Positions 1-64,000 of a stretch of 64,000 nucleotides of DNA are shown here, piece by piece. Each line of letters begins with the position of its first letter. The stretch's first letter is position 1. Both the position numbers and the translations under genes were made by a program. A model generated the notes under the pieces. It saw only the letters and a list, made by a program, of their open reading frames with translations, had not been told where the DNA came from and did not search any database. This DNA is from Thermocrinis ruber (GTDB lineage Bacteria; Aquificota; Aquificia; Aquificales; Aquificaceae). The DNA lies in NCBI RefSeq assembly GCF_000512735.1, contig NZ_CP007028.1, positions 868,001-932,000 of the forward strand, given 5' to 3'.

Positions 1-97
1 GCAGTATGGCGTTTTGGTTATGGTAGTTTGCGATAGCGGAGGAATTGTACATAACCGAAGTTTCAAGTATGAAGGTAACTTCTTACCTCTCGTATTC
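1..97 (+). mobile_element. Internally deleted remnant of the local insertion sequence
   Basis: Bases 5-36 match bases of the transposase at 16407-16440 almost exactly, and bases about 60-97 match the right end of the same element near 16749-16790 (TCAAGTATGAAGGTAAC against TCAAATATGGGGGTAAT). The stretch between these two parts is missing. This is therefore a dead copy, cut by the window edge on the left, and not a gene. Bases 98-176 hold nothing I recognise apart from the 3' flank of the nickel operon. Confidence 0.7.
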
Positions 98-176
98 CTT
101 TGATCCATGTCTTGCTCACGCAATACACGTTTATAAACACACTGATGATAGAAGAGACTTATAACATTCCACCAAC

Positions 177-932
177 TCAATGCAAATGATAGTATGGTTT
201 GTCTTTATGCTTATGCACAAGCCCTGCGTTTATGAGTTTTTCCTGATCCTTAAGGAAAGCCTCCGCCTCGCCATCGTATATTATGCTCCCTCCTTCTCTT
301 AGCACTATCAACCTGTTCCCTAACTCAGGTGCCAAGCTCAAATTATGCGTTGAGGTTATCGTTGTTACCCCTTTCAGCTCGTTTAGAAAATCTATTAACC
401 ATCCTGTGCTTTTAGGATCCAAGTTAGCGGTAGGTTCATCAAGGAGTAAAACCTCCGGTTCAAGCACCAGCAAACATGCCAAACATAACTTCTGTTTTTG
501 CCCACCGCTTAAAATAAAGGGTGGTTTGTTAAGATATTGTGTAAGTCCAAAGACTTCAGCCCAGTATAGAACACGCTCTTTTACAACTTTTTCCTCAAAG
601 CCTAACTGCCTCAGCCCGAAGGCTATCTCATCATAAACCGTTGGATTAAAAATCATGGCATCAGGATTTTGAAAAAGAAGAACAACCTCTTTCCTAAAAG
701 CCTTGATGAAGTTTTTATCCTTGAACGCATTTTTTTCTATATTCTTACCTTTGTAAAGATATGTTCCCTTAGTTGGGAATAAAAGTGCATTTAAAAGCTT
801 AAGTAGTGTGCTTTTCCCAGATCCATTTATTCCCAAAACCACAATCCTTTCTCCTTTCTCTACCTTCAGGTTTATGTCCTTTAACACAAATTCACCGTCA
901 TAACTAAACCAAACATTTCTTAACTCAATCAT
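177..932 (-). CDS. nikO: Nickel/cobalt ECF transporter, ATP-binding subunit (NikO/CbiO)
   Basis: This is the ATPase of an energy-coupling-factor importer, and it powers Ni2+ (or Co2+) uptake through the membrane partners encoded just upstream. The 251-residue protein has a Walker A (GINGSGKST, about residue 34), an ABC signature (LSGGQKQ, about 142), a Walker B (LLLDEPTANLD) and the switch histidine (TSTHN). It overlaps nikQ by 8 bp, so translation is probably coupled. The position next to nikR and hydrogenase genes argues for nickel rather than cobalt. It is last in the operon. Family assignment is secure; metal specificity is inferred from context. Confidence 0.9.
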   Translation of the reverse strand: MIELRNVWFSYDGEFVLKDINLKVEKGERIVVLGINGSGKSTLLKLLNALLFPTKGTYLYKGKNIEKNAFKDKNFIKAFRKEVVLLFQNPDAMIFNPTVYDEIAFGLRQLGFEEKVVKERVLYWAEVFGLTQYLNKPPFILSGGQKQKLCLACLLVLEPEVLLLDEPTANLDPKSTGWLIDFLNELKGVTTITSTHNLSLAPELGNRLIVLREGGSIIYDGEAEAFLKDQEKLINAGLVHKHKDKPYYHLH

Positions 933-1485
933 AGAAACCCCTTGACTTCATAGCTTGATATAATTCCTCGGAAGTGCGAATGGATTTCTCAAAGAAGAAC
1001 TCTAGCAACCTGCTAATGAATACCATCTTTACATTACTGCCTATGTGCCCTATGGTCCTACTTTTTAAAGCGTTCTTGAATTCTTCAAAAAGCCTTAGAT
1101 AAGTAAAAATATGACTTGAGACTATTATCATTAAAAAACTAACACTTTTTGAAAAGTCAAAAACTTTATAAATGTTTATAAGTCTAAAAGCAATAAACGT
1201 AGCAAGGGCTATGGAAAAAGATCTTAAAGATATCATGACTAAGTATTCCCATCTATTTTGGCCGGACAATAGACCTATTAGAAAGTATGTGAAAGAGACC
1301 AAGAGGTTAAAAAGCAAACAAACATAAAATGCTTTCCTCAATATATCTATCTTTTTCTCTAAGGGTAAAACCAAAAGTGCCAGTAGAAGAAGGGATGTGC
1401 TCATTGCCAATATTTTTAAGGAAGAACCAAAGGAAAGGAGAAAAATAAACAAAAGATAGAAGCTAAAAAGTGCTTTATCTTTCAA
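925..1485 (-). CDS. nikQ: Nickel/cobalt ECF transporter, T component (NikQ/CbiQ)
   Basis: This 186-residue, strongly hydrophobic protein has about five membrane segments and ends with the cytoplasmic coupling region (SRLLEFFFEKSIRTSEEL...AMKSRGF). That matches the Ala-Arg-Gly-type coupling helices of CbiQ/EcfT, which contact the ATPase. It is shorter than typical CbiQ (about 220-260). The start is a TTG at 1485, chosen because GGAGG lies 7 nt upstream. It overlaps nikM (10 bp) and nikO (8 bp). It would transmit ATP hydrolysis by NikO to the substrate-binding NikM. Confidence 0.82.
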   Translation of the reverse strand: MKDKALFSFYLLFIFLLSFGSSLKILAMSTSLLLLALLVLPLEKKIDILRKAFYVCLLFNLLVSFTYFLIGLLSGQNRWEYLVMISLRSFSIALATFIAFRLINIYKVFDFSKSVSFLMIIVSSHIFTYLRLFEEFKNALKSRTIGHIGSNVKMVFISRLLEFFFEKSIRTSEELYQAMKSRGFYD

Positions 1486-2119
1486 CTTTTAACCTCCTAT
1501 TCAGAACCTTTATCGCAATGGAGCTTAGCAATCCCTCTCCTAAGCCTACGAAGATGTGTGGAACAAGTATAGCAGGAATCGTAATATATAAACCAAAAGG
1601 AAAATAAAGCGGAGAACCGTCTGCTTTTTTGAAAAGGTAAGGGTGTATTCCCAATATCGTAGCTATCAAAAGTGCAGATAACATTACAGACACAAAGCTT
1701 GAAATTACGATAGAAACTTCTTCTTTAAAGATGCTAAGGGCTTTATAGGTAAAAAAAGCTGCAAAAGAACCAACAAAGCCCATAGATATAGAATTTATTG
1801 GGAAAGTTGTTATTCCGCCCTCTCCAAAAAGGACAGCTTGGAGAAAGAGGATCAAAGAGTAGCTAACAAAAGCAACCCAAGGACCAAAGAGTATTGAAAG
1901 GATAGGGATTCCAGTCCCATGAACGGAAGTTCCGCCGGGTAAAGGTATAGTTATAGAGGAAATAACAAAGGAAAGAAGCGAAACAGAAGAAAGGTATGGG
2001 ATCGCTCTCTCGTTTAGCGAACGTTTTATCCTTCTAATAGAGTATGCTAAGAGTGAAATATCCAATATGTAGGCCGGTAGGTATATCTGTGGAGCTACAA
2101 AGCCATCGGGTATATGCAT
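1475..2119 (-). CDS. nikM: Nickel ECF transporter substrate-binding membrane protein (NikM/CbiM)
   Basis: The protein begins MHIPDGF. The family is known to bind the metal through the free N-terminus and His2, so the Met-His start is diagnostic and fixes the start codon. The 214 residues form about six membrane segments with conserved GGTSVHGTGIP and PAILVPHIFVGLGEG stretches. It is encoded between the outer-membrane-like protein and nikQ. Separate NikL- and NikK-like genes upstream suggest the NikKMLQO arrangement rather than NikMN fusion. Confidence 0.88.
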   Translation of the reverse strand: MHIPDGFVAPQIYLPAYILDISLLAYSIRRIKRSLNERAIPYLSSVSLLSFVISSITIPLPGGTSVHGTGIPILSILFGPWVAFVSYSLILFLQAVLFGEGGITTFPINSISMGFVGSFAAFFTYKALSIFKEEVSIVISSFVSVMLSALLIATILGIHPYLFKKADGSPLYFPFGLYITIPAILVPHIFVGLGEGLLSSIAIKVLNRRLKVER

Positions 2120-2129
2120 GTTTAGCCTC

Positions 2130-3179
2130 CTAAAATAGCGTTGAGAGTGTAAAAATTAGTCTATACTTTTCCTTTCCCTCCGCACCTTGTTGCTGTTCTT
2201 CTTCGTTTAAACGTTTCCAAACAGGAAGTTTTACTCCTACACCTGCGGAGATGTTCTTGTAATATAACCTTGTGCCAACTGTCCCGTAAAGGATTTTCCC
2301 ACCGGAACCTTCTAACTTTACGCCATCCTCCTTATCCCTCTGATTGTATTGAAAGTTCGCTTCCAAAAGCAGATCCGCTCTAAACTTTCTTTCCAAATTT
2401 GTGTAAAGCCTATAGGCAAGTGCAGTATTAAGTCTTAGCTCATCTCCAAACTTAAACTTCTTTTTAGGACCATTAGGATCTTCCCTAAAATTATAAGTGT
2501 GTTCCAAGAACTTTATATAGTTTGCATCAAAGACAAAAGTTAAACGCGGGAAGCTAACAATTTGCTTTGTGGCGGTAAAGCCAAATGTAAAGGAAGGCTT
2601 TCCAAAACCGGTTGCCATATCTGGCTCAAACTCACCTTTTGGATCTCTCGCCCTGTCATACTTATTGGAGTCCCCTGTGGGCAAGGTCATTCCACCATAT
2701 ACAGTAAAATGCCAATCCATCAAATCATCGAGGCTTTCGTTTTTTGGCACAAGCTTAAAACCTCTGTCGTATTTGAAGCCCAACACCGCCATAAGGGATA
2801 TATCTGAAAACCCAGAGTTTGTATAAAAATACTGTCCCTGGCTCGGGTCGTTGTTTATGGATTTAACTTCTTTTTTAACATAGTAGGGAATAAAGAGATA
2901 AACAGATAGCCAAGGTTTTACTCCGTATCCTATTCCGTACATCCAAAAGTCATAGCTATCCTTTTGGTCCGGAAAATGGTCAAAGCTGTATTTTTTCCAC
3001 TTTACATGGTCCAACTTTAGATAGAAAAGCCAACTGCCCTCTGGTAGTGTAGCGGAGCTTGAAGTCTCCAAGGGAGCCCCAGGTCCCTCAAGACCCGCTG
3101 CCCCTAAAGAAGCAACTCCATGATGAGCAAAAGAAAAGCCCATAATAAGAAGGCTTAATGGGATCGCTTTCCTAACCAT
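2130..3179 (-). CDS. Probable outer-membrane beta-barrel protein of the nickel operon
   Basis: The 349-residue protein has an N-terminal signal peptide (cleavage probably after SFAHHG) and many alternating hydrophobic/aromatic strands, and it ends in a C-terminal aromatic residue (FTLSTLF). These are features of an outer-membrane barrel. It sits inside the nickel uptake operon, 10 bp upstream of nikM and overlapping the NikL-like gene by 25 bp. The natural inference is that it lets nickel across the outer membrane. I cannot name a precise family; similar proteins are often annotated simply as transporter. Confidence 0.6.
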   Translation of the reverse strand: MVRKAIPLSLLIMGFSFAHHGVASLGAAGLEGPGAPLETSSSATLPEGSWLFYLKLDHVKWKKYSFDHFPDQKDSYDFWMYGIGYGVKPWLSVYLFIPYYVKKEVKSINNDPSQGQYFYTNSGFSDISLMAVLGFKYDRGFKLVPKNESLDDLMDWHFTVYGGMTLPTGDSNKYDRARDPKGEFEPDMATGFGKPSFTFGFTATKQIVSFPRLTFVFDANYIKFLEHTYNFREDPNGPKKKFKFGDELRLNTALAYRLYTNLERKFRADLLLEANFQYNQRDKEDGVKLEGSGGKILYGTVGTRLYYKNISAGVGVKLPVWKRLNEEEQQQGAEGKEKYRLIFTLSTLF

Positions 3180-3589
3180 TTTATAAACCTCCTCAAGTAG
3201 ATTTCTGTAAGCCCAAATATGCCAAGTATGAAACCCATTCCAACAAAGAGTTTTTCATAACGATCGAACAATGAAGGTGTGGCAGTAGCTGTAGCATTAT
3301 CAACATACACTTTTACCATTTTGCCGTGCCCATCCTCAGAAAAAGCTTTTACAATCCATTCACCGCTTTCATCAGGACAAAACACAGCCCTACCCAAGGC
3401 ATCTGTTCTACCGACTTGGAATGGAGTTTTACTGTCATTTTTGTATATTTCAAAGCTCTCATATGAGAATTTTGTATTATCTGGAAAATAAAAATGAACA
3501 ATTACACATTTTCCTTCCGTGAAAATTTTATGCTGTAAATCGTGAGAGAAAGTTAAACCAATAAAAAAGAAAAAGCTCAAAAACCACAT
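3155..3589 (-). CDS. nikL: NikL-like periplasmic/membrane component of nickel transporter
   Basis: The 144-residue protein has an N-terminal signal peptide and a small beta-rich periplasmic domain with an Ig/carboxypeptidase-regulatory look (GRTDALGRAVFCPDESGEWIVKAFSEDGHG). A single C-terminal membrane helix (about 114-133) follows, with a basic tail. This is the layout of NikL proteins in NikKMLQO systems. It lies directly between the NikK-like gene (1 bp gap) and the barrel gene. Assignment rests on topology and neighbours rather than on a catalytic motif. Confidence 0.6.
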   Translation of the reverse strand: MWFLSFFFFIGLTFSHDLQHKIFTEGKCVIVHFYFPDNTKFSYESFEIYKNDSKTPFQVGRTDALGRAVFCPDESGEWIVKAFSEDGHGKMVKVYVDNATATATPSLFDRYEKLFVGMGFILGIFGLTEIYLRRFIKWLGKRSH

Positions 3590-3590
3590 C

Positions 3591-4286
3591 CTACTTCACC
3601 TCAAAGACAAGGCTCGTGGTTTTCACAACATAATCAGCCTTAGTTCCATCTCCTTTTTCCTTCACAGAAGCTTTAATAATTTGCATTCCTTTGTGCTTTA
3701 TTCTTACATTAATTTTCCCTTCTTCATCAGTTGCCCCCACTGTTTTATCTTCGTATGCTACGGGTACATCTTTAACAGGTTTTCCTTTTTGATAGACTAC
3801 CAATGTTATTTTGTCTCCTACATTTAGCGTTAAAGGGTTATTCAGTGGCACAATTTCCAAGTCGTCGGTTAAGGGTTTTTTGAAGGCTTCAGTCCATCCA
3901 TCAATCCTCTTTACACTTTCATAAGACAACCAACTTTCCAACGGTTCCTTTGTTTCGTTTTTTGGTTTGTTTGTCAAGCCATACACAGTTTTAGTCCAGT
4001 AGCCCGAAGAATAGACCGCATATACCGCATAACATTGAGCATTGAACTTTATCGGATAATTTCTTTCAAGTTTCAATGGTATGCTCTTTCCGAAGTGGTC
4101 AAAGCATTCAATCCTTAAAACATCCTCTGGCTTATACTTAATAAATTTCTCCTCTCCTTCCTTTGGGTTCAAATGCCCATAATACAGCGTATAAGAGTTA
4201 CCCTCCCTCTTTACCCACAGCTCATGGGAAAAGGCTAAGCATACACTAAAGAGAAAAAGTCCGAGCTTTCCTTTTATACCTTTCAT
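3591..4286 (-). CDS. nikK: NikK-like periplasmic protein (DUF4198 family)
   Basis: This is a secreted protein of about 231 residues with a signal peptide ending near AFSHELWVKREG. The His after the cleavage site (SHELW) and an Ig-like C-terminal domain (GKPVKDVPVAYEDKTVGATDEEGKINVRI) are typical of DUF4198 proteins that accompany nickel ECF transporters. It is first in the operon. Two ATGs are in frame; I chose the one at 4286 because the GGAGG ribosome site abuts the upstream ATG (4292) with no spacer but lies about 6 nt from this one. A role in periplasmic nickel capture is inferred. Confidence 0.65.
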   Translation of the reverse strand: MKGIKGKLGLFLFSVCLAFSHELWVKREGNSYTLYYGHLNPKEGEEKFIKYKPEDVLRIECFDHFGKSIPLKLERNYPIKFNAQCYAVYAVYSSGYWTKTVYGLTNKPKNETKEPLESWLSYESVKRIDGWTEAFKKPLTDDLEIVPLNNPLTLNVGDKITLVVYQKGKPVKDVPVAYEDKTVGATDEEGKINVRIKHKGMQIIKASVKEKGDGTKADYVVKTTSLVFEVK

Positions 4287-4303
4287 AGCCATCCTCCTTT
4301 GAG

Positions 4304-4328
4304 TATTACTTTTTTCATAGAAATAATA
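4304..4328. promoter_or_regulatory. Candidate NikR operator between nikK and nikR
   Basis: The divergent intergenic region contains an imperfect inverted repeat (AGTATTA ... TAATATT, arms 4302-4308 and 4324-4330). Its arm spacing resembles the long-spaced palindromes bound by NikR tetramers. The sequence is AT-rich and the match is weak, so this is a guess from position. Confidence 0.3.
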
Positions 4329-4396
4329 TTAATGATTAGTCGTTCGTTTGTCAAGGGTTATGAAAAATTTCAACCTTCTGCGTTAATATAAGACTT

Positions 4397-4807
4397 ATGA
4401 AGCAAGAAACTGCTAGGTTCTGTGTGTCTTTGCCACAGGACCTCTTAGAAGAACTGGATAAAAGGATAATAAAAAAAGGATACTCCTCAAGGTCTGAGTT
4501 GATAAGGGATCTAATAAGGGAGCTTCTAATAGAAGAAAAATGGGATGAGGGGCAGGAGGTCATGGGCGTTTTGGCTATAATATACGACCATCATCAGAGG
4601 GAGCTAACTAGAAGGATGCTTGACATTCAGCACAAATTCTATGTAAAAATCTTGTGTAGCACCCATATACATTTAGACCATCACAACTGCCTTGAAGTTA
4701 TCGTCCTGAGAGGAAAACCTACGGAGATAGAATCTTTATCCATAAGCATAGGTGGGCTAAAGGGAGTAAAGTTTGCTAAGCTAATAAAAACCGCCACCGT
4801 GCTGTAG
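4397..4807 (+). CDS. nikR: Nickel-responsive transcriptional regulator NikR
   Basis: This 136-residue protein has an N-terminal ribbon-helix-helix domain ([37 protein letters not shown]) and a C-terminal ACT-like nickel-binding domain. The high-affinity site residues are visible: His in DHHQRE, then HIHLDHHNC with its two His and Cys. Length and motif order match the family exactly. It is divergent from the nickel uptake operon and most likely represses it when nickel is replete. No clear Shine-Dalgarno sequence precedes the ATG. Confidence 0.93.
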
Positions 4808-4874
4808 ATTATAAGAAATACTTATGAAATTATAGGAATTTTTTTCTTGACGAAAATCTTTACTGGTGTTACCA

Positions 4875-4894
4875 TATTGAATGAATATTCAATA
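4875..4894. promoter_or_regulatory. Perfect palindromic operator-like site upstream of hydrogenase 1
   Basis: TATTGAAT and ATTCAATA form a perfect inverted repeat around a 4-nt spacer, ending 18 bp before the small-subunit ATG and just upstream of its ribosome site. The same GAAT-N4-ATTC core stands in front of hypB, hydrogenase 3 and the oxidoreductase at 26061. This looks like the binding site of a dimeric regulator; the regulator is unknown. Confidence 0.55.
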
Positions 4895-4912
4895 AAGTAA
4901 GGAGGTGTGAAG

Positions 4913-5977
4913 ATGGAAACCTTCTGGGAGGCTTTTAAAAGGCAGGGTGTAAATAGGCGGGACTTTTTGCGTTTTGCCTTTACCATCACAGGACTTATGG
5001 GATTGTCTCCCTCTATGTTTCCGGAGGTGGTCAAGGCATTGGAGACAAAACCGCGCGTTCCTGTGCTTTGGATCCATGGACTGGAATGTACTTGCTGTTC
5101 TGAATCTTTTATAAGGTCTGCAACTCCTTTGGCTTCAGATGTGCTACTTTCAATGATCTCTCTTGAATACGATGATACACTGTCTGCTGCAGCTGGGGAA
5201 GCTTTAGAAAACCACAGAAAGGAAATTATTAAAAAGTATTGGGGGAATTACATCTTGGCTGTTGAAGGAAACCCTCCCTTGGGAGAGGATGGAATGTATT
5301 GTATAGTAGCAGGTGAGCCCTTTTTAAAACACCTAAAGGAATCTGCGGAGGGGGCTAAGGCTGTTATTGCCTGGGGTTCGTGTGCCAGTTGGGGGTGCGT
5401 GCAGGCGGCAAAGCCAAACCCAACGACTGCTGTATCGATTGATAAGGTAATAAAGAATAAGCCGATCATAAAAGTTCCCGGTTGTCCTCCTATAGCGGAG
5501 GTTATGACTGGAGTAATAATGCACATTGCCCTTTTTGACTCACTTCCTCCTTTGGATGCTCAGGGGAGACCAAAACAATTTTATGGAAATAGGATACACG
5601 ATACATGCTACAGAAGGGCATTCTTTAACGCCGGACAATTTGTAGAAAGATTTGACGATGAAGGTGCCAAAAAGGGATGGTGTTTGTATAAGGTAGGATG
5701 CAGGGGACCAACGACATACAACTCCTGCGGAAATATAAGGTGGTATAACGGACTTTCTTATCCAATACAAGCGGGGCATGGTTGTATAGGCTGTTCCGAA
5801 GAAAACTTCTGGGACAATGGACCCTTCTATCAAAGGCTTACCACAATTCCCGTGCCGAATGTGGAGGCAAACGCAGATAAAGTTGGAATTGCTGTGGCAA
5901 CTGCAGCCGCGGCGGGTGCTATAGCCCATGGCGTTATTTCTAAATTCAGAAGCAAAAACAATAAAGGAGGTGAATAA
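4913..5977 (+). CDS. hyaA: Group 1 [NiFe] hydrogenase small subunit
   Basis: This is the iron-sulfur electron-transfer subunit of a membrane-bound uptake hydrogenase. It carries a twin-arginine signal (RRDFLRF, near residue 15) followed by a hydrophobic stretch. After that come the cluster ligands of group 1 enzymes: ECTCC for the proximal cluster, [14 protein letters not shown], and HDTCYRR...GCRGP...[10 protein letters not shown] for medial and distal clusters. A C-terminal hydrophobic helix ([19 protein letters not shown]) would anchor it in the membrane. The start is taken as ATG 4913, with GGAGG 7 nt upstream, rather than the GTG at 4907 inside the ribosome site. It lies 2 bp before the large subunit. 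Confidence 0.95.
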
Positions 5978-5979
5978 AC

Positions 5980-7893
5980 ATGGCAAGGATTGTGGTGGAC
6001 CCAGTAACAAGAATTGAGGGACACCTAAGAATTGAGCTTATTGTGGATGAAAAGACTGGAAAAGTGGTGGATGCCGTCTCTTCCGGCACTATGTGGCGCG
6101 GTATTGAGCTCATTCTCAGGGGAAGGGATCCAAGGGATGCGTGGGCTTTTGCACAGAGAATCTGTGGAGTTTGTACATCTATTCATGCTCAGGCTTCCGT
6201 CAGGTGCATAGAGGATGCCCTTGAAATTCAGATCCCTAAGAACACCAACTATATAAGGAACATAATGTACGGAAGCTTACAGGTTCATGACCACTTAGTG
6301 CATTTTTACCATCTTCACGCCCTTGATTGGGTATCTCCCGTGGAAGCTTTGAAGGCGGACCCTGTTCAAACTGCGGTACTCCAGAACAAAATTCTTGAAA
6401 AATACGGTGCTATAGCAGACCTATTACCAGATCCCGTAGGACATAGGGCGTATCCCAGAAAGTTTCCCAAGGCTACGCCGGGATACTTCAGGACATTCCA
6501 AGAAAAAATAAAAAAGCTTGTAGAAAGCGGACAACTTGGTATATTCGCTGCTCATTGGTGGGACCATCCCGATTATAAACTGTTGCCTCCAGAAGTACAT
6601 CTCATGGCTGTAGCCCATTATCTCAATATGCTTGATGTTCAAAGAGAATTTTTCATTCCACAGGTAGTGTTTGGTGGGAAAAACCCGCATCCTCATTACA
6701 TAGTAGGAGGAATGACCTGCTCCATATCTTTGGATGATATGAACGCTCCTGTCAACGCGGAGCGCTTGGCGGTTGTTGAGGATGCAATATATACCCAGGT
6801 TGAAGCGGTTAACTTGTTCTACCTTACAGACCTTTTGGCAATAGGACACATATATGTTCAAAAAGGGCAGGTTTATGGAGGTGGTCTTGCAAAGAGAAGG
6901 GTAATAGGCTACGGTGAATTCCCCGACGAACCCTATAAGGGTATAAAGACCGGAGATTATCACAACAAAATCCTATATCACTCTAACGGTGTTGTAGAAA
7001 ACTTTGTAGAGGGCGTTGAAAAGGCTAAGTATTATCCTCTTGTGGGTAAGGATTTTGCGGACCCTGAAGTTATCCAAGAGTTCGTGGCACACTCTTGGTA
7101 TAAGTATCCCGATGAGAAAAAAGGCTTGCATCCTTGGGATGGTATAACTGAACCAAACTACACAGGACCGAAGGAAGGAACAAAGACTCATTGGAAGTAT
7201 TTAGACGAGCAGGGTAAATACTCTTGGATAAAGTCTCCAAGATGGAGAGGAAAGCCCTGTGAGGTTGGTCCACTTGCAAGATACATAGTGGTTTATACCG
7301 CAGTGAAGCAAGGTCATATAAAACCATCCTGGATGGACGAAATGGTTGTGAAACAGATAGACTTTGTGTCAAAGGTTCTTGATATTCCACCTCATGTATG
7401 GCTTACAACCACAGTTGGTAGGACTGCTGCAAGGGGTCTTGAAGCACAGCTGGGCGCAGCTGCAAACCTATACTTCCTCAAAAAACTTTACGACAACATA
7501 AAGGCGGGGGATACCTCGGTAGCCAACATGGAAAAGTGGGATCCATCCACTTGGCCCAAAGAGGCAAAAGGTGTAGGAATTACGGAAGCTCCAAGGGGTG
7601 CTTTGGGACACTGGGTGATAATAAAGGACGGAAAGATCGCCAATTATCAATGCGTAGTTCCTACTACGTGGAACGGTAGTCCAAGGGATCCGATGGGTGG
7701 GCAAGGTGCCTTTGAGGAATGTATGAAAGACACACCACTTAAAGTGGTAGATAAACCTTTGGAAGTCTTAAGAGGGATACATTCCTTTGACCCGTGCCTG
7801 GCGTGCTCTACGCACATTTACAACGCAAAGGGAGAAGAGATAACCAACATAAAAGTTCAAGGTAGTGTGCCAGTCTGCTTTACAGGAGGTTGA
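5980..7893 (+). CDS. hyaB: Group 1 [NiFe] hydrogenase large subunit
   Basis: This is the catalytic subunit that oxidises H2 on the periplasmic side. Both nickel-binding motifs are intact: RICGVC near residue 60 and DPCLAC near residue 607, followed by STH. After the His comes a C-terminal peptide of about 25 residues, which the protease encoded at 8595 should remove after nickel insertion. The length (637) is somewhat longer than average but normal for Aquificales-type enzymes. A strong AAAGGAGGTG ribosome site precedes the ATG. It forms an operon with small subunit, cytochrome b, protease and a HupH-like protein. Confidence 0.95.
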   Translation: MARIVVDPVTRIEGHLRIELIVDEKTGKVVDAVSSGTMWRGIELILRGRDPRDAWAFAQRICGVCTSIHAQASVRCIEDALEIQIPKNTNYIRNIMYGSLQVHDHLVHFYHLHALDWVSPVEALKADPVQTAVLQNKILEKYGAIADLLPDPVGHRAYPRKFPKATPGYFRTFQEKIKKLVESGQLGIFAAHWWDHPDYKLLPPEVHLMAVAHYLNMLDVQREFFIPQVVFGGKNPHPHYIVGGMTCSISLDDMNAPVNAERLAVVEDAIYTQVEAVNLFYLTDLLAIGHIYVQKGQVYGGGLAKRRVIGYGEFPDEPYKGIKTGDYHNKILYHSNGVVENFVEGVEKAKYYPLVGKDFADPEVIQEFVAHSWYKYPDEKKGLHPWDGITEPNYTGPKEGTKTHWKYLDEQGKYSWIKSPRWRGKPCEVGPLARYIVVYTAVKQGHIKPSWMDEMVVKQIDFVSKVLDIPPHVWLTTTVGRTAARGLEAQLGAAANLYFLKKLYDNIKAGDTSVANMEKWDPSTWPKEAKGVGITEAPRGALGHWVIIKDGKIANYQCVVPTTWNGSPRDPMGGQGAFEECMKDTPLKVVDKPLEVLRGIHSFDPCLACSTHIYNAKGEEITNIKVQGSVPVCFTGG

Positions 7894-7896
7894 GCC

Positions 7897-8598
7897 ATGA
7901 GGGAAGAGCTTGTAAAAAGGATATATATATTTAGTCCCTCACTGCGTATATGGCATTGGATTAATGCCTTATGCATAACTATTCTGTTCATAACTGGTAT
8001 TTACATAGGCAATCCCTTCTTCATAGGTTCCCAGGGGTTTGAAGCCACTTACGCCTATGCCCACAATCTCACAATGGACTTTATAAGGTTCATCCACTTT
8101 TCGGCGGGTTATGTGCTAATGGTTATGCTCCTCTTCCGCTTTTTCCTCCTTTTCTTTAACAAGGGAGACAGGTTGATCATTCCCAAGGTATGGAGGGCGG
8201 ATTTTTGGAAGGGCATTGGAGAGATGGTTCTTCACTACCTTTTTATTAAGCCATGGCACAAAACCTACATAAGGAACCCATTGGCAAGGCTCGCTTACTT
8301 TCTGCTATACTTGGTCCTTATCTTTATGGTAATAACAGGCTTTGCAATGTATGGGCTTTCTAAACCCTCGGGTTTCTGGGCAAAGCTATTTGGCTGGATC
8401 GTTCCTCTTCTTGGTGGAGAGTTTTTGGTTCATATGTGGCACCATTGGTTTGCCTGGCTTATAGTATTTTTTGTGATCCTCCATGTGTATCTTGTTATAA
8501 GGTTTGATGCAATAGAAAAGGAAGGTGAAGTGTCTTCTATGTTCAATGGAATGAAGAACTTCAAGGAAACACCTGTGGATGTGGAGGATGTAGCTTGA
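7897..8598 (+). CDS. cybH: Hydrogenase cytochrome b subunit
   Basis: This 233-residue membrane protein has four to five hydrophobic helices and histidines placed as in HyaC/HupC di-heme cytochromes: IWHWINALC in helix 1, FIHFSAGY in helix 2, HMWHHWFAW and HVYLVIRFD near the end. It would take electrons from the small subunit and reduce the quinone pool. It begins 3 bp after the large subunit and its stop codon overlaps the TTG start of the protease gene. Confidence 0.9.
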   Translation: MREELVKRIYIFSPSLRIWHWINALCITILFITGIYIGNPFFIGSQGFEATYAYAHNLTMDFIRFIHFSAGYVLMVMLLFRFFLLFFNKGDRLIIPKVWRADFWKGIGEMVLHYLFIKPWHKTYIRNPLARLAYFLLYLVLIFMVITGFAMYGLSKPSGFWAKLFGWIVPLLGGEFLVHMWHHWFAWLIVFFVILHVYLVIRFDAIEKEGEVSSMFNGMKNFKETPVDVEDVA

Positions 8599-9095
8599 GC
8601 ATACTTGTTTTAGGAGTGGGAAACATATTACTTTCCGATGAGGGGTTGGGTGTAAGGGTGATAGAAAAGATCAAGGAGGGCTATGTTCTTCCGGAAGATG
8701 TGAAGTTACTGGATGGTGGTACTCTTGGCATAGAGCTTCTCTACTTTCTTGAAGGTTCAGAAAAGCTCATAATAGTGGATGCGATAAAGGGCGGGGGTCC
8801 CCCGGGGACCCTCTACAAATTTTCCGGGGATGAGGTGAAGGCTTACTTTAAAGGAAAGATCTCTGCCCATGAACTTGGTATTCAGGAGGTTTTAGGCATA
8901 GCCCAATTAACCGATAGGTATCCCAAAGAGGTGGTGGTCATAGGTATGGAGCCAGAAAGTTTAGAGGTATCTTTGGAACTTTCGCAGACTGTAAAAGATA
9001 ACTTAGAAAAATTGATAAAATCAGTAATAGAACAACTCAAGGAGTGGAATATAGAGGTTAAACATGTTGATGAACGCGCCCGCCATACTGTATGA
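8595..9095 (+). CDS. hyaD: Hydrogenase maturation protease (HyaD/HupD family)
   Basis: This 166-residue endopeptidase would cleave the C-terminal peptide of the group 1 large subunit. It has the family signatures VLGVGNILLSDEGLGV near the N-terminus (the Glu/Asp there bind nickel), DGGTLGIELL, IIVDAIKGG and the His in SAHELGIQEVL. The start is TTG at 8595, overlapping the cytochrome b stop (TTGA). It overlaps the next gene by 32 bp. Position and length make its substrate the product of 5980-7893. Confidence 0.92.
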   Translation: MSILVLGVGNILLSDEGLGVRVIEKIKEGYVLPEDVKLLDGGTLGIELLYFLEGSEKLIIVDAIKGGGPPGTLYKFSGDEVKAYFKGKISAHELGIQEVLGIAQLTDRYPKEVVVIGMEPESLEVSLELSQTVKDNLEKLIKSVIEQLKEWNIEVKHVDERARHTV

Positions 9096-9450
9096 GATCT
9101 TACAAGCCTTGAAGGACTTTTACAACAAAGGTGAAAGACACATTATTTATATAAACAAATTGCCTCTCACCGAAGAAGATAAGCATGTTATACTGGATGT
9201 TCTAAGGGACGGTCAGGTGAAAATATTTCTCAAATCTGCAAGCCAAAAGGTAGAGTGGAAAGAGACGGGAATAAGCGGTGTTTGGATAGGTGTGTTTTTT
9301 GATAGGGATGAAAAACCAATCTTGGAGACAATAGAGATAACAGATTTTCCCATGCTTGCAATGAGCCAAAGGGAAGATGTAGAAGAAGCCATAAAAACCC
9401 TTGAAGATAGAATAAAAAGCGTCATTCCCAATGCTAACTTAGGCCAATAA
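9064..9450 (+). CDS. HupH/HyaF-like hydrogenase accessory protein
   Basis: The 128-residue protein resembles the C-terminal HupH domain: LTEEDKHVILDVLRDGQVKIFLKS..., then GVWIGVFFD and EITDFPMLAMSQREDVEEAI. In other bacteria HupH/HyaF assists assembly of the oxygen-tolerant small subunit or its clusters. Here only the C-terminal half is present. It overlaps the protease gene upstream and converges on hypF with a 17-bp overlap. ATG 9064 and ATG 9070 are both possible starts. Confidence 0.7.
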   Translation: MLMNAPAILYEILQALKDFYNKGERHIIYINKLPLTEEDKHVILDVLRDGQVKIFLKSASQKVEWKETGISGVWIGVFFDRDEKPILETIEITDFPMLAMSQREDVEEAIKTLEDRIKSVIPNANLGQ

Positions 9451-11653
9451 CGTAGGCTACCTGCCCTAGACAAAGCCCCCCATCGTTTGCTGGCACCTTT
9501 TGATGGGTATATACCAAAAAGCCATCCTTAGTAAGCTCTTCTTTTATTTTGCTTACCAATGGGTCGTTTTGCATCACGCCTCCCGAAAGGCACACTTTTT
9601 CTATGCCTACTCTTCTTGCTATGTCCAACGCAATCTTTGCCAAGGTGTTTATAAACCTTGAAGGTACCTTTTCTCTTTCCTTATCCTGCAGTATGTCTAA
9701 TATCGTTGTACGCCAGTCTATAATCTGCCCTTCGATTGAATAAGAATAATGATCTTTTATAGTTGGGTTGTATAAGTCTTCCAAAATCATGGCAGATTGA
9801 CCCTCGTAGCTGTTGATGTGTCTAATGCCCAAAAGGGAACAAACAGCATCAAACAGCCTGCCCACAGAGCTGGAGAAAGGAGAGTTAATTCCTTTACTCC
9901 AAGCATTGAACAACATTTCAAGCTCTTTTCTATCAAAGGGTAAGTTAAAGCCAAGGGCTTTCTCTCCGAACAGTTCTAATAGCAAGGATAATGCGACCCT
10001 TCTTGGTTCCTTTATCGCCTTTTCTCCACCTATAAGTCTAAAGGGTTTAAAATGGTGGACACGTTTGTAGTTCCTGTAGTGGCATACTAAAAACTCACCA
10101 CCCCATAAAGTTCCATCCTCTCCATAGCCTGTTCCATCCCAAGCTATACCCAACACTTCATCTTCTATTCCGTTCTCCGCCATGCAGGAAAGTATATGGG
10201 CATAATGGTGCTGAACCTTTAACAATGGAATATTTCTCTCTTCCGAGAAAAACTCTGCCCATTTTGTTGTTTCATACCGGGGATGCATATCGCAAACGAC
10301 GACCTCTGGCTCAAACTGGTAAAGGTTCATAAGGTCAAAAACCATCTCTTCAAAGCTTTTTAGGGTTTGATAGTTTTCTACATCTCCCACATGCTGACTA
10401 ATAAACACTTTGTCATTCCAAGCTATAGCAAAGGTGTTTTTAAGCATACCGCCCGTTGCTAAAACTTTATTCTTTAACTTGTAAGGGAGCTTTACAGGCA
10501 AAGGTGCATATCCCCTTGACCTTCTTATCGGTAAAGGGATGCCTCCAACCACTTTAACTACAGAGTCATCACATCTTCTTTTTATCTCTCTGTTATAAAC
10601 AAGTATTAGGTCTGCGATCTCCGACAGTTTGTTCAACGCCTCCTCATTGTCCTTTACTATAGGCTCTTCTGAATAGTTTCCCGATGTGGCAACAATGGGA
10701 ACATCAAGCTTTGAAAGAATTATATAATGCAATGGAGAGTAGGGCAGAAAGGCACCTATTCTCTTAAGCCCGGGCGCTATGGTCTCTGGCAAGCTATCTT
10801 GAACCTTTTCAATAAGAACTATAGGCCTCTGCGGTGAAGAGAGAAGGGCTTCCTCCAGGTTGGTTGGGCGAGCATATTCTCTCAGCTGTTGCAAACTTTT
10901 AAACATTACCGCAAAGGGTTTTTCCTGCCTTCTCTTTCTCATCCTTAGAGTATTAACCGCTTTTTCATTGGTGGCATCGCATATTAGATGAAAGCCTCCT
11001 ATACCTTTTACCGCCACTATTTTTCCCTCTTTTACAGCTTGGATAGCTAAATCTATAGCCTCTTCACTTTCCCCAAGCAAATTGCCCTCTTTGTCGTAAA
11101 GAAAAACCCGTGGACCGCATTTGGGACATGCGTTTGGTTGGGCGTGGAACCTTCTATTGGTTGGGTCGTTGTATTCTCTTTCACACTCTTGGCACATCTT
11201 AAAAACTTTCATCGTGGTGTTTGGTCTATCGTAAGGAAGCTTTTCAATTATGGTAAACCTTGGTCCGCAATGGGTGCAGTTTGTGAACGGATACATGTAT
11301 CTTCTGTCCTTTGGGTCAAAGACCTCTTTCAGACATTCATCACAGGTTCCCACATCGGGCAGTATAAAAACTTCCCTTTTACCTTCCGAGTGGCTCTCTC
11401 TTATTTCAAAGTCGGTGTAGCCCACCTCTTCTGCGTACTCAAAAGAAATTGAATAAATATAGGCTAAAGGTGGTCTCTCTTCTTGGAGCCTCTTTAGGAA
11501 GACATCTAAGTTTTCTCCTTCAACCTCTATTTTTACACCCTCCGGTGTGTTTATAATCCATCCCCTAAGGTCAAGTTCCTTAGCCAACCTATATACAAAG
11601 GGTCTGAAACCTACACCCTGAACTGCACCGATTATTTCAAGCTTCATCCTCAT
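9434..11653 (-). CDS. hypF: Carbamoyltransferase HypF
   Basis: HypF makes the carbamoyl group that becomes the cyanide ligand of the NiFe centre. Its domains occur in the usual order over 739 residues. First is an acylphosphatase (GAVQGVGFRPFVYRLA, about residues 9-24). Two C-x2-C...C-x2-C zinc fingers follow (CDECLKE...CTHCGPR and CQECERE...CPKCGPR), then a YrdC-like domain (KGIGGFHLICDATN). The C-terminal Kae1-like carbamoyltransferase domain has the metal-binding HHYAH. It overlaps hypA by 17 bp and serves all hydrogenases in the window. Confidence 0.95.
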   Translation of the reverse strand: MRMKLEIIGAVQGVGFRPFVYRLAKELDLRGWIINTPEGVKIEVEGENLDVFLKRLQEERPPLAYIYSISFEYAEEVGYTDFEIRESHSEGKREVFILPDVGTCDECLKEVFDPKDRRYMYPFTNCTHCGPRFTIIEKLPYDRPNTTMKVFKMCQECEREYNDPTNRRFHAQPNACPKCGPRVFLYDKEGNLLGESEEAIDLAIQAVKEGKIVAVKGIGGFHLICDATNEKAVNTLRMRKRRQEKPFAVMFKSLQQLREYARPTNLEEALLSSPQRPIVLIEKVQDSLPETIAPGLKRIGAFLPYSPLHYIILSKLDVPIVATSGNYSEEPIVKDNEEALNKLSEIADLILVYNREIKRRCDDSVVKVVGGIPLPIRRSRGYAPLPVKLPYKLKNKVLATGGMLKNTFAIAWNDKVFISQHVGDVENYQTLKSFEEMVFDLMNLYQFEPEVVVCDMHPRYETTKWAEFFSEERNIPLLKVQHHYAHILSCMAENGIEDEVLGIAWDGTGYGEDGTLWGGEFLVCHYRNYKRVHHFKPFRLIGGEKAIKEPRRVALSLLLELFGEKALGFNLPFDRKELEMLFNAWSKGINSPFSSSVGRLFDAVCSLLGIRHINSYEGQSAMILEDLYNPTIKDHYSYSIEGQIIDWRTTILDILQDKEREKVPSRFINTLAKIALDIARRVGIEKVCLSGGVMQNDPLVSKIKEELTKDGFLVYTHQKVPANDGGLCLGQVAYVIGLS

Positions 11654-11993
11654 ACTCTAACTCCAAGCTTTTCAAAAGTAAATCCTGACCACCTTCTATA
11701 ATTGTGTTAAAAGAACCACAGCACGGGCATATCACATTAAGCTCTTCCTTTTGAGAGACCATACCACAGTCCAAACACCTAAGGGTTAGCTTTTCTATTT
11801 CTAAAATAAGTTCTGCGGAATCGGCTACGGTATTTTCCTTAAAGGTATCAAAGGCAATTTTAAGAAGATGAGGCTCCACTCCAGAGAGGACTCCCACACT
11901 CACAACTATTCTACTAACACGTTTTGCGTTATATTCTTCTACATATTTTTCAATGAGACCCATCAAGCTTTGCACTATTGAAAATTCATGCAT
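11637..11993 (-). CDS. hypA: Hydrogenase nickel insertion protein HypA
   Basis: This 118-residue protein begins MHEFSIVQSL, giving the His2/Glu3 nickel site of HypA. It has the zinc site as two CxxC pairs (CLDCG and CPCCGS). It works with HypB to insert nickel into the large subunit. It lies between hypE (1 bp gap) and hypF (overlap). Confidence 0.94.
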   Translation of the reverse strand: MHEFSIVQSLMGLIEKYVEEYNAKRVSRIVVSVGVLSGVEPHLLKIAFDTFKENTVADSAELILEIEKLTLRCLDCGMVSQKEELNVICPCCGSFNTIIEGGQDLLLKSLELEYEDEA

Positions 11994-11994
11994 G

Positions 11995-12990
11995 TTAACA
12001 AATCCTCGGCAAAAGCTCTCCCGTTGGAGGTTCCAAATGTCTGAGTGTGTTGTAGGCTGTTTTTAACAGAACCTCTGGTCTTTTTTCAACGGGCACTGCC
12101 CTACCGATAATAGCACTGTCCCTTCCCAGGGGATGCTCTTTAAGGGCTTGTAAGACTTTTTCCGCGTCCTCTTCCTTAACCGCTATTATTACTCTACCTT
12201 CACAAGCTAAATGGTAAGGCTCTAAGCCCAAAAATTCACAGAGCCCACGAACGGGCTCTTTTACAGGTATGTTTTCCTCTTCTATCACAAAGGAGACCTT
12301 TGAAGAGCTTGCCCACTCGTGCAGTACTGCAGAAAGTCCGCCTCTTGTGGGGTCCCTCATTGCATGAATTTCCGCCCCAACAGAAAGAACATTCTTCACC
12401 AAATCCCATAAGCTTGCACAATCACTTTCTATTTCTATGTCAAAGCCCTCTCTCTCCGCTAATATACAGGCTCCATGGTCACCCAAACTTCCCGAAGCTA
12501 TTATTATGTCGCCCGGCTTAACGTTTGATGCGGATAGCCCTTCATATATTACCTTTCCTATACCGGATGTGCTTATGAATATACCGTCCAAATTTCCTTT
12601 TGGAACCACCTTAGTATCTCCTGCCACCACTACTACACCAGTTTTCTGGGCTTCCTCTTTCATGCTTTGGACTATTTTTTCCAAAGTCATCAAAGGGAAT
12701 CCTTCCTCTATTACAAAGCTAACTGACAAGTAAAGAGGTTTTGCACCCATAACCACAAGGTCATTGACTGTTCCTGCTATCGCCAACTTCCCTATGTTTC
12801 CTCCCTTAAAAAATATGGGCTTTACGGTAAATCCGTCGGTGGTATAGGCCACTTTGCCGTTTAACTCAAGTATGGCGGCGTCTTCCAATTTACTCAAATA
12901 TTGGTTATCAAAGTACTTTAGGAAAACTTTCCTGATAAGTTTCCAAGTGCCCTCTCCTCCTCCGCCATGCAAAAGAAGTACCCTTTCCAT
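11995..12990 (-). CDS. hypE: Hydrogenase maturation factor HypE
   Basis: HypE accepts the carbamoyl group from HypF on its C-terminal cysteine and dehydrates it to thiocyanate. The sequence ends PRIC, the diagnostic active tail. It has the PurM-like ATP-binding fold (LLLHGGGGEGTWKLI, DGFTVKP, GTVNDLVVMGA, RDPTRGGLSAVL). I place the start at the ATG at 12990, preceded by AGGAGGTG, giving 331 residues. The longer reading frame (to 13032) runs backwards into the upstream hydrogenase gene's end and lacks a ribosome site. No hypC or hypD is in the window. Confidence 0.95.
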   Translation of the reverse strand: MERVLLLHGGGGEGTWKLIRKVFLKYFDNQYLSKLEDAAILELNGKVAYTTDGFTVKPIFFKGGNIGKLAIAGTVNDLVVMGAKPLYLSVSFVIEEGFPLMTLEKIVQSMKEEAQKTGVVVVAGDTKVVPKGNLDGIFISTSGIGKVIYEGLSASNVKPGDIIIASGSLGDHGACILAEREGFDIEIESDCASLWDLVKNVLSVGAEIHAMRDPTRGGLSAVLHEWASSSKVSFVIEEENIPVKEPVRGLCEFLGLEPYHLACEGRVIIAVKEEDAEKVLQALKEHPLGRDSAIIGRAVPVEKRPEVLLKTAYNTLRHLEPPTGELLPRIC

Positions 12991-13000
12991 AACACACCTC

Positions 13001-14299
13001 CTACCTAACCGTGCATACAGAACACACATCAAAGCTTTTTAGCACCATCTCTGCATGTATAGGATTATCAATGCCTAACATAGCCTTTTCTGCAACTCCT
13101 AAGAATTTCTTGCACCTTGGTCCTATGTTCCACATGGAAGGAGTTACTATTCTGTATTTTACGATCCTACCTTTTTCCGCTTTTACCTTATGTATTAGCG
13201 TTCCCCTTGATGCTTCTACGACGCCTATACTCTCTCCGCTCAACTTATTAACCTTGTCTATTAAATCCACACAGGAAGGTTCATCTATTATAGACAAAAG
13301 GCTGTTTAGATGCTTCTCTACTTCAAGTAGCAGTTTCCATATTTCCAAAACCCTTGCCAACACTCTACTTAAAAAGGTTGAACCATAATTTCTAAAAAGC
13401 CTTTTTACTATCTGGTTTTCTGCAAGACACATCCTTGCCAACGGTCCCGTCTCATAAGGAAGTCCTTTGTATCTGACTATGCTAGTTTCCGAATATAGAC
13501 TGTTGGAATGAACCTGTATTTTGCTGTATTCAATTGGTAAGATTTTCTTCTCGGAAGGAAAAGGTATAACATAGTCAGAAGTTAGCATTCTGTTGTAGCT
13601 TTTACCCTTGTTGTCTAAACCGTGCTCAAGGGTTAGCTCTATAAAGGTGCCTATGTCTCCTTTCAATCTCTCCCAAAGTCCCAATTTTTCTATTTTTTCA
13701 TATTCATCCCTTTTCATGCCCACCATTTTTTCCAAGAAAAAGTCTTTAACCTTTCCTATAATCTGGAGGGCTAAATTAACCTGATAATTGTCGGGATGGG
13801 ACGTTATTCCGCCGGGAACCGCGTAAGAGGAGTGGGGCCATTGCCCTGAAAAGAGGGCGATAGCCTTCGCCACCTCAGAAGATACGTGAATAGCCCTTTT
13901 CCATGTTAAACCGCGATAAGGTTCAAGGTCTGGCAAATTTTCTCCAAGCCTAATAAAATCAGGCATCAAAAAAAGATAGAACCACTTGATGTGATTTTGT
14001 ATCCTTTCCAGGGAAAGGGTTATTTCGCGCACTATTTTGGCTTTTTCGGGTATTTCAACCCAACCCAGCAAATTTTCTACCGCTTTGACGCTTGCCATCA
14101 GATGGGCATGACCACATATTCCGCAGACCCTTGGAGTTATAACCATGGCGTCCATTAAGGGCCTTTCTTCTAAAACTTTCTCTATTCCCCTTGAACCTAA
14201 TGCACGAACCCTTGCATCTACTATTACGCCATCCCTCCATTCCAATTCTAACTGGGCATGTCCCTCAACTCTCAAAAGAACTTTCTTTTCAATCCTCAA
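13001..14299 (-). CDS. [NiFe] hydrogenase 2 large subunit (group 2-like), no C-terminal extension
   Basis: This is a catalytic subunit of a soluble, Tat-less hydrogenase, 432 residues. The N-terminal nickel motif is RVCGICGHAH (about residue 57). The middle has the group 2 sequence FSGQWPHSSYAVPGG. The protein stops abruptly at FDVCSVCTVR, so the normal DPCxxC reads DVCxxC, the usual final His is Arg, and no cleavable extension follows. Sensor hydrogenases HupV/HoxC also lack the extension. It is encoded between hypE and its small subunit (11-bp overlap). A sensory or low-potential electron-supplying role are both possible. Confidence 0.85.
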   Translation of the reverse strand: MRIEKKVLLRVEGHAQLELEWRDGVIVDARVRALGSRGIEKVLEERPLMDAMVITPRVCGICGHAHLMASVKAVENLLGWVEIPEKAKIVREITLSLERIQNHIKWFYLFLMPDFIRLGENLPDLEPYRGLTWKRAIHVSSEVAKAIALFSGQWPHSSYAVPGGITSHPDNYQVNLALQIIGKVKDFFLEKMVGMKRDEYEKIEKLGLWERLKGDIGTFIELTLEHGLDNKGKSYNRMLTSDYVIPFPSEKKILPIEYSKIQVHSNSLYSETSIVRYKGLPYETGPLARMCLAENQIVKRLFRNYGSTFLSRVLARVLEIWKLLLEVEKHLNSLLSIIDEPSCVDLIDKVNKLSGESIGVVEASRGTLIHKVKAEKGRIVKYRIVTPSMWNIGPRCKKFLGVAEKAMLGIDNPIHAEMVLKSFDVCSVCTVR

Positions 14300-15143
14300 G
14301 TTTTAGCCTCTCGGGAGCAAAGGTTTTTGCAATTCCTGCAAGCATTATGTAACCTCGTTTTGAAACACCAATAGGGAGTTCCACAGGCAAACCAGCAAAC
14401 AGCTTTGTCTCAAACAGCCCTATTCTAGGAAAGTCAAACTCAGTGCATCCAAAGCACGGAGTTCCTGCCCTTGTCTTTGAATTGACGCCGTTCCAAAGGA
14501 TCCTATTGCAGGAAGAATATGTCATAGGTCCCCTACAGCCAAAGTAGTAGAAAAGACATCCCTTTTTTGAACCTAACTTTTCCATTTCGATTTTCCATTC
14601 AAAGTATTCGTTTCTTGTGCATCCCCAATGGGTTAAGGATGAGTAAAAAGTCTTAGGTCTGTTCCACTGATCCAATTCAAGTTTTTCTCCATTGTATAGA
14701 GAGAGCAAAACACCAACAATCCAATCGGGATGGGCTGGGCATCCCGACAGGTTTATAACCGGATACCCTCCTCTGCTCACAAAATCCTCTCCGAGCAAAC
14801 CGCCTTTAATCTTGAACCTAAACTGCAAACCGCCAACATCAGCCTTTGTAAGGGCTGGTATATTCCCGTAGCACGCACAGTTACCCACTGCTATAACAAA
14901 GTCTGCCAAATGACAAAGTTTTTTTATCTTTTCATCTTCCTTAGAAACCGCTCCTTCCACTATCAACACATCCAGCTTTATTTTTTCCTCTAGTATAGCA
15001 TCAAGGACATTACCTTCTTCGACGGAAAGGGATGGATGATAAAGGATGTCTATCTTTTTCAAAAGACTATCTAAATACTCGTAATTCAGGAAAGAATGTG
15101 TGTTTCCACAGCAGGTTATTCCATGAACCCAAACGAGCTTCAT
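14289..15143 (-). CDS. [NiFe] hydrogenase 2 small subunit (group 2-like, no Tat signal)
   Basis: The 284-residue iron-sulfur subunit starts directly at the flavodoxin-like fold (MKLVWVHGITCCGNT), so it stays in the cytoplasm. Ligand motifs are GNCACYGN, SGCPAHPDW, HWGCTR and GCRGP...C...PCFGCTEFDFPR. At the proximal cluster the second cysteine of the canonical CxxC appears as Asn (CCGNT), as in Huc-type group 2 enzymes. It overlaps the large subunit by 11 bp and hypB by 4 bp. Confidence 0.87.
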   Translation of the reverse strand: MKLVWVHGITCCGNTHSFLNYEYLDSLLKKIDILYHPSLSVEEGNVLDAILEEKIKLDVLIVEGAVSKEDEKIKKLCHLADFVIAVGNCACYGNIPALTKADVGGLQFRFKIKGGLLGEDFVSRGGYPVINLSGCPAHPDWIVGVLLSLYNGEKLELDQWNRPKTFYSSLTHWGCTRNEYFEWKIEMEKLGSKKGCLFYYFGCRGPMTYSSCNRILWNGVNSKTRAGTPCFGCTEFDFPRIGLFETKLFAGLPVELPIGVSKRGYIMLAGIAKTFAPERLKLED

Positions 15144-15856
15144 GCCATAAAGCTCTTCTTAGCAATTCTAACCTTAAGCTTTATATACTCAAGCCAATCT
15201 TCTAAACCTTCCTTAGTTTTACAGGAGAGGGCTATAAAATCTATGTTTGGCTTTATTTTTCTTGCGGACTTTACCGCCCTCTCTATGGAAAAATCCACAT
15301 AGGGTAAGAGGTCTGTTTTTGTTATAACAAGTAGGTCTGCGTTCCTAAACATTACGGGATATTTCTCAGGCTTGTCATCCCCCTCTGTAACTGCCAGAAG
15401 GACCACATTCATGTGGGCACCTACATCATAGGAGGCAGGACATACCAAGTTTCCCACGTTTTCTATAAACACAATGTCCAAATTTTCCAAAGGTAGGTTG
15501 TGAATTCCCTCATGAACCATAAAGGCATCCAAATGACAAGCACCCCCGGTGGTTATTTGATAAGCTGGAGCTCCTTTATTTTTTATGCGCTGTGCATCCA
15601 GGTCTGTTTCAAGGTCCCCTTCTATAACTCCTATTCTTACCTGATCTTTAAGAGCTTCTACTGTAGCTTCTATCAAACTTGTCTTTCCCGCACCCGGAGA
15701 GCTCATAAGGTTTATGGCATAAACTCCATGCTTTTCAAAGTGTTCTCTATTTTCCTGAGCTTGTCTATCGTTTGCGTCAAGGACCTTGGTTAAAGCCTGA
15801 ACTACTTTCCTGTCTGCTCTGTGGTTTTCCTCACCACACCCGCATTCTTTACACAT
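15140..15856 (-). CDS. hypB: Hydrogenase nickel incorporation GTPase HypB
   Basis: HypB is the GTPase that delivers nickel with HypA. Over 238 residues it has an N-terminal metal-binding CKECGCGEENH, the P-loop SPGAGKTSL (about residue 52), EGDLETDLDAQRI, the Cys/His metal site GGACHLDA, and the guanine-specificity TKTD. It is first in a minus-strand operon running through hydrogenase 2 to hypF. The operator-like GAAT-N4-ATTC site sits 12 bp upstream. Confidence 0.95.
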   Translation of the reverse strand: MCKECGCGEENHRADRKVVQALTKVLDANDRQAQENREHFEKHGVYAINLMSSPGAGKTSLIEATVEALKDQVRIGVIEGDLETDLDAQRIKNKGAPAYQITTGGACHLDAFMVHEGIHNLPLENLDIVFIENVGNLVCPASYDVGAHMNVVLLAVTEGDDKPEKYPVMFRNADLLVITKTDLLPYVDFSIERAVKSARKIKPNIDFIALSCKTKEGLEDWLEYIKLKVRIAKKSFMA

Positions 15857-15867
15857 GGTTTACCTCC

Positions 15868-15879
15868 GAATAGTTATTC
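15868..15879. promoter_or_regulatory. GAAT-N4-ATTC site upstream of hypB
   Basis: GAAT (15868-15871), AGTT, ATTC (15876-15879) repeats the palindrome core and spacing of the site in front of hydrogenase 1. It lies immediately upstream of the hypB ribosome site. Functional role is inferred from recurrence. Confidence 0.45.
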
Positions 15880-15929
15880 ATTTTTATATTTCTTATAATT
15901 TATACTACACCCACCAAAGAGGCAATAAC

Positions 15930-16741
15930 ATGAAAAATCACATCTATAGTTTATACCAAATGGTCTTAAAGTCCATAACCTCCTACCTTGGAGTTGATCA
16001 GGAAAAGAAAAGGGCAGGCAGACCTCCTAAAGTCTCTGACCTCCAACTCTGTGCCTTGTTCATCCTATCCTATATCACAAACACTCCAGTCTTCACATTG
16101 GCTAAATCCTTGATTGACCCCAATATCAAGTCCTATCATCTCTTCCGAAAAACAAGAACCCAAAAAGTGTATAGACTTTTGAAAGAATACAGAAACAGAA
16201 GAATTCTTAGCATTTTGTTTGCTAAACTGCTGCTTGGAAAAAAAAGGTAAAGCTTATAGTGGGTGGAACTATTCTTGAGGTAGCAAACCTAAACAGGGCA
16301 AGGACACAAAGGATAAAGCGATTTTCTGGTAAAGCCTTTTGGGGCAAGAAAAAGAGAAACCTTTATAGTGAGCATTACAAAGAGAAGGTAAGGTTTGAGG
16401 AGATGTATTATGGCGTTTTGGTTATGGTAGTTTGCGATAGTGAAGGGATGGTGTATGACCTGTGGTTTCATCCTGCGAGCTATCATGAGTTGAGGTCTTT
16501 GAGGATAAGGTATAGAAAGAGTAAGTGGCTTAGGTTTTTAGTGGATAGTTTTGGGCTTATGGGAGACAGGGGATACAGGGGTTGTGAGTATGTAGAGGTT
16601 TGCAAAAGCAAGGAACAAAATAGTATAAGGCAGGTGGTAGAGGGTGTAAATTCTCAGATAAAGCTTTTCAACCGAGTAAGCAGGTGGAGGAAGGGGATTA
16701 CCTTACTTGCCTACCTTTATGGCTACGCTATAGGCTCGTAG
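15930..16741 (+). pseudogene. DDE transposase in two frames (possible -1 frameshift)
   Basis: Two overlapping reading parts encode one transposase. The first (15930-16250) has a helix-turn-helix-like N-terminus (KRAGRPPKVSDLQLCALFILSY). The second (to 16741) has the DDE core with MGDRGYRGCEYV and QVVEGVNSQIK, matching the second Asp and the Glu. The frames join with a -1 shift at a run of eight A (16238-16245), which could be programmed slippage. At the expected first Asp the sequence reads IVGGTI, so the copy may be inactive. Remnants of the same element lie at 1-97 and 37930-38095. The element's right end is near 16790 by comparison of the three copies. The exact family (IS982-like?) is uncertain. 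Confidence 0.65.
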
Positions 16742-16901
16742 CTTTTTCAGGAAGTCTCAAATATGGGGGTAATTTCTCACCCGACGTATTAAAAGGAGAT
16801 TATAAAGCCTTTGGCTTGAAAATTTGCATAATCCTCCACCCTGTTATGCTCTTTTACAACCCAATTAACTAATACTCTAAAAACCCATTATAAGTTTTTG
16901 C

Positions 16902-17360
16902 TTATTCTTTACCATTGAAAAGCTGAGCAACTTGTTTTAAAAGCGTAAATACAAAACCTAAGGCGAGTTGTACATCTGGATCCCTTAGCTCTCTATAAAT
17001 GCCAAGTAATCCAACCTTCTTAGGATTTTTCTTTGTGTATTGGTAAGCTTCGTAGTTAGCCCTTGCAAAGTCTGCAAGATTACCAAGCTCAAGGGTGCCT
17101 ACAAGTTCCTTAACTAGAAAGTCTAATTTCTCTGCTCCAGCCTTTACAGACTTTTCTCTCTCTTCCCTATTAGTTTCATGTATGTATACTCTCAGATCTT
17201 CTCTCGCTTCCACATATACGTGTAGTATCTCTGCAAAATACGCGAGCGCATCCATGCTGTTTAGGAAAGTAGTAAGATGCCTTATATTTTCTTCTTTCTT
17301 AAAGTACGCTTCCACAAGTTCATCTTCTGGTCTTCTCAAAAAGACATAGCGATTGTTCAT
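16902..17360 (-). CDS. DUF1641 family protein
   Basis: This 152-residue helical protein ends with the DUF1641 signature GLLGIYRELRDPDVQLALGFVFTLLKQV. DUF1641 proteins are known as small companions of oxidoreductases, including hydrogenases and sulfide:quinone reductase-like enzymes; their job is unclear. A second, divergent DUF1641 gene lies 5 bp upstream, and the pair is transcribed away from hydrogenase 3. Membrane peripheral attachment of a partner is one possibility. Confidence 0.75.
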   Translation of the reverse strand: MNNRYVFLRRPEDELVEAYFKKEENIRHLTTFLNSMDALAYFAEILHVYVEAREDLRVYIHETNREEREKSVKAGAEKLDFLVKELVGTLELGNLADFARANYEAYQYTKKNPKKVGLLGIYRELRDPDVQLALGFVFTLLKQVAQLFNGKE

Positions 17361-17364
17361 GCCC

Positions 17365-17796
17365 TCACCTCATAGAAGATCCCATCTTTTTAAGGGCAAG
17401 AAGTACAAAAGCCAAGGCTCTTTGTACATCTGGGTCTGTCATAGCTCTTACTATACCCGTGATGCTTGTCCTATAATCATGTTCCTTGACCTCTTTGTAA
17501 GCTTCAAGCACCCCGTTCAGAAAGGAGGCAACATTCTCTTTTTCGAGAAATTCCATAAGGTTGTAAACAAGCTCGACCACACCTTTAATACCGTCTTCCG
17601 ACTCTCTAAACTTCTCTCTAAAACGAATAACCTCAGAACTTATAGATTCAAGAATGAATGGTATTCTTTGTATTAACTCCTCAAGGGAGGAAAGTAGAAA
17701 ATTGACCATCTCAAGCTTGTCTATAAGTTGGCTGAGCTGTTCTTTTGCTTCACCTACTGTTAAACCTTCCAAAAGCGTAGGTTCGTGATAGCTCAT
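17365..17796 (-). CDS. DUF1641 family protein
   Basis: This is the second DUF1641 protein, 143 residues, with the C-terminal signature SITGIVRAMTDPDVQRALAFVLLALKKMG preceded by a long coiled or helical region. The start is ATG 17796 because TAAGGAGGT lies 7 nt upstream. An upstream in-frame ATG at 17841 lacks a ribosome site. It is divergent from hydrogenase 3 across a 154-bp intergenic region that contains the palindromic site at 17884-17903. The two DUF1641 proteins may act as a pair. Confidence 0.75.
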   Translation of the reverse strand: MSYHEPTLLEGLTVGEAKEQLSQLIDKLEMVNFLLSSLEELIQRIPFILESISSEVIRFREKFRESEDGIKGVVELVYNLMEFLEKENVASFLNGVLEAYKEVKEHDYRTSITGIVRAMTDPDVQRALAFVLLALKKMGSSMR

Positions 17797-17883
17797 GGCT
17801 AACCTCCTTAATCCATTTTTCTTACAAATATATACAAACAATCGTTCGCTGTCTATAAGTTTTCCTTATAGAGGGTATAAGTA

Positions 17884-17903
17884 AATTGAATGGACATTCA
17901 TTT
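17884..17903. promoter_or_regulatory. Palindromic operator-like site upstream of hydrogenase 3
   Basis: The sequence around TGAATGGACATTCA is a perfect inverted repeat at its core, with the same GAAT-N4-ATTC layout as the site before hydrogenase 1. It lies 48 bp before the small-subunit ATG and between the divergent DUF1641 and hydrogenase operons, so it could control both. Confidence 0.55.
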
Positions 17904-17950
17904 GGTAGATGGGTATTTTTTTTCTTAAAAATGATTTGGAGGTATGTATC

Positions 17951-18922
17951 ATGGCTACACTGCTTTGGCTACACGGTGGTGCTTGCAATGGTAACACCAT
18001 GTCTTTTTTAAACGCTGAGTATCCTTCTGTCTGCGACCTGGTTACTGATTTCGGCATAGAGATCCTCTGGCATCCATCTGCAGGGCTTGAGATGGGTAAT
18101 CAGGTGCAGGCACTTTTGAGGGACATACTGGCGGAGAAAATTCCCTTAGACATTTTTGTCTTTGAAGGCACAGTGGTACTGGGTCCCAATGGCACTGGTA
18201 GGTATAACATGTTCGCCGGAAGACCTATGAAGGATTGGGTATATGACCTTGCCCATGTGGCAAAGTATGTAGTGGCTGTTGGGAACTGCGCTTGCCAAGG
18301 AAACATACCTGCTGTACCACCTAATCCTACAGAATCTACCGGGCTCCAGTTTCACAAAACAAAGAAGGGCGGTTTCTTGGGAGAACACTTTGTGTCTCGT
18401 GGGGGACTACCTGTAATAAATATACCCGGATGCCCTGCACATTACGATTGGATAACGCAAGTGCTAGTTGCTTTAGCTGTAGGAAGAGCTAAGGACATAC
18501 AGTTAGACGAATACCAAAGACCCCTTACATTCTTTAAGACTTTTTCTCAAACAGGATGCACCAGAGTTCAATTTCACGAGTGGAAGATCTCTGCGGAAGA
18601 GTTTGGACAAGGCACAAGGAAGGGTTGTCTTTTTTACGAGCTTGGGTGCAGAGGACCACTTACACACGCACCTTGTAATAGAATACTCTGGAACGGTGTT
18701 AGCTCAAAACAGCGGTCAGGGCATCCATGCATAGGTTGTACAGAATTTGCCTTCCCGTGGTTTGACCTGGCACCCGGAACCATATTCAAGACACAGAAGG
18801 TTGCTGGAGTTATACCAAAAGAATCAGTATACGAAGCTGATAAATTCACTTACATGCTTCATGCGGTAACTGCAAGGATAGCTGCACCCAAGTGGGCTAC
18901 TGAAGATATGTTTGTAGTTTGA
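17951..18922 (+). CDS. [NiFe] hydrogenase 3 small subunit (Huc-like group 2)
   Basis: This is the electron-transfer subunit (323 residues) of a soluble group 2 hydrogenase; there is no Tat signal. Motifs are LHGGACNGNTMSFLNAEYPS, VGNCACQGN, PGCPAHYDW, TGCTR, GCRGPLTHAPCNR and HPCIGCTEFAFPWFD. The second proximal Cys is Asn (ACNGNT). The mycobacterial high-affinity Huc enzyme shares this feature and is known to carry [3Fe-4S] clusters. The start is ATG 17951, with GGAGGT 8 nt upstream; a longer frame from 17909 lacks support. It is first gene of a long operon ending at 24540. Confidence 0.88.
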   Translation: MATLLWLHGGACNGNTMSFLNAEYPSVCDLVTDFGIEILWHPSAGLEMGNQVQALLRDILAEKIPLDIFVFEGTVVLGPNGTGRYNMFAGRPMKDWVYDLAHVAKYVVAVGNCACQGNIPAVPPNPTESTGLQFHKTKKGGFLGEHFVSRGGLPVINIPGCPAHYDWITQVLVALAVGRAKDIQLDEYQRPLTFFKTFSQTGCTRVQFHEWKISAEEFGQGTRKGCLFYELGCRGPLTHAPCNRILWNGVSSKQRSGHPCIGCTEFAFPWFDLAPGTIFKTQKVAGVIPKESVYEADKFTYMLHAVTARIAAPKWATEDMFVV

Positions 18923-18946
18923 AAAAAAATTAAGGAGGTGTGTGCC

Positions 18947-20583
18947 ATGGCTACTAAGCAACACTTAGTTATAGACCCTCTAGCCAGGCTAGAGGGTGAT
19001 GTGAGAGCAGACGTGTTCGTAGAGGACGGACACGTTGTAGATGTTCAAGTAGAGGCGGTCATGTTCAGGGGTTTTGAGATTATCCTTAGAGGAAAGGATC
19101 CTCTCGCAGGACTTATAGTTACACCAAGGGTGTGCGGTATATGCGGAGGAAGCCACCTTTATAAAGCATGTCAGGCTTTAGACACAGCTTGGAGGACGGA
19201 GGTCCCCCCCAACGCATGGCATATAAGGAATATAGCCCAAGCTTGTGAGACACTTCAATCTGTTCCCAGGTGGTTCTATGCTATATTTGCTATAGATTTC
19301 GTAAATAAAAACTATGCCAAGAGCAAGCTTTACGATGAAGTTGTAAAACGCTGGGCGCCTTTCGTGGGAACCTCGTATAAGATAGGGCTTGAGATATCTG
19401 CACTTCCCGTAAAGGTGTACGCCATGTTTGGTGGTCAGTGGCCTCACTCAAGCTTTATGGTTCCTGGTGGTGTAATGTGTGCGCCTCAGCTTGATCATAT
19501 AACGCGGGCTTACGCTCTTCTTGAAAGATACAGAACTGAGTGGCTTGAAAAGGTATGGCTTGGTTGTTCTGTAGACAGATGGTTAGAGAATAAGACATGG
19601 GATGACATACTCAATTGGCTTGACGAGAGTGAAAGCCATAGAAACTCAGATTGTGGACTGTTTATAAGGTTCTGTTTGGAAAACGGTCTTGATAAGTACG
19701 GTGCAGGTGTAAATGCTTTTATAGCATGCGGTACCTATATAGATCCAGAGTTTTACCCTGTCTCTCTACCATTGAAGGAAGGAACCAAGCCTTACAGTCA
19801 CCTTCCGGTGTGGTTTATAACGGTAAATACTATGTGTTTGACCAAATGAACATAAGGGAGGATGTTACACATTCTTATTATGAAGGTTCTTCTCTGCTAC
19901 ATCCTTGGGAAGGTGAAACAGTGCCCCTTGACCCAGAGGTAGCAAAGCGTCAAGGTAAGTATTCATGGGCAAAAGCCCCAAGGTACCTAATAGATGGTAA
20001 GCCAGTGCCCTTAGAAGCCGGACCTTTGGCAAGACAGGTAGTTGCAGGCTATGAAGAAGCAAAATTGGCATGTCCAGCAGCAGGACGCCTAGAACACGCC
20101 ATAGATCCACTATTTAAGAACATAGTCAGCAAGATAGGACCGAGCGTTATGGTAAGAGTCCTTGCAAGGATGCACGAAGCTGTAAAGTACTACAAGTGGG
20201 TAAAAGAATGGCTTGCCAAGGTGGACTTTAAAGATGATAGGTTTTATAAAAAGCCTAAAGAACTACCTGAAGGCAAAGGATACGGAGGTACAGAAGCAGC
20301 AAGAGGAGCTTTGCAGGACTGGATAGTGATAGAGAACGGTAAAATAAAGAACTATCAAATAGTTACCCCCACCGCGTGGAACATAGGACCTAGGGACTCC
20401 AAGGGACAGATGGGTCCAATAGAGAAGGCTATTGTAGGTGCTCCAATAAAGAACCCCGAAGACCCCATAGAGGTGGCTCATGTGGCTAGAAGCTTTGACT
20501 CATGTCTTGTCTGCACTGTTCATGTTTATGACAGAAAGCGTGGTAAAGAGATAGCAAGATACAAACTCGGTACTTTCAAATGA
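18947..20583 (+). pseudogene. [NiFe] hydrogenase 3 large subunit, interrupted by a one-base frameshift
   Basis: This is a group 2 catalytic subunit in two frames. The first part (18947-about 19803) carries RVCGICGGSHLYKACQALD and GGQWPHSSFMVPGG. The second (about 19804-20583) carries EAARGALQDW and the C-terminal DSCLVCTVH followed by a 19-residue cleavable tail. Homology-like sequence jumps frame within CACCTTCCGGTG. Restoring a single T (CTTTCC) gives continuous SHLSGVVYNGKYYVFDQM, so a one-base loss in a T run explains it. It could be a sequencing error or a real recent mutation. The ATG at 18947 has AAGGAGGTG upstream. All downstream genes look intact. Confidence 0.85.
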
Positions 20584-21338
20584 GAAAAATAGTTATAGTG
20601 GGCTGTGGAAATCCTATACGCGGTGATGATGGGGTAGGTCCGCGCCTCATAAGATACCTGTGGGAGCGCGGGCTTCCCCCGCATGTAAAACTTGTAGATG
20701 GTGGAACATCTGGTATAGATGTAATCTTTCATATGGAAGGTGCTGATGAGGTGGTGATAGTAGACGCTTGCTACACAGGAGAAAAACCAGGCACAGTTTT
20801 TAGAGTTCCTGCTGAAGATGTTGAGGAATTACCTTCTCAAGAAGAAGCTAACCTACATTCAATAAAGTGGTACCACGCAATAGCTTTAGCCAAATACCTT
20901 TTGAATGGAAACTATCCAAAGAGTATAAGTGTGTACCTCATTGAGGGTAAGAATTTTGAAATAGGCGAGACTTTGTCTGAGGAGGTAGAAAACGCCATGA
21001 AAGAGCTTGCAGAGTACATAATGAAAGAACACAACATAGAGGGAGGTGGTGTTTTTGAGGTAGAACTCAGGGAAGATGGATACCTTTTAGTCCCAGCAGC
21101 AGTAGCAGAAACTTATTTTAGCAATTGCATGAGTGTTATAGTAGTTCCAAAAGGTATGCAATTCACCATATTTCCTCTGCCTACAGATGTGCAAGGTGGC
21201 TTGCTGTTCAAGAGGATAAATAAAAGTGGTGATAGAGCTGTCCTTGTGTGGGAGCTACTCCCTCCCGGCATACCTTTTGGCAAGAAAAAGGCAGTGTGGA
21301 ATAGTGAAGAGAAGGGACTAGTAGTATCTCTTCTCTGA
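20580..21338 (+). CDS. Hydrogenase maturation protease with extra C-terminal domain
   Basis: Residues 1-160 are a HyaD/HupD-type endopeptidase: VGCGNPIRGDDGVGPRLI, DGGTSGIDVIFHMEG, VVIVDACYTGEKPGT and the His-containing NLHSIKWYHAIALAK. It should process the large subunit encoded just before (ATGA overlap). Residues about 165-252 form an additional domain (EVELREDGYLLVPAAVAETYFSN...) not found in ordinary proteases of about 160 residues. I do not recognise it; it may hold or deliver the substrate. Confidence 0.85.
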   Translation: MRKIVIVGCGNPIRGDDGVGPRLIRYLWERGLPPHVKLVDGGTSGIDVIFHMEGADEVVIVDACYTGEKPGTVFRVPAEDVEELPSQEEANLHSIKWYHAIALAKYLLNGNYPKSISVYLIEGKNFEIGETLSEEVENAMKELAEYIMKEHNIEGGGVFEVELREDGYLLVPAAVAETYFSNCMSVIVVPKGMQFTIFPLPTDVQGGLLFKRINKSGDRAVLVWELLPPGIPFGKKKAVWNSEEKGLVVSLL

Positions 21339-21352
21339 AGGAGGTGGTTATC

Positions 21353-21571
21353 ATGTTTAAGGAAAAAGCACTTCTTGCAGAAACCTTTGTAGAGGAAAAA
21401 GATGGGCAATGGAGTGTTTTTATAGAAGTCCTTTTTAAAGATTCTTCCGTAAGGTACGAAGTGGGAAGGTACTTCACTAAGGAAAAGGCTCAGATAGCAG
21501 CAAACTACATAAAAAGGTGTGCGAATAGAGATCTTCCCTACCCTAATGATGGCTTGGGAGGATGTTGTTAA
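21353..21571 (+). CDS. Small conserved-looking protein of hydrogenase 3 operon
   Basis: This 72-residue protein (FKEKALLAETFVEEKDGQWSVFIEVLF...) ends in YPNDGLGGCC, with two terminal cysteines. The start is ATG 21353 behind a strong GAAGGAGGTGG. It lies 14 bp after the protease and its stop overlaps the TPR gene start (TAATG). I do not recognise the family. Position suggests a small structural or maturation factor for hydrogenase 3. Confidence 0.6.
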   Translation: MFKEKALLAETFVEEKDGQWSVFIEVLFKDSSVRYEVGRYFTKEKAQIAANYIKRCANRDLPYPNDGLGGCC

Positions 21572-22752
21572 TGAACTGGAAAGAGGTTTTCCCTCAACCC
21601 GTAGGTATCTTTCCCTTTCCCTTTGATTTCCTTATACTTCCTTACTGGGATAGGTGGAAGGAGTATGTGGACTCTATTCTCATACTGAAGTTTGAAAAAC
21701 TACCACCTGAATGGGAGATCCTTTCAGCAGTAAAGGATGGAAACTGGGAATTAGCTTTCCAAAGCCTTTCAAACATTCAGGAAGAAGATGTAAAAAACTA
21801 TAACTTGTCTCTGCTTACTGGACAGAAACAAGTGGTAAAGGACTATACTCTGGCTTACCTCCTTGATGTGGTGTTTTCTGAAGATTTTGATGTAAGAGAT
21901 GTGGGTAGAGAAGACATAAATGCCCTAATATTGTATAAAAAAGCCCAAACGCTTGAAAAAAAAGGTAAAATAGAGGATGCTCTCCTTATGCTTGAAAGTG
22001 CGCTGAAACTTGTTAAGGATGTTTCTCCTGTTTTTTCTACAAATATTCTTCTCAAAAAGGTAAAACTCCTTATGGAACACAGGGGTGTAAATTACGCTAC
22101 AATAGCACTTCTTGAAGAACTAAGCGAAAGATTATCCGGAAGTGGTGCAGACTTTCTGAAGGGGGATGTTCACTTTAATTTGGGAAACGCTTACTCTTCT
22201 ATGGGAAACCTACAAGAGGCCATAAAACATTATTGGGAAGCTCTTAACTTCTTTACCTTGGACAGGGATCCTTACATGTACGCTTTAATAAACAACAATA
22301 TGGGGCTAGCTTACCTATCCACTAATGTAAGCGATATTGAGGATCAAGTTAGGTTAGCCTACGGAGTGCAGTGCCTTAAAAATGCACTTAAAGTGTTTAC
22401 CAAAGAAAAGTATCCTAAGGAATGGGCAAGCACCACCATGAACTATGCTAATGCACTACAGTATTTACCCACAGCTAATCCTTCAAAAAATCTTCTGAAA
22501 GCCATTGAGCTATACCGGGAGGTGCTAAACTATCGCAAGGAGGTTAAAGATGAAATAGGCTACGCGCGCGCTTTAGCTAACATGGGCAACGCTTTGGCAC
22601 ACTTAGGTAAGCTATCAGAAGCGAAAAAACATCTTATGGAGGCCTTTGATATTTTCAATAAGTACGGGATGGAAGAGGAGATGGTTGGCATAAGGGAAAT
22701 ATTAGAAGAGATACACACGCTTATGGGGGCTCGCCATGACGGAGGAGCTTAG
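21571..22752 (+). CDS. Tetratricopeptide-repeat protein of hydrogenase 3 operon
   Basis: This is a protein of about 393 residues with a unique N-terminal 110 residues and then tandem TPR-type helix pairs (KAQTLEKKGKIEDALLMLESALKLV; FNLGNAYSSMGNLQEAIKHYWEAL; ALANMGNALAHLGKLSEAKKHLMEAFDIF). TPRs bind partner proteins. Mycobacterial group 2 hydrogenase loci also contain TPR genes, so a role as scaffold or assembly factor is likely. I prefer ATG 21571, since GGGAGG abuts the alternative ATG at 21562. It overlaps the next gene by 17 bp. Confidence 0.78.
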   Translation: MNWKEVFPQPVGIFPFPFDFLILPYWDRWKEYVDSILILKFEKLPPEWEILSAVKDGNWELAFQSLSNIQEEDVKNYNLSLLTGQKQVVKDYTLAYLLDVVFSEDFDVRDVGREDINALILYKKAQTLEKKGKIEDALLMLESALKLVKDVSPVFSTNILLKKVKLLMEHRGVNYATIALLEELSERLSGSGADFLKGDVHFNLGNAYSSMGNLQEAIKHYWEALNFFTLDRDPYMYALINNNMGLAYLSTNVSDIEDQVRLAYGVQCLKNALKVFTKEKYPKEWASTTMNYANALQYLPTANPSKNLLKAIELYREVLNYRKEVKDEIGYARALANMGNALAHLGKLSEAKKHLMEAFDIFNKYGMEEEMVGIREILEEIHTLMGARHDGGA

Positions 22753-23563
22753 CTTTGAAAAGTTGGCAGAGAGGATAGACGAACTTTTTAAAAAGGTGAG
22801 GGATTTTGAAGATGAAAAAAGAGAGATAGTGGGCGAACTTGTAAAGAGTATTGAGGAGTTCACAAAAATAGCCTTAGTTAAACTTGTCAGGTTCATGAAA
22901 GAAGATCCTACAGGTAAGGAGCTACTCTTAAAAGCTGTGAAAGAGCCGGAGGTCTATAGTCTTTTCCTAAAGCATGGTTTAATTAGAGAAGATGACAGGA
23001 TTAAGGCAATTAAAGCGCTTGAGCTCATAAAACCCTATATAAGGTCTCACGGAGGAGATGTAGAGTTTGTAGATCTGAAGGACAAGGTACTTTATGTAAG
23101 GTTAAAGGGGGCATGCACTGGTTGTTCACAAGTTTCTTTCACTCTACAACAGACCATACTTGAAGCAGTCCAATCCTTTGTTCCATACATTGAGAGGGTA
23201 GAGCTTGCAAAGGATACACCTGTCGAAGCCTTTATTGAGTTTTCTCAAAAAAAAGAAGATTATATAAAGGCTTTTAATGTTAGTGAGCTAAAAGAGGGGC
23301 ATGTATACAGGTTTTTGCACGAAAAGATTGATGTAATACTAGTACTTTGGAAAGGAAAGATTTACGCATACAGAAACTCTTGTGCACATCAAGGCCTTCC
23401 CCTTCACGATGGAGAGCTTACAAAAGAAGGTATCTTAATATGTCCTTGGCATAACTTTGAGTACAGTATAACTTCTGGTGAGTGTCTTACCGCTAACCAT
23501 GTACAGTTAGTTCCTGTGTATACGAGGATAGAAAATGGATATGTGTGGCTAAAGGTAGAATGA
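22736..23563 (+). CDS. NifU-domain and Rieske [2Fe-2S] fusion protein
   Basis: The 275-residue protein has three parts. An N-terminal helical region (about 1-95) comes first. A NifU C-terminal-like domain (about 98-165) carries the cluster-binding GACTGCSQVSFTL. A Rieske domain (about 180-275) has the two ligand boxes CAHQGLPLH and CPWHNFEYS. NifU-Rieske fusions accompany Huc-type hydrogenases, where such a protein is thought to be the electron acceptor or cluster carrier. It begins inside the TPR gene and its stop overlaps the NHL gene start (ATGA). Confidence 0.88.
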   Translation: MTEELSFEKLAERIDELFKKVRDFEDEKREIVGELVKSIEEFTKIALVKLVRFMKEDPTGKELLLKAVKEPEVYSLFLKHGLIREDDRIKAIKALELIKPYIRSHGGDVEFVDLKDKVLYVRLKGACTGCSQVSFTLQQTILEAVQSFVPYIERVELAKDTPVEAFIEFSQKKEDYIKAFNVSELKEGHVYRFLHEKIDVILVLWKGKIYAYRNSCAHQGLPLHDGELTKEGILICPWHNFEYSITSGECLTANHVQLVPVYTRIENGYVWLKVE

Positions 23564-24540
23564 AGGTAGAGTTTTTAAGCGTTATAGGAGCAAGTTCTGA
23601 GTTTAGTCTGCAAGTACCAGACGCAAAGGCTTCACCTTGTACCCTTTACGGTCCTAGAGGTGTGTTTCTGAAGGATAATACTTTAATAGTAGCGGATACA
23701 GGTAACCATAGGGTATTAATATGGAAGGGTTTGCCAAAACAGAACCAGCCAGCGGATGTGGTGCTCGGTCAGAGGGACTTTTACTCTGATCATCCTAATG
23801 CAGGGGGTGATACGGAAAGAGGTCTTTTTATGCCTACTGGTGTGTTTGTATCAGATGAAGGTAAACTTTTTGTAGCGGATGCATGGAATCATAGGATACT
23901 CCTATGGGATAGGGTACCTGAAGAGAGTTTTTCAAAACCTGACCATGTAATAGGCCAACCTAATCTTAAACAGGTAGATAGAAATCTGTTCTTTTGGTGC
24001 TTTGGTGTATACTACAGTGAAGGTTATCTTTATGTTTGTGACACAGGCAACAGGCGTATCCTTAAATGGAAAGGCATACCAGATAGCATGCAAGACCCAG
24101 ATGATATATACGAAGGCTTCAGCTGGCCACATGCTATCTGCAAAAAGGATGAATACTTCTTTGTGGCAGATGCGGGTACAGGAGTAAGCAAGGTTTATGC
24201 CTTTAGGAACTCACTCAGGTGTGCACAGCAGGCTGACTTTTACTTGGGTCATGGAGAGGGATGTGGACGGTTCAATTTGAACCTACCTTATGGCGTAAGT
24301 GCAAACCATCGCTTACTTTTTGTTGCAGACACCTCAAACAACAGGGTCCTTATCTTTGAAGAACGAAAACCTATAGCTGTACTAGGGCAAAAAGATTTTT
24401 CCGAGTGTGGAGAAAACCGTTGGGAAGGAGTTTATAAAGACACTCTGTGCTGGCCTTATGCGGTTTTTTCTACAGAGAATCTTCTGCTTATAGCAGATAC
24501 TGGAAACAACAGAGTGGTCCTTTACAGTTTTAACGCTTGA
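23560..24540 (+). CDS. NHL-repeat beta-propeller protein
   Basis: This is a protein of about 326 residues made of repeated NHL blades, each with the pattern GVFLKDNTLIVADTGNHRVLIW (also LFVADAWNHRILLWD, LYVCDTGNRRILKWK, LFVADTSNNRVLIFE, LLIADTGNNRVVLY). No signal peptide is seen, so it should be cytoplasmic. NHL proteins are known neighbours of group 2 hydrogenases. The start at 23560 gives the ATGA coupling seen elsewhere in this operon. It is the last gene and converges with the V4R gene (11-bp overlap). Confidence 0.82.
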   Translation: MKVEFLSVIGASSEFSLQVPDAKASPCTLYGPRGVFLKDNTLIVADTGNHRVLIWKGLPKQNQPADVVLGQRDFYSDHPNAGGDTERGLFMPTGVFVSDEGKLFVADAWNHRILLWDRVPEESFSKPDHVIGQPNLKQVDRNLFFWCFGVYYSEGYLYVCDTGNRRILKWKGIPDSMQDPDDIYEGFSWPHAICKKDEYFFVADAGTGVSKVYAFRNSLRCAQQADFYLGHGEGCGRFNLNLPYGVSANHRLLFVADTSNNRVLIFEERKPIAVLGQKDFSECGENRWEGVYKDTLCWPYAVFSTENLLLIADTGNNRVVLYSFNA

Positions 24541-24871
24541 GCTTTACCTCAAAAACGCATAGTTTTTTACCTTGAGCTTTGCACTCAAGCTCCTTGCATT
24601 CCCACTCTCTGCCTGTGATCTCCTCAAACACTCCTGCCAAAGCACCGCTTAGTGGCATACACAAAGGGTGTTTCTCTCCCACTATGCTTCTTATGTATGT
24701 ACCTGCCATTTTTCCCGCCTTTTTACCAGAGAAAGTAAGCAAACCACCTATGCCAAAGCCTGAAAGTTTCATAAGCTGGGAGTAAAACTCCTTTATAGGA
24801 CCTTTGGGAATTATTACCCCTTCTTCTCTGAGAAATACACGCACCTTGGAAAGAACCTCTGGATCCCTCAT
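24530..24871 (-). CDS. V4R-domain (4-vinyl reductase-like) protein
   Basis: This 113-residue protein has the V4R pattern of a helical core with GIGGLLTFSGKKAGKMAGTYI and a C-terminal cysteine motif CKELECKAQGKKLCVFEV. V4R domains bind small hydrophobic ligands or metals. Here the gene follows a disulfide oxidoreductase (4-bp overlap) and ends inside the tail of the hydrogenase 3 operon. Ligand unknown. Confidence 0.65.
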   Translation of the reverse strand: MRDPEVLSKVRVFLREEGVIIPKGPIKEFYSQLMKLSGFGIGGLLTFSGKKAGKMAGTYIRSIVGEKHPLCMPLSGALAGVFEEITGREWECKELECKAQGKKLCVFEVKLKR

Positions 24872-26061
24872 TTACACACCTCCTGCTTTATTGACAGTAT
24901 TTCGTTCATTATTTCCCCATAAGAAGGGTGGGCAAAGGGTTGTTCTTCTAATTCTTTGCCTAAAAAGGTAGCACATAGGTTAAGTATTTCACTTACATCT
25001 TTGCCTATCACACAACAATAAACAAGCCTTCCGCCATCATCAAATCCTAACCTTATAACTCCGTTCTTTTCTGTAACATATGCCTTAGGGTTTATACTCA
25101 GAGGTTTTGTTGCAAATACCTTAGCATCTCTTATGCTTCCTACAAAGCCTATCTGATGAGCAGAAGAAAAAATTACTGGCACCCTCTTTGGATCAAAGAC
25201 TTTTTCCTTACCGTAAAGTATGTTATGGACTACTACCCTCGCTTTTTCAAAGGCATAGCCAGCACCCATTGGGGGTACTATGTCTCCTGCCGCAAACACT
25301 CCTTCAAGACTTGTTTCTAAAAACTCATCAACCCTTACATACCCGCATTCATTTACAGCTATAAAGGGAAACCTTTCCTGACAAAAGTTAGGTATCCTTC
25401 CTGTTGCTCTTATAGTCAGGTCTGCATTTGTGTCTTCCATCTCTTCCACTAACTTTACACCACACCTCTCTAACTCATCTTCCAACTTCTGAGCAAATTC
25501 TTCTGGGATGTTTTCGTAACCCTTTAAAACAGTGTCTTTTCTTACTAGGAACACCTTAAAACCAAAGGAACGCAGTATAAAGGCAAGCTCACAGCCAGTA
25601 GCACCTCCACCTACAACACATACACTATGCTTAGGAATGACCCAGCCCCTAAGTAGGTCTTCTGGAGATATCCCAACCTCCCTCGGTCTTGAGCCACAGG
25701 CAAGGATCACATATTGAGCGGTTAGTCTTCTATTTCCAACTTTTACTACCTTTTCGTCAATAAGTTCAGCATCACCTTCTATGTATGTTAGTCCCTTAGA
25801 AAGCAAAGACTTTAGTGCCATATTCCTTATCTCTGCGACTTTTCCCTGAATCCTTTGAACCGCAACCCTCCACCGAGGTTTGCTCTCTCTAATGGCAAGT
25901 TCATAAAGCCCCTCCTTTGGGATACAGCCAGCGTTGAGACACACTCCACCAAAAACAGACCTCTCTATAAGAGCTACCCTTTTACCTTTCTCAAGGAGAA
26001 GCTTAGCGCTCATATAACCACCCGGACCACTACCTATGATTACTACATCAAAATACTCCAT
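24868..26061 (-). CDS. FAD-dependent pyridine nucleotide-disulfide oxidoreductase
   Basis: This 397-residue flavoprotein is of the lipoamide dehydrogenase/mercuric reductase class. It has the FAD-binding GSGPGGYMSAKLL at the N-terminus, the redox-active disulfide GGVCLNAGCIPKEGL, an NAD(P)-binding VVGGGATGCELAF, the second FAD motif GVFAAGDIVPPMG, and a C-terminal dimerisation domain with AHPSYGE (His and Glu of the active-site dyad). It is shorter than classical lipoamide dehydrogenase (about 470). No 2-oxoacid dehydrogenase genes are near, so its substrate may be a small thiol or ferredoxin-linked partner. Confidence 0.8.
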   Translation of the reverse strand: MEYFDVVIIGSGPGGYMSAKLLLEKGKRVALIERSVFGGVCLNAGCIPKEGLYELAIRESKPRWRVAVQRIQGKVAEIRNMALKSLLSKGLTYIEGDAELIDEKVVKVGNRRLTAQYVILACGSRPREVGISPEDLLRGWVIPKHSVCVVGGGATGCELAFILRSFGFKVFLVRKDTVLKGYENIPEEFAQKLEDELERCGVKLVEEMEDTNADLTIRATGRIPNFCQERFPFIAVNECGYVRVDEFLETSLEGVFAAGDIVPPMGAGYAFEKARVVVHNILYGKEKVFDPKRVPVIFSSAHQIGFVGSIRDAKVFATKPLSINPKAYVTEKNGVIRLGFDDGGRLVYCCVIGKDVSEILNLCATFLGKELEEQPFAHPSYGEIMNEILSIKQEVCK

Positions 26062-26075
26062 GGGTTAATTTTAAA

Positions 26076-27230
26076 TTATGAATGAATATTCGTCAAGTTT
26101 TGTACCTCCACCCTTTCCATAAGAAGCTCTGCTATGTCTTTCCTTATCATCTCCTCAGGTGGAGTTTTACCTTCTCTAAGCATGTTTCTTATCTTGGTCA
26201 TGCTAACATATATCCTTTTGCTTTCGTCATGCCCACAACTTTTCTCAGAGGCCATGCATCCACACTCCTTGCAATAAAAAACAGCAGAGACTTTTATTAT
26301 CTCTATATCTATGGATGAAGGCAATCTATCAAATATCCTATGTGCATCATAAGGGTCGTAAAAGTCTCCTACACCTGCGTGATCCCTTCCCACTATAAAG
26401 TGTGTGCAACCAAAGTTCTTCCTTATTATGGCGTGAAATACCGCTTCTCTGGGTCCGGCGTATCTCATTGCTGTGGCAAGTCCTGAAAGCAATACCCTGT
26501 GTCTGGGATAGTAGTTGTTTATAAGATGTTCGTAAGCTACAAGGACCGTTTGTGGGTCAAAATCATCAGACTTCCTCCATCCTAATACTGGGTTTATAAA
26601 TAGCCCGTCCGCAACTTCAAGACCTATTCTTTGTAAATACTCATGTGCCCTGTGTGGTGCGTTTCTTGTCTGAAAACCAACCACAGTCTTCCATCCTCTG
26701 TATTCAAACACCTTTCTTGTCTCCTCCGGCTCCAAAAGCCATTCTCTAAAAGGAAAATTAGTTTTTTCCAAAAGCCACACTTCACCGCCTACAGCCCATT
26801 CACCCTTGGAGTAAAAGAGTCTTACTCCCGGATGCTCATCGCTCTCTGTTCCCCAAACTAACTTGGCTATTTTCTTCAGGTCTATCTTATACACCTCTTT
26901 TACATCCATCACCGCTTTAACCTGGCCTTTACCATCCTTTATAGCTATCCTTCCACCTATCTTTGGCTCCTCTCTAAGCTGAAGGAGTATAGGGATGGTC
27001 CATACAATTCCGTTCGGTAGAGTCATGTTGTGTGCTACGCTAAGGAGCTCTTCCTTAGTCATAAAACCCTTTAAGGGTGAAAAAGTCCCCACTGCTATGT
27101 TCTCAATGTCAAGGAGACTGTCTGTATCTACCTGAAGGCTCGGAAGCTTTTTTACATCTTCAATGATCTTTAGCTTTTCCCTTTCGGGAACTACTCTGTT
27201 AATTAACTCTCCACCGTGTGGTAGTATCAT
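26076..27230 (-). CDS. sat: Sulfate adenylyltransferase (ATP sulfurylase)
   Basis: Sat activates sulfate with ATP to APS. The 384-residue protein has the substrate motifs QTRNAPHRAHEYL and GRDHAGVGDFY. It also has the zinc-ribbon-like CKECGCMASEKSCGH and ISGT-like MTKIRNMLREG near the C-terminus. It is coupled to cobA by an ATGA overlap and belongs to the sulfate-assimilation operon reading from the sigma-54 promoter at 31672-31689. In Aquificales Sat can also run backwards in sulfur oxidation, but the operon context here is assimilation. Confidence 0.95.
   Translation of the reverse strand: MILPHGGELINRVVPEREKLKIIEDVKKLPSLQVDTDSLLDIENIAVGTFSPLKGFMTKEELLSVAHNMTLPNGIVWTIPILLQLREEPKIGGRIAIKDGKGQVKAVMDVKEVYKIDLKKIAKLVWGTESDEHPGVRLFYSKGEWAVGGEVWLLEKTNFPFREWLLEPEETRKVFEYRGWKTVVGFQTRNAPHRAHEYLQRIGLEVADGLFINPVLGWRKSDDFDPQTVLVAYEHLINNYYPRHRVLLSGLATAMRYAGPREAVFHAIIRKNFGCTHFIVGRDHAGVGDFYDPYDAHRIFDRLPSSIDIEIIKVSAVFYCKECGCMASEKSCGHDESKRIYVSMTKIRNMLREGKTPPEEMIRKDIAELLMERVEVQNLTNIHS
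26080..26091. promoter_or_regulatory. GAAT-N4-ATTC site upstream of the disulfide oxidoreductase
   Basis: GAATGAATATTC at 26080-26091 repeats the core of the hydrogenase 1 site, 19 bp before the oxidoreductase ATG. It falls at the end of sat, so it is most likely part of a promoter for the two-gene unit 24530-26061. Confidence 0.45.
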
Positions 27231-27973
27231 ACCAGAACCTCCTCAATAGTTTTTTTAAGTATCTCTCTAAGCTTTACCACCTTGCCCACCACCATAACCG
27301 CGGGCGGGCTAACTTCTGGAGGACTCTGGGAAACTTCCAAAAGATTGCTTATTACAGTCCTTTCTTCGTGGGTAGTTCCCCTCTCTATAAAGGCTACAGG
27401 CTCTTTTGGGTTCCTTCCTACCTCTATGAGCTTTTTGGCTATCTCCCGCCTGTTTTTTACTGCCATCAGGAAGACAAGGGTGTTTATACCTTTCAGACTT
27501 TCCCAATCTATGTCCGAGCGTTCTTTTCTTGGGTCCTCATGCCCTGTAATGACTGCGAAGGAGGAGGAGAGCCCTCTGAAGGTCAACGGTATGCCTGCAC
27601 AGGCTGGCACAGCTATGGCAGAGCTAACACCTGGCACTACTTCAAACTCCACAGAATGCTGTGCCAAAAAGAGGGCTTCCTCTCCACCTCTACCAAAGAC
27701 AAAGGGGTCTCCTCCTTTTAACCTTACCACTATATCCTTAGTGTGGGCATACCTGAGCAAGAGCTCGTTTATCTTTTCCTGCTCTACGGTATGCTTCCCA
27801 TCCTCTTTGCCTACATACACGAGCTCACAATCGGGCTTTGCAAGGGACAATATCTCTTGGTTTATGAGCCTATCATAAAGGATAACATCCGCAGATTTTA
27901 TGAGTTTGTAAGCCTTTAGGGTTAAAAGTTCCACATCTCCAGGTCCTGCACCTACTATGTACACTTTACCCAT
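27227..27973 (-). CDS. cobA: Uroporphyrinogen-III C-methyltransferase
   Basis: This makes precorrin-2, the first step to siroheme, which is the cofactor of the sulfite reductase in the same operon. The 248-residue protein has the SUMT signatures VGAGPGDVELLTLKAYKLI, the motif VYVGKEDG, RLKGGDPFVFGRGGEEAL, and VPGVSSAIAVPACAGIPLTFRG. It is coupled through ATGA overlaps to both neighbours. No separate precorrin-2 dehydrogenase/ferrochelatase is seen in the window. Confidence 0.95.
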   Translation of the reverse strand: MGKVYIVGAGPGDVELLTLKAYKLIKSADVILYDRLINQEILSLAKPDCELVYVGKEDGKHTVEQEKINELLLRYAHTKDIVVRLKGGDPFVFGRGGEEALFLAQHSVEFEVVPGVSSAIAVPACAGIPLTFRGLSSSFAVITGHEDPRKERSDIDWESLKGINTLVFLMAVKNRREIAKKLIEVGRNPKEPVAFIERGTTHEERTVISNLLEVSQSPPEVSPPAVMVVGKVVKLREILKKTIEEVLV

Positions 27974-28737
27974 CAGCTCAACCCCTTTTGTATAAGGTTT
28001 ATGGCAATTACAACAAGCAGTATTGATATAGCTACTTTTAGGGGTTTGGGGTTTAATGTTCTTGCTAAGTGGGTTCCAAGCAACACTCCGGCAAGACCAC
28101 CCAAGGACATGGGAATAAAGATCCCTGTGTCCGTATGACCCTGTAGGAAGTGTGAAGTACCACCTACAAGGGAGCAGGCCAGACCGAACGCTATATCCAC
28201 ACCAACCGCTTTTGCGGGGCTCAGTTTTGTAAAGTATAAGAGCAATACCATACCCAAAGCTCCAGCGCCGGCGGAGGTAAGACCCACTTCAACGCCTATC
28301 AAGAAACAAGCAACGGGCAAAAGATACTTATACTTGGTTAAGTCAAACCTCCGACCTTTCCAAACCATAAGGAGGTTTAAAAGAACAGAGAATAGTACGG
28401 TGATCCCAATAATCAAGAGAAGGATCTTTTTTAATCCTGAGGTGTCTAATCCTAAGAGTTCGTGGAACAGTTTAAGAAAAAGAGAACCCAAAAGTGTGCC
28501 AGGAACTCCTCCCGAAAGCATGAGAAGAAGGGTTTTATAGTCAATATTTTTATAAAGCGCATGGGTAAGCATTGCGGGAAACTTCACCGCCGTAGAAAAG
28601 GCAAGGGCAGAACCAACAGCCTTTGCAGGGTCTAAGCCAAGCAATATAAGAAGAGGTGCGGTAAGCGTTCCAGCACCGACACCAGTTAATCCTATGGCAA
28701 AGGCTATGAAAAAGCCAAGCGCGACATATTCAAACAT
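27973..28737 (-). CDS. TauE/SafE-family sulfite/anion permease
   Basis: This 254-residue membrane protein has about eight hydrophobic helices and the internally repeated family motif (GVGAGTLTAPLLILLGLDPAKAVGSAL; TSAGAGALGMVLLLYFTKLSPAKAVGVD). TauE/SafE proteins move sulfite, sulfate, sulfoacetate or similar anions. Its place between cobA and the sulfite reductase fusion suggests sulfate import or relief of excess sulfite. It overlaps both neighbours. Confidence 0.82.
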   Translation of the reverse strand: MFEYVALGFFIAFAIGLTGVGAGTLTAPLLILLGLDPAKAVGSALAFSTAVKFPAMLTHALYKNIDYKTLLLMLSGGVPGTLLGSLFLKLFHELLGLDTSGLKKILLLIIGITVLFSVLLNLLMVWKGRRFDLTKYKYLLPVACFLIGVEVGLTSAGAGALGMVLLLYFTKLSPAKAVGVDIAFGLACSLVGGTSHFLQGHTDTGIFIPMSLGGLAGVLLGTHLARTLNPKPLKVAISILLVVIAINLIQKGLS

Positions 28738-29023
28738 GATACCCTCCTCCCGGCTTCACAGGCAACGAAAAGCCCAGCCTGTGGGAAAGTTCCTTTACCT
28801 CTTTCATCAGTTCTTTCATACCCTCCGAATGCACTCTGGAATTTTCCTCCTTTGGGAGAGACAGAAAGTATGGACACTCCTCCATTACCGCGACCCAAAG
28901 GTATGCTTCAAATTCCTTAAACATAGCTTGTTTTCCATTGAATTTTCCCTCTTTCCAACCCCTTAATGTCAATTCTTTTATTAAGCTTTTTTCATCCACT
29001 CTTTCAAAGACTCTTATGGCCAT
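28730..29023 (-). CDS. Small unknown protein of the sulfate-assimilation operon
   Basis: This 97-residue protein contains an aromatic-rich centre (EFEAYLWVAVMEECPYFLSLP) and a charged amphipathic helix. I do not recognise it. It overlaps the reductase fusion by 20 bp upstream and the permease by 8 bp downstream, so it is surely co-translated. A Cys-Pro in ECPYF is its only cysteine. Possible roles are a reductase accessory or a regulator. Confidence 0.6.
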   Translation of the reverse strand: MAIRVFERVDEKSLIKELTLRGWKEGKFNGKQAMFKEFEAYLWVAVMEECPYFLSLPKEENSRVHSEGMKELMKEVKELSHRLGFSLPVKPGGGYHV

Positions 29024-31646
29024 CCTTGTCCTCCTTTATCAGTTTGTCAGCTATCTTTTCAAAGCCTCCCGTCTCTATACTGCAGTGCATACCGCATTCT
29101 TTTGGAGCGTCCTTTTCCCACCACCACCTACCAGCCCTTGGGTCCTCATAAGGTGCCACTGGCCTTGTGCAAGGTTCGCACCCTATGCTTCTGTATCCCA
29201 TCTCGTAAAGCTTGTTATAAGGTAGGTTGTTTTTCTTTATATACTCCCATACCTGCCTTTCGCTCCAGTCCGCAAGGGGATTAATCTTTACTATCTGTCC
29301 GTGGTCATGGTCTACCTCTATTTTCATAATATTCTGCCTGCTAGCCCATTGTTCCCTCCTAAGCCCTGTGAACCAAGCGTCTACCTGAGAAAGAGCCCTC
29401 AATAAGGGTCTTACCTTTCTTATATGACAGCACAAGTGTCTAAGTTCAACGGATTTGTAGAAGCAGTTGATACCGTGTCTTTTGACCAGCTCTTCCACTT
29501 CCTGTGCTGAAGGAAAGTAAATTTCCACTTTTATGTTATACCTCTCTTCTATCTCCTGAATAAGTCTGTATGTCTCTTCGTGTAATCTTCCTGTATCCAC
29601 CGTAAAAACCCTAACCTCTGGATTTATCCTCCAAGCCATGTCCAAAAGCACCATGTCCTCCGCCTGACCACTGAAGGCTATGTAAAGCTTGGGATGGAAG
29701 TTTTCTATAGCCCATGAGATTAGTTCCTGTGGGGGCTTATCCTCAAACTCTATAGCAAGCTCGTGCAATTCAAGTTCATCAAAAGTGGGTGAGCCTCCAG
29801 CGAGAGCGGGATATAGCATGATATGATCACCCTCCTTTAGCTCTGTATCAAGTCCCTTCAGATAAGAGATATCTTCCTCGTTAAGGAATACCTTCACAAA
29901 GGGTTTTAGATGCCCTTGATCATCAAAGAGCTTCCCTCTAAAGCCTTCAAACTCCTTCTCAAGAAATTCAAGGGCGGAACGGACAGTTTGAGCGCTCACT
30001 TCAATTTCAGCAAGCCCTCCAGAGAAGCGGGTTAATGGACCAAATATGGTTATCTTAACAAGCTTCCTATCCTCAACAGCTTTGGCAGACATTATACTGA
30101 TGAGCTCTTCATCACTTTTGGAGTTTACAAAAGAGTGAAAATCTTCAAACCCCGAGTTTCTAAAGGCAAGGATAAGGTTTTTCAAGTAGCCTTTTAACTT
30201 TTCAAGGGGAACTTTTTTGACAATGATTTTTCCTACCTTTGCATGCTTTCCGTACCCTCCTCTAAGGACTAGGTTGTAAGTGGTCTCTACAGAACCGTCT
30301 GGGTGTCTAAGGTATGTTGCTTGCAAACCTATATCGTTTAGCCAATGGTGGGCACAGGCATGGGGACACCCATCAACGCCTATGGCTATGCCTTCTATCT
30401 TTCCCAGCTCCTTCTCAAGATATTCAAGAAGTTCTAAAAGTGTCTCCTTAGAAGGACCTACCGAGTAGTTGCAGAAAGGATCACTGGTGCAAGCAACCGA
30501 TATGGCTCTGGCTTCGCTCACATCAAGATTAAAGCCGAGTCTTTTTATTTCCTCCTTTACCGTCTCAATCTTATCCTCTGGAATGTCTGTTAGCACCAAG
30601 TTCTGTCTTTGGGTGATCCTGAGGGAAAGGTTAAACTTTTCCATGAGCTCAGAGATCTTTAAGAGCTGGCTTCCCTTTATCCTTCCAGCGGGGATAGGTA
30701 TTCCCAAGTAGTAATAACCTTTCTGTTTTTGTTCTCCTAAACCTGTGTGGAAGTATCTTTTTATAGGTATTGGCTCTTGTTCAAGGGCTGCTGGCACAAA
30801 GCTGAGCCTCTCTAAAAGCATCTCCTTTATCCTTTCAACGCCCAACCTATCCACCATGTATTTGAACCTTGCCTTCACAAAGGATTTTCTGTTTTCTGGG
30901 TCATTCTTCCATATATCTACTATCGCCTTAGCTACTTCAAGCACTTTATCCCTTTCCACAAAGATACCAAGCTTTCGCGCTATTCTTGGTGTAGAGGATA
31001 GACCACCTCCTACCCATACCGCAAAGCCTTCGGTGCCCTCCAAAGTTGTTCCTACAAAGGCAAGGTCGTGCATTTCTGGCATGTTGCAATGGTAAGGACA
31101 TGCGGAGATCGTGATTTTAAACTTTCTTGGTAAGTTGAAATACTCTCTATTTTCTGGGTTATGGAAAAATCCTTCAAGCTCGCGGATGTTATCCATCACA
31201 TCAAAAAGTTCATACTTTTCCACGCCACAGAGTGGGCATGTGGTAATATTCCTAACGGTATCACCGCAAGCTCCTACTGGAAAGAGTTCCACACTTTTCA
31301 GTCTATCAAAAACCTCCGGAAGGTCATCTAACCTTACATAGTGAAGCTGTATATCTTGCCTTAAGGTTAGCTCTGCGTAGTCGTTGAACCTATAGGCTAA
31401 ATCTCCAAGAACCTCTACATGCCTCGCGGATAGAATACCGCCCGGCACCTTAACCCTAAGGAGAAAGTATCCTACTCTTGGCTTGTCATGGTAAAGTCCA
31501 TACCACTGTAGCCTTACAAGGTCCTCCTCGGGCGTCTCTTCGTATCCCTTCTTTATGATCTCAGAAAGTTCAGAGAGAATGTCCAAAGGATGTTTCTCTG
31601 CCTTTAGCCTCTCTCTGGGGTTTATCTCCAAAATTTCTTTCTCCAT
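29004..31646 (-). CDS. Sulfite reductase - MoaD/ThiS-like - APS/PAPS reductase fusion
   Basis: One 880-residue chain carries three domains. Residues 1 to about 520 are a ferredoxin-type siroheme sulfite reductase, with cluster ligands Cys386, Cys392, Cys427 and Cys431 (ACTSDPFC and GCPHAC). Residues about 528-618 are a ubiquitin-fold sulfur-carrier-like domain whose end, MLYPALAGG, has the Gly-Gly (617-618) of MoaD/ThiS/CysO, here followed by SPTFDE. Residues about 640-857 are a CysH reductase with VDTGRLHEETY, RREQW and the paired cysteines 739-740 plus 823/826 of the [4Fe-4S] APS-reductase type. It is the first gene after a sigma-54 promoter; AAGGAGGTTG precedes the ATG. Confidence 0.93.
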   Translation of the reverse strand: MEKEILEINPRERLKAEKHPLDILSELSEIIKKGYEETPEEDLVRLQWYGLYHDKPRVGYFLLRVKVPGGILSARHVEVLGDLAYRFNDYAELTLRQDIQLHYVRLDDLPEVFDRLKSVELFPVGACGDTVRNITTCPLCGVEKYELFDVMDNIRELEGFFHNPENREYFNLPRKFKITISACPYHCNMPEMHDLAFVGTTLEGTEGFAVWVGGGLSSTPRIARKLGIFVERDKVLEVAKAIVDIWKNDPENRKSFVKARFKYMVDRLGVERIKEMLLERLSFVPAALEQEPIPIKRYFHTGLGEQKQKGYYYLGIPIPAGRIKGSQLLKISELMEKFNLSLRITQRQNLVLTDIPEDKIETVKEEIKRLGFNLDVSEARAISVACTSDPFCNYSVGPSKETLLELLEYLEKELGKIEGIAIGVDGCPHACAHHWLNDIGLQATYLRHPDGSVETTYNLVLRGGYGKHAKVGKIIVKKVPLEKLKGYLKNLILAFRNSGFEDFHSFVNSKSDEELISIMSAKAVEDRKLVKITIFGPLTRFSGGLAEIEVSAQTVRSALEFLEKEFEGFRGKLFDDQGHLKPFVKVFLNEEDISYLKGLDTELKEGDHIMLYPALAGGSPTFDELELHELAIEFEDKPPQELISWAIENFHPKLYIAFSGQAEDMVLLDMAWRINPEVRVFTVDTGRLHEETYRLIQEIEERYNIKVEIYFPSAQEVEELVKRHGINCFYKSVELRHLCCHIRKVRPLLRALSQVDAWFTGLRREQWASRQNIMKIEVDHDHGQIVKINPLADWSERQVWEYIKKNNLPYNKLYEMGYRSIGCEPCTRPVAPYEDPRAGRWWWEKDAPKECGMHCSIETGGFEKIADKLIKEDKDGHKSL

Positions 31647-31671
31647 GCTTCAACCTCCTTGAATGAATATG

Positions 31672-31689
31672 TTGCAAATTTCGTGCCAA
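31672..31689 (-). promoter_or_regulatory. Sigma-54 (RpoN) promoter for the sulfate-assimilation operon
   Basis: On the minus strand the sequence TTGGCACGAAATTTGCAA fits the -24/-12 consensus TGGCAC-N5-TTGCA with the invariant GG and GC ten bases apart. Transcription would start about 12 nt further on, roughly 15-20 nt before the ATG at 31646. The sigma-54 activator gene starts 100 bp away on the other strand. Confidence 0.85.
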
Positions 31690-31789
31690 AAAGCTGAGGT
31701 TGGGAAGACCGCAGAATGCGTAAGAGGTGGTGTATAACATATGAGCAATATCATGTATATTGTATAAGCAGGTTGTATATTTTATAAAC

Positions 31790-33148
31790 ATGGAAAAACT
31801 CCTCTACACTAAGGACCCAAGCTTGAGAGTTGAAGGTTTTCAGAAGGTTGAAGAGCTTCCAGAGGAATTGGAAAAGGCTGTTGTGCTTGTGGATATAGAC
31901 ACGGTGGGCGTTTCAAGTCTCCCAGACCTGAAGGAGGGGGGAAACATACCGGTGGCGATTACCTCTAAAAGTATTCCGGGCTACACAATAAAGCTTGTAA
32001 GCCTCGGGTTTTATGATGTTCTGCGAAAACCCATAGATGAGGAAAGGTTAAGGAGGATACTTCAAAGGTTGGACGGTTCCCAGAAAGTCCAAAGGATCAT
32101 ATACATCCACAGACAAGAAGAGGAAATCTCCGGGGAGCTGTGCAAAGAACTCTGTTCCATAGTGGGAAATCCTGAAGGTAAAATGAGGGAAGTGCTTTTA
32201 AGGGTAGGTAAAGCCGCTTCCCTTGATGTTCCCGTTCTTTTTGTCGGAGAAACAGGCGTCGGGAAGGAGGTTTTTGCGAAGGCGTTATGGAAGACATCCA
32301 GAAGATGGAACGGACCTTTTGTTGCGATAAACTGTTCTGCAGTGCCCTCGGAACTGCTTGAGGCGGAACTTTTTGGATACGAAAAGGGTGCCTTTACGGG
32401 AGCAATATCAAGCAAGGAAGGGCTTATAGAGTCTGCCAAGGGGGGCGTTCTCTTTTTAGACGAGATAGGGGACTTACCTTTACACTTACAGCCTAAACTT
32501 TTAAGGGTGTTGCAAGAAAAAAAAGTAAGGAGGCTTGGGAGCACTAAAGAAATACACTGTGATTTTAGATTGATAAGTGCCACCAACAAGGATCTTAAAA
32601 GGCTAGTAAAAGAGGGTAAATTCAGAGAAGACCTTTACTATAGGATAAGCACTGTAGAGATCTACATACCACCCCTTAGAGAGAGAAAGGATGATATACC
32701 CTTGCTGGTTGATTGTATATTGCAGAATATCTCGCGGGAGACAGGTAAAAGAATAGTAGGCTACACGGAGGGATTCTTAAAGAAAGTTTTATCTTACAAC
32801 TGGCCGGGCAATGTGAGGGAGCTTGAAAATGCGCTTACAAGGGCTGTAAGCTCTTGCTCTGGGGTTGTTCTCCAAGAAGAAGACCTTGATATTGTAACCC
32901 AAGATTACGAAGATTACAGTCTTGAAAGCCTTGAGGATGCGCTAAGAAGAGAAGTTAGAAGGTTAATAGAAGGCGGAGAAAGAAACATATATTACACTCT
33001 TATGGATAGGCTTTCCAAAGCCATTGTGCGGGAAGCCTTTTCTCTTTTAAAGGGAAACTACTCAAAGACAGCAAGGACGCTTGGTATCAATAGGCTAACC
33101 CTCAAAAAGATGTTGCAGGAAGGCGCTCGATGTGTTCCAAGAGTATAA
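31790..33148 (+). CDS. Sigma-54-dependent transcriptional activator
   Basis: This is a bacterial enhancer-binding protein of 452 residues. The N-terminal part (about 1-110) looks like a degenerate receiver domain: VVLVDIDTVG and the late Lys of RKPIDEE are present, but the acidic pocket is poor. The AAA+ core has VGETGVGKEVFAK, the sigma-54-contacting GAFTGA, LFLDEIGDLPLHLQPKLLRVLQ and NWPGNVRELENAL. The C-terminus is a Fis-type helix-turn-helix (GNYSKTARTLGINRLTLKKML). The start is ATG 31790. It is divergent from the RpoN-driven sulfate operon, so regulation of that operon (perhaps by sulfur status) is the obvious inference. Confidence 0.92.
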   Translation: MEKLLYTKDPSLRVEGFQKVEELPEELEKAVVLVDIDTVGVSSLPDLKEGGNIPVAITSKSIPGYTIKLVSLGFYDVLRKPIDEERLRRILQRLDGSQKVQRIIYIHRQEEEISGELCKELCSIVGNPEGKMREVLLRVGKAASLDVPVLFVGETGVGKEVFAKALWKTSRRWNGPFVAINCSAVPSELLEAELFGYEKGAFTGAISSKEGLIESAKGGVLFLDEIGDLPLHLQPKLLRVLQEKKVRRLGSTKEIHCDFRLISATNKDLKRLVKEGKFREDLYYRISTVEIYIPPLRERKDDIPLLVDCILQNISRETGKRIVGYTEGFLKKVLSYNWPGNVRELENALTRAVSSCSGVVLQEEDLDIVTQDYEDYSLESLEDALRREVRRLIEGGERNIYYTLMDRLSKAIVREAFSLLKGNYSKTARTLGINRLTLKKMLQEGARCVPRV

Positions 33149-33701
33149 GGTTCTTTTTAGCTCGTTCTTTACTTTTTTGGTCAAAGCCTCCTTTTATAAA
33201 GCTTTCTGACATGAGTCTTAGCTTGTCCCTTTTTTCTTCCATATGAATGAGCTTATTCTCTCCCCACACTTCTTCTCTTGCAAAATCAAGTATTACTTGA
33301 CCACTATTCATGATCCATCTTCGTGTAGGTTGTGGATACTGCCATGCAGTCCTTATATAAAAAGGTACATCATCCGCTCTGCCGTGAGGTTCCCATACTT
33401 TGTTGACAGTAAGCTTTTCTATCCTAATACTTTCAAAAAACAGCTGAAGTAAGTAGAGGTCATGCCAAGCAAGGTCCCACAAGGGAGATATGTAGCCTTT
33501 TTCCTTTCCTAACCTTTCTATCTGTATGCTCTCTACCTTTTGTGGAAAAAATTTCAAGCACGAAGAGAATGTTTCTATCTCAGAGAAGATGTCAACTTTT
33601 GGCATCCATAGACTGGGGTGGTTGATGGTTAGGACCTGAAGCAGTTCTGATACGCTTAGAAATATGGAGGCGATATAAGTAATAGAAGAAATACTAAGCA
33701 A
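33102..33701 (-). CDS. Protein of unknown function
   Basis: This protein of up to 199 residues has a convincing coding appearance toward its C-terminus (HGRADDVPFYIRTAWQYPQPTRRWIMNSGQVILDFAREE). It converges with the sigma-54 activator with a 47-bp overlap. The start is uncertain: TTG at 33701 or ATG at 33605. I recognise no family, catalytic motif or membrane segment. Confidence 0.5.
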   Translation of the reverse strand: MLSISSITYIASIFLSVSELLQVLTINHPSLWMPKVDIFSEIETFSSCLKFFPQKVESIQIERLGKEKGYISPLWDLAWHDLYLLQLFFESIRIEKLTVNKVWEPHGRADDVPFYIRTAWQYPQPTRRWIMNSGQVILDFAREEVWGENKLIHMEEKRDKLRLMSESFIKGGFDQKSKERAKKNLILLEHIERLPATSF

Positions 33702-34085
33702 AGTTTTTAAGTGGCACAGGTTTCCTGTAAGCCTAAAATCAGAAGCTGTGCTCTTCTACTTTAAGGGACTTTCTCTAAGAACAATAAGGGAGTTCCTACT
33801 TCACGGGGATTATAAAGTAAGCATAGAGAAGCCCTCAGAGAATGGTTCCATGCGGTAGGAAAAGCTCTTCAGGCAAATATACACAACCGCTGTTTGGGTC
33901 TATGTGGATAAGACAAAGATAAAAGCAAGGGATAGGACTTACTACCTGTGGCTTGCGGTAGACGAGAGAGGTTTGCCTGTGTCTGTGCATCTTTCAAGAA
34001 GAAGGGACTCTTAGACCGCTAAATTGGTTCTTTACAAAACAAAGGCAAAGGGATGCACCACTAACAAAGGACCTTATCCCGCTAA
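33700..34085 (+). pseudogene. Degenerate IS6-type DDE transposase remnant
   Basis: Translation with breaks gives KWHRFPVSLKSEAVLFYFKG, LSLRTIREFLLHGDYKVSIE, then VWVYVDKTKIKARDRTYYLW and LAVDERGLPVSVHLSRRRDS followed by stops. This resembles the N-terminus and first Asp block (VDxT/K) of IS6-like transposases. The frame is broken by stops and the rest of the catalytic domain is missing. It ends just before the Argonaute start, so an earlier insertion event shaped this boundary. Confidence 0.6.
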
Positions 34086-35099
34086 AATAAACAGTTATGA
34101 CAAAGGGGGAATTAATTTCAAATTTGTTTGGTTTAACCCAGAACGAGCCTTTGCAGGTGTGGACCTATAGACTTAAGGAGAAAGAAACTGCATCTAATAA
34201 GCATATAAGGTTTCTCTTAAATAGTGCGTGCTGGCGTTTGCTTTATACGTATAAAGAGTATGAAAAACCCTTTTTCTACGACAGGGAAACAATAATATCT
34301 TTAGTGGATATAGGTGATAGTTTTGAGGATGATTACTACGTTTTAGAAAAGGAATCCTCTAATCCTGAGTACTTTTTTAGTAGTCCACAGGCGTGGAGTA
34401 CATTCATAAACAGTTTTGCAAACCTGTTAATGATTTATAAGAAGGATACGGTGCGTATATCCAAGGGAATAGCAAGAAAGTATATTTTGGGTACAGAGTT
34501 CATAGACCAGCGTGCTTACCTAAGGATAGACTTCAAGTATATGCTATTCTTTCCAGAAACCTTATACAGGCAGTTGGAACGAGGTGAACAACCAGAAATC
34601 GGTGGGAAATACTACACACCTAGTAGAAGCGTAGCAACATTAAAGGAGTACAGAAAGGTAAGTGTGGAGGAATATGAAAAACTGATGAAGGAAATGCTAC
34701 CAAGATCTAGTGAAATAACAAAGGATAGATGGGAAAAGGGACTGGAGAAGGCTAAACAGCGTGGATATGGATATATAGCCATAGTTGTGTTTGATGAAGT
34801 TGATGAAGATGATGGAAGGGAATATACGTATCCCGCCAACGCTTTAGTAAAGGTGCGGTATATAGAAGACTTAGACAGAGAAGAGTTGCAACGAATAAGA
34901 CCTAAATCCAAGGAACGATGGGAACTTATTGAGAGGTTTAGGGATAGGGTGGCGTCTCTGTTGAGAGAGCATTCAATAGGCCTTGATGAGGAGCCTTACA
35001 CAAAAATAGAGTATATTGCACCAAGTTTTGAAGTCGTAGATGGTGGTGGTGGCTAACAGTTGCCATTTTCCGTTCAAAAGTGTAAAATCTTAGCATAGC

Positions 35100-36755
35100 A
35101 TGGTGCTAAGTATAGCAGGTAGCAAAAACTTTAGCGAAGAAAAAGCCCATAAACTCTACATAACTCTGGAATGTATGCTGGAGTTTGAAAAGGAAGAAGA
35201 GAAAGAAAAAGTATTAGCTTTAATGCGCAGGTTTTCTTCCGCAACAAGATATGCATACAAAAGACTGTTAGAGGGAGTAGCAGAAAAAGAAATAGAAAAA
35301 GCAACTCAAGAAAAGCATAAACTAAACGCAAGGTATGTGAAAGACGCTGTCTTAATAGCAAAGCAAGTGCTAAAGTCCTGCATGCAAAGAGGTCAAAATC
35401 CCAAAAAGCTTGTGTTTGGTTCAAGGGAGTTGTTTGAAAAGCTAAAGAAGAAACATCTAACAGGCAAACGTAGAGAAAAGCTACGCCAAAGGTGGGAAGA
35501 AAGGAGATATTGCTACCTCTACTCAAGAGGAGAAAAGTTCCACAAAGGAAACCTAAACCTTAGGTTTGTAAATTTGAATAACCAATGGCATCTGAGGATT
35601 AACTTAGGAAACGGTGAGTATGTATGGGCTAAGGTTGTAAGGAATGCAAAGAGACACAAAGACAAATGGATTGACTTTACATGGAGACTTTTGGAAGCGG
35701 AAAAATCAGGTGAGTGGTTTGCGTATAACGTGAGGTTGAAGGTGAGAAATGGCAAGTTTTACGCACAAGTCAGTTGGGAAGAAAAGACTGTAGAACCTGT
35801 TATAACTAAAGCTTACGGAGTTATAGGTATAGACATCAACGCTTATCCCTTTCATTTAGCTTTAGCTTATGTATCAACGGACGGGAATTTAGAAAAGTTT
35901 GAACGCATAGATTTAAGGGAGATGGAGGGCAAAACCAAAAATCAGCGGGAACACATAGCATGGCATATAGCAAGGCAAGTGGTAGAGAGGGCTTTAGAAA
36001 ATGGAAAGGCTATTGTTGTGGAAGATTTGCAAAAAGTCCCTAAGGGCAGAAGAGGAGACGGTTTGGCTAAATTAAGGAGAAAACTCCATAAATGGGCGTA
36101 TAGGTCAGTCTTAGAGAAAATTGAAGTCTATGCAAGGAGTATGGGAGTTCAGTTGATAAAGGTCAATCCTGCCTATACATCAATCATTGGCAAGCTTAAA
36201 TATTCTCCCATGTTAGGCATAGACAAGGATGTAGCGGGTGCTTATGTAATTGGCAGGCGTGGGCTTGGGTTTGAGGAAAGGCTTCCCAAGAATTACAGGG
36301 AACTACTCAAGGACAAGGAGTTTTTGGCGTATGCTATTGCTAAGGTGGATGAGAGGATTAATAAGCTGAAGAGTGAGTTAAAGAGAGAGACCAACGAATA
36401 CAAGAGGAACGCCCTCAAGGAGAGGGTTAAGCGGTTAAGGAAGTATCTTGAGTTATTGCTTTCCTATACACGGGACAGCGGGAAGAGTGAGCCAGCTACC
36501 CAACAAGCGGTTAATCGTGAGATGAAACCGATGAGGGGTAGGGCAAAGTCCCTACAAAAAAGCTGGCGAGTTCTTTCCGTAGCCCTTGCGGTTTTGCTTG
36601 CCACTACTTGCCTTGAGTGGTGTAGGGACCACTCTCCCTTGAAGCGTGTTTTGATTTCAGGGGATTGGGCAAGGGTGGCTGGCAAGGGTAGTCCCTCCCT
36701 TCCAGGTCAGGGGACGACTGCACAAAATAAGTGCAGTTTTATACACTTTGGGTGA
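35100..36755 (+). CDS. tnpB: TnpB, RNA-guided nuclease of IS605-type element
   Basis: This RuvC-type protein has the acidic triad at Asp245 (VIGIDINAYP), Glu308 (AIVVEDL) and Asp375/377 (NPAYTSIIGKLKYSPMLGIDKD). The typical AYVIGRRGLGF follows. The CxxC zinc finger of classical TnpB between the last two motifs is absent, as in some thermophile lineages. The frame stays open to 551 residues, and its last 90 or so codons overlap the structured right end (likely the guide-RNA region), so the true C-terminus may be functionally shorter. It appears intact. A relative lies at 63248. Confidence 0.85.
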   Translation: MVLSIAGSKNFSEEKAHKLYITLECMLEFEKEEEKEKVLALMRRFSSATRYAYKRLLEGVAEKEIEKATQEKHKLNARYVKDAVLIAKQVLKSCMQRGQNPKKLVFGSRELFEKLKKKHLTGKRREKLRQRWEERRYCYLYSRGEKFHKGNLNLRFVNLNNQWHLRINLGNGEYVWAKVVRNAKRHKDKWIDFTWRLLEAEKSGEWFAYNVRLKVRNGKFYAQVSWEEKTVEPVITKAYGVIGIDINAYPFHLALAYVSTDGNLEKFERIDLREMEGKTKNQREHIAWHIARQVVERALENGKAIVVEDLQKVPKGRRGDGLAKLRRKLHKWAYRSVLEKIEVYARSMGVQLIKVNPAYTSIIGKLKYSPMLGIDKDVAGAYVIGRRGLGFEERLPKNYRELLKDKEFLAYAIAKVDERINKLKSELKRETNEYKRNALKERVKRLRKYLELLLSYTRDSGKSEPATQQAVNREMKPMRGRAKSLQKSWRVLSVALAVLLATTCLEWCRDHSPLKRVLISGDWARVAGKGSPSLPGQGTTAQNKCSFIHFG

Positions 36756-36760
36756 CCTGG
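36702..36760 (+). other. Nested stem-loops at the right end of the TnpB element (candidate omega-RNA 3' scaffold)
   Basis: An outer 8-bp stem pairs CCAGGTCA (36702-36709) with TGACCTGG (36753-36760), ending at the inferred element boundary. Inside it a 6-bp hairpin, CTGCAC (36718-36723) with GTGCAG (36731-36736), has a 7-nt loop. In this element class, right-end RNA overlapping the tnpB 3' end is processed to the guide RNA and the bases just beyond are the guide. Here those bases would be Argonaute sequence. Confidence 0.6.
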
Positions 36761-37929
36761 GAAAATCTATCAAATCAACGGGTCTGTTAGGAAAGTTTTA
36801 GAAACTCAGGACTGGAAGCCCATAATTAGAAATCCTCGTATCTCTGTGGGTTTTCTGTATTTATACACAAACAGAAACTCATTGAGAGATTTGGAAAATA
36901 GGGCACGAATTATAGAAAACACTGTGCTTAAAAGAGTTTCTTCTCTTGGTCTTTACATAGATCGCTTAAAACCTATTCCTATACCTATTCCAACAGATGT
37001 GAAGGAGTTTTCTTTATTACCTCACGTAGGAGATTTAGAGGGTTCAAATACCTTCTTATTCGTATTAACCGATGCTTCAAAACTTGATGACGAACTTTAC
37101 TTAGATATAAAACGTGATTTGTTGGAGTTTGATATTCAAAGTCAGGTTATCTACTACAGAACAAATGTAGGAGATAGGTATGTAGCCTGTAATTTGATGC
37201 TCGGCTTACTTGGTAAAACAGGAAACTATCCATATTTTCTAAAGGACTCTTCAAACAAAGTATTTGTTGGTATAGACCTTTCAAGAAAGGCAAGGAGTTC
37301 AAATAAGGGTATCGTACATGCTGTGGGCACTGCTATCATCGTGGATACTTCTGATGGAGGAACTATAACTTACAAGAATATTAATGTTCCTGCTGGAGGA
37401 GAAGCGGTAGAAAAGGCTTATGTGAAGAGTTTAGCTAACATGCTTTACAAATACAAGGATAAATTCATTGTCATTCATAGAGATGGAAGAATGGGTGTGG
37501 ATGAGCTTAATGCTTATGTGGAAGTCTTTAGTAAACAATTTGGAAGAGAAAATTTTGCTTTAGTAAGCATAATAAAGTCTGGAACTCCAAGGATTTTGCA
37601 GATAAACAGCAATATAGTGGGCAATCCTCCTAAAGGGTGTGCTATTTTGCTTTCTGAACGAGAGGCGGTTATTTCTACTTACGAGGTTAAGGAATCGTTT
37701 GGAACCCATATTCCCTTGAGGATAAAAGTCCTGTATGGTGATTATCCTTTAAATGAAGCTATAGAGGATGTGCTGAGGCTTACACTTCTAAACTTCTCTT
37801 CCTTTACACTGAACAAGTTGCCCGCCACTGTAGCTTTTGCGGATAGGATAGCATGGTATAACTTGCACGGCATTGGTCCAGAGGATACAGATGGAAATCT
37901 TTTCTTCCTATAGCACTCCAATAAATACG

Positions 37930-38095
37930 GATACAACAGGTGAGAAATTACCTCCATATTTGAGACTTCCTAAAAAATCTGTGGTCTATAGCGTAGCCAT
38001 AAAGGTAAGCAAGTAAAATAATCCCTTACATCTACCTGCCTTATACCCTCTTGTTCTTCGCTTTTGCAAACCTCTGCATACCTAATCGTTGCCTT
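37930..38095 (-). mobile_element. Remnant of the 15.9-16.8 kb insertion sequence (right end, inverted)
   Basis: On the minus strand this stretch matches the transposase 3' part and right end at about 16600-16790 (TATGGCTACGCTATAG, TCTCAAATATGGAGGTAA). Only the last part is left. It directly follows the Argonaute stop codon. Confidence 0.7.
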
Positions 38096-38126
38096 TATCC
38101 AGCGTGATCTACCTTATAGCAATCCT

Positions 38127-38178
38127 GTTAATTTGTTAATATGTTGATAAGCTTGTTTATTAACATATTAGCCAAATA
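38127..38178 (+). repeat. 51-bp AT-rich repeat, left copy (partition-site-like)
   Basis: GTTAATTTGTTAATATGTTG and the following TTGTTTATTAACATATTA resemble the sequence at 45753-45803 in direct orientation at most positions. Inside it TAATATGTT (38139-38147) and AACATATTA (38163-38171) form a perfect 9-bp inverted repeat. The right copy lies just upstream of parA, which suggests a ParA/RHH binding region. The two copies enclose the whole CRISPR-Cas locus. Confidence 0.6.
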
Positions 38179-38183
38179 ATCAG

Positions 38184-38219
38184 CTGAGGCCGTTCTATAA
38201 ATTTACAAGTTCTGAAGAT
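38184..38219 (-). other. Conserved trailer beyond the left CRISPR array
   Basis: Read from the array outward, the sequence CATCTTCAGAACTTGTAAAT and the following TTATAGAACGGCCTCAG closely match the sequence beyond the far end of the right array (45678-45715). So both arrays share not only leader and repeat but also the leader-distal flank. The inner motif TGAGGC-N-GTTCTA also occurs at 54486, 58654 and 63182. Confidence 0.55.
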
Positions 38220-38914
38220 GTTTTAATCCCCAATAGGCACTTGATAAACATACAAGGCAGTGGTGCAGAACTCTGCAAAAAAGCTAGTTTCAATCCCCTA
38301 TAGGCACTTAATAAACATGAAGGCATAGACTTTCATCACGCTAACCTCCTGACGTTTCAATCTCCTATAGGCACTTAATAAACCGAATTTGACCCTCTAC
38401 CTACTGTGCTCCCTGCATAGTTTCAATCCCCTGTAGGCACTTAATAAACAAGCGGGCTTGATAAGCTTGAAGCGAGAATCAAGTTGTTTCAATCCCCCAT
38501 TAGGTACTTGATAAACTTCGGGAAATTATTTTAGTCAAATTTTCCAGAATGTGTTTCAATCCCTACTAGGTACTTAATAAACCTTCAGGTAAAGATGCTG
38601 GATCGGACTCTACAAGTTCGTTTCAATCCCCTATAGGCACTTTATAAACGGTCATTGCCTCCAAATATTTTTTTTTGTGCTGTTTGGTTTCAATCCCCTA
38701 TAGGTACTTAATAAACCCACCGCACCATCAGGCAGAATGTCTTGTTCAGATAGTTTCAATCCCCTATGGGCACTTAATAAACTTTGTTTGCGAAAGAAAG
38801 CGTGGGTGCGGAGGTGTAGTTTCAATCCCCTATAGGCACTTAATAAACTTTGTTTGCGAAAGAAAGCGTGGGTGCGGAGGTGTAGTTTCAATCCCCTATA
38901 GGCACTTAATAAAC
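38220..38914 (-). CRISPR. CRISPR array, 11 repeats and 10 spacers, transcribed leftward
   Basis: There are eleven 30-nt repeats (starts 38220, 38287, 38354, 38420, 38486, 38553, 38620, 38687, 38753, 38819, 38885; the fifth has one extra base). In the transcribed sense they begin GTTTATTAAGTGCC and end GGGGATTGAAAC. Spacers are 36-37 nt. Repeats decay toward 38220, so that is the old end, and the leader is at 38915 upward. The two leader-proximal spacers (38783-38818 and 38849-38884) are identical. Confidence 0.95.
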
Positions 38915-39020
38915 CAGACATTCGCATTATCTATCATATTCAGTTGCCAACTTAGAGACAAGGGACTTTTAAGAGTCCCTCTACTTCATTGCCCTCATGA
39001 CTATTATAAAGCATTTTCCC
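38915..39020 (-). promoter_or_regulatory. Leader of the left CRISPR array
   Basis: About 105 bp are the near-perfect reverse complement of the right leader (45405-45512). They contain the palindrome AGGGACT...AGTCCCT (38961-38980) and a minus-strand TATAAT-like -10 box at about 39003-39008. That box overlaps the cas3 stop codon. Confidence 0.85.
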
Positions 39021-41280
39021 CTCCCTTAATGCGGAACCCTATTTCACCATCATAATACAAGCCTACATTCTCCCTTCTAACTACCCGAATTTTTAGTCTG
39101 TCATCTAATTCAATCTCACTATCTTTGCTTAGTGCCACGCTTATTACATAACTGTAGAATTCAGCCTTTAACTTTTCAAACTCTCTCTTTGCCTCCCACA
39201 AAGAGATTTCTTTTCTTTGCCGTTGTTCCCAAATTTCCTTGACTGCATTAAGCACACTCTCCGCTTTATAATCAACAGCCACAAAAACATCCTCTTTATA
39301 GGGTTGGTCTTCTATCAGCTTAAAGTTTTTATAAAGAAAGTCGTGTTTAATCCTATCCAATGCTTCAAGCAGTTCATCAGACTTGTCGTGAGATATTTTT
39401 GTCCATAGTGTCTCAAAATACTCATCTATCACATCCAAAAGCTCCCTTTCCGTTAGTTCTTCGGTTAAAAATTTTTCAGTAGCGGAAAGCAAAACAATAT
39501 CATATATTCGCCTTGAGTATTCCCTTCCGTTATCATCCACAAGCTTTACCACTCTTACCTCTCCCAATCCTCTAAATCCATGCCTATTACACCTTCCCGC
39601 AGATTGATTTATGCTATCTAAAGGAGCAAAATCTCTACACACTACATCAAAGTCTATATCCACGCCCGCCTCTACCACTTGCGTAGATACCACCACCTTA
39701 TACTTCCCTTGTTTTATCTGTTCTATTCTTTCCCTTCTTTGTTTTGGGATCACCGCAGTGGAAAGGTAAGCAATATCCACATTCACCAAGTCTTTAAGCT
39801 TCCTATAGAATTCCTGAGAACTTTTTATGGTGTTTAAGATTATCAGGAAAGTTTTGTCTTCCTTTCTTACCCTCTCTGCCACCTCCCGTGCTAAATCTTC
39901 AACGGTCCTTTTCTCAAGATCGGGAATTACTCTGAACCGCTGCAAACCTTCCCTGTATTTGGCTTTATCAACTAAATGCAAAACATGGTCTCCCTCTTCA
40001 AACACAAAAGGATTTGTAGCGGTCATCAAAATCACCCTACTGTTTAACTCTTCTGTAAGCTTTTTAAAGCATTCCTTTACAAAACGCCAATATCTATGCG
40101 GTAAGGCTTGCAGTTCATCTACTATTACCACACTGTCCTTAAGCTTGTTGAAGCGTCTAAGATAGGAGTTCTCCGCCCCAAGAAGTGCGTATAAGAATTG
40201 ATGGAAAGTGGTCAAAATAACACCCGAGTTCCAACCCTCAAAGAATACCCTTGCGGTGTCAAAATCGTATTCTCTTTCTCTATCTCCCTGAAAATAGCCA
40301 ATTTCGGAAAGATGATGATGAACTATAAGTTCTGTGCTGTCTTTTAGACCAATACCTCGTAAAACCAATTCCGTTTGGTCTATTATGCTGAGGAAAGGAA
40401 GACTATACACAATCCTTTTTAATCCAAGGTTCTTAGCAAGCCCTGCCGCAAAAGATAGCCCCGTGAGAGTCTTACCCATCCCTGTAGGGAGCGTGAGTGC
40501 GTATAGCTTGTAGTCCTTGGCGATAGGCAGTTTTGCCATCACCTCTTTAAAAGCCTCTTCCCTCTTTTGATTTATTTCTGAATCGTTTTTTCTAAGCTGT
40601 TCTCTGTATATCTCTATTCTTTCCAAGCTTAAAACCCGTGTTTCAGGGACGCTATCCTCTTTACTTCCAGCCTGCGTTTTGTCCGCATCAAGCAAAACAG
40701 AAAAGAAAAGATTAAAGTCAAACAACCCTTTTTCAAGTTTCAGTCCACCCACAATCCTTCCAAGATTGCCTACTATCAATTTTAGCCGATTTAGGACTTC
40801 TTCTCCCAAAAAGGCTTTGCTTTTTATTCTTTCAGGGATATCAAGCAACTCCACAACTCGGTTGAACTTTTCCACCTCAATTGCTTCTATTTGCTTTAGG
40901 AGAATGTCCCTTCTTTCCTTTGATAGGAGGTCATCAAACGTGTTTTTTAGTCCCTTTAAATCTGTGTGATGTTTCAGAGGATATAGAAAGCATTCTGTTA
41001 GCCTGTCATCAAATCCTAAAGAGTGTGCGAGGTTCAAGCAATACACCGCAGAAAGATAGGAATGGTCTGAAAATTTGGTCTTCTTACCACTCAATATGTA
41101 ATCCTGAAAATATTTAGTGGATTTACCAAAGTCGTGGAAAGCCAAGGGAACATAGAACCATTCAGGGATATTCTCTCCATAAAGCTGTTTGGCAATCTTA
41201 ATAACTCCATTTATATGGTCTTCCATAAAAACGTTGGGATGGGAATAAAGTCCGCTACACATGGGGCATAAAACAGACAC
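39004..41280 (-). CDS. cas3: CRISPR-associated helicase/nuclease Cas3 (type I-B)
   Basis: Cas3 unwinds and degrades target DNA recruited by Cascade. The 758-residue protein has an N-terminal HD nuclease (HINGVIKIAK and FHDFGKSTKYFQDY, about residues 25-60). A superfamily 2 helicase follows with Walker A GMGKTLTGL, motif II VVIVDELQALP, TATNPF, and STQVVEAGVDIDFD...NQSAGRCNRHG. It overlaps cas5 by 26 bp, and the start could be a few codons further in. It is last in the cas operon; its stop codon lies inside the array leader. Confidence 0.93.
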   Translation of the reverse strand: MSVLCPMCSGLYSHPNVFMEDHINGVIKIAKQLYGENIPEWFYVPLAFHDFGKSTKYFQDYILSGKKTKFSDHSYLSAVYCLNLAHSLGFDDRLTECFLYPLKHHTDLKGLKNTFDDLLSKERRDILLKQIEAIEVEKFNRVVELLDIPERIKSKAFLGEEVLNRLKLIVGNLGRIVGGLKLEKGLFDFNLFFSVLLDADKTQAGSKEDSVPETRVLSLERIEIYREQLRKNDSEINQKREEAFKEVMAKLPIAKDYKLYALTLPTGMGKTLTGLSFAAGLAKNLGLKRIVYSLPFLSIIDQTELVLRGIGLKDSTELIVHHHLSEIGYFQGDREREYDFDTARVFFEGWNSGVILTTFHQFLYALLGAENSYLRRFNKLKDSVVIVDELQALPHRYWRFVKECFKKLTEELNSRVILMTATNPFVFEEGDHVLHLVDKAKYREGLQRFRVIPDLEKRTVEDLAREVAERVRKEDKTFLIILNTIKSSQEFYRKLKDLVNVDIAYLSTAVIPKQRRERIEQIKQGKYKVVVSTQVVEAGVDIDFDVVCRDFAPLDSINQSAGRCNRHGFRGLGEVRVVKLVDDNGREYSRRIYDIVLLSATEKFLTEELTERELLDVIDEYFETLWTKISHDKSDELLEALDRIKHDFLYKNFKLIEDQPYKEDVFVAVDYKAESVLNAVKEIWEQRQRKEISLWEAKREFEKLKAEFYSYVISVALSKDSEIELDDRLKIRVVRRENVGLYYDGEIGFRIKGGENAL

Positions 41281-41989
41281 CTACCTCACCGCTTGGCATT
41301 GCAACAAACCACAACTTTTTAAACTTACCCTCTATAGTAGTGTTTGGCTCTTTCGGATACAGCACCTCCGTATAGCTTGCGGTCCTGTCCTCTTCCATAC
41401 GATAGGGTATAAGTTCTTTGCCAATCTTTATAGAAGTAATCCTCAAATCCTCCAACAACTCCAGAGGGCATACACTATAACACCTACCCTCTACATCTTC
41501 CAACTCTTTAACTTCAAACGTCCCAACATACTCTATCTCAGCTATATGTTCTGAAGTGCCCAAAACAGGCGTATAGAAAAACTTTCTCAGTTCTAAATGT
41601 TCTCTCAGTGTTTCAAAAACATTACCATCTCCCAACACAAAGACCCTGTAGCGTGGGTCTTTTACCAACTGTTGAATAACTTGAGTTCGTGCGGATTCCT
41701 CAGCCTTTGACTGAGCTTTTAAAGATGGTTCAAACCCTCCACCTTTTCTTTTTGTGTTTATGAAATTCACAGAAATTGTAAGAGTTTTTACTGGGCTTAA
41801 GATTTGGACTGCAAATTTCAAATCTTTGGTGTGCGTTAGGTATTCTTCCCTTTCTAGCCCAATTATGGCACCTACCAGACCACGCAGGACAGTAGGTGGA
41901 GGAAAGGGATAGGTTAGGGCAGAAGAGGTGGTGTAGAATTTCCTAAAATGTCCTAAGCTACCAAAAACTTCAAAGACCAAAGCTTCCAT
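41255..41989 (-). CDS. cas5: Cascade subunit Cas5 (type I-B)
   Basis: This 244-residue RAMP protein starts MEALVFEVFGSLGHFRKFYTT with the family N-terminal signature, followed by SALTYPFPPPTVLRGLVGAIIG. Cas5 binds the 5' handle of the crRNA and caps the Cas7 backbone. It overlaps cas7 by one base and cas3 by 26 bp. Confidence 0.9.
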   Translation of the reverse strand: MEALVFEVFGSLGHFRKFYTTSSALTYPFPPPTVLRGLVGAIIGLEREEYLTHTKDLKFAVQILSPVKTLTISVNFINTKRKGGGFEPSLKAQSKAEESARTQVIQQLVKDPRYRVFVLGDGNVFETLREHLELRKFFYTPVLGTSEHIAEIEYVGTFEVKELEDVEGRCYSVCPLELLEDLRITSIKIGKELIPYRMEEDRTASYTEVLYPKEPNTTIEGKFKKLWFVAMPSGEVGVCFMPHV

Positions 41990-42882
41990 CAGAATTCCAG
42001 CTTCTCAACCGTAATACCTTGAAATGCCTCCTCAATAGAAGGTTCTACACGCAACTCCTCGTCAGCAATATACCTGATTTTCTCTACTTTGTCCTTAAAC
42101 CTTAGTATCTTCTGTGCTAATCTTTCAAGAGAAAGCTTGTAATCTTCGGGACCTCTTATCTCCTCATCGTTCTTATCAGACACAACATCCACAGCCCTAT
42201 GAAGTCCTCCTATCAAGTCAAGGGACCCTTCTTTATGGACTACATCAATCAAAAGCCTTGACGTGTGTCCAATCTTTGACCCAGTAAGCAGAACACTACC
42301 GCCCCTATGCCCTATCCACAGGGCTTTTAACATAATCTCAAAGTCCTCATCCGTCATTCTTGTATGCTCCGCAGCATTTTGGTTAGCCACACCATAAACC
42401 GCAATAAGACCGTAGGCTATTCTATAATCGTCAAGCATGGTGCCCTGTTTTTTTCCTTCTTTTGAAGGCATAACGGTTGTTCCTTTTATGTTCAGCATCT
42501 TTACCCTATGCAGGGATACTCCGTATGCAAACTGAACAGGGCCCGTCCAATTCCAAGGGTTTTTCTTAACTGCAAAAGTCCCGCCAAAAAGCCTGATATC
42601 TATGTAGGTATCTAATATCCTGTCCCTGTCCAAATTACCAACCTTCTCCTCTTTTGTCTTTAACTCTCCGTTGTCCTTCCTTTCTTCTATGATAAAGACA
42701 TTGTACCCCATTTCCGCAAGCGTATCCCTTATAGTCCGTTTTATCCTCGCATCCCTTACAAATACCCTGCCCGTCTCCTCATCGTAGCGTGGCCTGTTTT
42801 CGTCCAAAGGATCCCCATTAGGATTTGCCATACTCACATCATACAAAAAGAGTATTTCGTGCCTTCTACTAAGGATACTCAT
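41989..42882 (-). CDS. cas7: Cascade backbone subunit Cas7 (Csh2 family, type I-B)
   Basis: The 297-residue protein matches the Csh2/Cas7 pattern: EILFLYDVSMANPNGDPLDENRPRYD near the N-terminus, RDARIKRTIRD, then FGGTFAVKKNPWNWTGPVQFAYGVSLHRV. Multiple copies coat the spacer part of the crRNA. It overlaps cas8b by 4 bp. Confidence 0.93.
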   Translation of the reverse strand: MSILSRRHEILFLYDVSMANPNGDPLDENRPRYDEETGRVFVRDARIKRTIRDTLAEMGYNVFIIEERKDNGELKTKEEKVGNLDRDRILDTYIDIRLFGGTFAVKKNPWNWTGPVQFAYGVSLHRVKMLNIKGTTVMPSKEGKKQGTMLDDYRIAYGLIAVYGVANQNAAEHTRMTDEDFEIMLKALWIGHRGGSVLLTGSKIGHTSRLLIDVVHKEGSLDLIGGLHRAVDVVSDKNDEEIRGPEDYKLSLERLAQKILRFKDKVEKIRYIADEELRVEPSIEEAFQGITVEKLEF

Positions 42883-44606
42883 TCCTCTACCTCCTCGTTG
42901 GTTTGTTTTCTATTAAACATCAACCCTCCGTATATACCATAAAGTCCCATCCCACTTGCAAAGTAAAAGTTCAATTCTCCCACGCTTGCTTTGGGTTTGG
43001 TGGATTGTAAAAGTGTCTGGGAAATCTCTCCAAAAAGCATCTTAACAGACTGATAGTCAAAAGCCTCATACTCTTCCAACTTTTGTCTCAACTCGGGAAG
43101 TAGCTTGATGATGTCCCCCCAATCCATTTTAAGGCTTTTGAGTTTTTTCAAAAAGGGCTTAGATTTTCTTTCTTTCCTTTGTTCTTCTAATAAATATTCC
43201 GTTAAAAATCCCATTAGAACCAGTCCGTATTTCCAGTCTTCCGAGCCAATGCTTGGTAGGTTTTTCACCCAAACAAAAAACTCTTCAAGGCTTTGTAGAT
43301 TTTGGCTTTGTTGCATGCTTAACCCCTCCGTAGTTATTCTAACAAAGAGATATACCGCTAAAGCTTCACCAATCAATTTGTAATCCGTACGCTTATCCCA
43401 CTCCTTAAAGCTCTCCCTTATAACATTCATCAACCCATCACAAAGAAATGCATTCTCAACCCTCTTCCCCCAGAATGTAGCTTCAACCATTTGATAGAAC
43501 CCTTTCTCTTTGAAAAACTCGTTGATAAGCCTATAATCAAAATTTCCGACAATCCCAAGCTCTTCAATAAACCCTTTTACCTTAAAAAGATAGTCAATTC
43601 GTGAAGGGAAAACATCTGAAATATACAGTTCTATTGCTTCTCTACTTTGTTCCCTCTTTATAAACAGAAAATGGGCAATGATAATATCTTTAAACCTACT
43701 AAATATTGATAGAATGTCAAGCCCTCTTTCCCCTGAGATTTCCTGAAGGTTATCAAGTATGCTAAATATCAGGTTTTTATCCTCTTCCCTTACAAGTCCT
43801 TCAAGCAGGTCGTATAGATGAACCTTGTCTAAATTGTCAAGGTTTAAGTTATTTTCCCTGAGATATTCAAACAATTCCTTAAGCTTCTGAAGATTTTCCT
43901 TTTTTAATGTCTCCGGGATAAGCATATACTCGGTGCCTGCTAATTTAAAAGTAGCGGACTCCAAGTTTTGCCTTGCTATTCTGATTTTTTCATAACAATC
44001 AAAACAAATTGGACTGTTTTTGTATGCTACATCTTCTCTAAACCCACCTACTATATATCCAGGCTTGTCGTAGGTCAAAAAATTAAAGGGTAAGTCTTCA
44101 GCCACCTTTTTCTCCTCTCCACATATGGAACATATGCCATTTTTCTCATATGAACCTTTTATAAGATCGCCAACTGCTTTGATATATTCGGGCATCTCTC
44201 CTATGTATTTTCCATTGAACCTAATGGTAATCAGGTAGGAGGTTGATTTCTCAGTTCCTTCTATCATACCCCGTATCCGCTCTGCAACGGTTTCTACATC
44301 AATGCTTATCTGTGGAACGCCTCTTAGTTTTCTGTTGACTTTAATAAGGTTATTCAAAGATTTGCTAATGTCTTCAGTATTAAGGCGTAAAGTGGGCGAG
44401 TAGGTAGGCGGGTTGCTGCTCTTAGCCCTTCTATAAAGATACTTGTTTAGCTTATCCTCTGAAAACTCCTCAAGGCTAATATCTTTTAAAGTTGCGTTGC
44501 CAACATTGTCCAGTTCAAACTCAAGCACAATAACCTTGTCCGCTTTAACTTTGTCGTATATTGGTCTTTCAAATAGTTCTCCCCACTCTTTTAAAGCCCT
44601 AAGCAT
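42879..44606 (-). CDS. cas8b: Cascade large subunit Cas8b (Csh1 family)
   Basis: The 575-residue protein has a zinc-finger-like pair CSICGEE...ICFDCYEKI (about 158-210), with the adjacent FLTYDKPGYIVGGF typical of Csh1/TM1802 large subunits. The large subunit recognises the PAM and, in I-B systems, also encodes the small subunit by internal initiation in some species. It overlaps cas6 by 8 bp. Confidence 0.88.
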   Translation of the reverse strand: MLRALKEWGELFERPIYDKVKADKVIVLEFELDNVGNATLKDISLEEFSEDKLNKYLYRRAKSSNPPTYSPTLRLNTEDISKSLNNLIKVNRKLRGVPQISIDVETVAERIRGMIEGTEKSTSYLITIRFNGKYIGEMPEYIKAVGDLIKGSYEKNGICSICGEEKKVAEDLPFNFLTYDKPGYIVGGFREDVAYKNSPICFDCYEKIRIARQNLESATFKLAGTEYMLIPETLKKENLQKLKELFEYLRENNLNLDNLDKVHLYDLLEGLVREEDKNLIFSILDNLQEISGERGLDILSIFSRFKDIIIAHFLFIKREQSREAIELYISDVFPSRIDYLFKVKGFIEELGIVGNFDYRLINEFFKEKGFYQMVEATFWGKRVENAFLCDGLMNVIRESFKEWDKRTDYKLIGEALAVYLFVRITTEGLSMQQSQNLQSLEEFFVWVKNLPSIGSEDWKYGLVLMGFLTEYLLEEQRKERKSKPFLKKLKSLKMDWGDIIKLLPELRQKLEEYEAFDYQSVKMLFGEISQTLLQSTKPKASVGELNFYFASGMGLYGIYGGLMFNRKQTNEEVEE

Positions 44607-45366
44607 GTTCCTTCTTTCTTATTTTAGCAATACAACCAAAGCCCGCACTGTTTTTTACCCCCAATCCACATTCCAGCCCAACCTTCAGCATATCCCTCTT
44701 AGCTTTTATCTTAAACAAACCCTCCCACGCTGTAATAAGTGTTCCCTTAAATACAATCTTCTTTTTATAAATACGATTTGTGTTAACTGGGGCTATTTCA
44801 ATATCTTCCGTATACCTTTTACCATAAACAAGTTCATATTTTTTCATCAAGTTGCTTTTAAGCATAGCGTAGAACTGCTCCTCAAACGGTGAGAGATAGA
44901 TATGCCTTCTTGAACCCTCTGGCGTCCTATAGACCACAATGGGAGAAAGACAAACCACAGTTATCTCCTCGCTTTCTATTTCCTCCTCTAACACCTCAAC
45001 CTCTGAAAGGAAAACATATTGCTTATGCATAAGCAATCTTTCTTTTTTCAGTAAAGACATGGCTATGGACTTCATATGTGTGGTTATCGGAGTGGAAAAA
45101 TACACATGAACGTTTGGAGGGTGGAACAAAATGTTGTTTTCGTTCTTTTCCTTAATCTTGCCAAATATTTTTGAGAATGTGAAGAGTTTAAACTTTCTGT
45201 GGTTATACACAAAGCCCACTTCATGCAATATACTGGCAAGGATTGGGTCCATGTTCTTATAAAAGAACCCCTGGAGCACGCTGTTGTAATACTTGGGCAA
45301 ACTTAAAGGTTGGTCAAAGCTAAACTTGAATTTTAGCTTATAGCTTTTATAGGTTCTTTCCGTCAT
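44599..45366 (-). CDS. cas6: crRNA-processing endoribonuclease Cas6
   Basis: This 255-residue RAMP protein has the C-terminal glycine-rich loop GLECGLGVKNSAGFGCI and N-terminal ferredoxin-like fold. It should cut pre-crRNA within the repeat, leaving the ATTGAAAC-type 8-nt handle. It is first in the operon. ATG 45366 is preferred over an upstream GTG at 45369. Confidence 0.88.
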   Translation of the reverse strand: MTERTYKSYKLKFKFSFDQPLSLPKYYNSVLQGFFYKNMDPILASILHEVGFVYNHRKFKLFTFSKIFGKIKEKNENNILFHPPNVHVYFSTPITTHMKSIAMSLLKKERLLMHKQYVFLSEVEVLEEEIESEEITVVCLSPIVVYRTPEGSRRHIYLSPFEEQFYAMLKSNLMKKYELVYGKRYTEDIEIAPVNTNRIYKKKIVFKGTLITAWEGLFKIKAKRDMLKVGLECGLGVKNSAGFGCIAKIRKKEHA

Positions 45367-45404
45367 CACTAAAATTTATAATAGCCTTCCTTCTATTGGG
45401 CATG

Positions 45405-45512
45405 GACGGGAAATGTTTTATAATAGTCATGAGGGCATTGATGTAGAGGGACTCTTAAAAGTCCCTTGTCTCTAAGTTGGCAACTGAATATGATAGATAA
45501 TGCGAATATCTG
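45405..45512 (+). promoter_or_regulatory. Leader of the right CRISPR array
   Basis: This is the mirror copy of the left leader, with TATAAT at 45419-45424 as a likely -10 box and the palindrome AGGGACT...AGTCCCT at 45447-45466. It ends at the first repeat. It lies between the divergent cas6 and the array. Confidence 0.85.
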
Positions 45513-45677
45513 GTTTATTAGGTGCCTATAGGGGATTGAAACACTTGCTTTCTCATTGCTTAGCCTCCAGCTTATGCAAGTTTATTAAATGCCTATAGGG
45601 GATTGAAACGCCCTCTGTTCAGATGCTCCGATGCAGACTATGAACTTGTTTATTAAGTGCCTATAGGGGATTGAAAC
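45513..45677 (+). CRISPR. CRISPR array, 3 repeats and 2 spacers, transcribed rightward
   Basis: The repeats are at 45513-45542, 45580-45609 and 45648-45677. They have the same sequence family as the left array with one or two changes each. Spacers are 37 and 38 nt. Orientation is opposite to the left array, so both arrays read away from the cas genes. Confidence 0.93.
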
Positions 45678-45715
45678 ATCCTTAGAACTTGTAGATTTTT
45701 TTAGAACTGCCTCAA
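45678..45715 (+). other. Conserved trailer beyond the right CRISPR array
   Basis: ATCCTTAGAACTTGTAGATT and the following TTTTTAGAACTGCCTCAA match the left array's distal flank. See the left copy at 38184-38219. Confidence 0.55.
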
Positions 45716-45752
45716 TTCTAACAGTTAGACTTCTACAATCATGCAGAGTCTC

Positions 45753-45803
45753 GCTAATTTGTTAATATATTGGCAAATTTGTTTATTAGCATATTAACAA
45801 ATT
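45753..45803 (+). repeat. 51-bp AT-rich repeat, right copy, upstream of parA
   Basis: This is a direct copy of 38127-38178 with several substitutions. Further TTATTAACAAG-type words follow up to the parA start (45811-45847). A cluster of such sites before parA fits a centromere or operator. Confidence 0.6.
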
Positions 45804-45846
45804 ACTCTCCTTGCTTATTAACAAGTTATATGATAAACTTATTAAC

Positions 45847-46584
45847 ATGAAAACCTTGTCAGTAGTCAATCACAAAGGAGGTGTGGGAAAAACAACGCTT
45901 ACTGTAGTCCTGCTTCATCTACTTGCAGAACGAGGCTTGAAAGTCCTCGCTGTAGACCTTGACCCTCAAGCAAACTTGACCCTGTGTCTTACTCAAAACA
46001 TCTCTGAGGATATCCCTCAATCTTACCACTTACTCATCAAAGGCTCTTCCCAACCCATAAGTTTAGGAAATATTGACCTCATTCCTTCCTCCTTGCTCCT
46101 ATCCCAAGCGGAGTTTGAACTTGTCAGTATGCATGCGAGGGAGCTTAGGCTAAAGAGGGCACTGTCTACCTTTAACAGCTACGACCTAATCCTCGTAGAT
46201 ACCCCGCCGAACCTCGGCATCTTAACCATAAACGCTCTCATAGCCTCCGACGGTGTGCTAATTCCTGTAGAAACTCAGTTTTTCAGCCTCTCTGGTTTAA
46301 AGCATATTTTTATGGTCCTGCAGGAGTTAGAGGAATACACAGGAATAAAAACCCAAGTAGTAGCATTGGCACCTACCTTTTACGAAAAACACGTAGCCCT
46401 TCATAACAAGGTCCTTGAAGAGCTTCAAAAGCTTCCTTATAAGGTTCTACCACCCATTCCCAAAAGGGTGGGCTTTCAGTATGCCAGTATAAATAGGGGA
46501 GATTTAAAACAGCTGGATCAGGAGGCATTAAAAATACTATCTACCTATGCAGAGGAGGTTATAAAATGGCTAAGAGGAACTTAG
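45847..46584 (+). CDS. parA: ParA-family partition ATPase
   Basis: This 245-residue deviant Walker ATPase starts MKTLSVVNHKGGVGKTTLTVVLL. It has the signature Lys of KGGVGKT, LAVDLDPQANLT and ILVDTPPNLGILTINAL. There is no N-terminal DNA-binding domain, so it is the small type that works with a ribbon-helix-helix partner. I chose ATG 45847; an upstream start at 45811 lies in the repeat region. It overlaps the RHH gene by 19 bp. ParA pairs are typical of plasmids and integrated elements. Confidence 0.9.
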   Translation: MKTLSVVNHKGGVGKTTLTVVLLHLLAERGLKVLAVDLDPQANLTLCLTQNISEDIPQSYHLLIKGSSQPISLGNIDLIPSSLLLSQAEFELVSMHARELRLKRALSTFNSYDLILVDTPPNLGILTINALIASDGVLIPVETQFFSLSGLKHIFMVLQELEEYTGIKTQVVALAPTFYEKHVALHNKVLEELQKLPYKVLPPIPKRVGFQYASINRGDLKQLDQEALKILSTYAEEVIKWLRGT

Positions 46585-46850
46585 GCATAGTTTCAAAGAT
46601 TCTCAGCGATATGTCAGCCACAGTGTCAGAGGAGCCAAAGTCCGAGGAAGCAATGAAGAAGGACACTTTGGAAGAAAAAAAGGAAGCTACCAAGAATAGG
46701 AAACTAAAGGGCTTTTACCTAACCGTGGAAAACGAAGTGAGGCTTAAGGAACTCCAGATGATGTATTTGAAAAAGGGCATACGGGTAAGCGAGTCTGAGT
46801 TGGTTAATAGGGCTTTGGAAGAATTCTATTTCAAGCATAAAAAGGAGTGA
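46566..46850 (+). CDS. Small ribbon-helix-helix protein, probable partition partner of ParA
   Basis: This 94-residue protein has a charged, flexible N-terminal half. Its C-terminal RHH-like domain (KGFYLTVENEVRLKELQMMY...VSESELVNRALEEFY) resembles ParG/omega-type centromere-binding proteins. It is co-translated with parA. It probably binds the TTGTTAATA-like repeats on either side of the operon. Confidence 0.7.
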   Translation: MAKRNLGIVSKILSDMSATVSEEPKSEEAMKKDTLEEKKEATKNRKLKGFYLTVENEVRLKELQMMYLKKGIRVSESELVNRALEEFYFKHKKE

Positions 46851-47090
46851 TTAACGAATTGGCTTATTAGCTAATTAATTTGTTAATAAACCAACAAATT
46901 TACCATAGCCTTGTGAAACTAACCTTTACCTCTGCGATGTAGAGATTGTTGGCAAGTTGACTTACTAATATCTTAACTTGCTGATTTGTTAATACAGTCT
47001 GACGTTTTGGATGAGTATATGTGTTGTAAAGTGCGTGAACGATTTAATTAATTTATTAACAAGCTTGTTTATTAACCTATTATTAGGTGG
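46851..47090. repeat. AT-rich repeat cluster downstream of the partition genes
   Basis: Words of the same type as upstream of parA recur: TTAATTTGTTAATAAACC (46877-46894), GATTTGTTAATA (46982-46993) and TTATTAACAAGCTTG then TTTATTAACC (47052-47076). These look like additional sites of the partition region. There is no gene here. Confidence 0.5.
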
Positions 47091-47445
47091 AGAAGGTGGG
47101 TTATCGGTTGGTCGGATAGGTGGAAAGGGTGGGAGGGTGAAGGAAGTAGCTGTTATTGAGGTTCCTCCGCTATGTGCTGGGTTCTTATAATCCTTATTCT
47201 ATTGTGTAAGAACTTACATCTTTGATTGTTACCCTTTTACCCTCAAAGAGTTTTAGGGTGTGCCCTTTCTTTTACTGAGCAGGACGGTGAACACCACCCA
47301 GTCTATGACTTTCTCGCTACAGACACGCAGACCATAAACAAAATCCTTGACCTTGCCCAAGAAGATGGTTTGGCTGTCCTCTGTAAAAACTTGCTTACCT
47401 GTTACGAGGAAATATAGGGCATCCTAAAAGCCCACGCTTATGATT
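47091..47445. other. Intergenic stretch without a recognisable gene
   Basis: It starts with a G-rich strand (GGTGGAAAGGGTGGGAGGG, about 47119-47137). A short open frame at 47226-47417 (63 residues) has no ribosome site or family resemblance, and I do not call it a gene. The frame ends just before the convergent nitrilase-type gene. Confidence 0.5.
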
Positions 47446-48189
47446 TCAATCAGTGTCCAGTGGTATGAGCCTTCGCACTGCTTCCACCTTCTTTAGGTCC
47501 GCATAAACCAAAAGGACGCTATCTCCCACTTCCGAAAAGGCAAGGGTGTTGCCCCATGGGTCGTATATGGCAGAGTTGCCTGCATACTCCTCTTCTCCCG
47601 TCCTTCCCCACCCGTTGGAAAGCAAAAGGTAGCTTTGCAACTCCACCGCCCTCGCTTGCGACAAAACCTTTAAATGCTCTTTCCTTTTGGCACCCCAAAG
47701 GGATGGCACCGCAATAATCTGGGCTCCCTTCTTTCTCAGCTCCCAGCCCAGGTTTGGGAACCTTAGCTCAAAGCATACAAGCACTCCCACTTTTCCATGC
47801 CTTGTTTCAAAAACTGGGTTTTCTTGCCCCGGGCTAAAGTGTTCCCCCTCTCTGTACAGTGGAAAAAGCTTTATCTTGTCCCTTTTGCCTACCAATAACC
47901 CATCGGAGAGCACAAAGGCGGTGTTAAACAGCTTTCCCTCCCTCTCCTCTGGGTATGTTCCTATCAGCGTCAGCCTTTTTTCCTTAGAAAGTTCCCTGAG
48001 CTCTTCCAAAAGTTTTTGACTCTCTTTGGCGTGGTTTTTTAAGTTATCGTAGTCAAAACCGCAGGGAAACATCTCCGGCAGGACTACCAAGCTATCCTCC
48101 AAAGGGCTCAGTAGTTCAAGGACCCTTTTTCTGTTCTCTTGGATGTTGCCGAAGGCTATTTGCCACTGCAAAACCGCAAGCTTTATCAA
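47446..48189 (-). CDS. Carbon-nitrogen hydrolase (nitrilase superfamily)
   Basis: This is a 248-residue amidase/nitrilase-fold enzyme. The catalytic Glu-Lys-Cys are visible in VVLPEMFPCGFDYD, DKIKLFPLYREGEHFSPG and VLVCFELRFPNLG. Length and motifs resemble omega-amidase-like enzymes that hydrolyse small amides; the substrate is not predictable. The start is a TTG at 48189, overlapping the MoxR stop (TTGA) and preceded by a GGAGG-containing tract. A longer frame to 48273 would lie inside moxR. Confidence 0.85.
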   Translation of the reverse strand: MIKLAVLQWQIAFGNIQENRKRVLELLSPLEDSLVVLPEMFPCGFDYDNLKNHAKESQKLLEELRELSKEKRLTLIGTYPEEREGKLFNTAFVLSDGLLVGKRDKIKLFPLYREGEHFSPGQENPVFETRHGKVGVLVCFELRFPNLGWELRKKGAQIIAVPSLWGAKRKEHLKVLSQARAVELQSYLLLSNGWGRTGEEEYAGNSAIYDPWGNTLAFSEVGDSVLLVYADLKKVEAVRRLIPLDTD

Positions 48190-49088
48190 GGAGCTGGAAC
48201 CTCCTCCAAGATGGATTTTATTAAGGCTTCTGCGTCTGTGCCTTCCCTCACAATTATACGGTGTGCCAAGCAATAAGGTGCCAGGTCTATTATGTCCTCG
48301 GGAACCACAAAGTCCCTTCCCCTGCAGTAAGCCAACGCTTTTGCACAGCTAACCAAATGGATGGCACCCCTTGTGGAAACACCCAAAAGCACATCTGGGT
48401 GGTTGCGGGTCCTTGACACAATTTCCACCACAAACCTTGCCACTTCGGGCGACACATAAAACCTGCTTATCTGTTGCATGGTTGCCAGTATTTCGTGAGG
48501 CTTTACCATAGGGCTCAGCTTTGCCACACTTTCCAGGGGATTTTCTCCTCGGAGAATGCTTATCTCTGTTTCTTTATCTGGGTAGCCAAGGGAAAGGCGC
48601 ATGCTAAAGCGGTCCAGTTGAGACTCGGGCAGTGGAAAGGTGCCGTACTGTTCCACCGGGTTTTGTGTGGCTATCACAAAAAAGGGCTTTGGCAGTTCGT
48701 AGGTGACCCCATCCACGCTAACCTTACCCTCTGCCATAGCTTCTAAGAGGGCACTTTGGGTCTTTGGAGTAGCCCGGTTGATCTCGTCAGCCAAAATTAT
48801 CTGATGGAAGATAGGTCCCTGCTTGAAAACAAAGGCTTTTTTGGACTGGTCATAAATGCTCACGCCCAATATGTCCGAGGGTAAAAGGTCGCTGGTAAAT
48901 TGGATGCGGGCAAAGGAAAGCCCCAAAACCCTTGAGAGGGACAAAGCCAAAGTAGTCTTTCCTACCCCCGGCACATCTTCCAAAAGCAGATGCCCTCCAG
49001 AGAGAAAGCAAACCAAAGATCGTAAAACTACCTCTTCCTTTCCTTTTAGGACTGTGCTTACGCTATCTATGATTCCTTGGATGTCCAT
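48186..49088 (-). CDS. MoxR-family AAA+ ATPase
   Basis: This 300-residue MoxR ATPase has Walker A EDVPGVGKTTLAL, Walker B IILADEINRATPKTQSALLEAM, and sensor/arginine motifs FFVIATQNPVEQYGTFPLPESQLDRF. MoxR proteins act as chaperones that activate or insert metal cofactors, often with von Willebrand partners; none follows here. It is translationally coupled to the nitrilase-type gene. Confidence 0.9.
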   Translation of the reverse strand: MDIQGIIDSVSTVLKGKEEVVLRSLVCFLSGGHLLLEDVPGVGKTTLALSLSRVLGLSFARIQFTSDLLPSDILGVSIYDQSKKAFVFKQGPIFHQIILADEINRATPKTQSALLEAMAEGKVSVDGVTYELPKPFFVIATQNPVEQYGTFPLPESQLDRFSMRLSLGYPDKETEISILRGENPLESVAKLSPMVKPHEILATMQQISRFYVSPEVARFVVEIVSRTRNHPDVLLGVSTRGAIHLVSCAKALAYCRGRDFVVPEDIIDLAPYCLAHRIIVREGTDAEALIKSILEEVPAP

Positions 49089-49132
49089 GCAAGCTTACAG
49101 TATTATAAGAACACTTACATAACAAATAAAGA

Positions 49133-50431
49133 CTAAGTATCCGGCAATTCACCCTTTAGGAATTTATTGTAAGCGCTCAGGTCAAAGTAGCCATGCCCTG
49201 ATAGGTTAAAGAGGATAGTCTTTTTCTCTCCAGTCCTTTTACACTCCAAGGCTATGTCTATTACCTTTCTTATGGCGTGGGCGGACTCTGGGGCTGGCAC
49301 TATGCCCTCCGTCCTTGCAAAGAGAACAGCCGCTTCAAAAACATCCCTCTGTTTATATGCACTGGCGCTTATAAAACCCTCATTGTATAGCAAGCAAACC
49401 AAAGGTGCATCTCCGTGGTATCTCAAACCTCCCGCATGAATGGGAGGAGGCACAAAATCATGTCCCAAGGTATGCATCTTTATAAGGGGCGTTAGCCCTG
49501 CGGTGTCTCCGTAATCGTATCTGTATTCACCCTTCGTAAGGGTAGGGCATGCGGATGGTTCCACTGCGATAACCTCAAGGTTTGGCTTTTCGCCCGCCAG
49601 CTTGTCCCTCAAAAAGGGAAAGGATAAACCCGCAAAGTTGCTACCACCACCCACCGCACCCACAATTACATCGGGATAATCACCGACCATTTCCATCTGC
49701 TTTTTGGCTTCCAACCCTATGATTGTTTGATGGAGCAAAACATGGTTTAACACACTACCCAGGGAGTATTTAGTGTCCGGAGAGGAAACCGCACGCTCAA
49801 TGGCTTCGCTTATGGCTATTCCCAAACTTCCCGGATGCTCTGGGTCTTCTTCATAAAACTTTCTGCCAGACTGGGTTAGATTGCTGGGAGAAGGCACCAC
49901 CTTTGCTCCCCAAGTCTCCATAAGTATTCTTCTGAAGGGTTTTTGATTGTAGCTAACCCTAACCATAAAGACCTCACACTCCAAACCAAAGAACTGGCAG
50001 GCAAAGGCTAAAGAACTTCCCCACTGACCCGCCCCCGTTTCTGTAGTCAACCTCTTCACACCGGAGATCTTGTTGTAATAAGCTTGGGCTACCGCAGTGT
50101 TTGGCTTATGGCTACCCGGTGGTGATACGCTCTCGTTTTTGTAGTATATCTTTGCTGGCGTGCCCAAGTACTCCTCAAGCCTTTTAGCCCTGTGCAGTGG
50201 CGTTGGTCTCCATAGGGAATATACATCAAGCACCTCTTGGGGGATGTCTATCCACTCCTGCTGTGAGACCTCCTGCTCCACTATAGGCTCTGGAAATATG
50301 GCAAGGAGGGCTGAAGGATCCACAGGCTCCATAGTCCTTGGGTCCAAGGGAGGCTCCAGAGGCTTTGGTAGATAGGGCACAATGTTAAACCATTTCTTTG
50401 GTATGTCTTGGGTGCTCAAAACTACGCGCAT
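49133..50431 (-). CDS. trpB: Tryptophan synthase beta chain-like, TrpB2 type
   Basis: This PLP-dependent enzyme of 432 residues condenses indole and serine. It is the longer TrpB2 form, with the extra N-terminal region ([31 protein letters not shown]). The PLP lysine is in [12 protein letters not shown], and the phosphate loop is [11 protein letters not shown]. The start is ATG 50431, since the longer frame extends into the upstream AT-rich region. No trpA is adjacent; TrpB2 commonly stands alone and may act in indole salvage. Confidence 0.9.
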
Positions 50432-50551
50432 AGTGGAGAAAATTTTAACTTTTTTTAGGTTTGTATCTTTATACATCGGAAATTCAGAAAGGCTAGAAAT
50501 CTCTTAGGAAAAAAGCCTTAGCAAGGAGAGAACTTAACTCACTTATTCAGA

Positions 50552-52031
<1,480 letters not shown>

Positions 52032-52080
52032 TCAAACAACCCCAAAGGGCTTCCAGCCCTGCGGGGCATTCTAATATTCC

Positions 52081-53757
52081 TTAAGTCAAATACTTCTCTA
52101 TCTCCTGCTTTATGGATGGGTCTATGCCCAGCTTCTTGAGGTGTCTGTCCTCCGCCTTTAAAAGCTCATATAAGTTCTCAAAGTTGTTGTAAATGATCTT
52201 CTTTTTGACCTCTCCTATGCCCTTTATTCGGTCAAGGATGTCCTTTAGCCCCTCCTTTAGTCTGAGCTTTCTGTTGTAAGAAAGGGCAAAGCGGTGGGCT
52301 TCATCCCTAATCTGTCCGAAAATTCTATAGAGTATAGGATGTTCCTTTAGTCTTACCCTCTGTCCCCATTCGGTTAGCAGAATTTCCTCCTCCTTGGCGA
52401 GGGAAACTACCTTGATGGGCAAGCCAAACCTGTCCCTTACCCTAATGGCTACGCTCAATTGTCCGAGTCCTCCGTCAATGAGCCACAGGTCTGGCATGGT
52501 CTCCTCCCCTTCCTTAAGCCTTCTTGCCCTTCTGCTCAGCACCTCCTCCAGGGAGGCGTAATCGTCAATCTGATTTACCGTTTTTATCCGATACCTTCTG
52601 TATCTCTTTTTATTCATAGTTCCCTCTTCCCAAACCACGCAGGATGCCACCGTATAGCCTCCATAAAAGTGGGAAACATCAAAGCCCTCTATGATCCTTG
52701 GTGGAGGAATTTTTAGCACTTTCAAGAACTCCTCCTGCCAAAGTTCTGGTGGCATGTAGTGGTGGAGATTTTCTTTGACAAGCTCTTCCAAGCTCTGGTC
52801 TATCTTTTGAACGATCTCAACCTTCCCTCTTTCCGAGAGCCACCTTTTGACCTCTTCCGAGAGCTCAAAGTTCAAGAGCAAAACCTCCGGCAATGGATTG
52901 GAGTAGTAAAAGCCTATAATGGTCTCTTCCAACTCTTCCTCCGTCTCCAAAAGGAAAACCTCCTTATCCACCAGCTTGAAAGACCTTATCAAAAAGACTC
53001 CCAAGAGCCTGCCTATTCTGTAAAAGAGGTCTGCTCTCTGGTAGGGGAGTCCGCTTACACTCTGACCCAAGGAGAGTTTTTCCAAAGCCCTTATTTGGTC
53101 TCTGATAAGGGCGCATTTTTCAAACTCAAGCCTTTCCATATGTTCTTCCATCCTCTGGTATAGCTCTGGTAGAACCTCAGAGACCTCCCCCGAGAGCATA
53201 GATTGGGCAGATTTCACCGCCAAGGAATAATCCTCTTTGCTAATCAGACCTGCACAGGGACCACTGCATAGCCCCAGGTGATAATCCATGCATGGGCTGG
53301 CTCTAGTAGGCATTGGGTCGCAGGTGCGAAGTTTAAAAAGCTTATGGATGAGCCTTTTTACCCTGTAGGCCCTCTTGGCGGTGAAGAAGGGACCAAAGAG
53401 CTTCCCCTCATGCTCGGAGCCTCTAACCACCTTTATGGTTGGAAATTCATCCTCCGTTAGCAGGAGGACAGGATAGCCCCCACCGTGCTTGTGCAGGACG
53501 TTGTATTTGGGTTTATGAAGTTGTATTAGGTCCACCTCTAACACCAGGGCTTCGTATTCGTTGCGGGTTAGTATCCAATCTATACGGTCCGAACTGTTAA
53601 CTATGGCATACTCCTTTTTGTTCTCTTGGGCTTGCTTGTAGTGTTGCAACAGCCTCTCCCTTATGTTCTTGGCTTTTCCCACATAAAGGACCTTGTTGCC
53701 CTTCTTGAAGAGATAAACTCCACACTGGGTGGGTGCAGACTTTATAAGCTCAAGCAT
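52081..53757 (-). CDS. uvrC: Excinuclease ABC subunit C
   Basis: UvrC makes the dual incisions of nucleotide excision repair. Over 558 residues it has a GIY-YIG domain (CGVYLFKKGNKVLYVGKAKNIRERL), a Cys-rich region (CDPMPTRASPCMDYHLGLCSGPC), a UVR motif (LYQRMEEHMERLEFEKCALIRDQI), and the RNase H-like endonuclease (IIEGFDVSHFYGG...DLWLIDGGLGQL). The C-terminal helix-hairpin-helix (LDRIKGIGEVKKKII) is slightly short. Confidence 0.95.
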   Translation of the reverse strand: MLELIKSAPTQCGVYLFKKGNKVLYVGKAKNIRERLLQHYKQAQENKKEYAIVNSSDRIDWILTRNEYEALVLEVDLIQLHKPKYNVLHKHGGGYPVLLLTEDEFPTIKVVRGSEHEGKLFGPFFTAKRAYRVKRLIHKLFKLRTCDPMPTRASPCMDYHLGLCSGPCAGLISKEDYSLAVKSAQSMLSGEVSEVLPELYQRMEEHMERLEFEKCALIRDQIRALEKLSLGQSVSGLPYQRADLFYRIGRLLGVFLIRSFKLVDKEVFLLETEEELEETIIGFYYSNPLPEVLLLNFELSEEVKRWLSERGKVEIVQKIDQSLEELVKENLHHYMPPELWQEEFLKVLKIPPPRIIEGFDVSHFYGGYTVASCVVWEEGTMNKKRYRRYRIKTVNQIDDYASLEEVLSRRARRLKEGEETMPDLWLIDGGLGQLSVAIRVRDRFGLPIKVVSLAKEEEILLTEWGQRVRLKEHPILYRIFGQIRDEAHRFALSYNRKLRLKEGLKDILDRIKGIGEVKKKIIYNNFENLYELLKAEDRHLKKLGIDPSIKQEIEKYLT

Positions 53758-53897
53758 ATATGTATAAGATAAACTGATTTACCCTCCTACCCGTACAAGC
53801 TTGTTTAGGTTCTGCCCGCCCGCCTATTCAGAAAGAAGTAGAACGCATTTAGGGATTAGAGTTGAATAGGTTCATGGAACGTATTTAGGGAGGAGGG

Positions 53898-54458
53898 TTA
53901 GCGTAGGGGTATTCCAAAGAGTTTGCCGAGTTTTAGGACCTTTTCAGGGTTTTGGAGGAAGCTTAAGGTTTTATGGATTTTAGCGAGGGCTTGAGGGTCT
54001 GATTGCCTTTGGTATAGTTCTAAGGGTCTTGGTTTCTTTCCCTCTCTGTCTTTGAGTTTGGGCAGGTCATATGTGAAGAAGGAGAATATCTCTTTGCAAG
54101 TGCAGAATTTGGCGTTTTGGACGAGGGTTGTAGCCATGAGGTATTGGATGAGTTTAGAGAGGGCTTTTCCGTTTATGTGCTTTTGGGTTTTGTTAGCCCA
54201 GTCCTTAAAGACAAGGTAAGCATAGTAGAGTGTCATCTGTTGGGAGTGTGAAAGTTTGTATCTCTGTTTTTGGCTGAAGACAAGCATTCCAAGTTGGAGT
54301 TCTCCTTCTTTAAGTAGCCTGCCTAAGTTCCAACATCGGCAGAGGTCTTCCAGTGTAATTCTCCTTTCCTTTTCATCGCCCCATAAAAGGCCTGCATACT
54401 TTAGGGCTTTTTTGCCCTTGCGTCTTCCTCCTTTTATCCTCCAATCATCTTTGGCCAT
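53898..54458 (-). CDS. Protein of unknown function at edge of the accessory region
   Basis: This basic 186-residue protein begins MAKDDWRIKGGRRKGKKALKYAGLLWGDE. It is rich in Lys/Arg, has a Cys pair (FCTCKEIFSFF), and has no membrane segment. I do not recognise a family. It marks the start of a region with plasmid-like genes and repeats, so a DNA-associated or replication role is conceivable but unsupported. Confidence 0.5.
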   Translation of the reverse strand: MAKDDWRIKGGRRKGKKALKYAGLLWGDEKERRITLEDLCRCWNLGRLLKEGELQLGMLVFSQKQRYKLSHSQQMTLYYAYLVFKDWANKTQKHINGKALSKLIQYLMATTLVQNAKFCTCKEIFSFFTYDLPKLKDREGKKPRPLELYQRQSDPQALAKIHKTLSFLQNPEKVLKLGKLFGIPLR

Positions 54459-54485
54459 GTTCCTACCAAACTATTATACGCTTTG

Positions 54486-54520
54486 CTTAGGCTGTTCTAA
54501 AAATCTACACCTATTAACAC
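54486..54520 (+). repeat. Copy of the GGCTGTTCTAAAAATC motif (left-end-like)
   Basis: GGCTGTTCTAAAAATC followed by ACCTATTAACAC parallels GGCTGTTCTAAAAATC and CCCATTGACAC upstream of the TnpB gene at 63248. The core is also found in the CRISPR trailers. It may be a solo left end of a lost TnpB-type element. Confidence 0.45.
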
Positions 54521-54528
54521 TATCTGCG

Positions 54529-54761
54529 ATTAACTAAGTGGGTTTCTTTCACCTTGGAGTTAGTTAACCCTGCAATACTTTACAATAAGTAGGAGTAAGC
54601 CACTTAGTTAACTCTTTTTAACCCATTTCCATAAGAAGCCTCCATGAAGCCACGGAAACATCAATGCGAGGTTAACTAACTCTTAACCAAAACAGGAAAA
54701 CTTAGTTAACCGCCTAACATGGTTAACTAAACTTTTATACAAAAGCCCAAACTTAGTTAAC
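54529..54761. repeat. Three 40-bp inverted-repeat units, GTTAACTAA-N22-TTAGTTAAC
   Basis: The units are 54529-54568 (first base A instead of G), 54671-54710 and 54722-54761. One orphan half site (TTAGTTAAC) lies at 54604-54612. In each unit the arms are separated by exactly 22 nt of unrelated sequence. The third unit ends 36 bp before the DUF29 start codon, where an operator would sit. The stretch 54459-54797 holds no gene. Confidence 0.8.
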
Positions 54762-54797
54762 CGTATTCCGATTTTTGGTGGGCTTATATTTAAGCCT

Positions 54798-55298
54798 ATG
54801 GAAAAAACAACCCAAAGTATAAAGGAACTGTATGAAAAGGACTTCTACCTTTGGGTTCAGGAGAACCTAAGGCTTCTCAGAAACAAAGAGTATGACCTTG
54901 TGGATTGGGAGAACCTTCTGGAGGAAATAGAGGATATGGCAAGGAGGGAACTGAGAAGTCTAATAAGCTTCATGGCGGTAATCTTGGAACACCTTTACAA
55001 GTGGGAAAACTTTAGGGACAGAGAGGATGTGGGACACAGCTGGATAAAAAGCATAAACAATGCAAGGAATGAACTTGATACAATCCTTGAAACATACCCA
55101 GGCATAAGGAAAAAAGCAGCAGAGGAGTTGCCCACCGCTTGGCGTATTGCTGTAAAAAGGCTTGTAAGATGGTTTAAAGAAGATGAAAACCACGACCTTG
55201 CTAAAAAATACTTTGGCAAATTTCCCACGGAAAAAGATTTTCCACAGGAATGCCCTTATACCTTTGAACAGGTGATGGAATACGAGCCTTGGGTTTAA
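54798..55298 (+). CDS. DUF29 family protein
   Basis: This 166-residue protein fits DUF29: an N-terminal LYEKDFYLWVQENLRLLRNKEYDLVDWENLLEEIEDM, a central helix ISFMAVILEHLYKW, and a C-terminal WFKEDENHDLAKKYFG. Function unknown; DUF29 genes are frequent in cyanobacteria and on mobile DNA. Promoter-proximal 40-bp repeat units may regulate it. Its last bases lie at the fusion point with the TraG fragment. Confidence 0.75.
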   Translation: MEKTTQSIKELYEKDFYLWVQENLRLLRNKEYDLVDWENLLEEIEDMARRELRSLISFMAVILEHLYKWENFRDREDVGHSWIKSINNARNELDTILETYPGIRKKAAEELPTAWRIAVKRLVRWFKEDENHDLAKKYFGKFPTEKDFPQECPYTFEQVMEYEPWV

Positions 55299-55326
55299 TT
55301 TTCTTGAAGGTTCTCTGTATTGGCTT

Positions 55327-57177
55327 GTGCCTACGGTGAGTTTTATGATAGCAAGCTTGGGAGGGTATGCGTTTCACAGCTTTGCCACGGGGCTTGGAGG
55401 TGTTGTTCAGGGCACAGCCCAAAGCTCAGCTGGTGATGTAGCAAGAGGAAGCTTCAATGCAGGGCAGGTAAATTACAGGAATGTATCGGCGGGAACTACA
55501 AGCTTGGGGAGTTTTGTTGGGTGGAGGACAGATTTCTTCACAACCTCTGGGCTTCAACATACTGTGGGGAATATTACAATGCAGGGAGGAAGGGTAGAAG
55601 GGAAGGGGCTGTCAGTTGATAATGCATTGAAGTTAGCGGCTATTCGTGGAGATGATTTTACCCAAAAAGTTATAGCATCAATGTCAGCTATAGCTGGTCA
55701 GGGTGCTTCTGCAAGTATGGTAATAAACCCACAAGGGAGGCTTGAACATGCAGAAATGGTTAGTGGAGATGGTGGGTTTAAAGTGGTTTATGATGGGCGT
55801 GGTAGGCTTGTTGTAATGAAGGGAGGCGTTGAACACGGAAGTATAGAATTAGACGAAAAAGGAGAAATAAAAGGGTTTGAGACCAGCGTTCAGGTTGGTG
55901 GGCTAAGTTTAGACTATGTGAAGACTAAGGCGAAAGAAATTACTGAGACTGCACGAGCTTATAGTCAGGTAGGAGAGGCGTTTAAAACTATTGCCTCTAA
56001 GGGCATAGAGGCTGTGGATCTTAAATCCCTTAGAGATAATCTGTCTAAAATTGTGCAATCAGATTTTGCTTCATTTTTGGAAGCTGCAAAAGCGTGGGGG
56101 GTGGATAAGGATATAGTTCAGGCAATTCTTAAGACTTTGGGGCAGAAGTATGGTAGTGAGTTTAAAACAAGGGATAGCTTTGGGTTTGAATTTAATTTAT
56201 CAGGTGGTGTTGGTGTAGGAACTGGTGGTGGAAACAAACAAGGTGGTTCGTTCTGGCCTCTTCAATTTGGTGGAGGTGCGTCAGGAGGACTTAATTGGAA
56301 TTACACAGATGAACAGGTAAAGGCTATGTCCACTTATCTATCAAGAGACGAGAAAAATGAACTGGTAAATAAGTTTATAGAGTCTTTGCAGAATAAGAGT
56401 GGACAAAGGAGCAGTGATAGTCAGACCAAGAAGAGTGAACAGTCATATACCCAAGGCAAAGATGTTTCAGAGAAAGCAAGCAATAGCAAAGTTTATGAAG
56501 TAGCTGAAGCTTTTGGGAAGCAGGCTGAAGAGATGCTTGCTTATGCAGAAAGGTTGCAGGCAAGCTTAAAACAAGACCCACTAAACTACTATGCCCAGCA
56601 GAAATACAAAGAGGCTTTAGCCGCAGGCAAATCAAAGGGAGAGGCGGTAAGATACGCTATGGAAGAGGTTGCTAAACTAAGAAGCAATCCAGAGGCTTTG
56701 GAAAAGTGGTTAGAGGAGTTTGCAAAGGGACAGGGTATAAGAGACCCAAAGGTAGATGAGAAGAGATTGGAAGGAATTCAAAGTGAAGTTCCTGACCCAA
56801 AGAACGTTCAGGAAAAAGGAAAACAATTACAGGGAGAAGTTAACCAACAAATAAACAAAACTCAAGAAGAGATGTCTCAGAGAAAGAAGGAGTTAGAAAG
56901 CTATAAGCCTCCGAAAGCAAAGCTTTTCAACTTGCAGGCACCAGACATTGATTTAAGATTTAATCTTAACGATCCAAAACTCCGAGCATATGAAAAAGAT
57001 GCCCAAAAATGGTTTAAGGAACAGCCGAGTATTCCCGTGAGGATTTTCAATGATGGCAAGGCTGCTGTGAATTGGGAGATAGACTTGGGTAAAAACCTTG
57101 CCAAGAACCTCATAAACGCTCCTAACCCAAAAGTAGGAGACAGATTAAATACGCCACCCCTTCAGGGAGTGCCTTAA
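55327..57177 (+). pseudogene. C-terminal fragment of a TraG-like conjugation protein
   Basis: The 616-residue frame begins abruptly inside what looks like the last membrane helix (LEGSLYWLVPTVSFMIASLGGYAFHSFATG). It continues with the TraG-type glycine/serine-rich periplasmic or cytoplasmic region (GTAQSSAGDVARGSFNAGQVNYRNVSAGTTSLG...). Charged coiled-coil segments follow. An in-frame stop at 55273 and the DUF29 stop at 55296 lie just upstream, so the N-terminal membrane half of the gene is lost. TraG acts in F-type mating-pair stabilisation and entry exclusion. This points to a decayed conjugative plasmid. Confidence 0.6.
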
Positions 57178-57578
57178 TTTACGCTTTTGTGTTTAAATCT
57201 TTCATACTCCTTTTTTCCACTACGAAGAGTGAAAAACCAAGCAATCCCTATCATAAATAGAATAGAAAAAAAGAAAATGAAGACCCAAGCGTTTCTGTCC
57301 CTTTCCTCAGCAGGGGTAAGAAAATAGCCAAGAAGCCCCAGAGGCCCTAAACTTCCCACCAAAATAAAAACTATAGAGATGATATACATTATCCACCAGC
57401 CCACCTTAGATACTCCCTCGGTTGCTCCGCCAAGTATTTCCTGTCTTGCTAAGTAGTCTATGGGTCTTTCCTCTTCCCTCTTCTTGTTCTTCTCCACCAC
57501 CAAAGCAAGCAACTCCTCCCTCAACTTCTCATCCTTGACCTCCTCCATAATCCTCTTTATCAGTTCCCTGTCGTCCAT
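57174..57578 (-). CDS. Small membrane protein of unknown function
   Basis: This 134-residue protein has a charged cytoplasmic N-terminal half (DDRELIKRIMEEVKDEKLREELLALVVEKNKKREEERP) and two hydrophobic helices (about 66-90 and 100-120). It ends in a basic tail. The start is ATG 57578, with a GAGGTG ribosome site. It converges with the TraG fragment (4-bp overlap). A 40-bp repeat unit lies about 70 bp upstream of it. No family recognised. Confidence 0.6.
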   Translation of the reverse strand: MDDRELIKRIMEEVKDEKLREELLALVVEKNKKREEERPIDYLARQEILGGATEGVSKVGWWIMYIISIVFILVGSLGPLGLLGYFLTPAEERDRNAWVFIFFFSILFMIGIAWFFTLRSGKKEYERFKHKSVN

Positions 57579-57649
57579 GACTATCACCTCGCACAATATT
57601 TATTTTAGTAAACTTTAAGTATACTTTAGGGTGTAAAAGTCCCTACAGG

Positions 57650-57795
57650 GTTAACCAAGTCTCTGGCAAAAACAAAAGAGTTAGTTAACCCTCTATACTT
57701 GGTTAACTAAGCGTTCCGCAGAGGCTGGTTAACTCTCTCTACAGGGTTAACTAAGTTTGTGTTTTTTGTGTAAGAGTTAGTTAACCGTGGTTAAC
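57650..57795. repeat. Two 40-bp inverted-repeat units and extra GTTAAC half sites
   Basis: Units lie at 57650-57689 (left arm GTTAACCAA) and 57746-57785, with the same 22-nt spacer. Additional half sites are at 57702-57710, 57728-57733 and 57790-57795. They occupy the upstream region of the minus-strand membrane protein gene. Confidence 0.8.
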
Positions 57796-57880
57796 TATGT
57801 TTTCCTTGCTATGGGTAGAACTGCTCTGGGAGTGTTTCCCCTTCCCTCTCCCTTATCTCCTTACCCTTTAGCCCCACCAT

Positions 57881-57940
57881 ATACCGCATTGCAGCACGCG
57901 GCATAACGCAATACCGCATTACAGCATGCGGCATAACGTG
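57881..57940 (+). repeat. Tandem duplication of a 30-bp palindromic unit
   Basis: Two adjacent 30-bp copies (57881-57910 and 57911-57940) differ at four bases, all transitions. The second contains CCGCAT...ATGCGG as a perfect 6-bp inverted repeat around a 6-nt loop. Short, GC-rich, in an otherwise AT-rich gap. Confidence 0.65.
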
Positions 57941-58118
57941 TTCTCGCAAATGACCAGAAAAGGGATAAGTAGTTATTCTCGCAGATTAGGAGACTGAACC
58001 ACTCCAACATTAAATCCCTCAACTTCTTGTCATCAGAAGTTGAAGCTTTGAAAATAAACAAGATGAATAGAGGATAGCAGGGAGGTCCCTGAAAATCAAG
58101 GACTTTAAAAGATGAAAA

Positions 58119-58152
58119 TTCTTATCCTACACCGCCGAATGTAGGGTAAGAA
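58119..58152 (+). repeat. Stem-loop, first of two related copies
   Basis: TTCTTATCCTACA (58119-58131) pairs with TGTAGGGTAAGAA (58140-58152) over 13 bp (one T-G) with an 8-nt loop. A second copy with the same arms is at 60472-60505. Flanks are also similar (TAAA-GATGA before, CTTT after). The surrounding stretch 57941-58308 has no gene. Confidence 0.65.
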
Positions 58153-58308
58153 AACTTTATTCTCTGAAGACTATATTACGGGACAACGGTTCGGCCGATT
58201 TCCAGAGTGCCCTCTGACCGAACAAAAGGGATTAAACACGGTAATCAAAAGGTTTACACACTCGGCAAACCATTTGGAACAATAGCACGCTTTGTGAAGC
58301 TTTTTTGG

Positions 58309-58498
58309 GTTAACTAAGAAGATGTTAACTTTGAGCCCTCATAGGCTGGATCAGTCAAGCATGCACCGTAGTTAACTTCCAGCGGGTTAACTAACTCTGA
58401 AGCCAAAGGGAAATACTTAGTTAACTGTAGGCACGGTTAACTAAACTGCCCACCCATGGTTAACTAACTTATCCTAACTTGATTGGGAGTTAGTTAAC
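58309..58498. repeat. Two 40-bp inverted-repeat units and several half sites
   Basis: Units lie at 58386-58425 and 58459-58498, again with exactly 22 nt between arms. Half sites are at 58309-58317, 58324-58329, 58371-58376 and 58436-58444. They lie upstream of the PIN-domain gene (58762), with 260 bp between. Confidence 0.8.
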
Positions 58499-58653
58499 CC
58501 GTCTGAAGGTTTAATCCTTTTTGTCCGGTCAGAGAACCTACCTTAGGGCTTTTATCTCCCTCAGTATTCCCCTGCCGTTTTTTCTACCTTAATTCAGCTT
58601 CCATACATTTTGATGCACAATTGTTATAGGTCTGGAATATATCCCGACGGGGG

Positions 58654-58672
58654 ATTTGTAGAACGGCCTCAG
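58654..58672 (-). repeat. Copy of the CTGAGGCCGTTCTA motif
   Basis: On the minus strand it reads CTGAGGCCGTTCTACAAAT, nearly identical to the left CRISPR trailer (CTGAGGCCGTTCTATAAAT). It lies in the gap before the PIN gene. Nothing else is recognisable between 58499 and 58761. Confidence 0.5.
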
Positions 58673-58761
58673 TAGCTTACTTCAAATTGAGACTACCAAG
58701 CTGAGGTCTTTGTGCAATCTTTGCTTGATTCTTGCGGTTATACTAACAAACTACATGCATT

Positions 58762-59295
58762 ATGAGTGAAATACGCTTCATAGTAGATAGTTCTACATTA
58801 TCAAACTTTGCCCGTGCTGGGTATTTGAACTTGCTAAAGACCATATTTCATGCAGGTTTATTAACTACCTCCGATGTGATAGAAGAGATTGAACGAGGTT
58901 CTGAAAAAGACCCAGAGTTGCGGATGGTTCTAAATGAGCTAAACTTATGGCTAAAGGTTGTGGATGAACTAACAGAAGAAGAGCAAAGCTTGATAAGAAA
59001 CTTAAGAATTACTCACGAGGAATTTGAAGATGGAGCGGATGCTTCCCTTTTGGCTGTGGCTAAGGAAAGGAGTTTGGTGTTAATAACTGATGATAAATAT
59101 TTGAAGAAGGTTGCGGAGCAAGAGGGTGTAAAGGTTGATGGAACTGTGGAAATATTAGAGGAAGCAATTAACAGAGGATTAATCCGTAGCGAAGAGGAAC
59201 TAAACCAGATTGCTAGAGATATGGAACATAGGGCACGCTTTAGACTAAAGGATTCTGACTTGAAAAGGCTTGGGTTAAGTTTAGATTTGTTATAA
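58762..59295 (+). CDS. PIN-domain protein, probable toxin-type nuclease
   Basis: This 177-residue protein has the acidic PIN pattern: FIVDSSTLSNFA (first Asp), SDVIEEIERG (Glu), GADASLLAVAKERSLVLITDDKYLKK (Asp pair). A C-terminal helical tail follows (about 140-177). PIN toxins cut RNA. It is followed 30 bp later by an Xre/peptidase protein, an arrangement seen in predicted toxin-antitoxin modules. No strong ribosome site is visible. Confidence 0.78.
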   Translation: MSEIRFIVDSSTLSNFARAGYLNLLKTIFHAGLLTTSDVIEEIERGSEKDPELRMVLNELNLWLKVVDELTEEEQSLIRNLRITHEEFEDGADASLLAVAKERSLVLITDDKYLKKVAEQEGVKVDGTVEILEEAINRGLIRSEEELNQIARDMEHRARFRLKDSDLKRLGLSLDLL

Positions 59296-59325
59296 CAGAT
59301 TTATAGCTTTGAGGTAAGTGCCTAC

Positions 59326-60414
59326 ATGAATACTCTGGAAATTATAGGACAGAGACTCAAACAAGCACGGGAGACGGCAGGCTACACCCCAGAAGAAGTC
59401 TCCCAAAAGCTTGGAATTACCAAGGATGAACTTTCTCTTTTTGAAAGTGGTAGAAAAGGCCCGCCGATTAGCCTTCTAATAAAGCTTGCCAAACTTTATG
59501 GAGTTTTCGTTAGCTACTTCTATGGGATAGACAAGCCTGAGGGAACCGCTTTTACCCTTCTTCTTGATAAAGCCAAAGAACTCTCCCTACCTCCTGAAAC
59601 CATAAGTCAGGTTCACCGCTTTGTTTTTCTGTGTAAAGAGATAGTAAAGCTTAGACAAAAGCTGGGATTTCCAAAGCCTGAAATTCCTTACTACACTCTA
59701 AACCAAGAGTCAATAGATGAACAAGCCAGAGAGGTAGCAGAGGCAGAAAGGGCTCGTTTGGGCTTGGGAGATAGCGTGGTGCCAAACTTAGGAGAACTCT
59801 TAGAAGACCTCCGCATTCCAGTTATTAGGCTGCCTTTAGGCAGGGAACTCTCCTCTGCAATGGTTTATGATGAAAACTTCTCTGCGTTCATATTGGTTAA
59901 TTCCGATGAACCTCACCAAAACCAGCTTATTGCCTATGAGTATGCCCATATCCTTCAAAGAAAAGACAAGGTCCATCTAAATAAAGATGGACAAAGGGAT
60001 GATTTTAGCGAACGTTTCGTGGTTCATTTTTTAATGCCAGAAAGTCTTGTTAAAAGGCTTGTAAGGCAACACCACAACCTAACCGACGTGTGGGCTTTGA
60101 TAAGTTTAAGACGCACCTTTGGCGTTAGCTATGAGACCCTTATATCCCGCCTTCACGAACTTGGTGAAATTGACGAAAAGGACCTAAACAGATTGCTAAG
60201 GGCGAACCTGTGGAACTTGGAAATAAAGCTTTTTGGAGAACCAAGTCCTCCTGTGCCTTGGAAAGTTTCTAAGGTCTTGTGGGAACTCGTCCTGACTGCG
60301 GTAAAGCATGAATTCATAACCACCAGCTACGCATCCGATTTGCTTGAAATAAGCCCTATGGAAATCCAAGACATCCTTTATGAACTTGAGGAAATAGAAC
60401 TCAGCCGATCTTGA
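59326..60414 (+). CDS. Xre-type HTH and ImmA/IrrE-like peptidase-domain protein
   Basis: The 362-residue protein has an N-terminal helix-turn-helix (GQRLKQARETAGYTPEEVSQKLGITKDELSLFESGRKGP, about 8-48). A central M78-like domain (about 150-260) ends in SERFVVHFLMPESLVKRL. The zinc motif is degenerate: HExxH reads YEYAH (LIAYEYAHILQ), so the first metal His is lost. It may therefore act as a regulator or antitoxin rather than a protease. It is most likely the partner of the PIN protein. Confidence 0.8.
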   Translation: MNTLEIIGQRLKQARETAGYTPEEVSQKLGITKDELSLFESGRKGPPISLLIKLAKLYGVFVSYFYGIDKPEGTAFTLLLDKAKELSLPPETISQVHRFVFLCKEIVKLRQKLGFPKPEIPYYTLNQESIDEQAREVAEAERARLGLGDSVVPNLGELLEDLRIPVIRLPLGRELSSAMVYDENFSAFILVNSDEPHQNQLIAYEYAHILQRKDKVHLNKDGQRDDFSERFVVHFLMPESLVKRLVRQHHNLTDVWALISLRRTFGVSYETLISRLHELGEIDEKDLNRLLRANLWNLEIKLFGEPSPPVPWKVSKVLWELVLTAVKHEFITTSYASDLLEISPMEIQDILYELEEIELSRS

Positions 60415-60471
60415 ACCAGCTTTGAAAAATTACTCATCGGGATTGTCCCAACTTCTAAAGATGAGAAGGGT

Positions 60472-60505
60472 TTCTTATCCTACACAGCTGGATGTAGGAT
60501 AAGAA
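60472..60505 (+). repeat. Stem-loop, second of two related copies
   Basis: TTCTTATCCTACA (60472-60484) and TGTAGGATAAGAA (60493-60505) form a perfect 13-bp stem with an 8-nt loop. It sits between the Xre-peptidase gene and the next gene, 42 bp before its start. Compare 58119-58152. Confidence 0.7.
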
Positions 60506-60547
60506 GTCTTTGTGCATACTAAAATGAAACCTGAAGGAGGTGCTGAA

Positions 60548-61135
60548 ATGTGTGTAATCATCTATAAGCCAGAGGGGGCTATTGTTAGCGACAAGCTATT
60601 TGACCATTGTTGGAAGCTGTTTAGGCATGGCGGCGGATATGCAGTTTGGGAAAATGGGAGATGGGTATATGAGAAGGACTTTATGGAGAAGGAAGAGTTT
60701 TATGAAGCAGTCAAGGAATTCATTCACTCGGAAAACACAAGAGTTGTTCTACACTTCAGATTTGCCACAGAGGATGCAGAGGGAAAGAGAAACATCCTCC
60801 CAGAATTCACACATCCCTTTGAAATCCAGCTTCAGGACACAAAAGCCTTGCTATTTGTTAATGGGCGGTTCAGTGAGAGTTATAAAGGCATTGTGGGGGC
60901 ACCCAAGATAAAGCGGTTTGTAGAGGATATAAACCAGCTAAAACTCAAAAGATGGCAGTATGAGAAGCTTTTAGCAGAAGAAGGACTACTTGAGGGCTTA
61001 TTCCGATACAGAGGAGAAAGGGCAAGACTTCTAACACTTTTTGAAGAAGACAAGGAACCTTTCTTTAGCCCAAACCCTCCGAAGGGATGGGTAGAATACG
61101 AGGGGCTGATGCTTTCAAGGAAAGTCAGTTTGTAG
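60548..61135 (+). CDS. Class II glutamine amidotransferase-like (Ntn) protein
   Basis: This 195-residue protein starts Met-Cys (MCVIIYKPEGAIVSD), so removal of Met would expose the N-terminal Cys nucleophile of Ntn-type amidotransferases. HFRFATEDAEGKRN and HPFEIQ...ALLFVNGRFS match the glutaminase core (HxRxAT, HNG-like FVNG). Similar stand-alone domains occur on phages and plasmids. ATG 60548 is chosen because GGAGG is 8-9 nt upstream and because the Cys must be at position 2. Substrate unknown. Confidence 0.72.
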   Translation: MCVIIYKPEGAIVSDKLFDHCWKLFRHGGGYAVWENGRWVYEKDFMEKEEFYEAVKEFIHSENTRVVLHFRFATEDAEGKRNILPEFTHPFEIQLQDTKALLFVNGRFSESYKGIVGAPKIKRFVEDINQLKLKRWQYEKLLAEEGLLEGLFRYRGERARLLTLFEEDKEPFFSPNPPKGWVEYEGLMLSRKVSL

Positions 61136-61212
61136 GTTGTCAGAATATACCAAAAAGGTAAGTTATAGTATATAAGGGTATGGTAGCAGTTAGGGAGGAA
61201 AACAGGAGAGTG

Positions 61213-61260
61213 AGCCTTCCTAACAAGGGAAGGCTTTCTCTGAGGGGTCTTTGGGCCCCT
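61213..61260 (+). terminator. Two consecutive hairpins before the cyclotransferase gene
   Basis: AGCCTTCC (61213-61220) pairs with GGAAGGCT (61228-61235). AGGGG (61243-61247) pairs with CCCCT (61256-61260). Neither is followed by a good T run, so they are weak terminators or an mRNA leader structure. Confidence 0.4.
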
Positions 61261-61280
61261 TATTGCGAGGAGGTAGCTTA

Positions 61281-61631
61281 ATGGCTTACCTCTTCGTCTA
61301 TGGCACCCTCAAAAGGGGTGGATCAAGGCACAGTCTCTTAAAGGGCTGTCCTTTCTTAGGGCATGCCTTGGCAAAAGGCTTTGCCCTTTATGACCTCGGC
61401 GCCTACCCCGGGATGGTTCCCGGAGATGGGGTAGTGCGTGGAGAGGTCTATGAAATCCCAGAAGGGCTCCTTAGGGAGCTTGACTGGGTGGAAGGAGCTC
61501 CTTTCCTCTTCAGGAGGGAGCTTATTGAGGTGGTCCTTGAGGACCACACTCTTTTGCGTGCCCACACCTATCTGTATAACAGAGAGGTGGAGGGTGCGTC
61601 TTTAGTGCCTTCCGGTGAATGGGAGGTATAA
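61281..61631 (+). CDS. Gamma-glutamylcyclotransferase-like (AIG2/GGCT fold) protein
   Basis: This 116-residue protein starts MAYLFVYGTLKRGGSRHSLL, the substrate-binding YGTL loop of the family. The catalytic Glu is expected near RELDWVEGAPFLFRR. Such enzymes release 5-oxoproline from gamma-glutamyl amines; the small bacterial members are poorly defined. ATG 61281 is preceded by GAGGAGG. An upstream frame from 61251 is unlikely. Confidence 0.85.
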   Translation: MAYLFVYGTLKRGGSRHSLLKGCPFLGHALAKGFALYDLGAYPGMVPGDGVVRGEVYEIPEGLLRELDWVEGAPFLFRRELIEVVLEDHTLLRAHTYLYNREVEGASLVPSGEWEV

Positions 61632-61635
61632 AGTG

Positions 61636-61658
61636 AGGTCCCCATGGGGGACCTTTTT
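61636..61658 (+). terminator. Intrinsic terminator after the cyclotransferase gene
   Basis: AGGTCCCC (61636-61643) and GGGGACCT (61647-61654) form a perfect 8-bp GC-rich stem with a 3-nt loop, followed by TTTTT. It lies 5 bp after the stop codon. Confidence 0.85.
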
Positions 61659-61684
61659 AAAACCAAAAACAAAGGAGGTCGGAG

Positions 61685-63112
61685 ATGAAGAAGTCCCTAT
61701 TAGCCGTGCTTAGCTTAGCCTTAGCCCTTTCAAGTTCTGGACAAGAAAACATTCAAAAGCAAACATCGTTTAGGGAACTGCTGTTTTCTGGTAAAAAACA
61801 GTTTTTATTCTTAAGCCCTTCAGAGACAGAGACGATAATTATCGGTGGGATTTTTGGTGTTGATGCGGAAAAAGCCATTGAATACTGTTCTGCTTTTGGT
61901 GGAAAGGCATACCTTGTGAAATACAAGCAAGTAGAAGGTTTTGGAGGCGGATATGTAATAGAGGAAAAAAAGCCTGCAGAAGCTGGGACTGGACTTGGGG
62001 GTCTTCTAAAGGGAGCATTCACAGCAGCAATTTTGGGAGATGTTGCCAGTAGCAATGCACCCGCTACCCTTTGTGAAAAGGATGGGAAAGAAGTTTTCTT
62101 TATTCAGAGAGGCAGGTTTATAGGCTACCGATATCCATCCCAAAATCAATGGTTGGAGTCTTGTTTTATTCAGGTTGCAAGGCATAAGCCTGAGCCGAGA
62201 ATAACTTCTTTTGAATTGGAATGGGCGGATAAGATTAAGGCAAGCACCAACCTTATAGAGTTTTTACAATCAAATCGTGTAAAACTCCAAACTCTGCCTG
62301 ATGGTTCTTACAAGATAAAGGACACTGTGAACAACAACTGCCATCCTCTAAACTCTGATGTTTTAAGAATGCTTGCAAGCTATTGCTATCAAAAGGGAGG
62401 AACTTTTAGAACTGCAGATGGGCAGGACTTTAAGGACTTTATGGCAAAGGTGCTAACCACAGACCCGCCACCTAATGTATTCGTGGTAGACTACTGGCTT
62501 AGGGAGATAACCAAAACCACATATTATTGCGATGGTCCTGAGAAGTTTATGGTTCGCACCACCGCAGAAAGAAGTGCATCCGATATTCAATCATTCATAA
62601 TTCCCTATGTTCATTATGTTAAGCTGGGTTTAAACGAGGGGCTAATGGCTCAGGCACAAACAAGAGTAAGCCAACCCACACCAGCCCAAAATGATGCACT
62701 TATCTCTATGATAAAGATGACTGCAAGTTCTAAAATGCCCTCTATGCAGGTAATGGGACAGATGCAGTATGAGACCATCTATATGTATCCAGATGGTGGT
62801 TGTGATCTCGTAGCCCTAATCACAAGAGGTCCAGGATACACTACGGTAGATAACTTCAAAGTTTGCCAAAACGATGTTCAGTCTATAGGTCGTTCAAATG
62901 ATTACAAGGTCATAACTGTGGATAGGATAGACCCAAGAACCGCCATGCAGCTATATACCAACTGCAGATCCTACGGAAGAATGACAAGCCTTTACAGTGG
63001 ATACAGAATTGATTGTAGAATTCCCAATCCACAACTTCCTTGCAATGGTGAGATTATCATAACAAGAGATAACAAGCTTGTAGACTTTAAGGTAGAAAAT
63101 ATATGCAGGTAA
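61685..63112 (+). CDS. Secreted protein of unknown function
   Basis: This 475-residue protein has a clear signal peptide (MKKSLLAVLSLALALSSSG) and about fourteen cysteines, several of them paired as in periplasmic disulfide-bonded proteins. A glycine-rich segment (GTGLGGLLKGAFTAAILGDVASSNAP) looks partly membrane-active. AAAGGAGGTCGGAG is a strong ribosome site. I recognise no family. Its place in a region with TraG remains suggests a conjugation-related or surface protein, but that is only context. Confidence 0.6.
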   Translation: MKKSLLAVLSLALALSSSGQENIQKQTSFRELLFSGKKQFLFLSPSETETIIIGGIFGVDAEKAIEYCSAFGGKAYLVKYKQVEGFGGGYVIEEKKPAEAGTGLGGLLKGAFTAAILGDVASSNAPATLCEKDGKEVFFIQRGRFIGYRYPSQNQWLESCFIQVARHKPEPRITSFELEWADKIKASTNLIEFLQSNRVKLQTLPDGSYKIKDTVNNNCHPLNSDVLRMLASYCYQKGGTFRTADGQDFKDFMAKVLTTDPPPNVFVVDYWLREITKTTYYCDGPEKFMVRTTAERSASDIQSFIIPYVHYVKLGLNEGLMAQAQTRVSQPTPAQNDALISMIKMTASSKMPSMQVMGQMQYETIYMYPDGGCDLVALITRGPGYTTVDNFKVCQNDVQSIGRSNDYKVITVDRIDPRTAMQLYTNCRSYGRMTSLYSGYRIDCRIPNPQLPCNGEIIITRDNKLVDFKVENICR

Positions 63113-63129
63113 AACTCGTAAGGAAGTTT

Positions 63130-63170
63130 GAGGGTCTGAGGTTCCCCCGCCCCTCACACCTTAGACCCTC
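63130..63170 (+). terminator. Hairpin downstream of the secreted-protein gene
   Basis: GAGGGTCT (63130-63137) pairs with AGACCCTC (63163-63170) around a C-rich loop, about 20 bp after the stop codon. There is no T run, so termination is likely but not certain. Confidence 0.5.
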
Positions 63171-63181
63171 GGCAGGGGCAC

Positions 63182-63202
63182 CTGAGGCTGTTCTAAAAAT
63201 CC
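63182..63202 (+). repeat. Copy of the CTGAGGCTGTTCTAAAAATC motif upstream of tnpB
   Basis: It is the same motif as at 54486 and in the CRISPR trailers, here 46 bp before the TnpB start codon, where the left end of a TnpB element should be. Confidence 0.55.
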
Positions 63203-63247
63203 AAACCCATTGACACACAAGAGTTTTAAGGCTAAAATCTAACTCTG

Positions 63248-64000
63248 ATGTTTGTTAGCTTACAATTCAAGCTTGAACTGAAAAGAGAAGACAAAGAAAA
63301 GCTCATAAAGCTAATGCGTAAGCAATCTTCAGCCATTAGAGTGGCATACAACATGCTAAAAGAGTTGGAAAAAGAGAAAACAAAAAACCCACACGCCCAA
63401 ATATACCACAGACTAAGACAGCTATTTCCTGAGTTGCCAACAAAATATATTGATTCAGCCATATACAAAGCTAAACAATATCCCACAGACAAACCAGTAG
63501 TCTTTGGAAGCAAAAGACTTTTTGAAAAACTTTGCAAAAATCACCTTACAGGGAAATTGAGAGAAAGACTTAAAAAGCGGTGGAGAGAACTAAGACAAGG
63601 AACACTTATAAGCATTGGGTCAAAATCAAAAGAAGATAAAGGGAACAGGCTACTGAGATTTGAGGACAAAGAAGGACAGCTGCACCTCAGGATTACCATA
63701 GGAAACAGGGAGTTCATCTATGCCAAAGTGTTAAGGGAACCAAGCAATAGCAAAGACAAGTGGCTCACCTTTATGGCTATGCTTTTAGAAAGTTGGCAAA
63801 CAAAAAACTACTTTGCCTATACAGTGGAGTTAAAGCTAAGAGATGGAGAGATTTATGGGAGTGTATCCTTTGAAATCCCAATGCCTAAAGTGAAACACAC
63901 AAAAGAGAACGGAGTAATAGCCATAGACATAAACGCATCACCCATACACTTAGCCATAGCGGAAGTGTCAAAAACTGGAGAACTACTAAGCTATCAAACA
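63248..64000 (+). CDS. tnpB: TnpB, second copy, cut off by the window end
   Basis: The open frame runs from ATG 63248 to the last base (251 codons). It begins MFVSLQFKLELKREDKEKLI and shares pattern with the TnpB in argonaute: LMRKQSSAIRVAYNML, VFGSKRLFEKL, HLTGKLRERLKKRWRE, and the first RuvC motif VIAIDINASPIHLAIAEV with its Asp. The rest lies outside the window. It is a related but clearly different element, not a duplicate. Confidence 0.85.
   Translation, partial: MFVSLQFKLELKREDKEKLIKLMRKQSSAIRVAYNMLKELEKEKTKNPHAQIYHRLRQLFPELPTKYIDSAIYKAKQYPTDKPVVFGSKRLFEKLCKNHLTGKLRERLKKRWRELRQGTLISIGSKSKEDKGNRLLRFEDKEGQLHLRITIGNREFIYAKVLREPSNSKDKWLTFMAMLLESWQTKNYFAYTVELKLRDGEIYGSVSFEIPMPKVKHTKENGVIAIDINASPIHLAIAEVSKTGELLSYQT

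What the first reader, a model, noticed from the sequence alone, without database searches (positions are those of the whole stretch)
34097..37913. Full-length Argonaute split by a TnpB element
Argonaute coding stops after VVDGGG and resumes in frame as GKIYQING on the other side of a 1.7-kb TnpB element. Joined, the pieces make a long Argonaute of about 700 residues with MID phosphate-binding residues and all four PIWI catalytic acids. The two halves show no further stops, so the insertion is recent or reversible. Clean excision would restore a defence nuclease. It pits one nucleic-acid-guided nuclease (TnpB) against another (Argonaute) at one locus.
Basis: partly seen in the sequence, partly recalled or inferred. 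Interest (0 to 1): 0.85.

Follow-up and report, generated by a model that had tools for sequence, protein, structure and literature searches.

The report
Argonaute gene split by TnpB transposon
In a heat-loving bacterium, a small mobile element carrying its own RNA-guided DNA cutter (TnpB) has landed precisely inside the gene for another guided DNA cutter (Argonaute), breaking it; this is a clear and elegant but ordinary kind of gene disruption.

Summary
Confirmed. A 701-codon long Argonaute (AaAgo-like, all four PIWI acids and the Y-K-Q-K MID residues) is interrupted after codon 317 by a 1,709-bp element at 35050-36758. Joining the flanks at one shared GG gives an open frame that aligns end to end with intact relatives. 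The element is an IS607-type insertion that has lost its serine transposase. Its ends match those of complete tnpA+tnpB elements about 50% identical in the same family (GG|NNNNN-AACAGTTG ... hairpin-ACCWGG). Near copies (86-92% protein identity) are bounded by the same motifs, and an orthologous empty site in two relatives shows precise insertion at GG. The site GGTGG fits the family's target motif GGWGG and resembles published IS607 TnpB target motifs (AGGAG). TnpB keeps its D-E-D residues, and a covarying right-end RNA hairpin would make the downstream argonaute sequence the guide. So TnpB is predicted to cut any intact argonaute allele and keep the insertion. 'Reversible' is unsupported: no Y1 transposase or serine recombinase was found in this genome, and no serine recombinase in its genus-mates. 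No uninterrupted orthologue was found; the nearest Argonaute is 37-39% identical. A well-resolved new member of a known kind.

The parts
34097..35049 (+). Argonaute 5' part (codons 1-317 plus two bases of codon 318): N and PAZ-like domains
   Evidence: AF2 model matches AaAgo
35045..35049 (+). Target-site motif GGTGG, the last two G being the GG crossover dinucleotide
   Evidence: left flank GGAGG or GGTGG in 21 of 22 LE hits with the standard spacing; GGTGG present in the empty sites of L059
35050..36758 (+). Inserted element: IS607-type, tnpA-less, 1,709 bp
   Evidence: homology to near copies ends at the GG at each end that is preserved; LE/RE match complete IS607 elements L083/L029 and L084/L033
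35050..35062 (+). Left end TGGCT-AACAGTTG
   Evidence: shared AACAGTTG 5 nt from GG in relatives
35100..36755 (+). TnpB, 551 aa; RuvC D245, E308, D375/D377; no zinc ribbon; stop TGA lies in the right end
   Evidence: TIGR01766 E=1.5e-19, TIGR01765 E=7.5e-14; catalytic motifs aligned
36702..36760 (+). Right-end RNA (predicted reRNA/omega RNA) 3' hairpin: CCAGGTCA 36702-36709 pairs with TGACCTGG 36753-36760, inner stem ACTGCAC/GTGCAGT
   Evidence: A-U to U-A compensatory change in L054 and G-U in L057; no Rfam match
36759..36760 (+). [quoted passage not shown]
36761..36780 (+). Predicted guide of the reRNA: GAAAATCTATCAAATCAACG, i.e. argonaute sequence
   Evidence: position by analogy with IS607 ISXfa1 reRNA boundary (PMC10711439); inference
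36761..37913 (+). Argonaute 3' part: L2, MID (Y431 K435 Q446 K470) and PIWI (D490 E532 D559 D679), numbering of the joined 701-aa protein

Best explanation
A long, catalytically equipped Argonaute gene was broken by a precise insertion of an IS607-family element that has lost its serine transposase and keeps only TnpB and its right-end guide RNA. Insertion used a GG crossover after a GGTGG motif made by the gene's own Gly-Gly-Gly codons (GAT GGT GGT GG^G AAA). Shown: the split, the exact ends, the IS607 ancestry, the intact coding frames and catalytic residues, and the lack of a detectable serine or Y1 transposase in the genome. Inferred: the right-end RNA ends in the conserved ACCTGG stem and takes the next 16-20 nt of argonaute as guide. 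TnpB would then cut the GGTGG-flanked intact allele whenever it appears, and repair from the occupied copy would keep the element and the Argonaute knock-out in place. The Argonaute is therefore most likely inactive now, and restorable only if a compatible IS607 transposase arrives in trans.
For: Joined 701-aa frame aligns through the junction. N- and C-halves both fold-match AaAgo. Relatives carry single ORFs. Near copies L057, L058, L059, L053 share the element up to GG. Empty orthologous site of L059 in L068/L070: AAAGGGGTGG|TACTACT against filled GGGTGG|TAGCCAACAG...GTGACCT|GGTACTACC. Serine recombinase directly 5' of TnpB relatives in G042 and G049, with matching LE and RE. GGWGG left flank in 21 of 22 LE hits against a background of 0.3%. 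Hairpin covariation. D-E-D present. No PF00239 or PF01797 in the own genome, while the same PF00239 search finds recombinases in 17 relatives. Literature: IS607 GG overlap (PMC4058570); IS607 TnpB cuts at AGGAG-type TAMs (PMC11061315); IS607 scaffold includes the right-flanking nucleotide (PMC10711439).
Against: No orthologous uninterrupted argonaute allele exists in the collections searched (nearest 37-39% identity), so the empty site in this gene is inferred from frame and from sister insertions. TnpB activity, reRNA and TAM were not tested; TnpB scores below the NCBIfam guided_TnpB cut-off (60 vs 100 bits) and has no zinc ribbon. The TAM is inferred from flanks only, and one relative (L053) has GGTGA.
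Confidence: 0.86

Rival explanations
1. The two halves are still made as separate polypeptides (N-PAZ, 319 aa, and MID-PIWI) and assemble into a working two-part Argonaute, like natural short pAgos with a separate partner.
For: Both halves stay open with all MID and PIWI residues; the C-half model also matches short pAgos of SPARTA; a 319-aa N-half would be made with an almost native C-terminus.
Against: The C-half has no native start: its first in-frame start codon is a GTG at 36846, about 28 codons into it, with no Shine-Dalgarno-like sequence in the 30 nt before it. Intact relatives are single-chain. Absence of stops is equally expected from a young insertion.
Confidence: 0.07
2. The insertion is a reversible switch: precise excision regularly restores Argonaute in part of the population.
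For: IS607 crossover at GG is conservative, so excision would restore the frame exactly (PMC4058570); no secondary lesions in the gene.
Against: No serine recombinase or Y1 transposase in the genome; none of the same-genus genomes has a PF00239 protein; TnpB itself does not excise and would cut restored alleles.
Confidence: 0.05
3. Assembly error: the element was joined into the gene by mistake.
For: Six other TnpB copies in the genome could in principle confuse an assembly.
Against: Single-contig genome; the other copies are only about 45% identical in protein and have quite different ends; the element is single-copy with flanks exactly at a family-typical site.
Confidence: 0.02

Closest known systems
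IS607-family insertion sequences (IS607, ISC1904, ISXfa1)
   Same: GG crossover dinucleotide, LE/RE repeats, TnpB with right-end RNA, AGGAG/GGWGG-like flank; relatives in the family carry the serine recombinase directly 5' of tnpB
   Different: This copy has no tnpA; TnpB is a long (551 aa) form without a zinc ribbon; its RNA matches no Rfam family
RAGATH-18-associated IS607 TnpBs (ISFba1; PMC11061315)
   Same: IS607 TnpB with TAM 5'-AGGAG, close to the GGAGG/GGTGG flanks seen here
   Different: No RAGATH-18 match here; ISFba1 TnpB is 387 aa
Aquifex aeolicus Argonaute (AaAgo, PDB 1yvu/2f8s)
   Same: Best PDB sequence and fold match for the C-half, best fold match for the N-half; same DEDD and Y-K-Q-K residues
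   Different: Clearly diverged in sequence; here the gene is interrupted
Short pAgo systems (SPARTA, MID-PIWI plus separate partner)
   Same: A MID-PIWI half separated from the N-terminal part
   Different: Here the separation is caused by an insertion; relatives are single long pAgos and no TIR/SIR2-APAZ partner was noticed among the ORFs next to it

Membership tests
Long prokaryotic Argonaute | N-PAZ-MID-PIWI in one chain of about 700 aa | tested here: met
   Only after joining the flanks: 701 aa, single-domain alignment to L016 over 6-701; fold matches of both halves
Long prokaryotic Argonaute | PIWI DEDX catalytic tetrad | tested here: met
   D490, E532, D559, D679 invariant in alignments A2/A5 and aligned with AaAgo
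Long prokaryotic Argonaute | MID 5'-end pocket residues (Y/R-K-Q-K) | tested here: met
   Y431 K435 Q446 K470, invariant in A2
Long prokaryotic Argonaute | Guide loading and target cleavage | not testable with these tools
   needs protein; the gene as it stands cannot make the whole chain
IS607-family element | GG crossover dinucleotide at both ends, one copy at the empty site | tested here: met
   ends in L008/L057/L058/L059; empty site L068/L070
IS607-family element | Serine recombinase TnpA | tested here: not met
   absent from this copy and genome; present directly 5' of TnpB in relatives G042, G049. Hence filed as a tnpA-less derivative, not an autonomous IS607 element
TnpB RNA-guided nuclease | RuvC D-E-D triad | tested here: met
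   D245, E308, D375/D377 conserved in relatives
TnpB RNA-guided nuclease | NCBIfam guided_TnpB cut-off | tested here: not met
   60 bits vs cut-off 100; but TIGR01766 and TIGR01765 are above their cut-offs
TnpB RNA-guided nuclease | Zinc ribbon between RuvC-II and III | tested here: not met
   no CxxC pair between S361 and D375; a shared trait of this subfamily. Many, not all, TnpBs carry it (PMC10711439)
TnpB RNA-guided nuclease | Right-end RNA with conserved fold, guide from the right flank | tested here: inconclusive
   conserved terminal hairpin with one compensatory and several one-sided changes in 5 sequences; total covariation term small; no expression data

The most novel reading that the evidence does not exclude
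The TnpB element acts as a drive against a rival guided nuclease: with argonaute sequence as its guide it cuts every intact argonaute allele that enters the population (by transformation or from sister cells), so an RNA-guided nuclease keeps a defence nuclease, which might otherwise restrict mobile DNA including the element, permanently switched off.
Probability: 0.15. Interest if true: 0.7.

Novelty: new member of a known kind. Interest (0 to 1): 0.38.

Why it matters
It is a natural knock-out of a thermophilic long Argonaute by another guided nuclease, with the exact ends, target motif, predicted guide and ancestral allele all read from sequence. That makes a concrete test of whether TnpB keeps its own disruptive insertions in place. 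It also supplies one more AaAgo-like Argonaute and a group of IS607-type TnpBs whose target motif GGWGG includes the Shine-Dalgarno core GGAGG.

Tried and rejected
Y1-transposase (IS200/IS605) origin: rejected, since the ends show GG crossover and relatives carry a serine recombinase. A junction at the earlier GG (DGG-K, 700 aa) was first considered; comparison with LE spacing in complete IS607 relatives (GG-5 nt-AACAG) places it one codon later (DGGG-K, 701 aa). The 8-bp GGGCTTGG repeat beside copy L058 looked like a target duplication; uninterrupted relatives (G000, G055, G056) show it comes from two nearby sites, with about 490 bp lost on insertion. CRISPR spacers next to the gene: none matches the element or the Argonaute. 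Rfam for the right-end RNA: no match. TnpB in viral contigs: none. The element in PLSDB plasmids: none. A paper describing this locus: none found in the searches made.

Full report
WHAT IS THERE. Window 34097-37913 holds three forward frames: an Argonaute-like N-terminal ORF (34097-35056), a 551-aa TnpB ORF (35100-36755) and a C-terminal Argonaute frame (36756-37913). The C-part matches Pfam Piwi (E=6e-20), PADLOC pAgo profiles (1.5e-53) and AaAgo in the PDB (1.7e-36). The N-part alone is weaker but clear: phmmer to the intact relative in L016 E=2e-10, family profile E=1e-16, and its AF2 model (mean pLDDT 76) finds A. aeolicus Argonaute first, E=4e-14, TM 0.64. The C-part model (mean pLDDT 67) also finds AaAgo first, E=4e-21.

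THE JUNCTION. Joining 35049 to 36761 gives 701 codons without a stop, reading EVVDGGG-KIYQING. One phmmer domain covers residues 6-701 against 11-707 of the intact Argonaute of G014 (E=2e-75) and runs through the junction. Intact single ORFs of 702-772 aa occur in five same-family genomes. PIWI D490, E532, D559, D679 and MID Y431, K435, Q446, K470 are invariant in the alignments.

WHAT THE ELEMENT IS. Near copies of the element (86-92% protein identity) occur in other Aquificaceae genomes: L057, L058, L059 and a copy in L053. DNA homology ends at GG at each end that is preserved. For L059 the orthologous empty site exists in two relatives: AAAGGGGTGG|TACTACT against GGGTGG|TAGCCAACAG...GTGACCT|GGTACTACC, i.e. 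precise insertion with one GG at the empty site. More distant relatives (about 50% protein identity) in G042 and G049 have a serine recombinase gene directly 5' of tnpB, the layout of a complete IS607-family element, with the same left motif (GG-NNNNN-AACAGTTG) and right motif (ATACACTTTTGGTAACCAGG; window ATACACTTTGGGTGACCTGG). The GG overlap is the known IS607 crossover (PMC4058570). The window element is therefore a tnpA-less IS607-type element of 1,709 bp, 35050-36758. No serine recombinase or Y1 transposase was found in this genome, and no same-genus genome has a serine recombinase.

TARGET AND GUIDE. In 21 of 22 left ends found with the standard spacing, the flank is GGAGG (17) or GGTGG (4); the background rate of this motif in the same loci is 0.3%. 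Not all of these need be independent insertions. In argonaute the motif is made by Gly codons: GAT GGT GGT GG^G. [quoted passage not shown] The window's right end forms a hairpin CCAGGTCA...TGACCTGG whose last two bases are the right GG; L054 keeps the stem by a compensatory change (CCTGGTCA...TGACCAGG), L057 by a G-U pair. The predicted guide is therefore GAAAATCTATCAAATCAACG, argonaute sequence from 36761. TnpB keeps the RuvC acids D245, E308 and D375/D377 and lacks a zinc ribbon, as do its aligned relatives.

HOW IT MOST LIKELY WORKS. Shown: precise IS607-type insertion splitting a complete long Argonaute, no transposase found in the genome, intact TnpB frame and right end. Inferred: TnpB with its right-end RNA recognises GGTGG + GAAAATC... 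only when the element is absent, cuts that allele, and repair from an occupied copy restores the element. Argonaute is then held inactive. The insertion need not be very young: about 1.15 nonsense mutations are expected per 1% neutral divergence across the 701 codons, so zero stops only bounds divergence to roughly 2-3% at 95% if the halves are unselected (the bound is my arithmetic).

LIMITS. No uninterrupted allele of this same gene was found: nearest Argonautes are 35-39% identical in 64 family genomes, 136 phylum genomes and the genome-contig collection. The six other same-genus genomes have none. The Argonaute is thus an accessory gene in this species, and the empty allele is inferred. 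Function of TnpB, its RNA and the Argonaute was not tested. No paper describing this locus was found in the open-access library.

VERDICT. Interest 0.38.

Noticed in passing
own genome loci L009-L014; one begins at window 63184: Six other TnpB genes in this genome (about 45% identical to this one) lie in elements with imperfect 17-18-bp terminal inverted repeats GAGGCTGTTCTAAAAATC...GATTTTTAGAACAGCCTC instead of IS607 ends; the repeat occurs 23 times in the genome with up to 2 mismatches against 1 control match. This looks like TnpB captured by a transposon of another class.
   Followed up: partly
LE flanks of L029-L054, L083, L084: The IS607-type family in Aquificaceae inserts after GGAGG or GGTGG; GGAGG is the Shine-Dalgarno core, so these elements would tend to land on ribosome-binding sites.
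   Followed up: partly
L058 (G054:C50) against L061-L063: Insertion of a near copy of the element together with loss of about 490 bp between two GGGTGG sites; three relatives (G000, G055, G056) keep the uninterrupted stretch.
   Followed up: yes
38220-38914: CRISPR array of 11 imperfect 30-bp repeats directly downstream of the Argonaute, with the same 36-nt spacer in the last two positions; an ORF that looks like cas3 follows at 39004-41280 (-). No spacer matches the element or the Argonaute.
   Followed up: partly
36753-36758: The Argonaute C-half is in the same frame as TnpB, separated only by the TnpB TGA stop, so read-through would give a TnpB-MID-PIWI fusion; probably a 1-in-3 coincidence.
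   Followed up: no
33690-34060: Sequence just upstream of the Argonaute looks by eye like a decayed transposase gene; not tested.
   Followed up: no
38186-38202: GAGGCCGTTCTATAAAT, two mismatches from the inverted repeat of the other TnpB elements, lies between the Argonaute and the CRISPR array; may be a relic.
   Followed up: no
L021 and L023 (G049:C7): Another Aquificaceae Argonaute is also broken into two frames with an in-frame stop.
   Followed up: no
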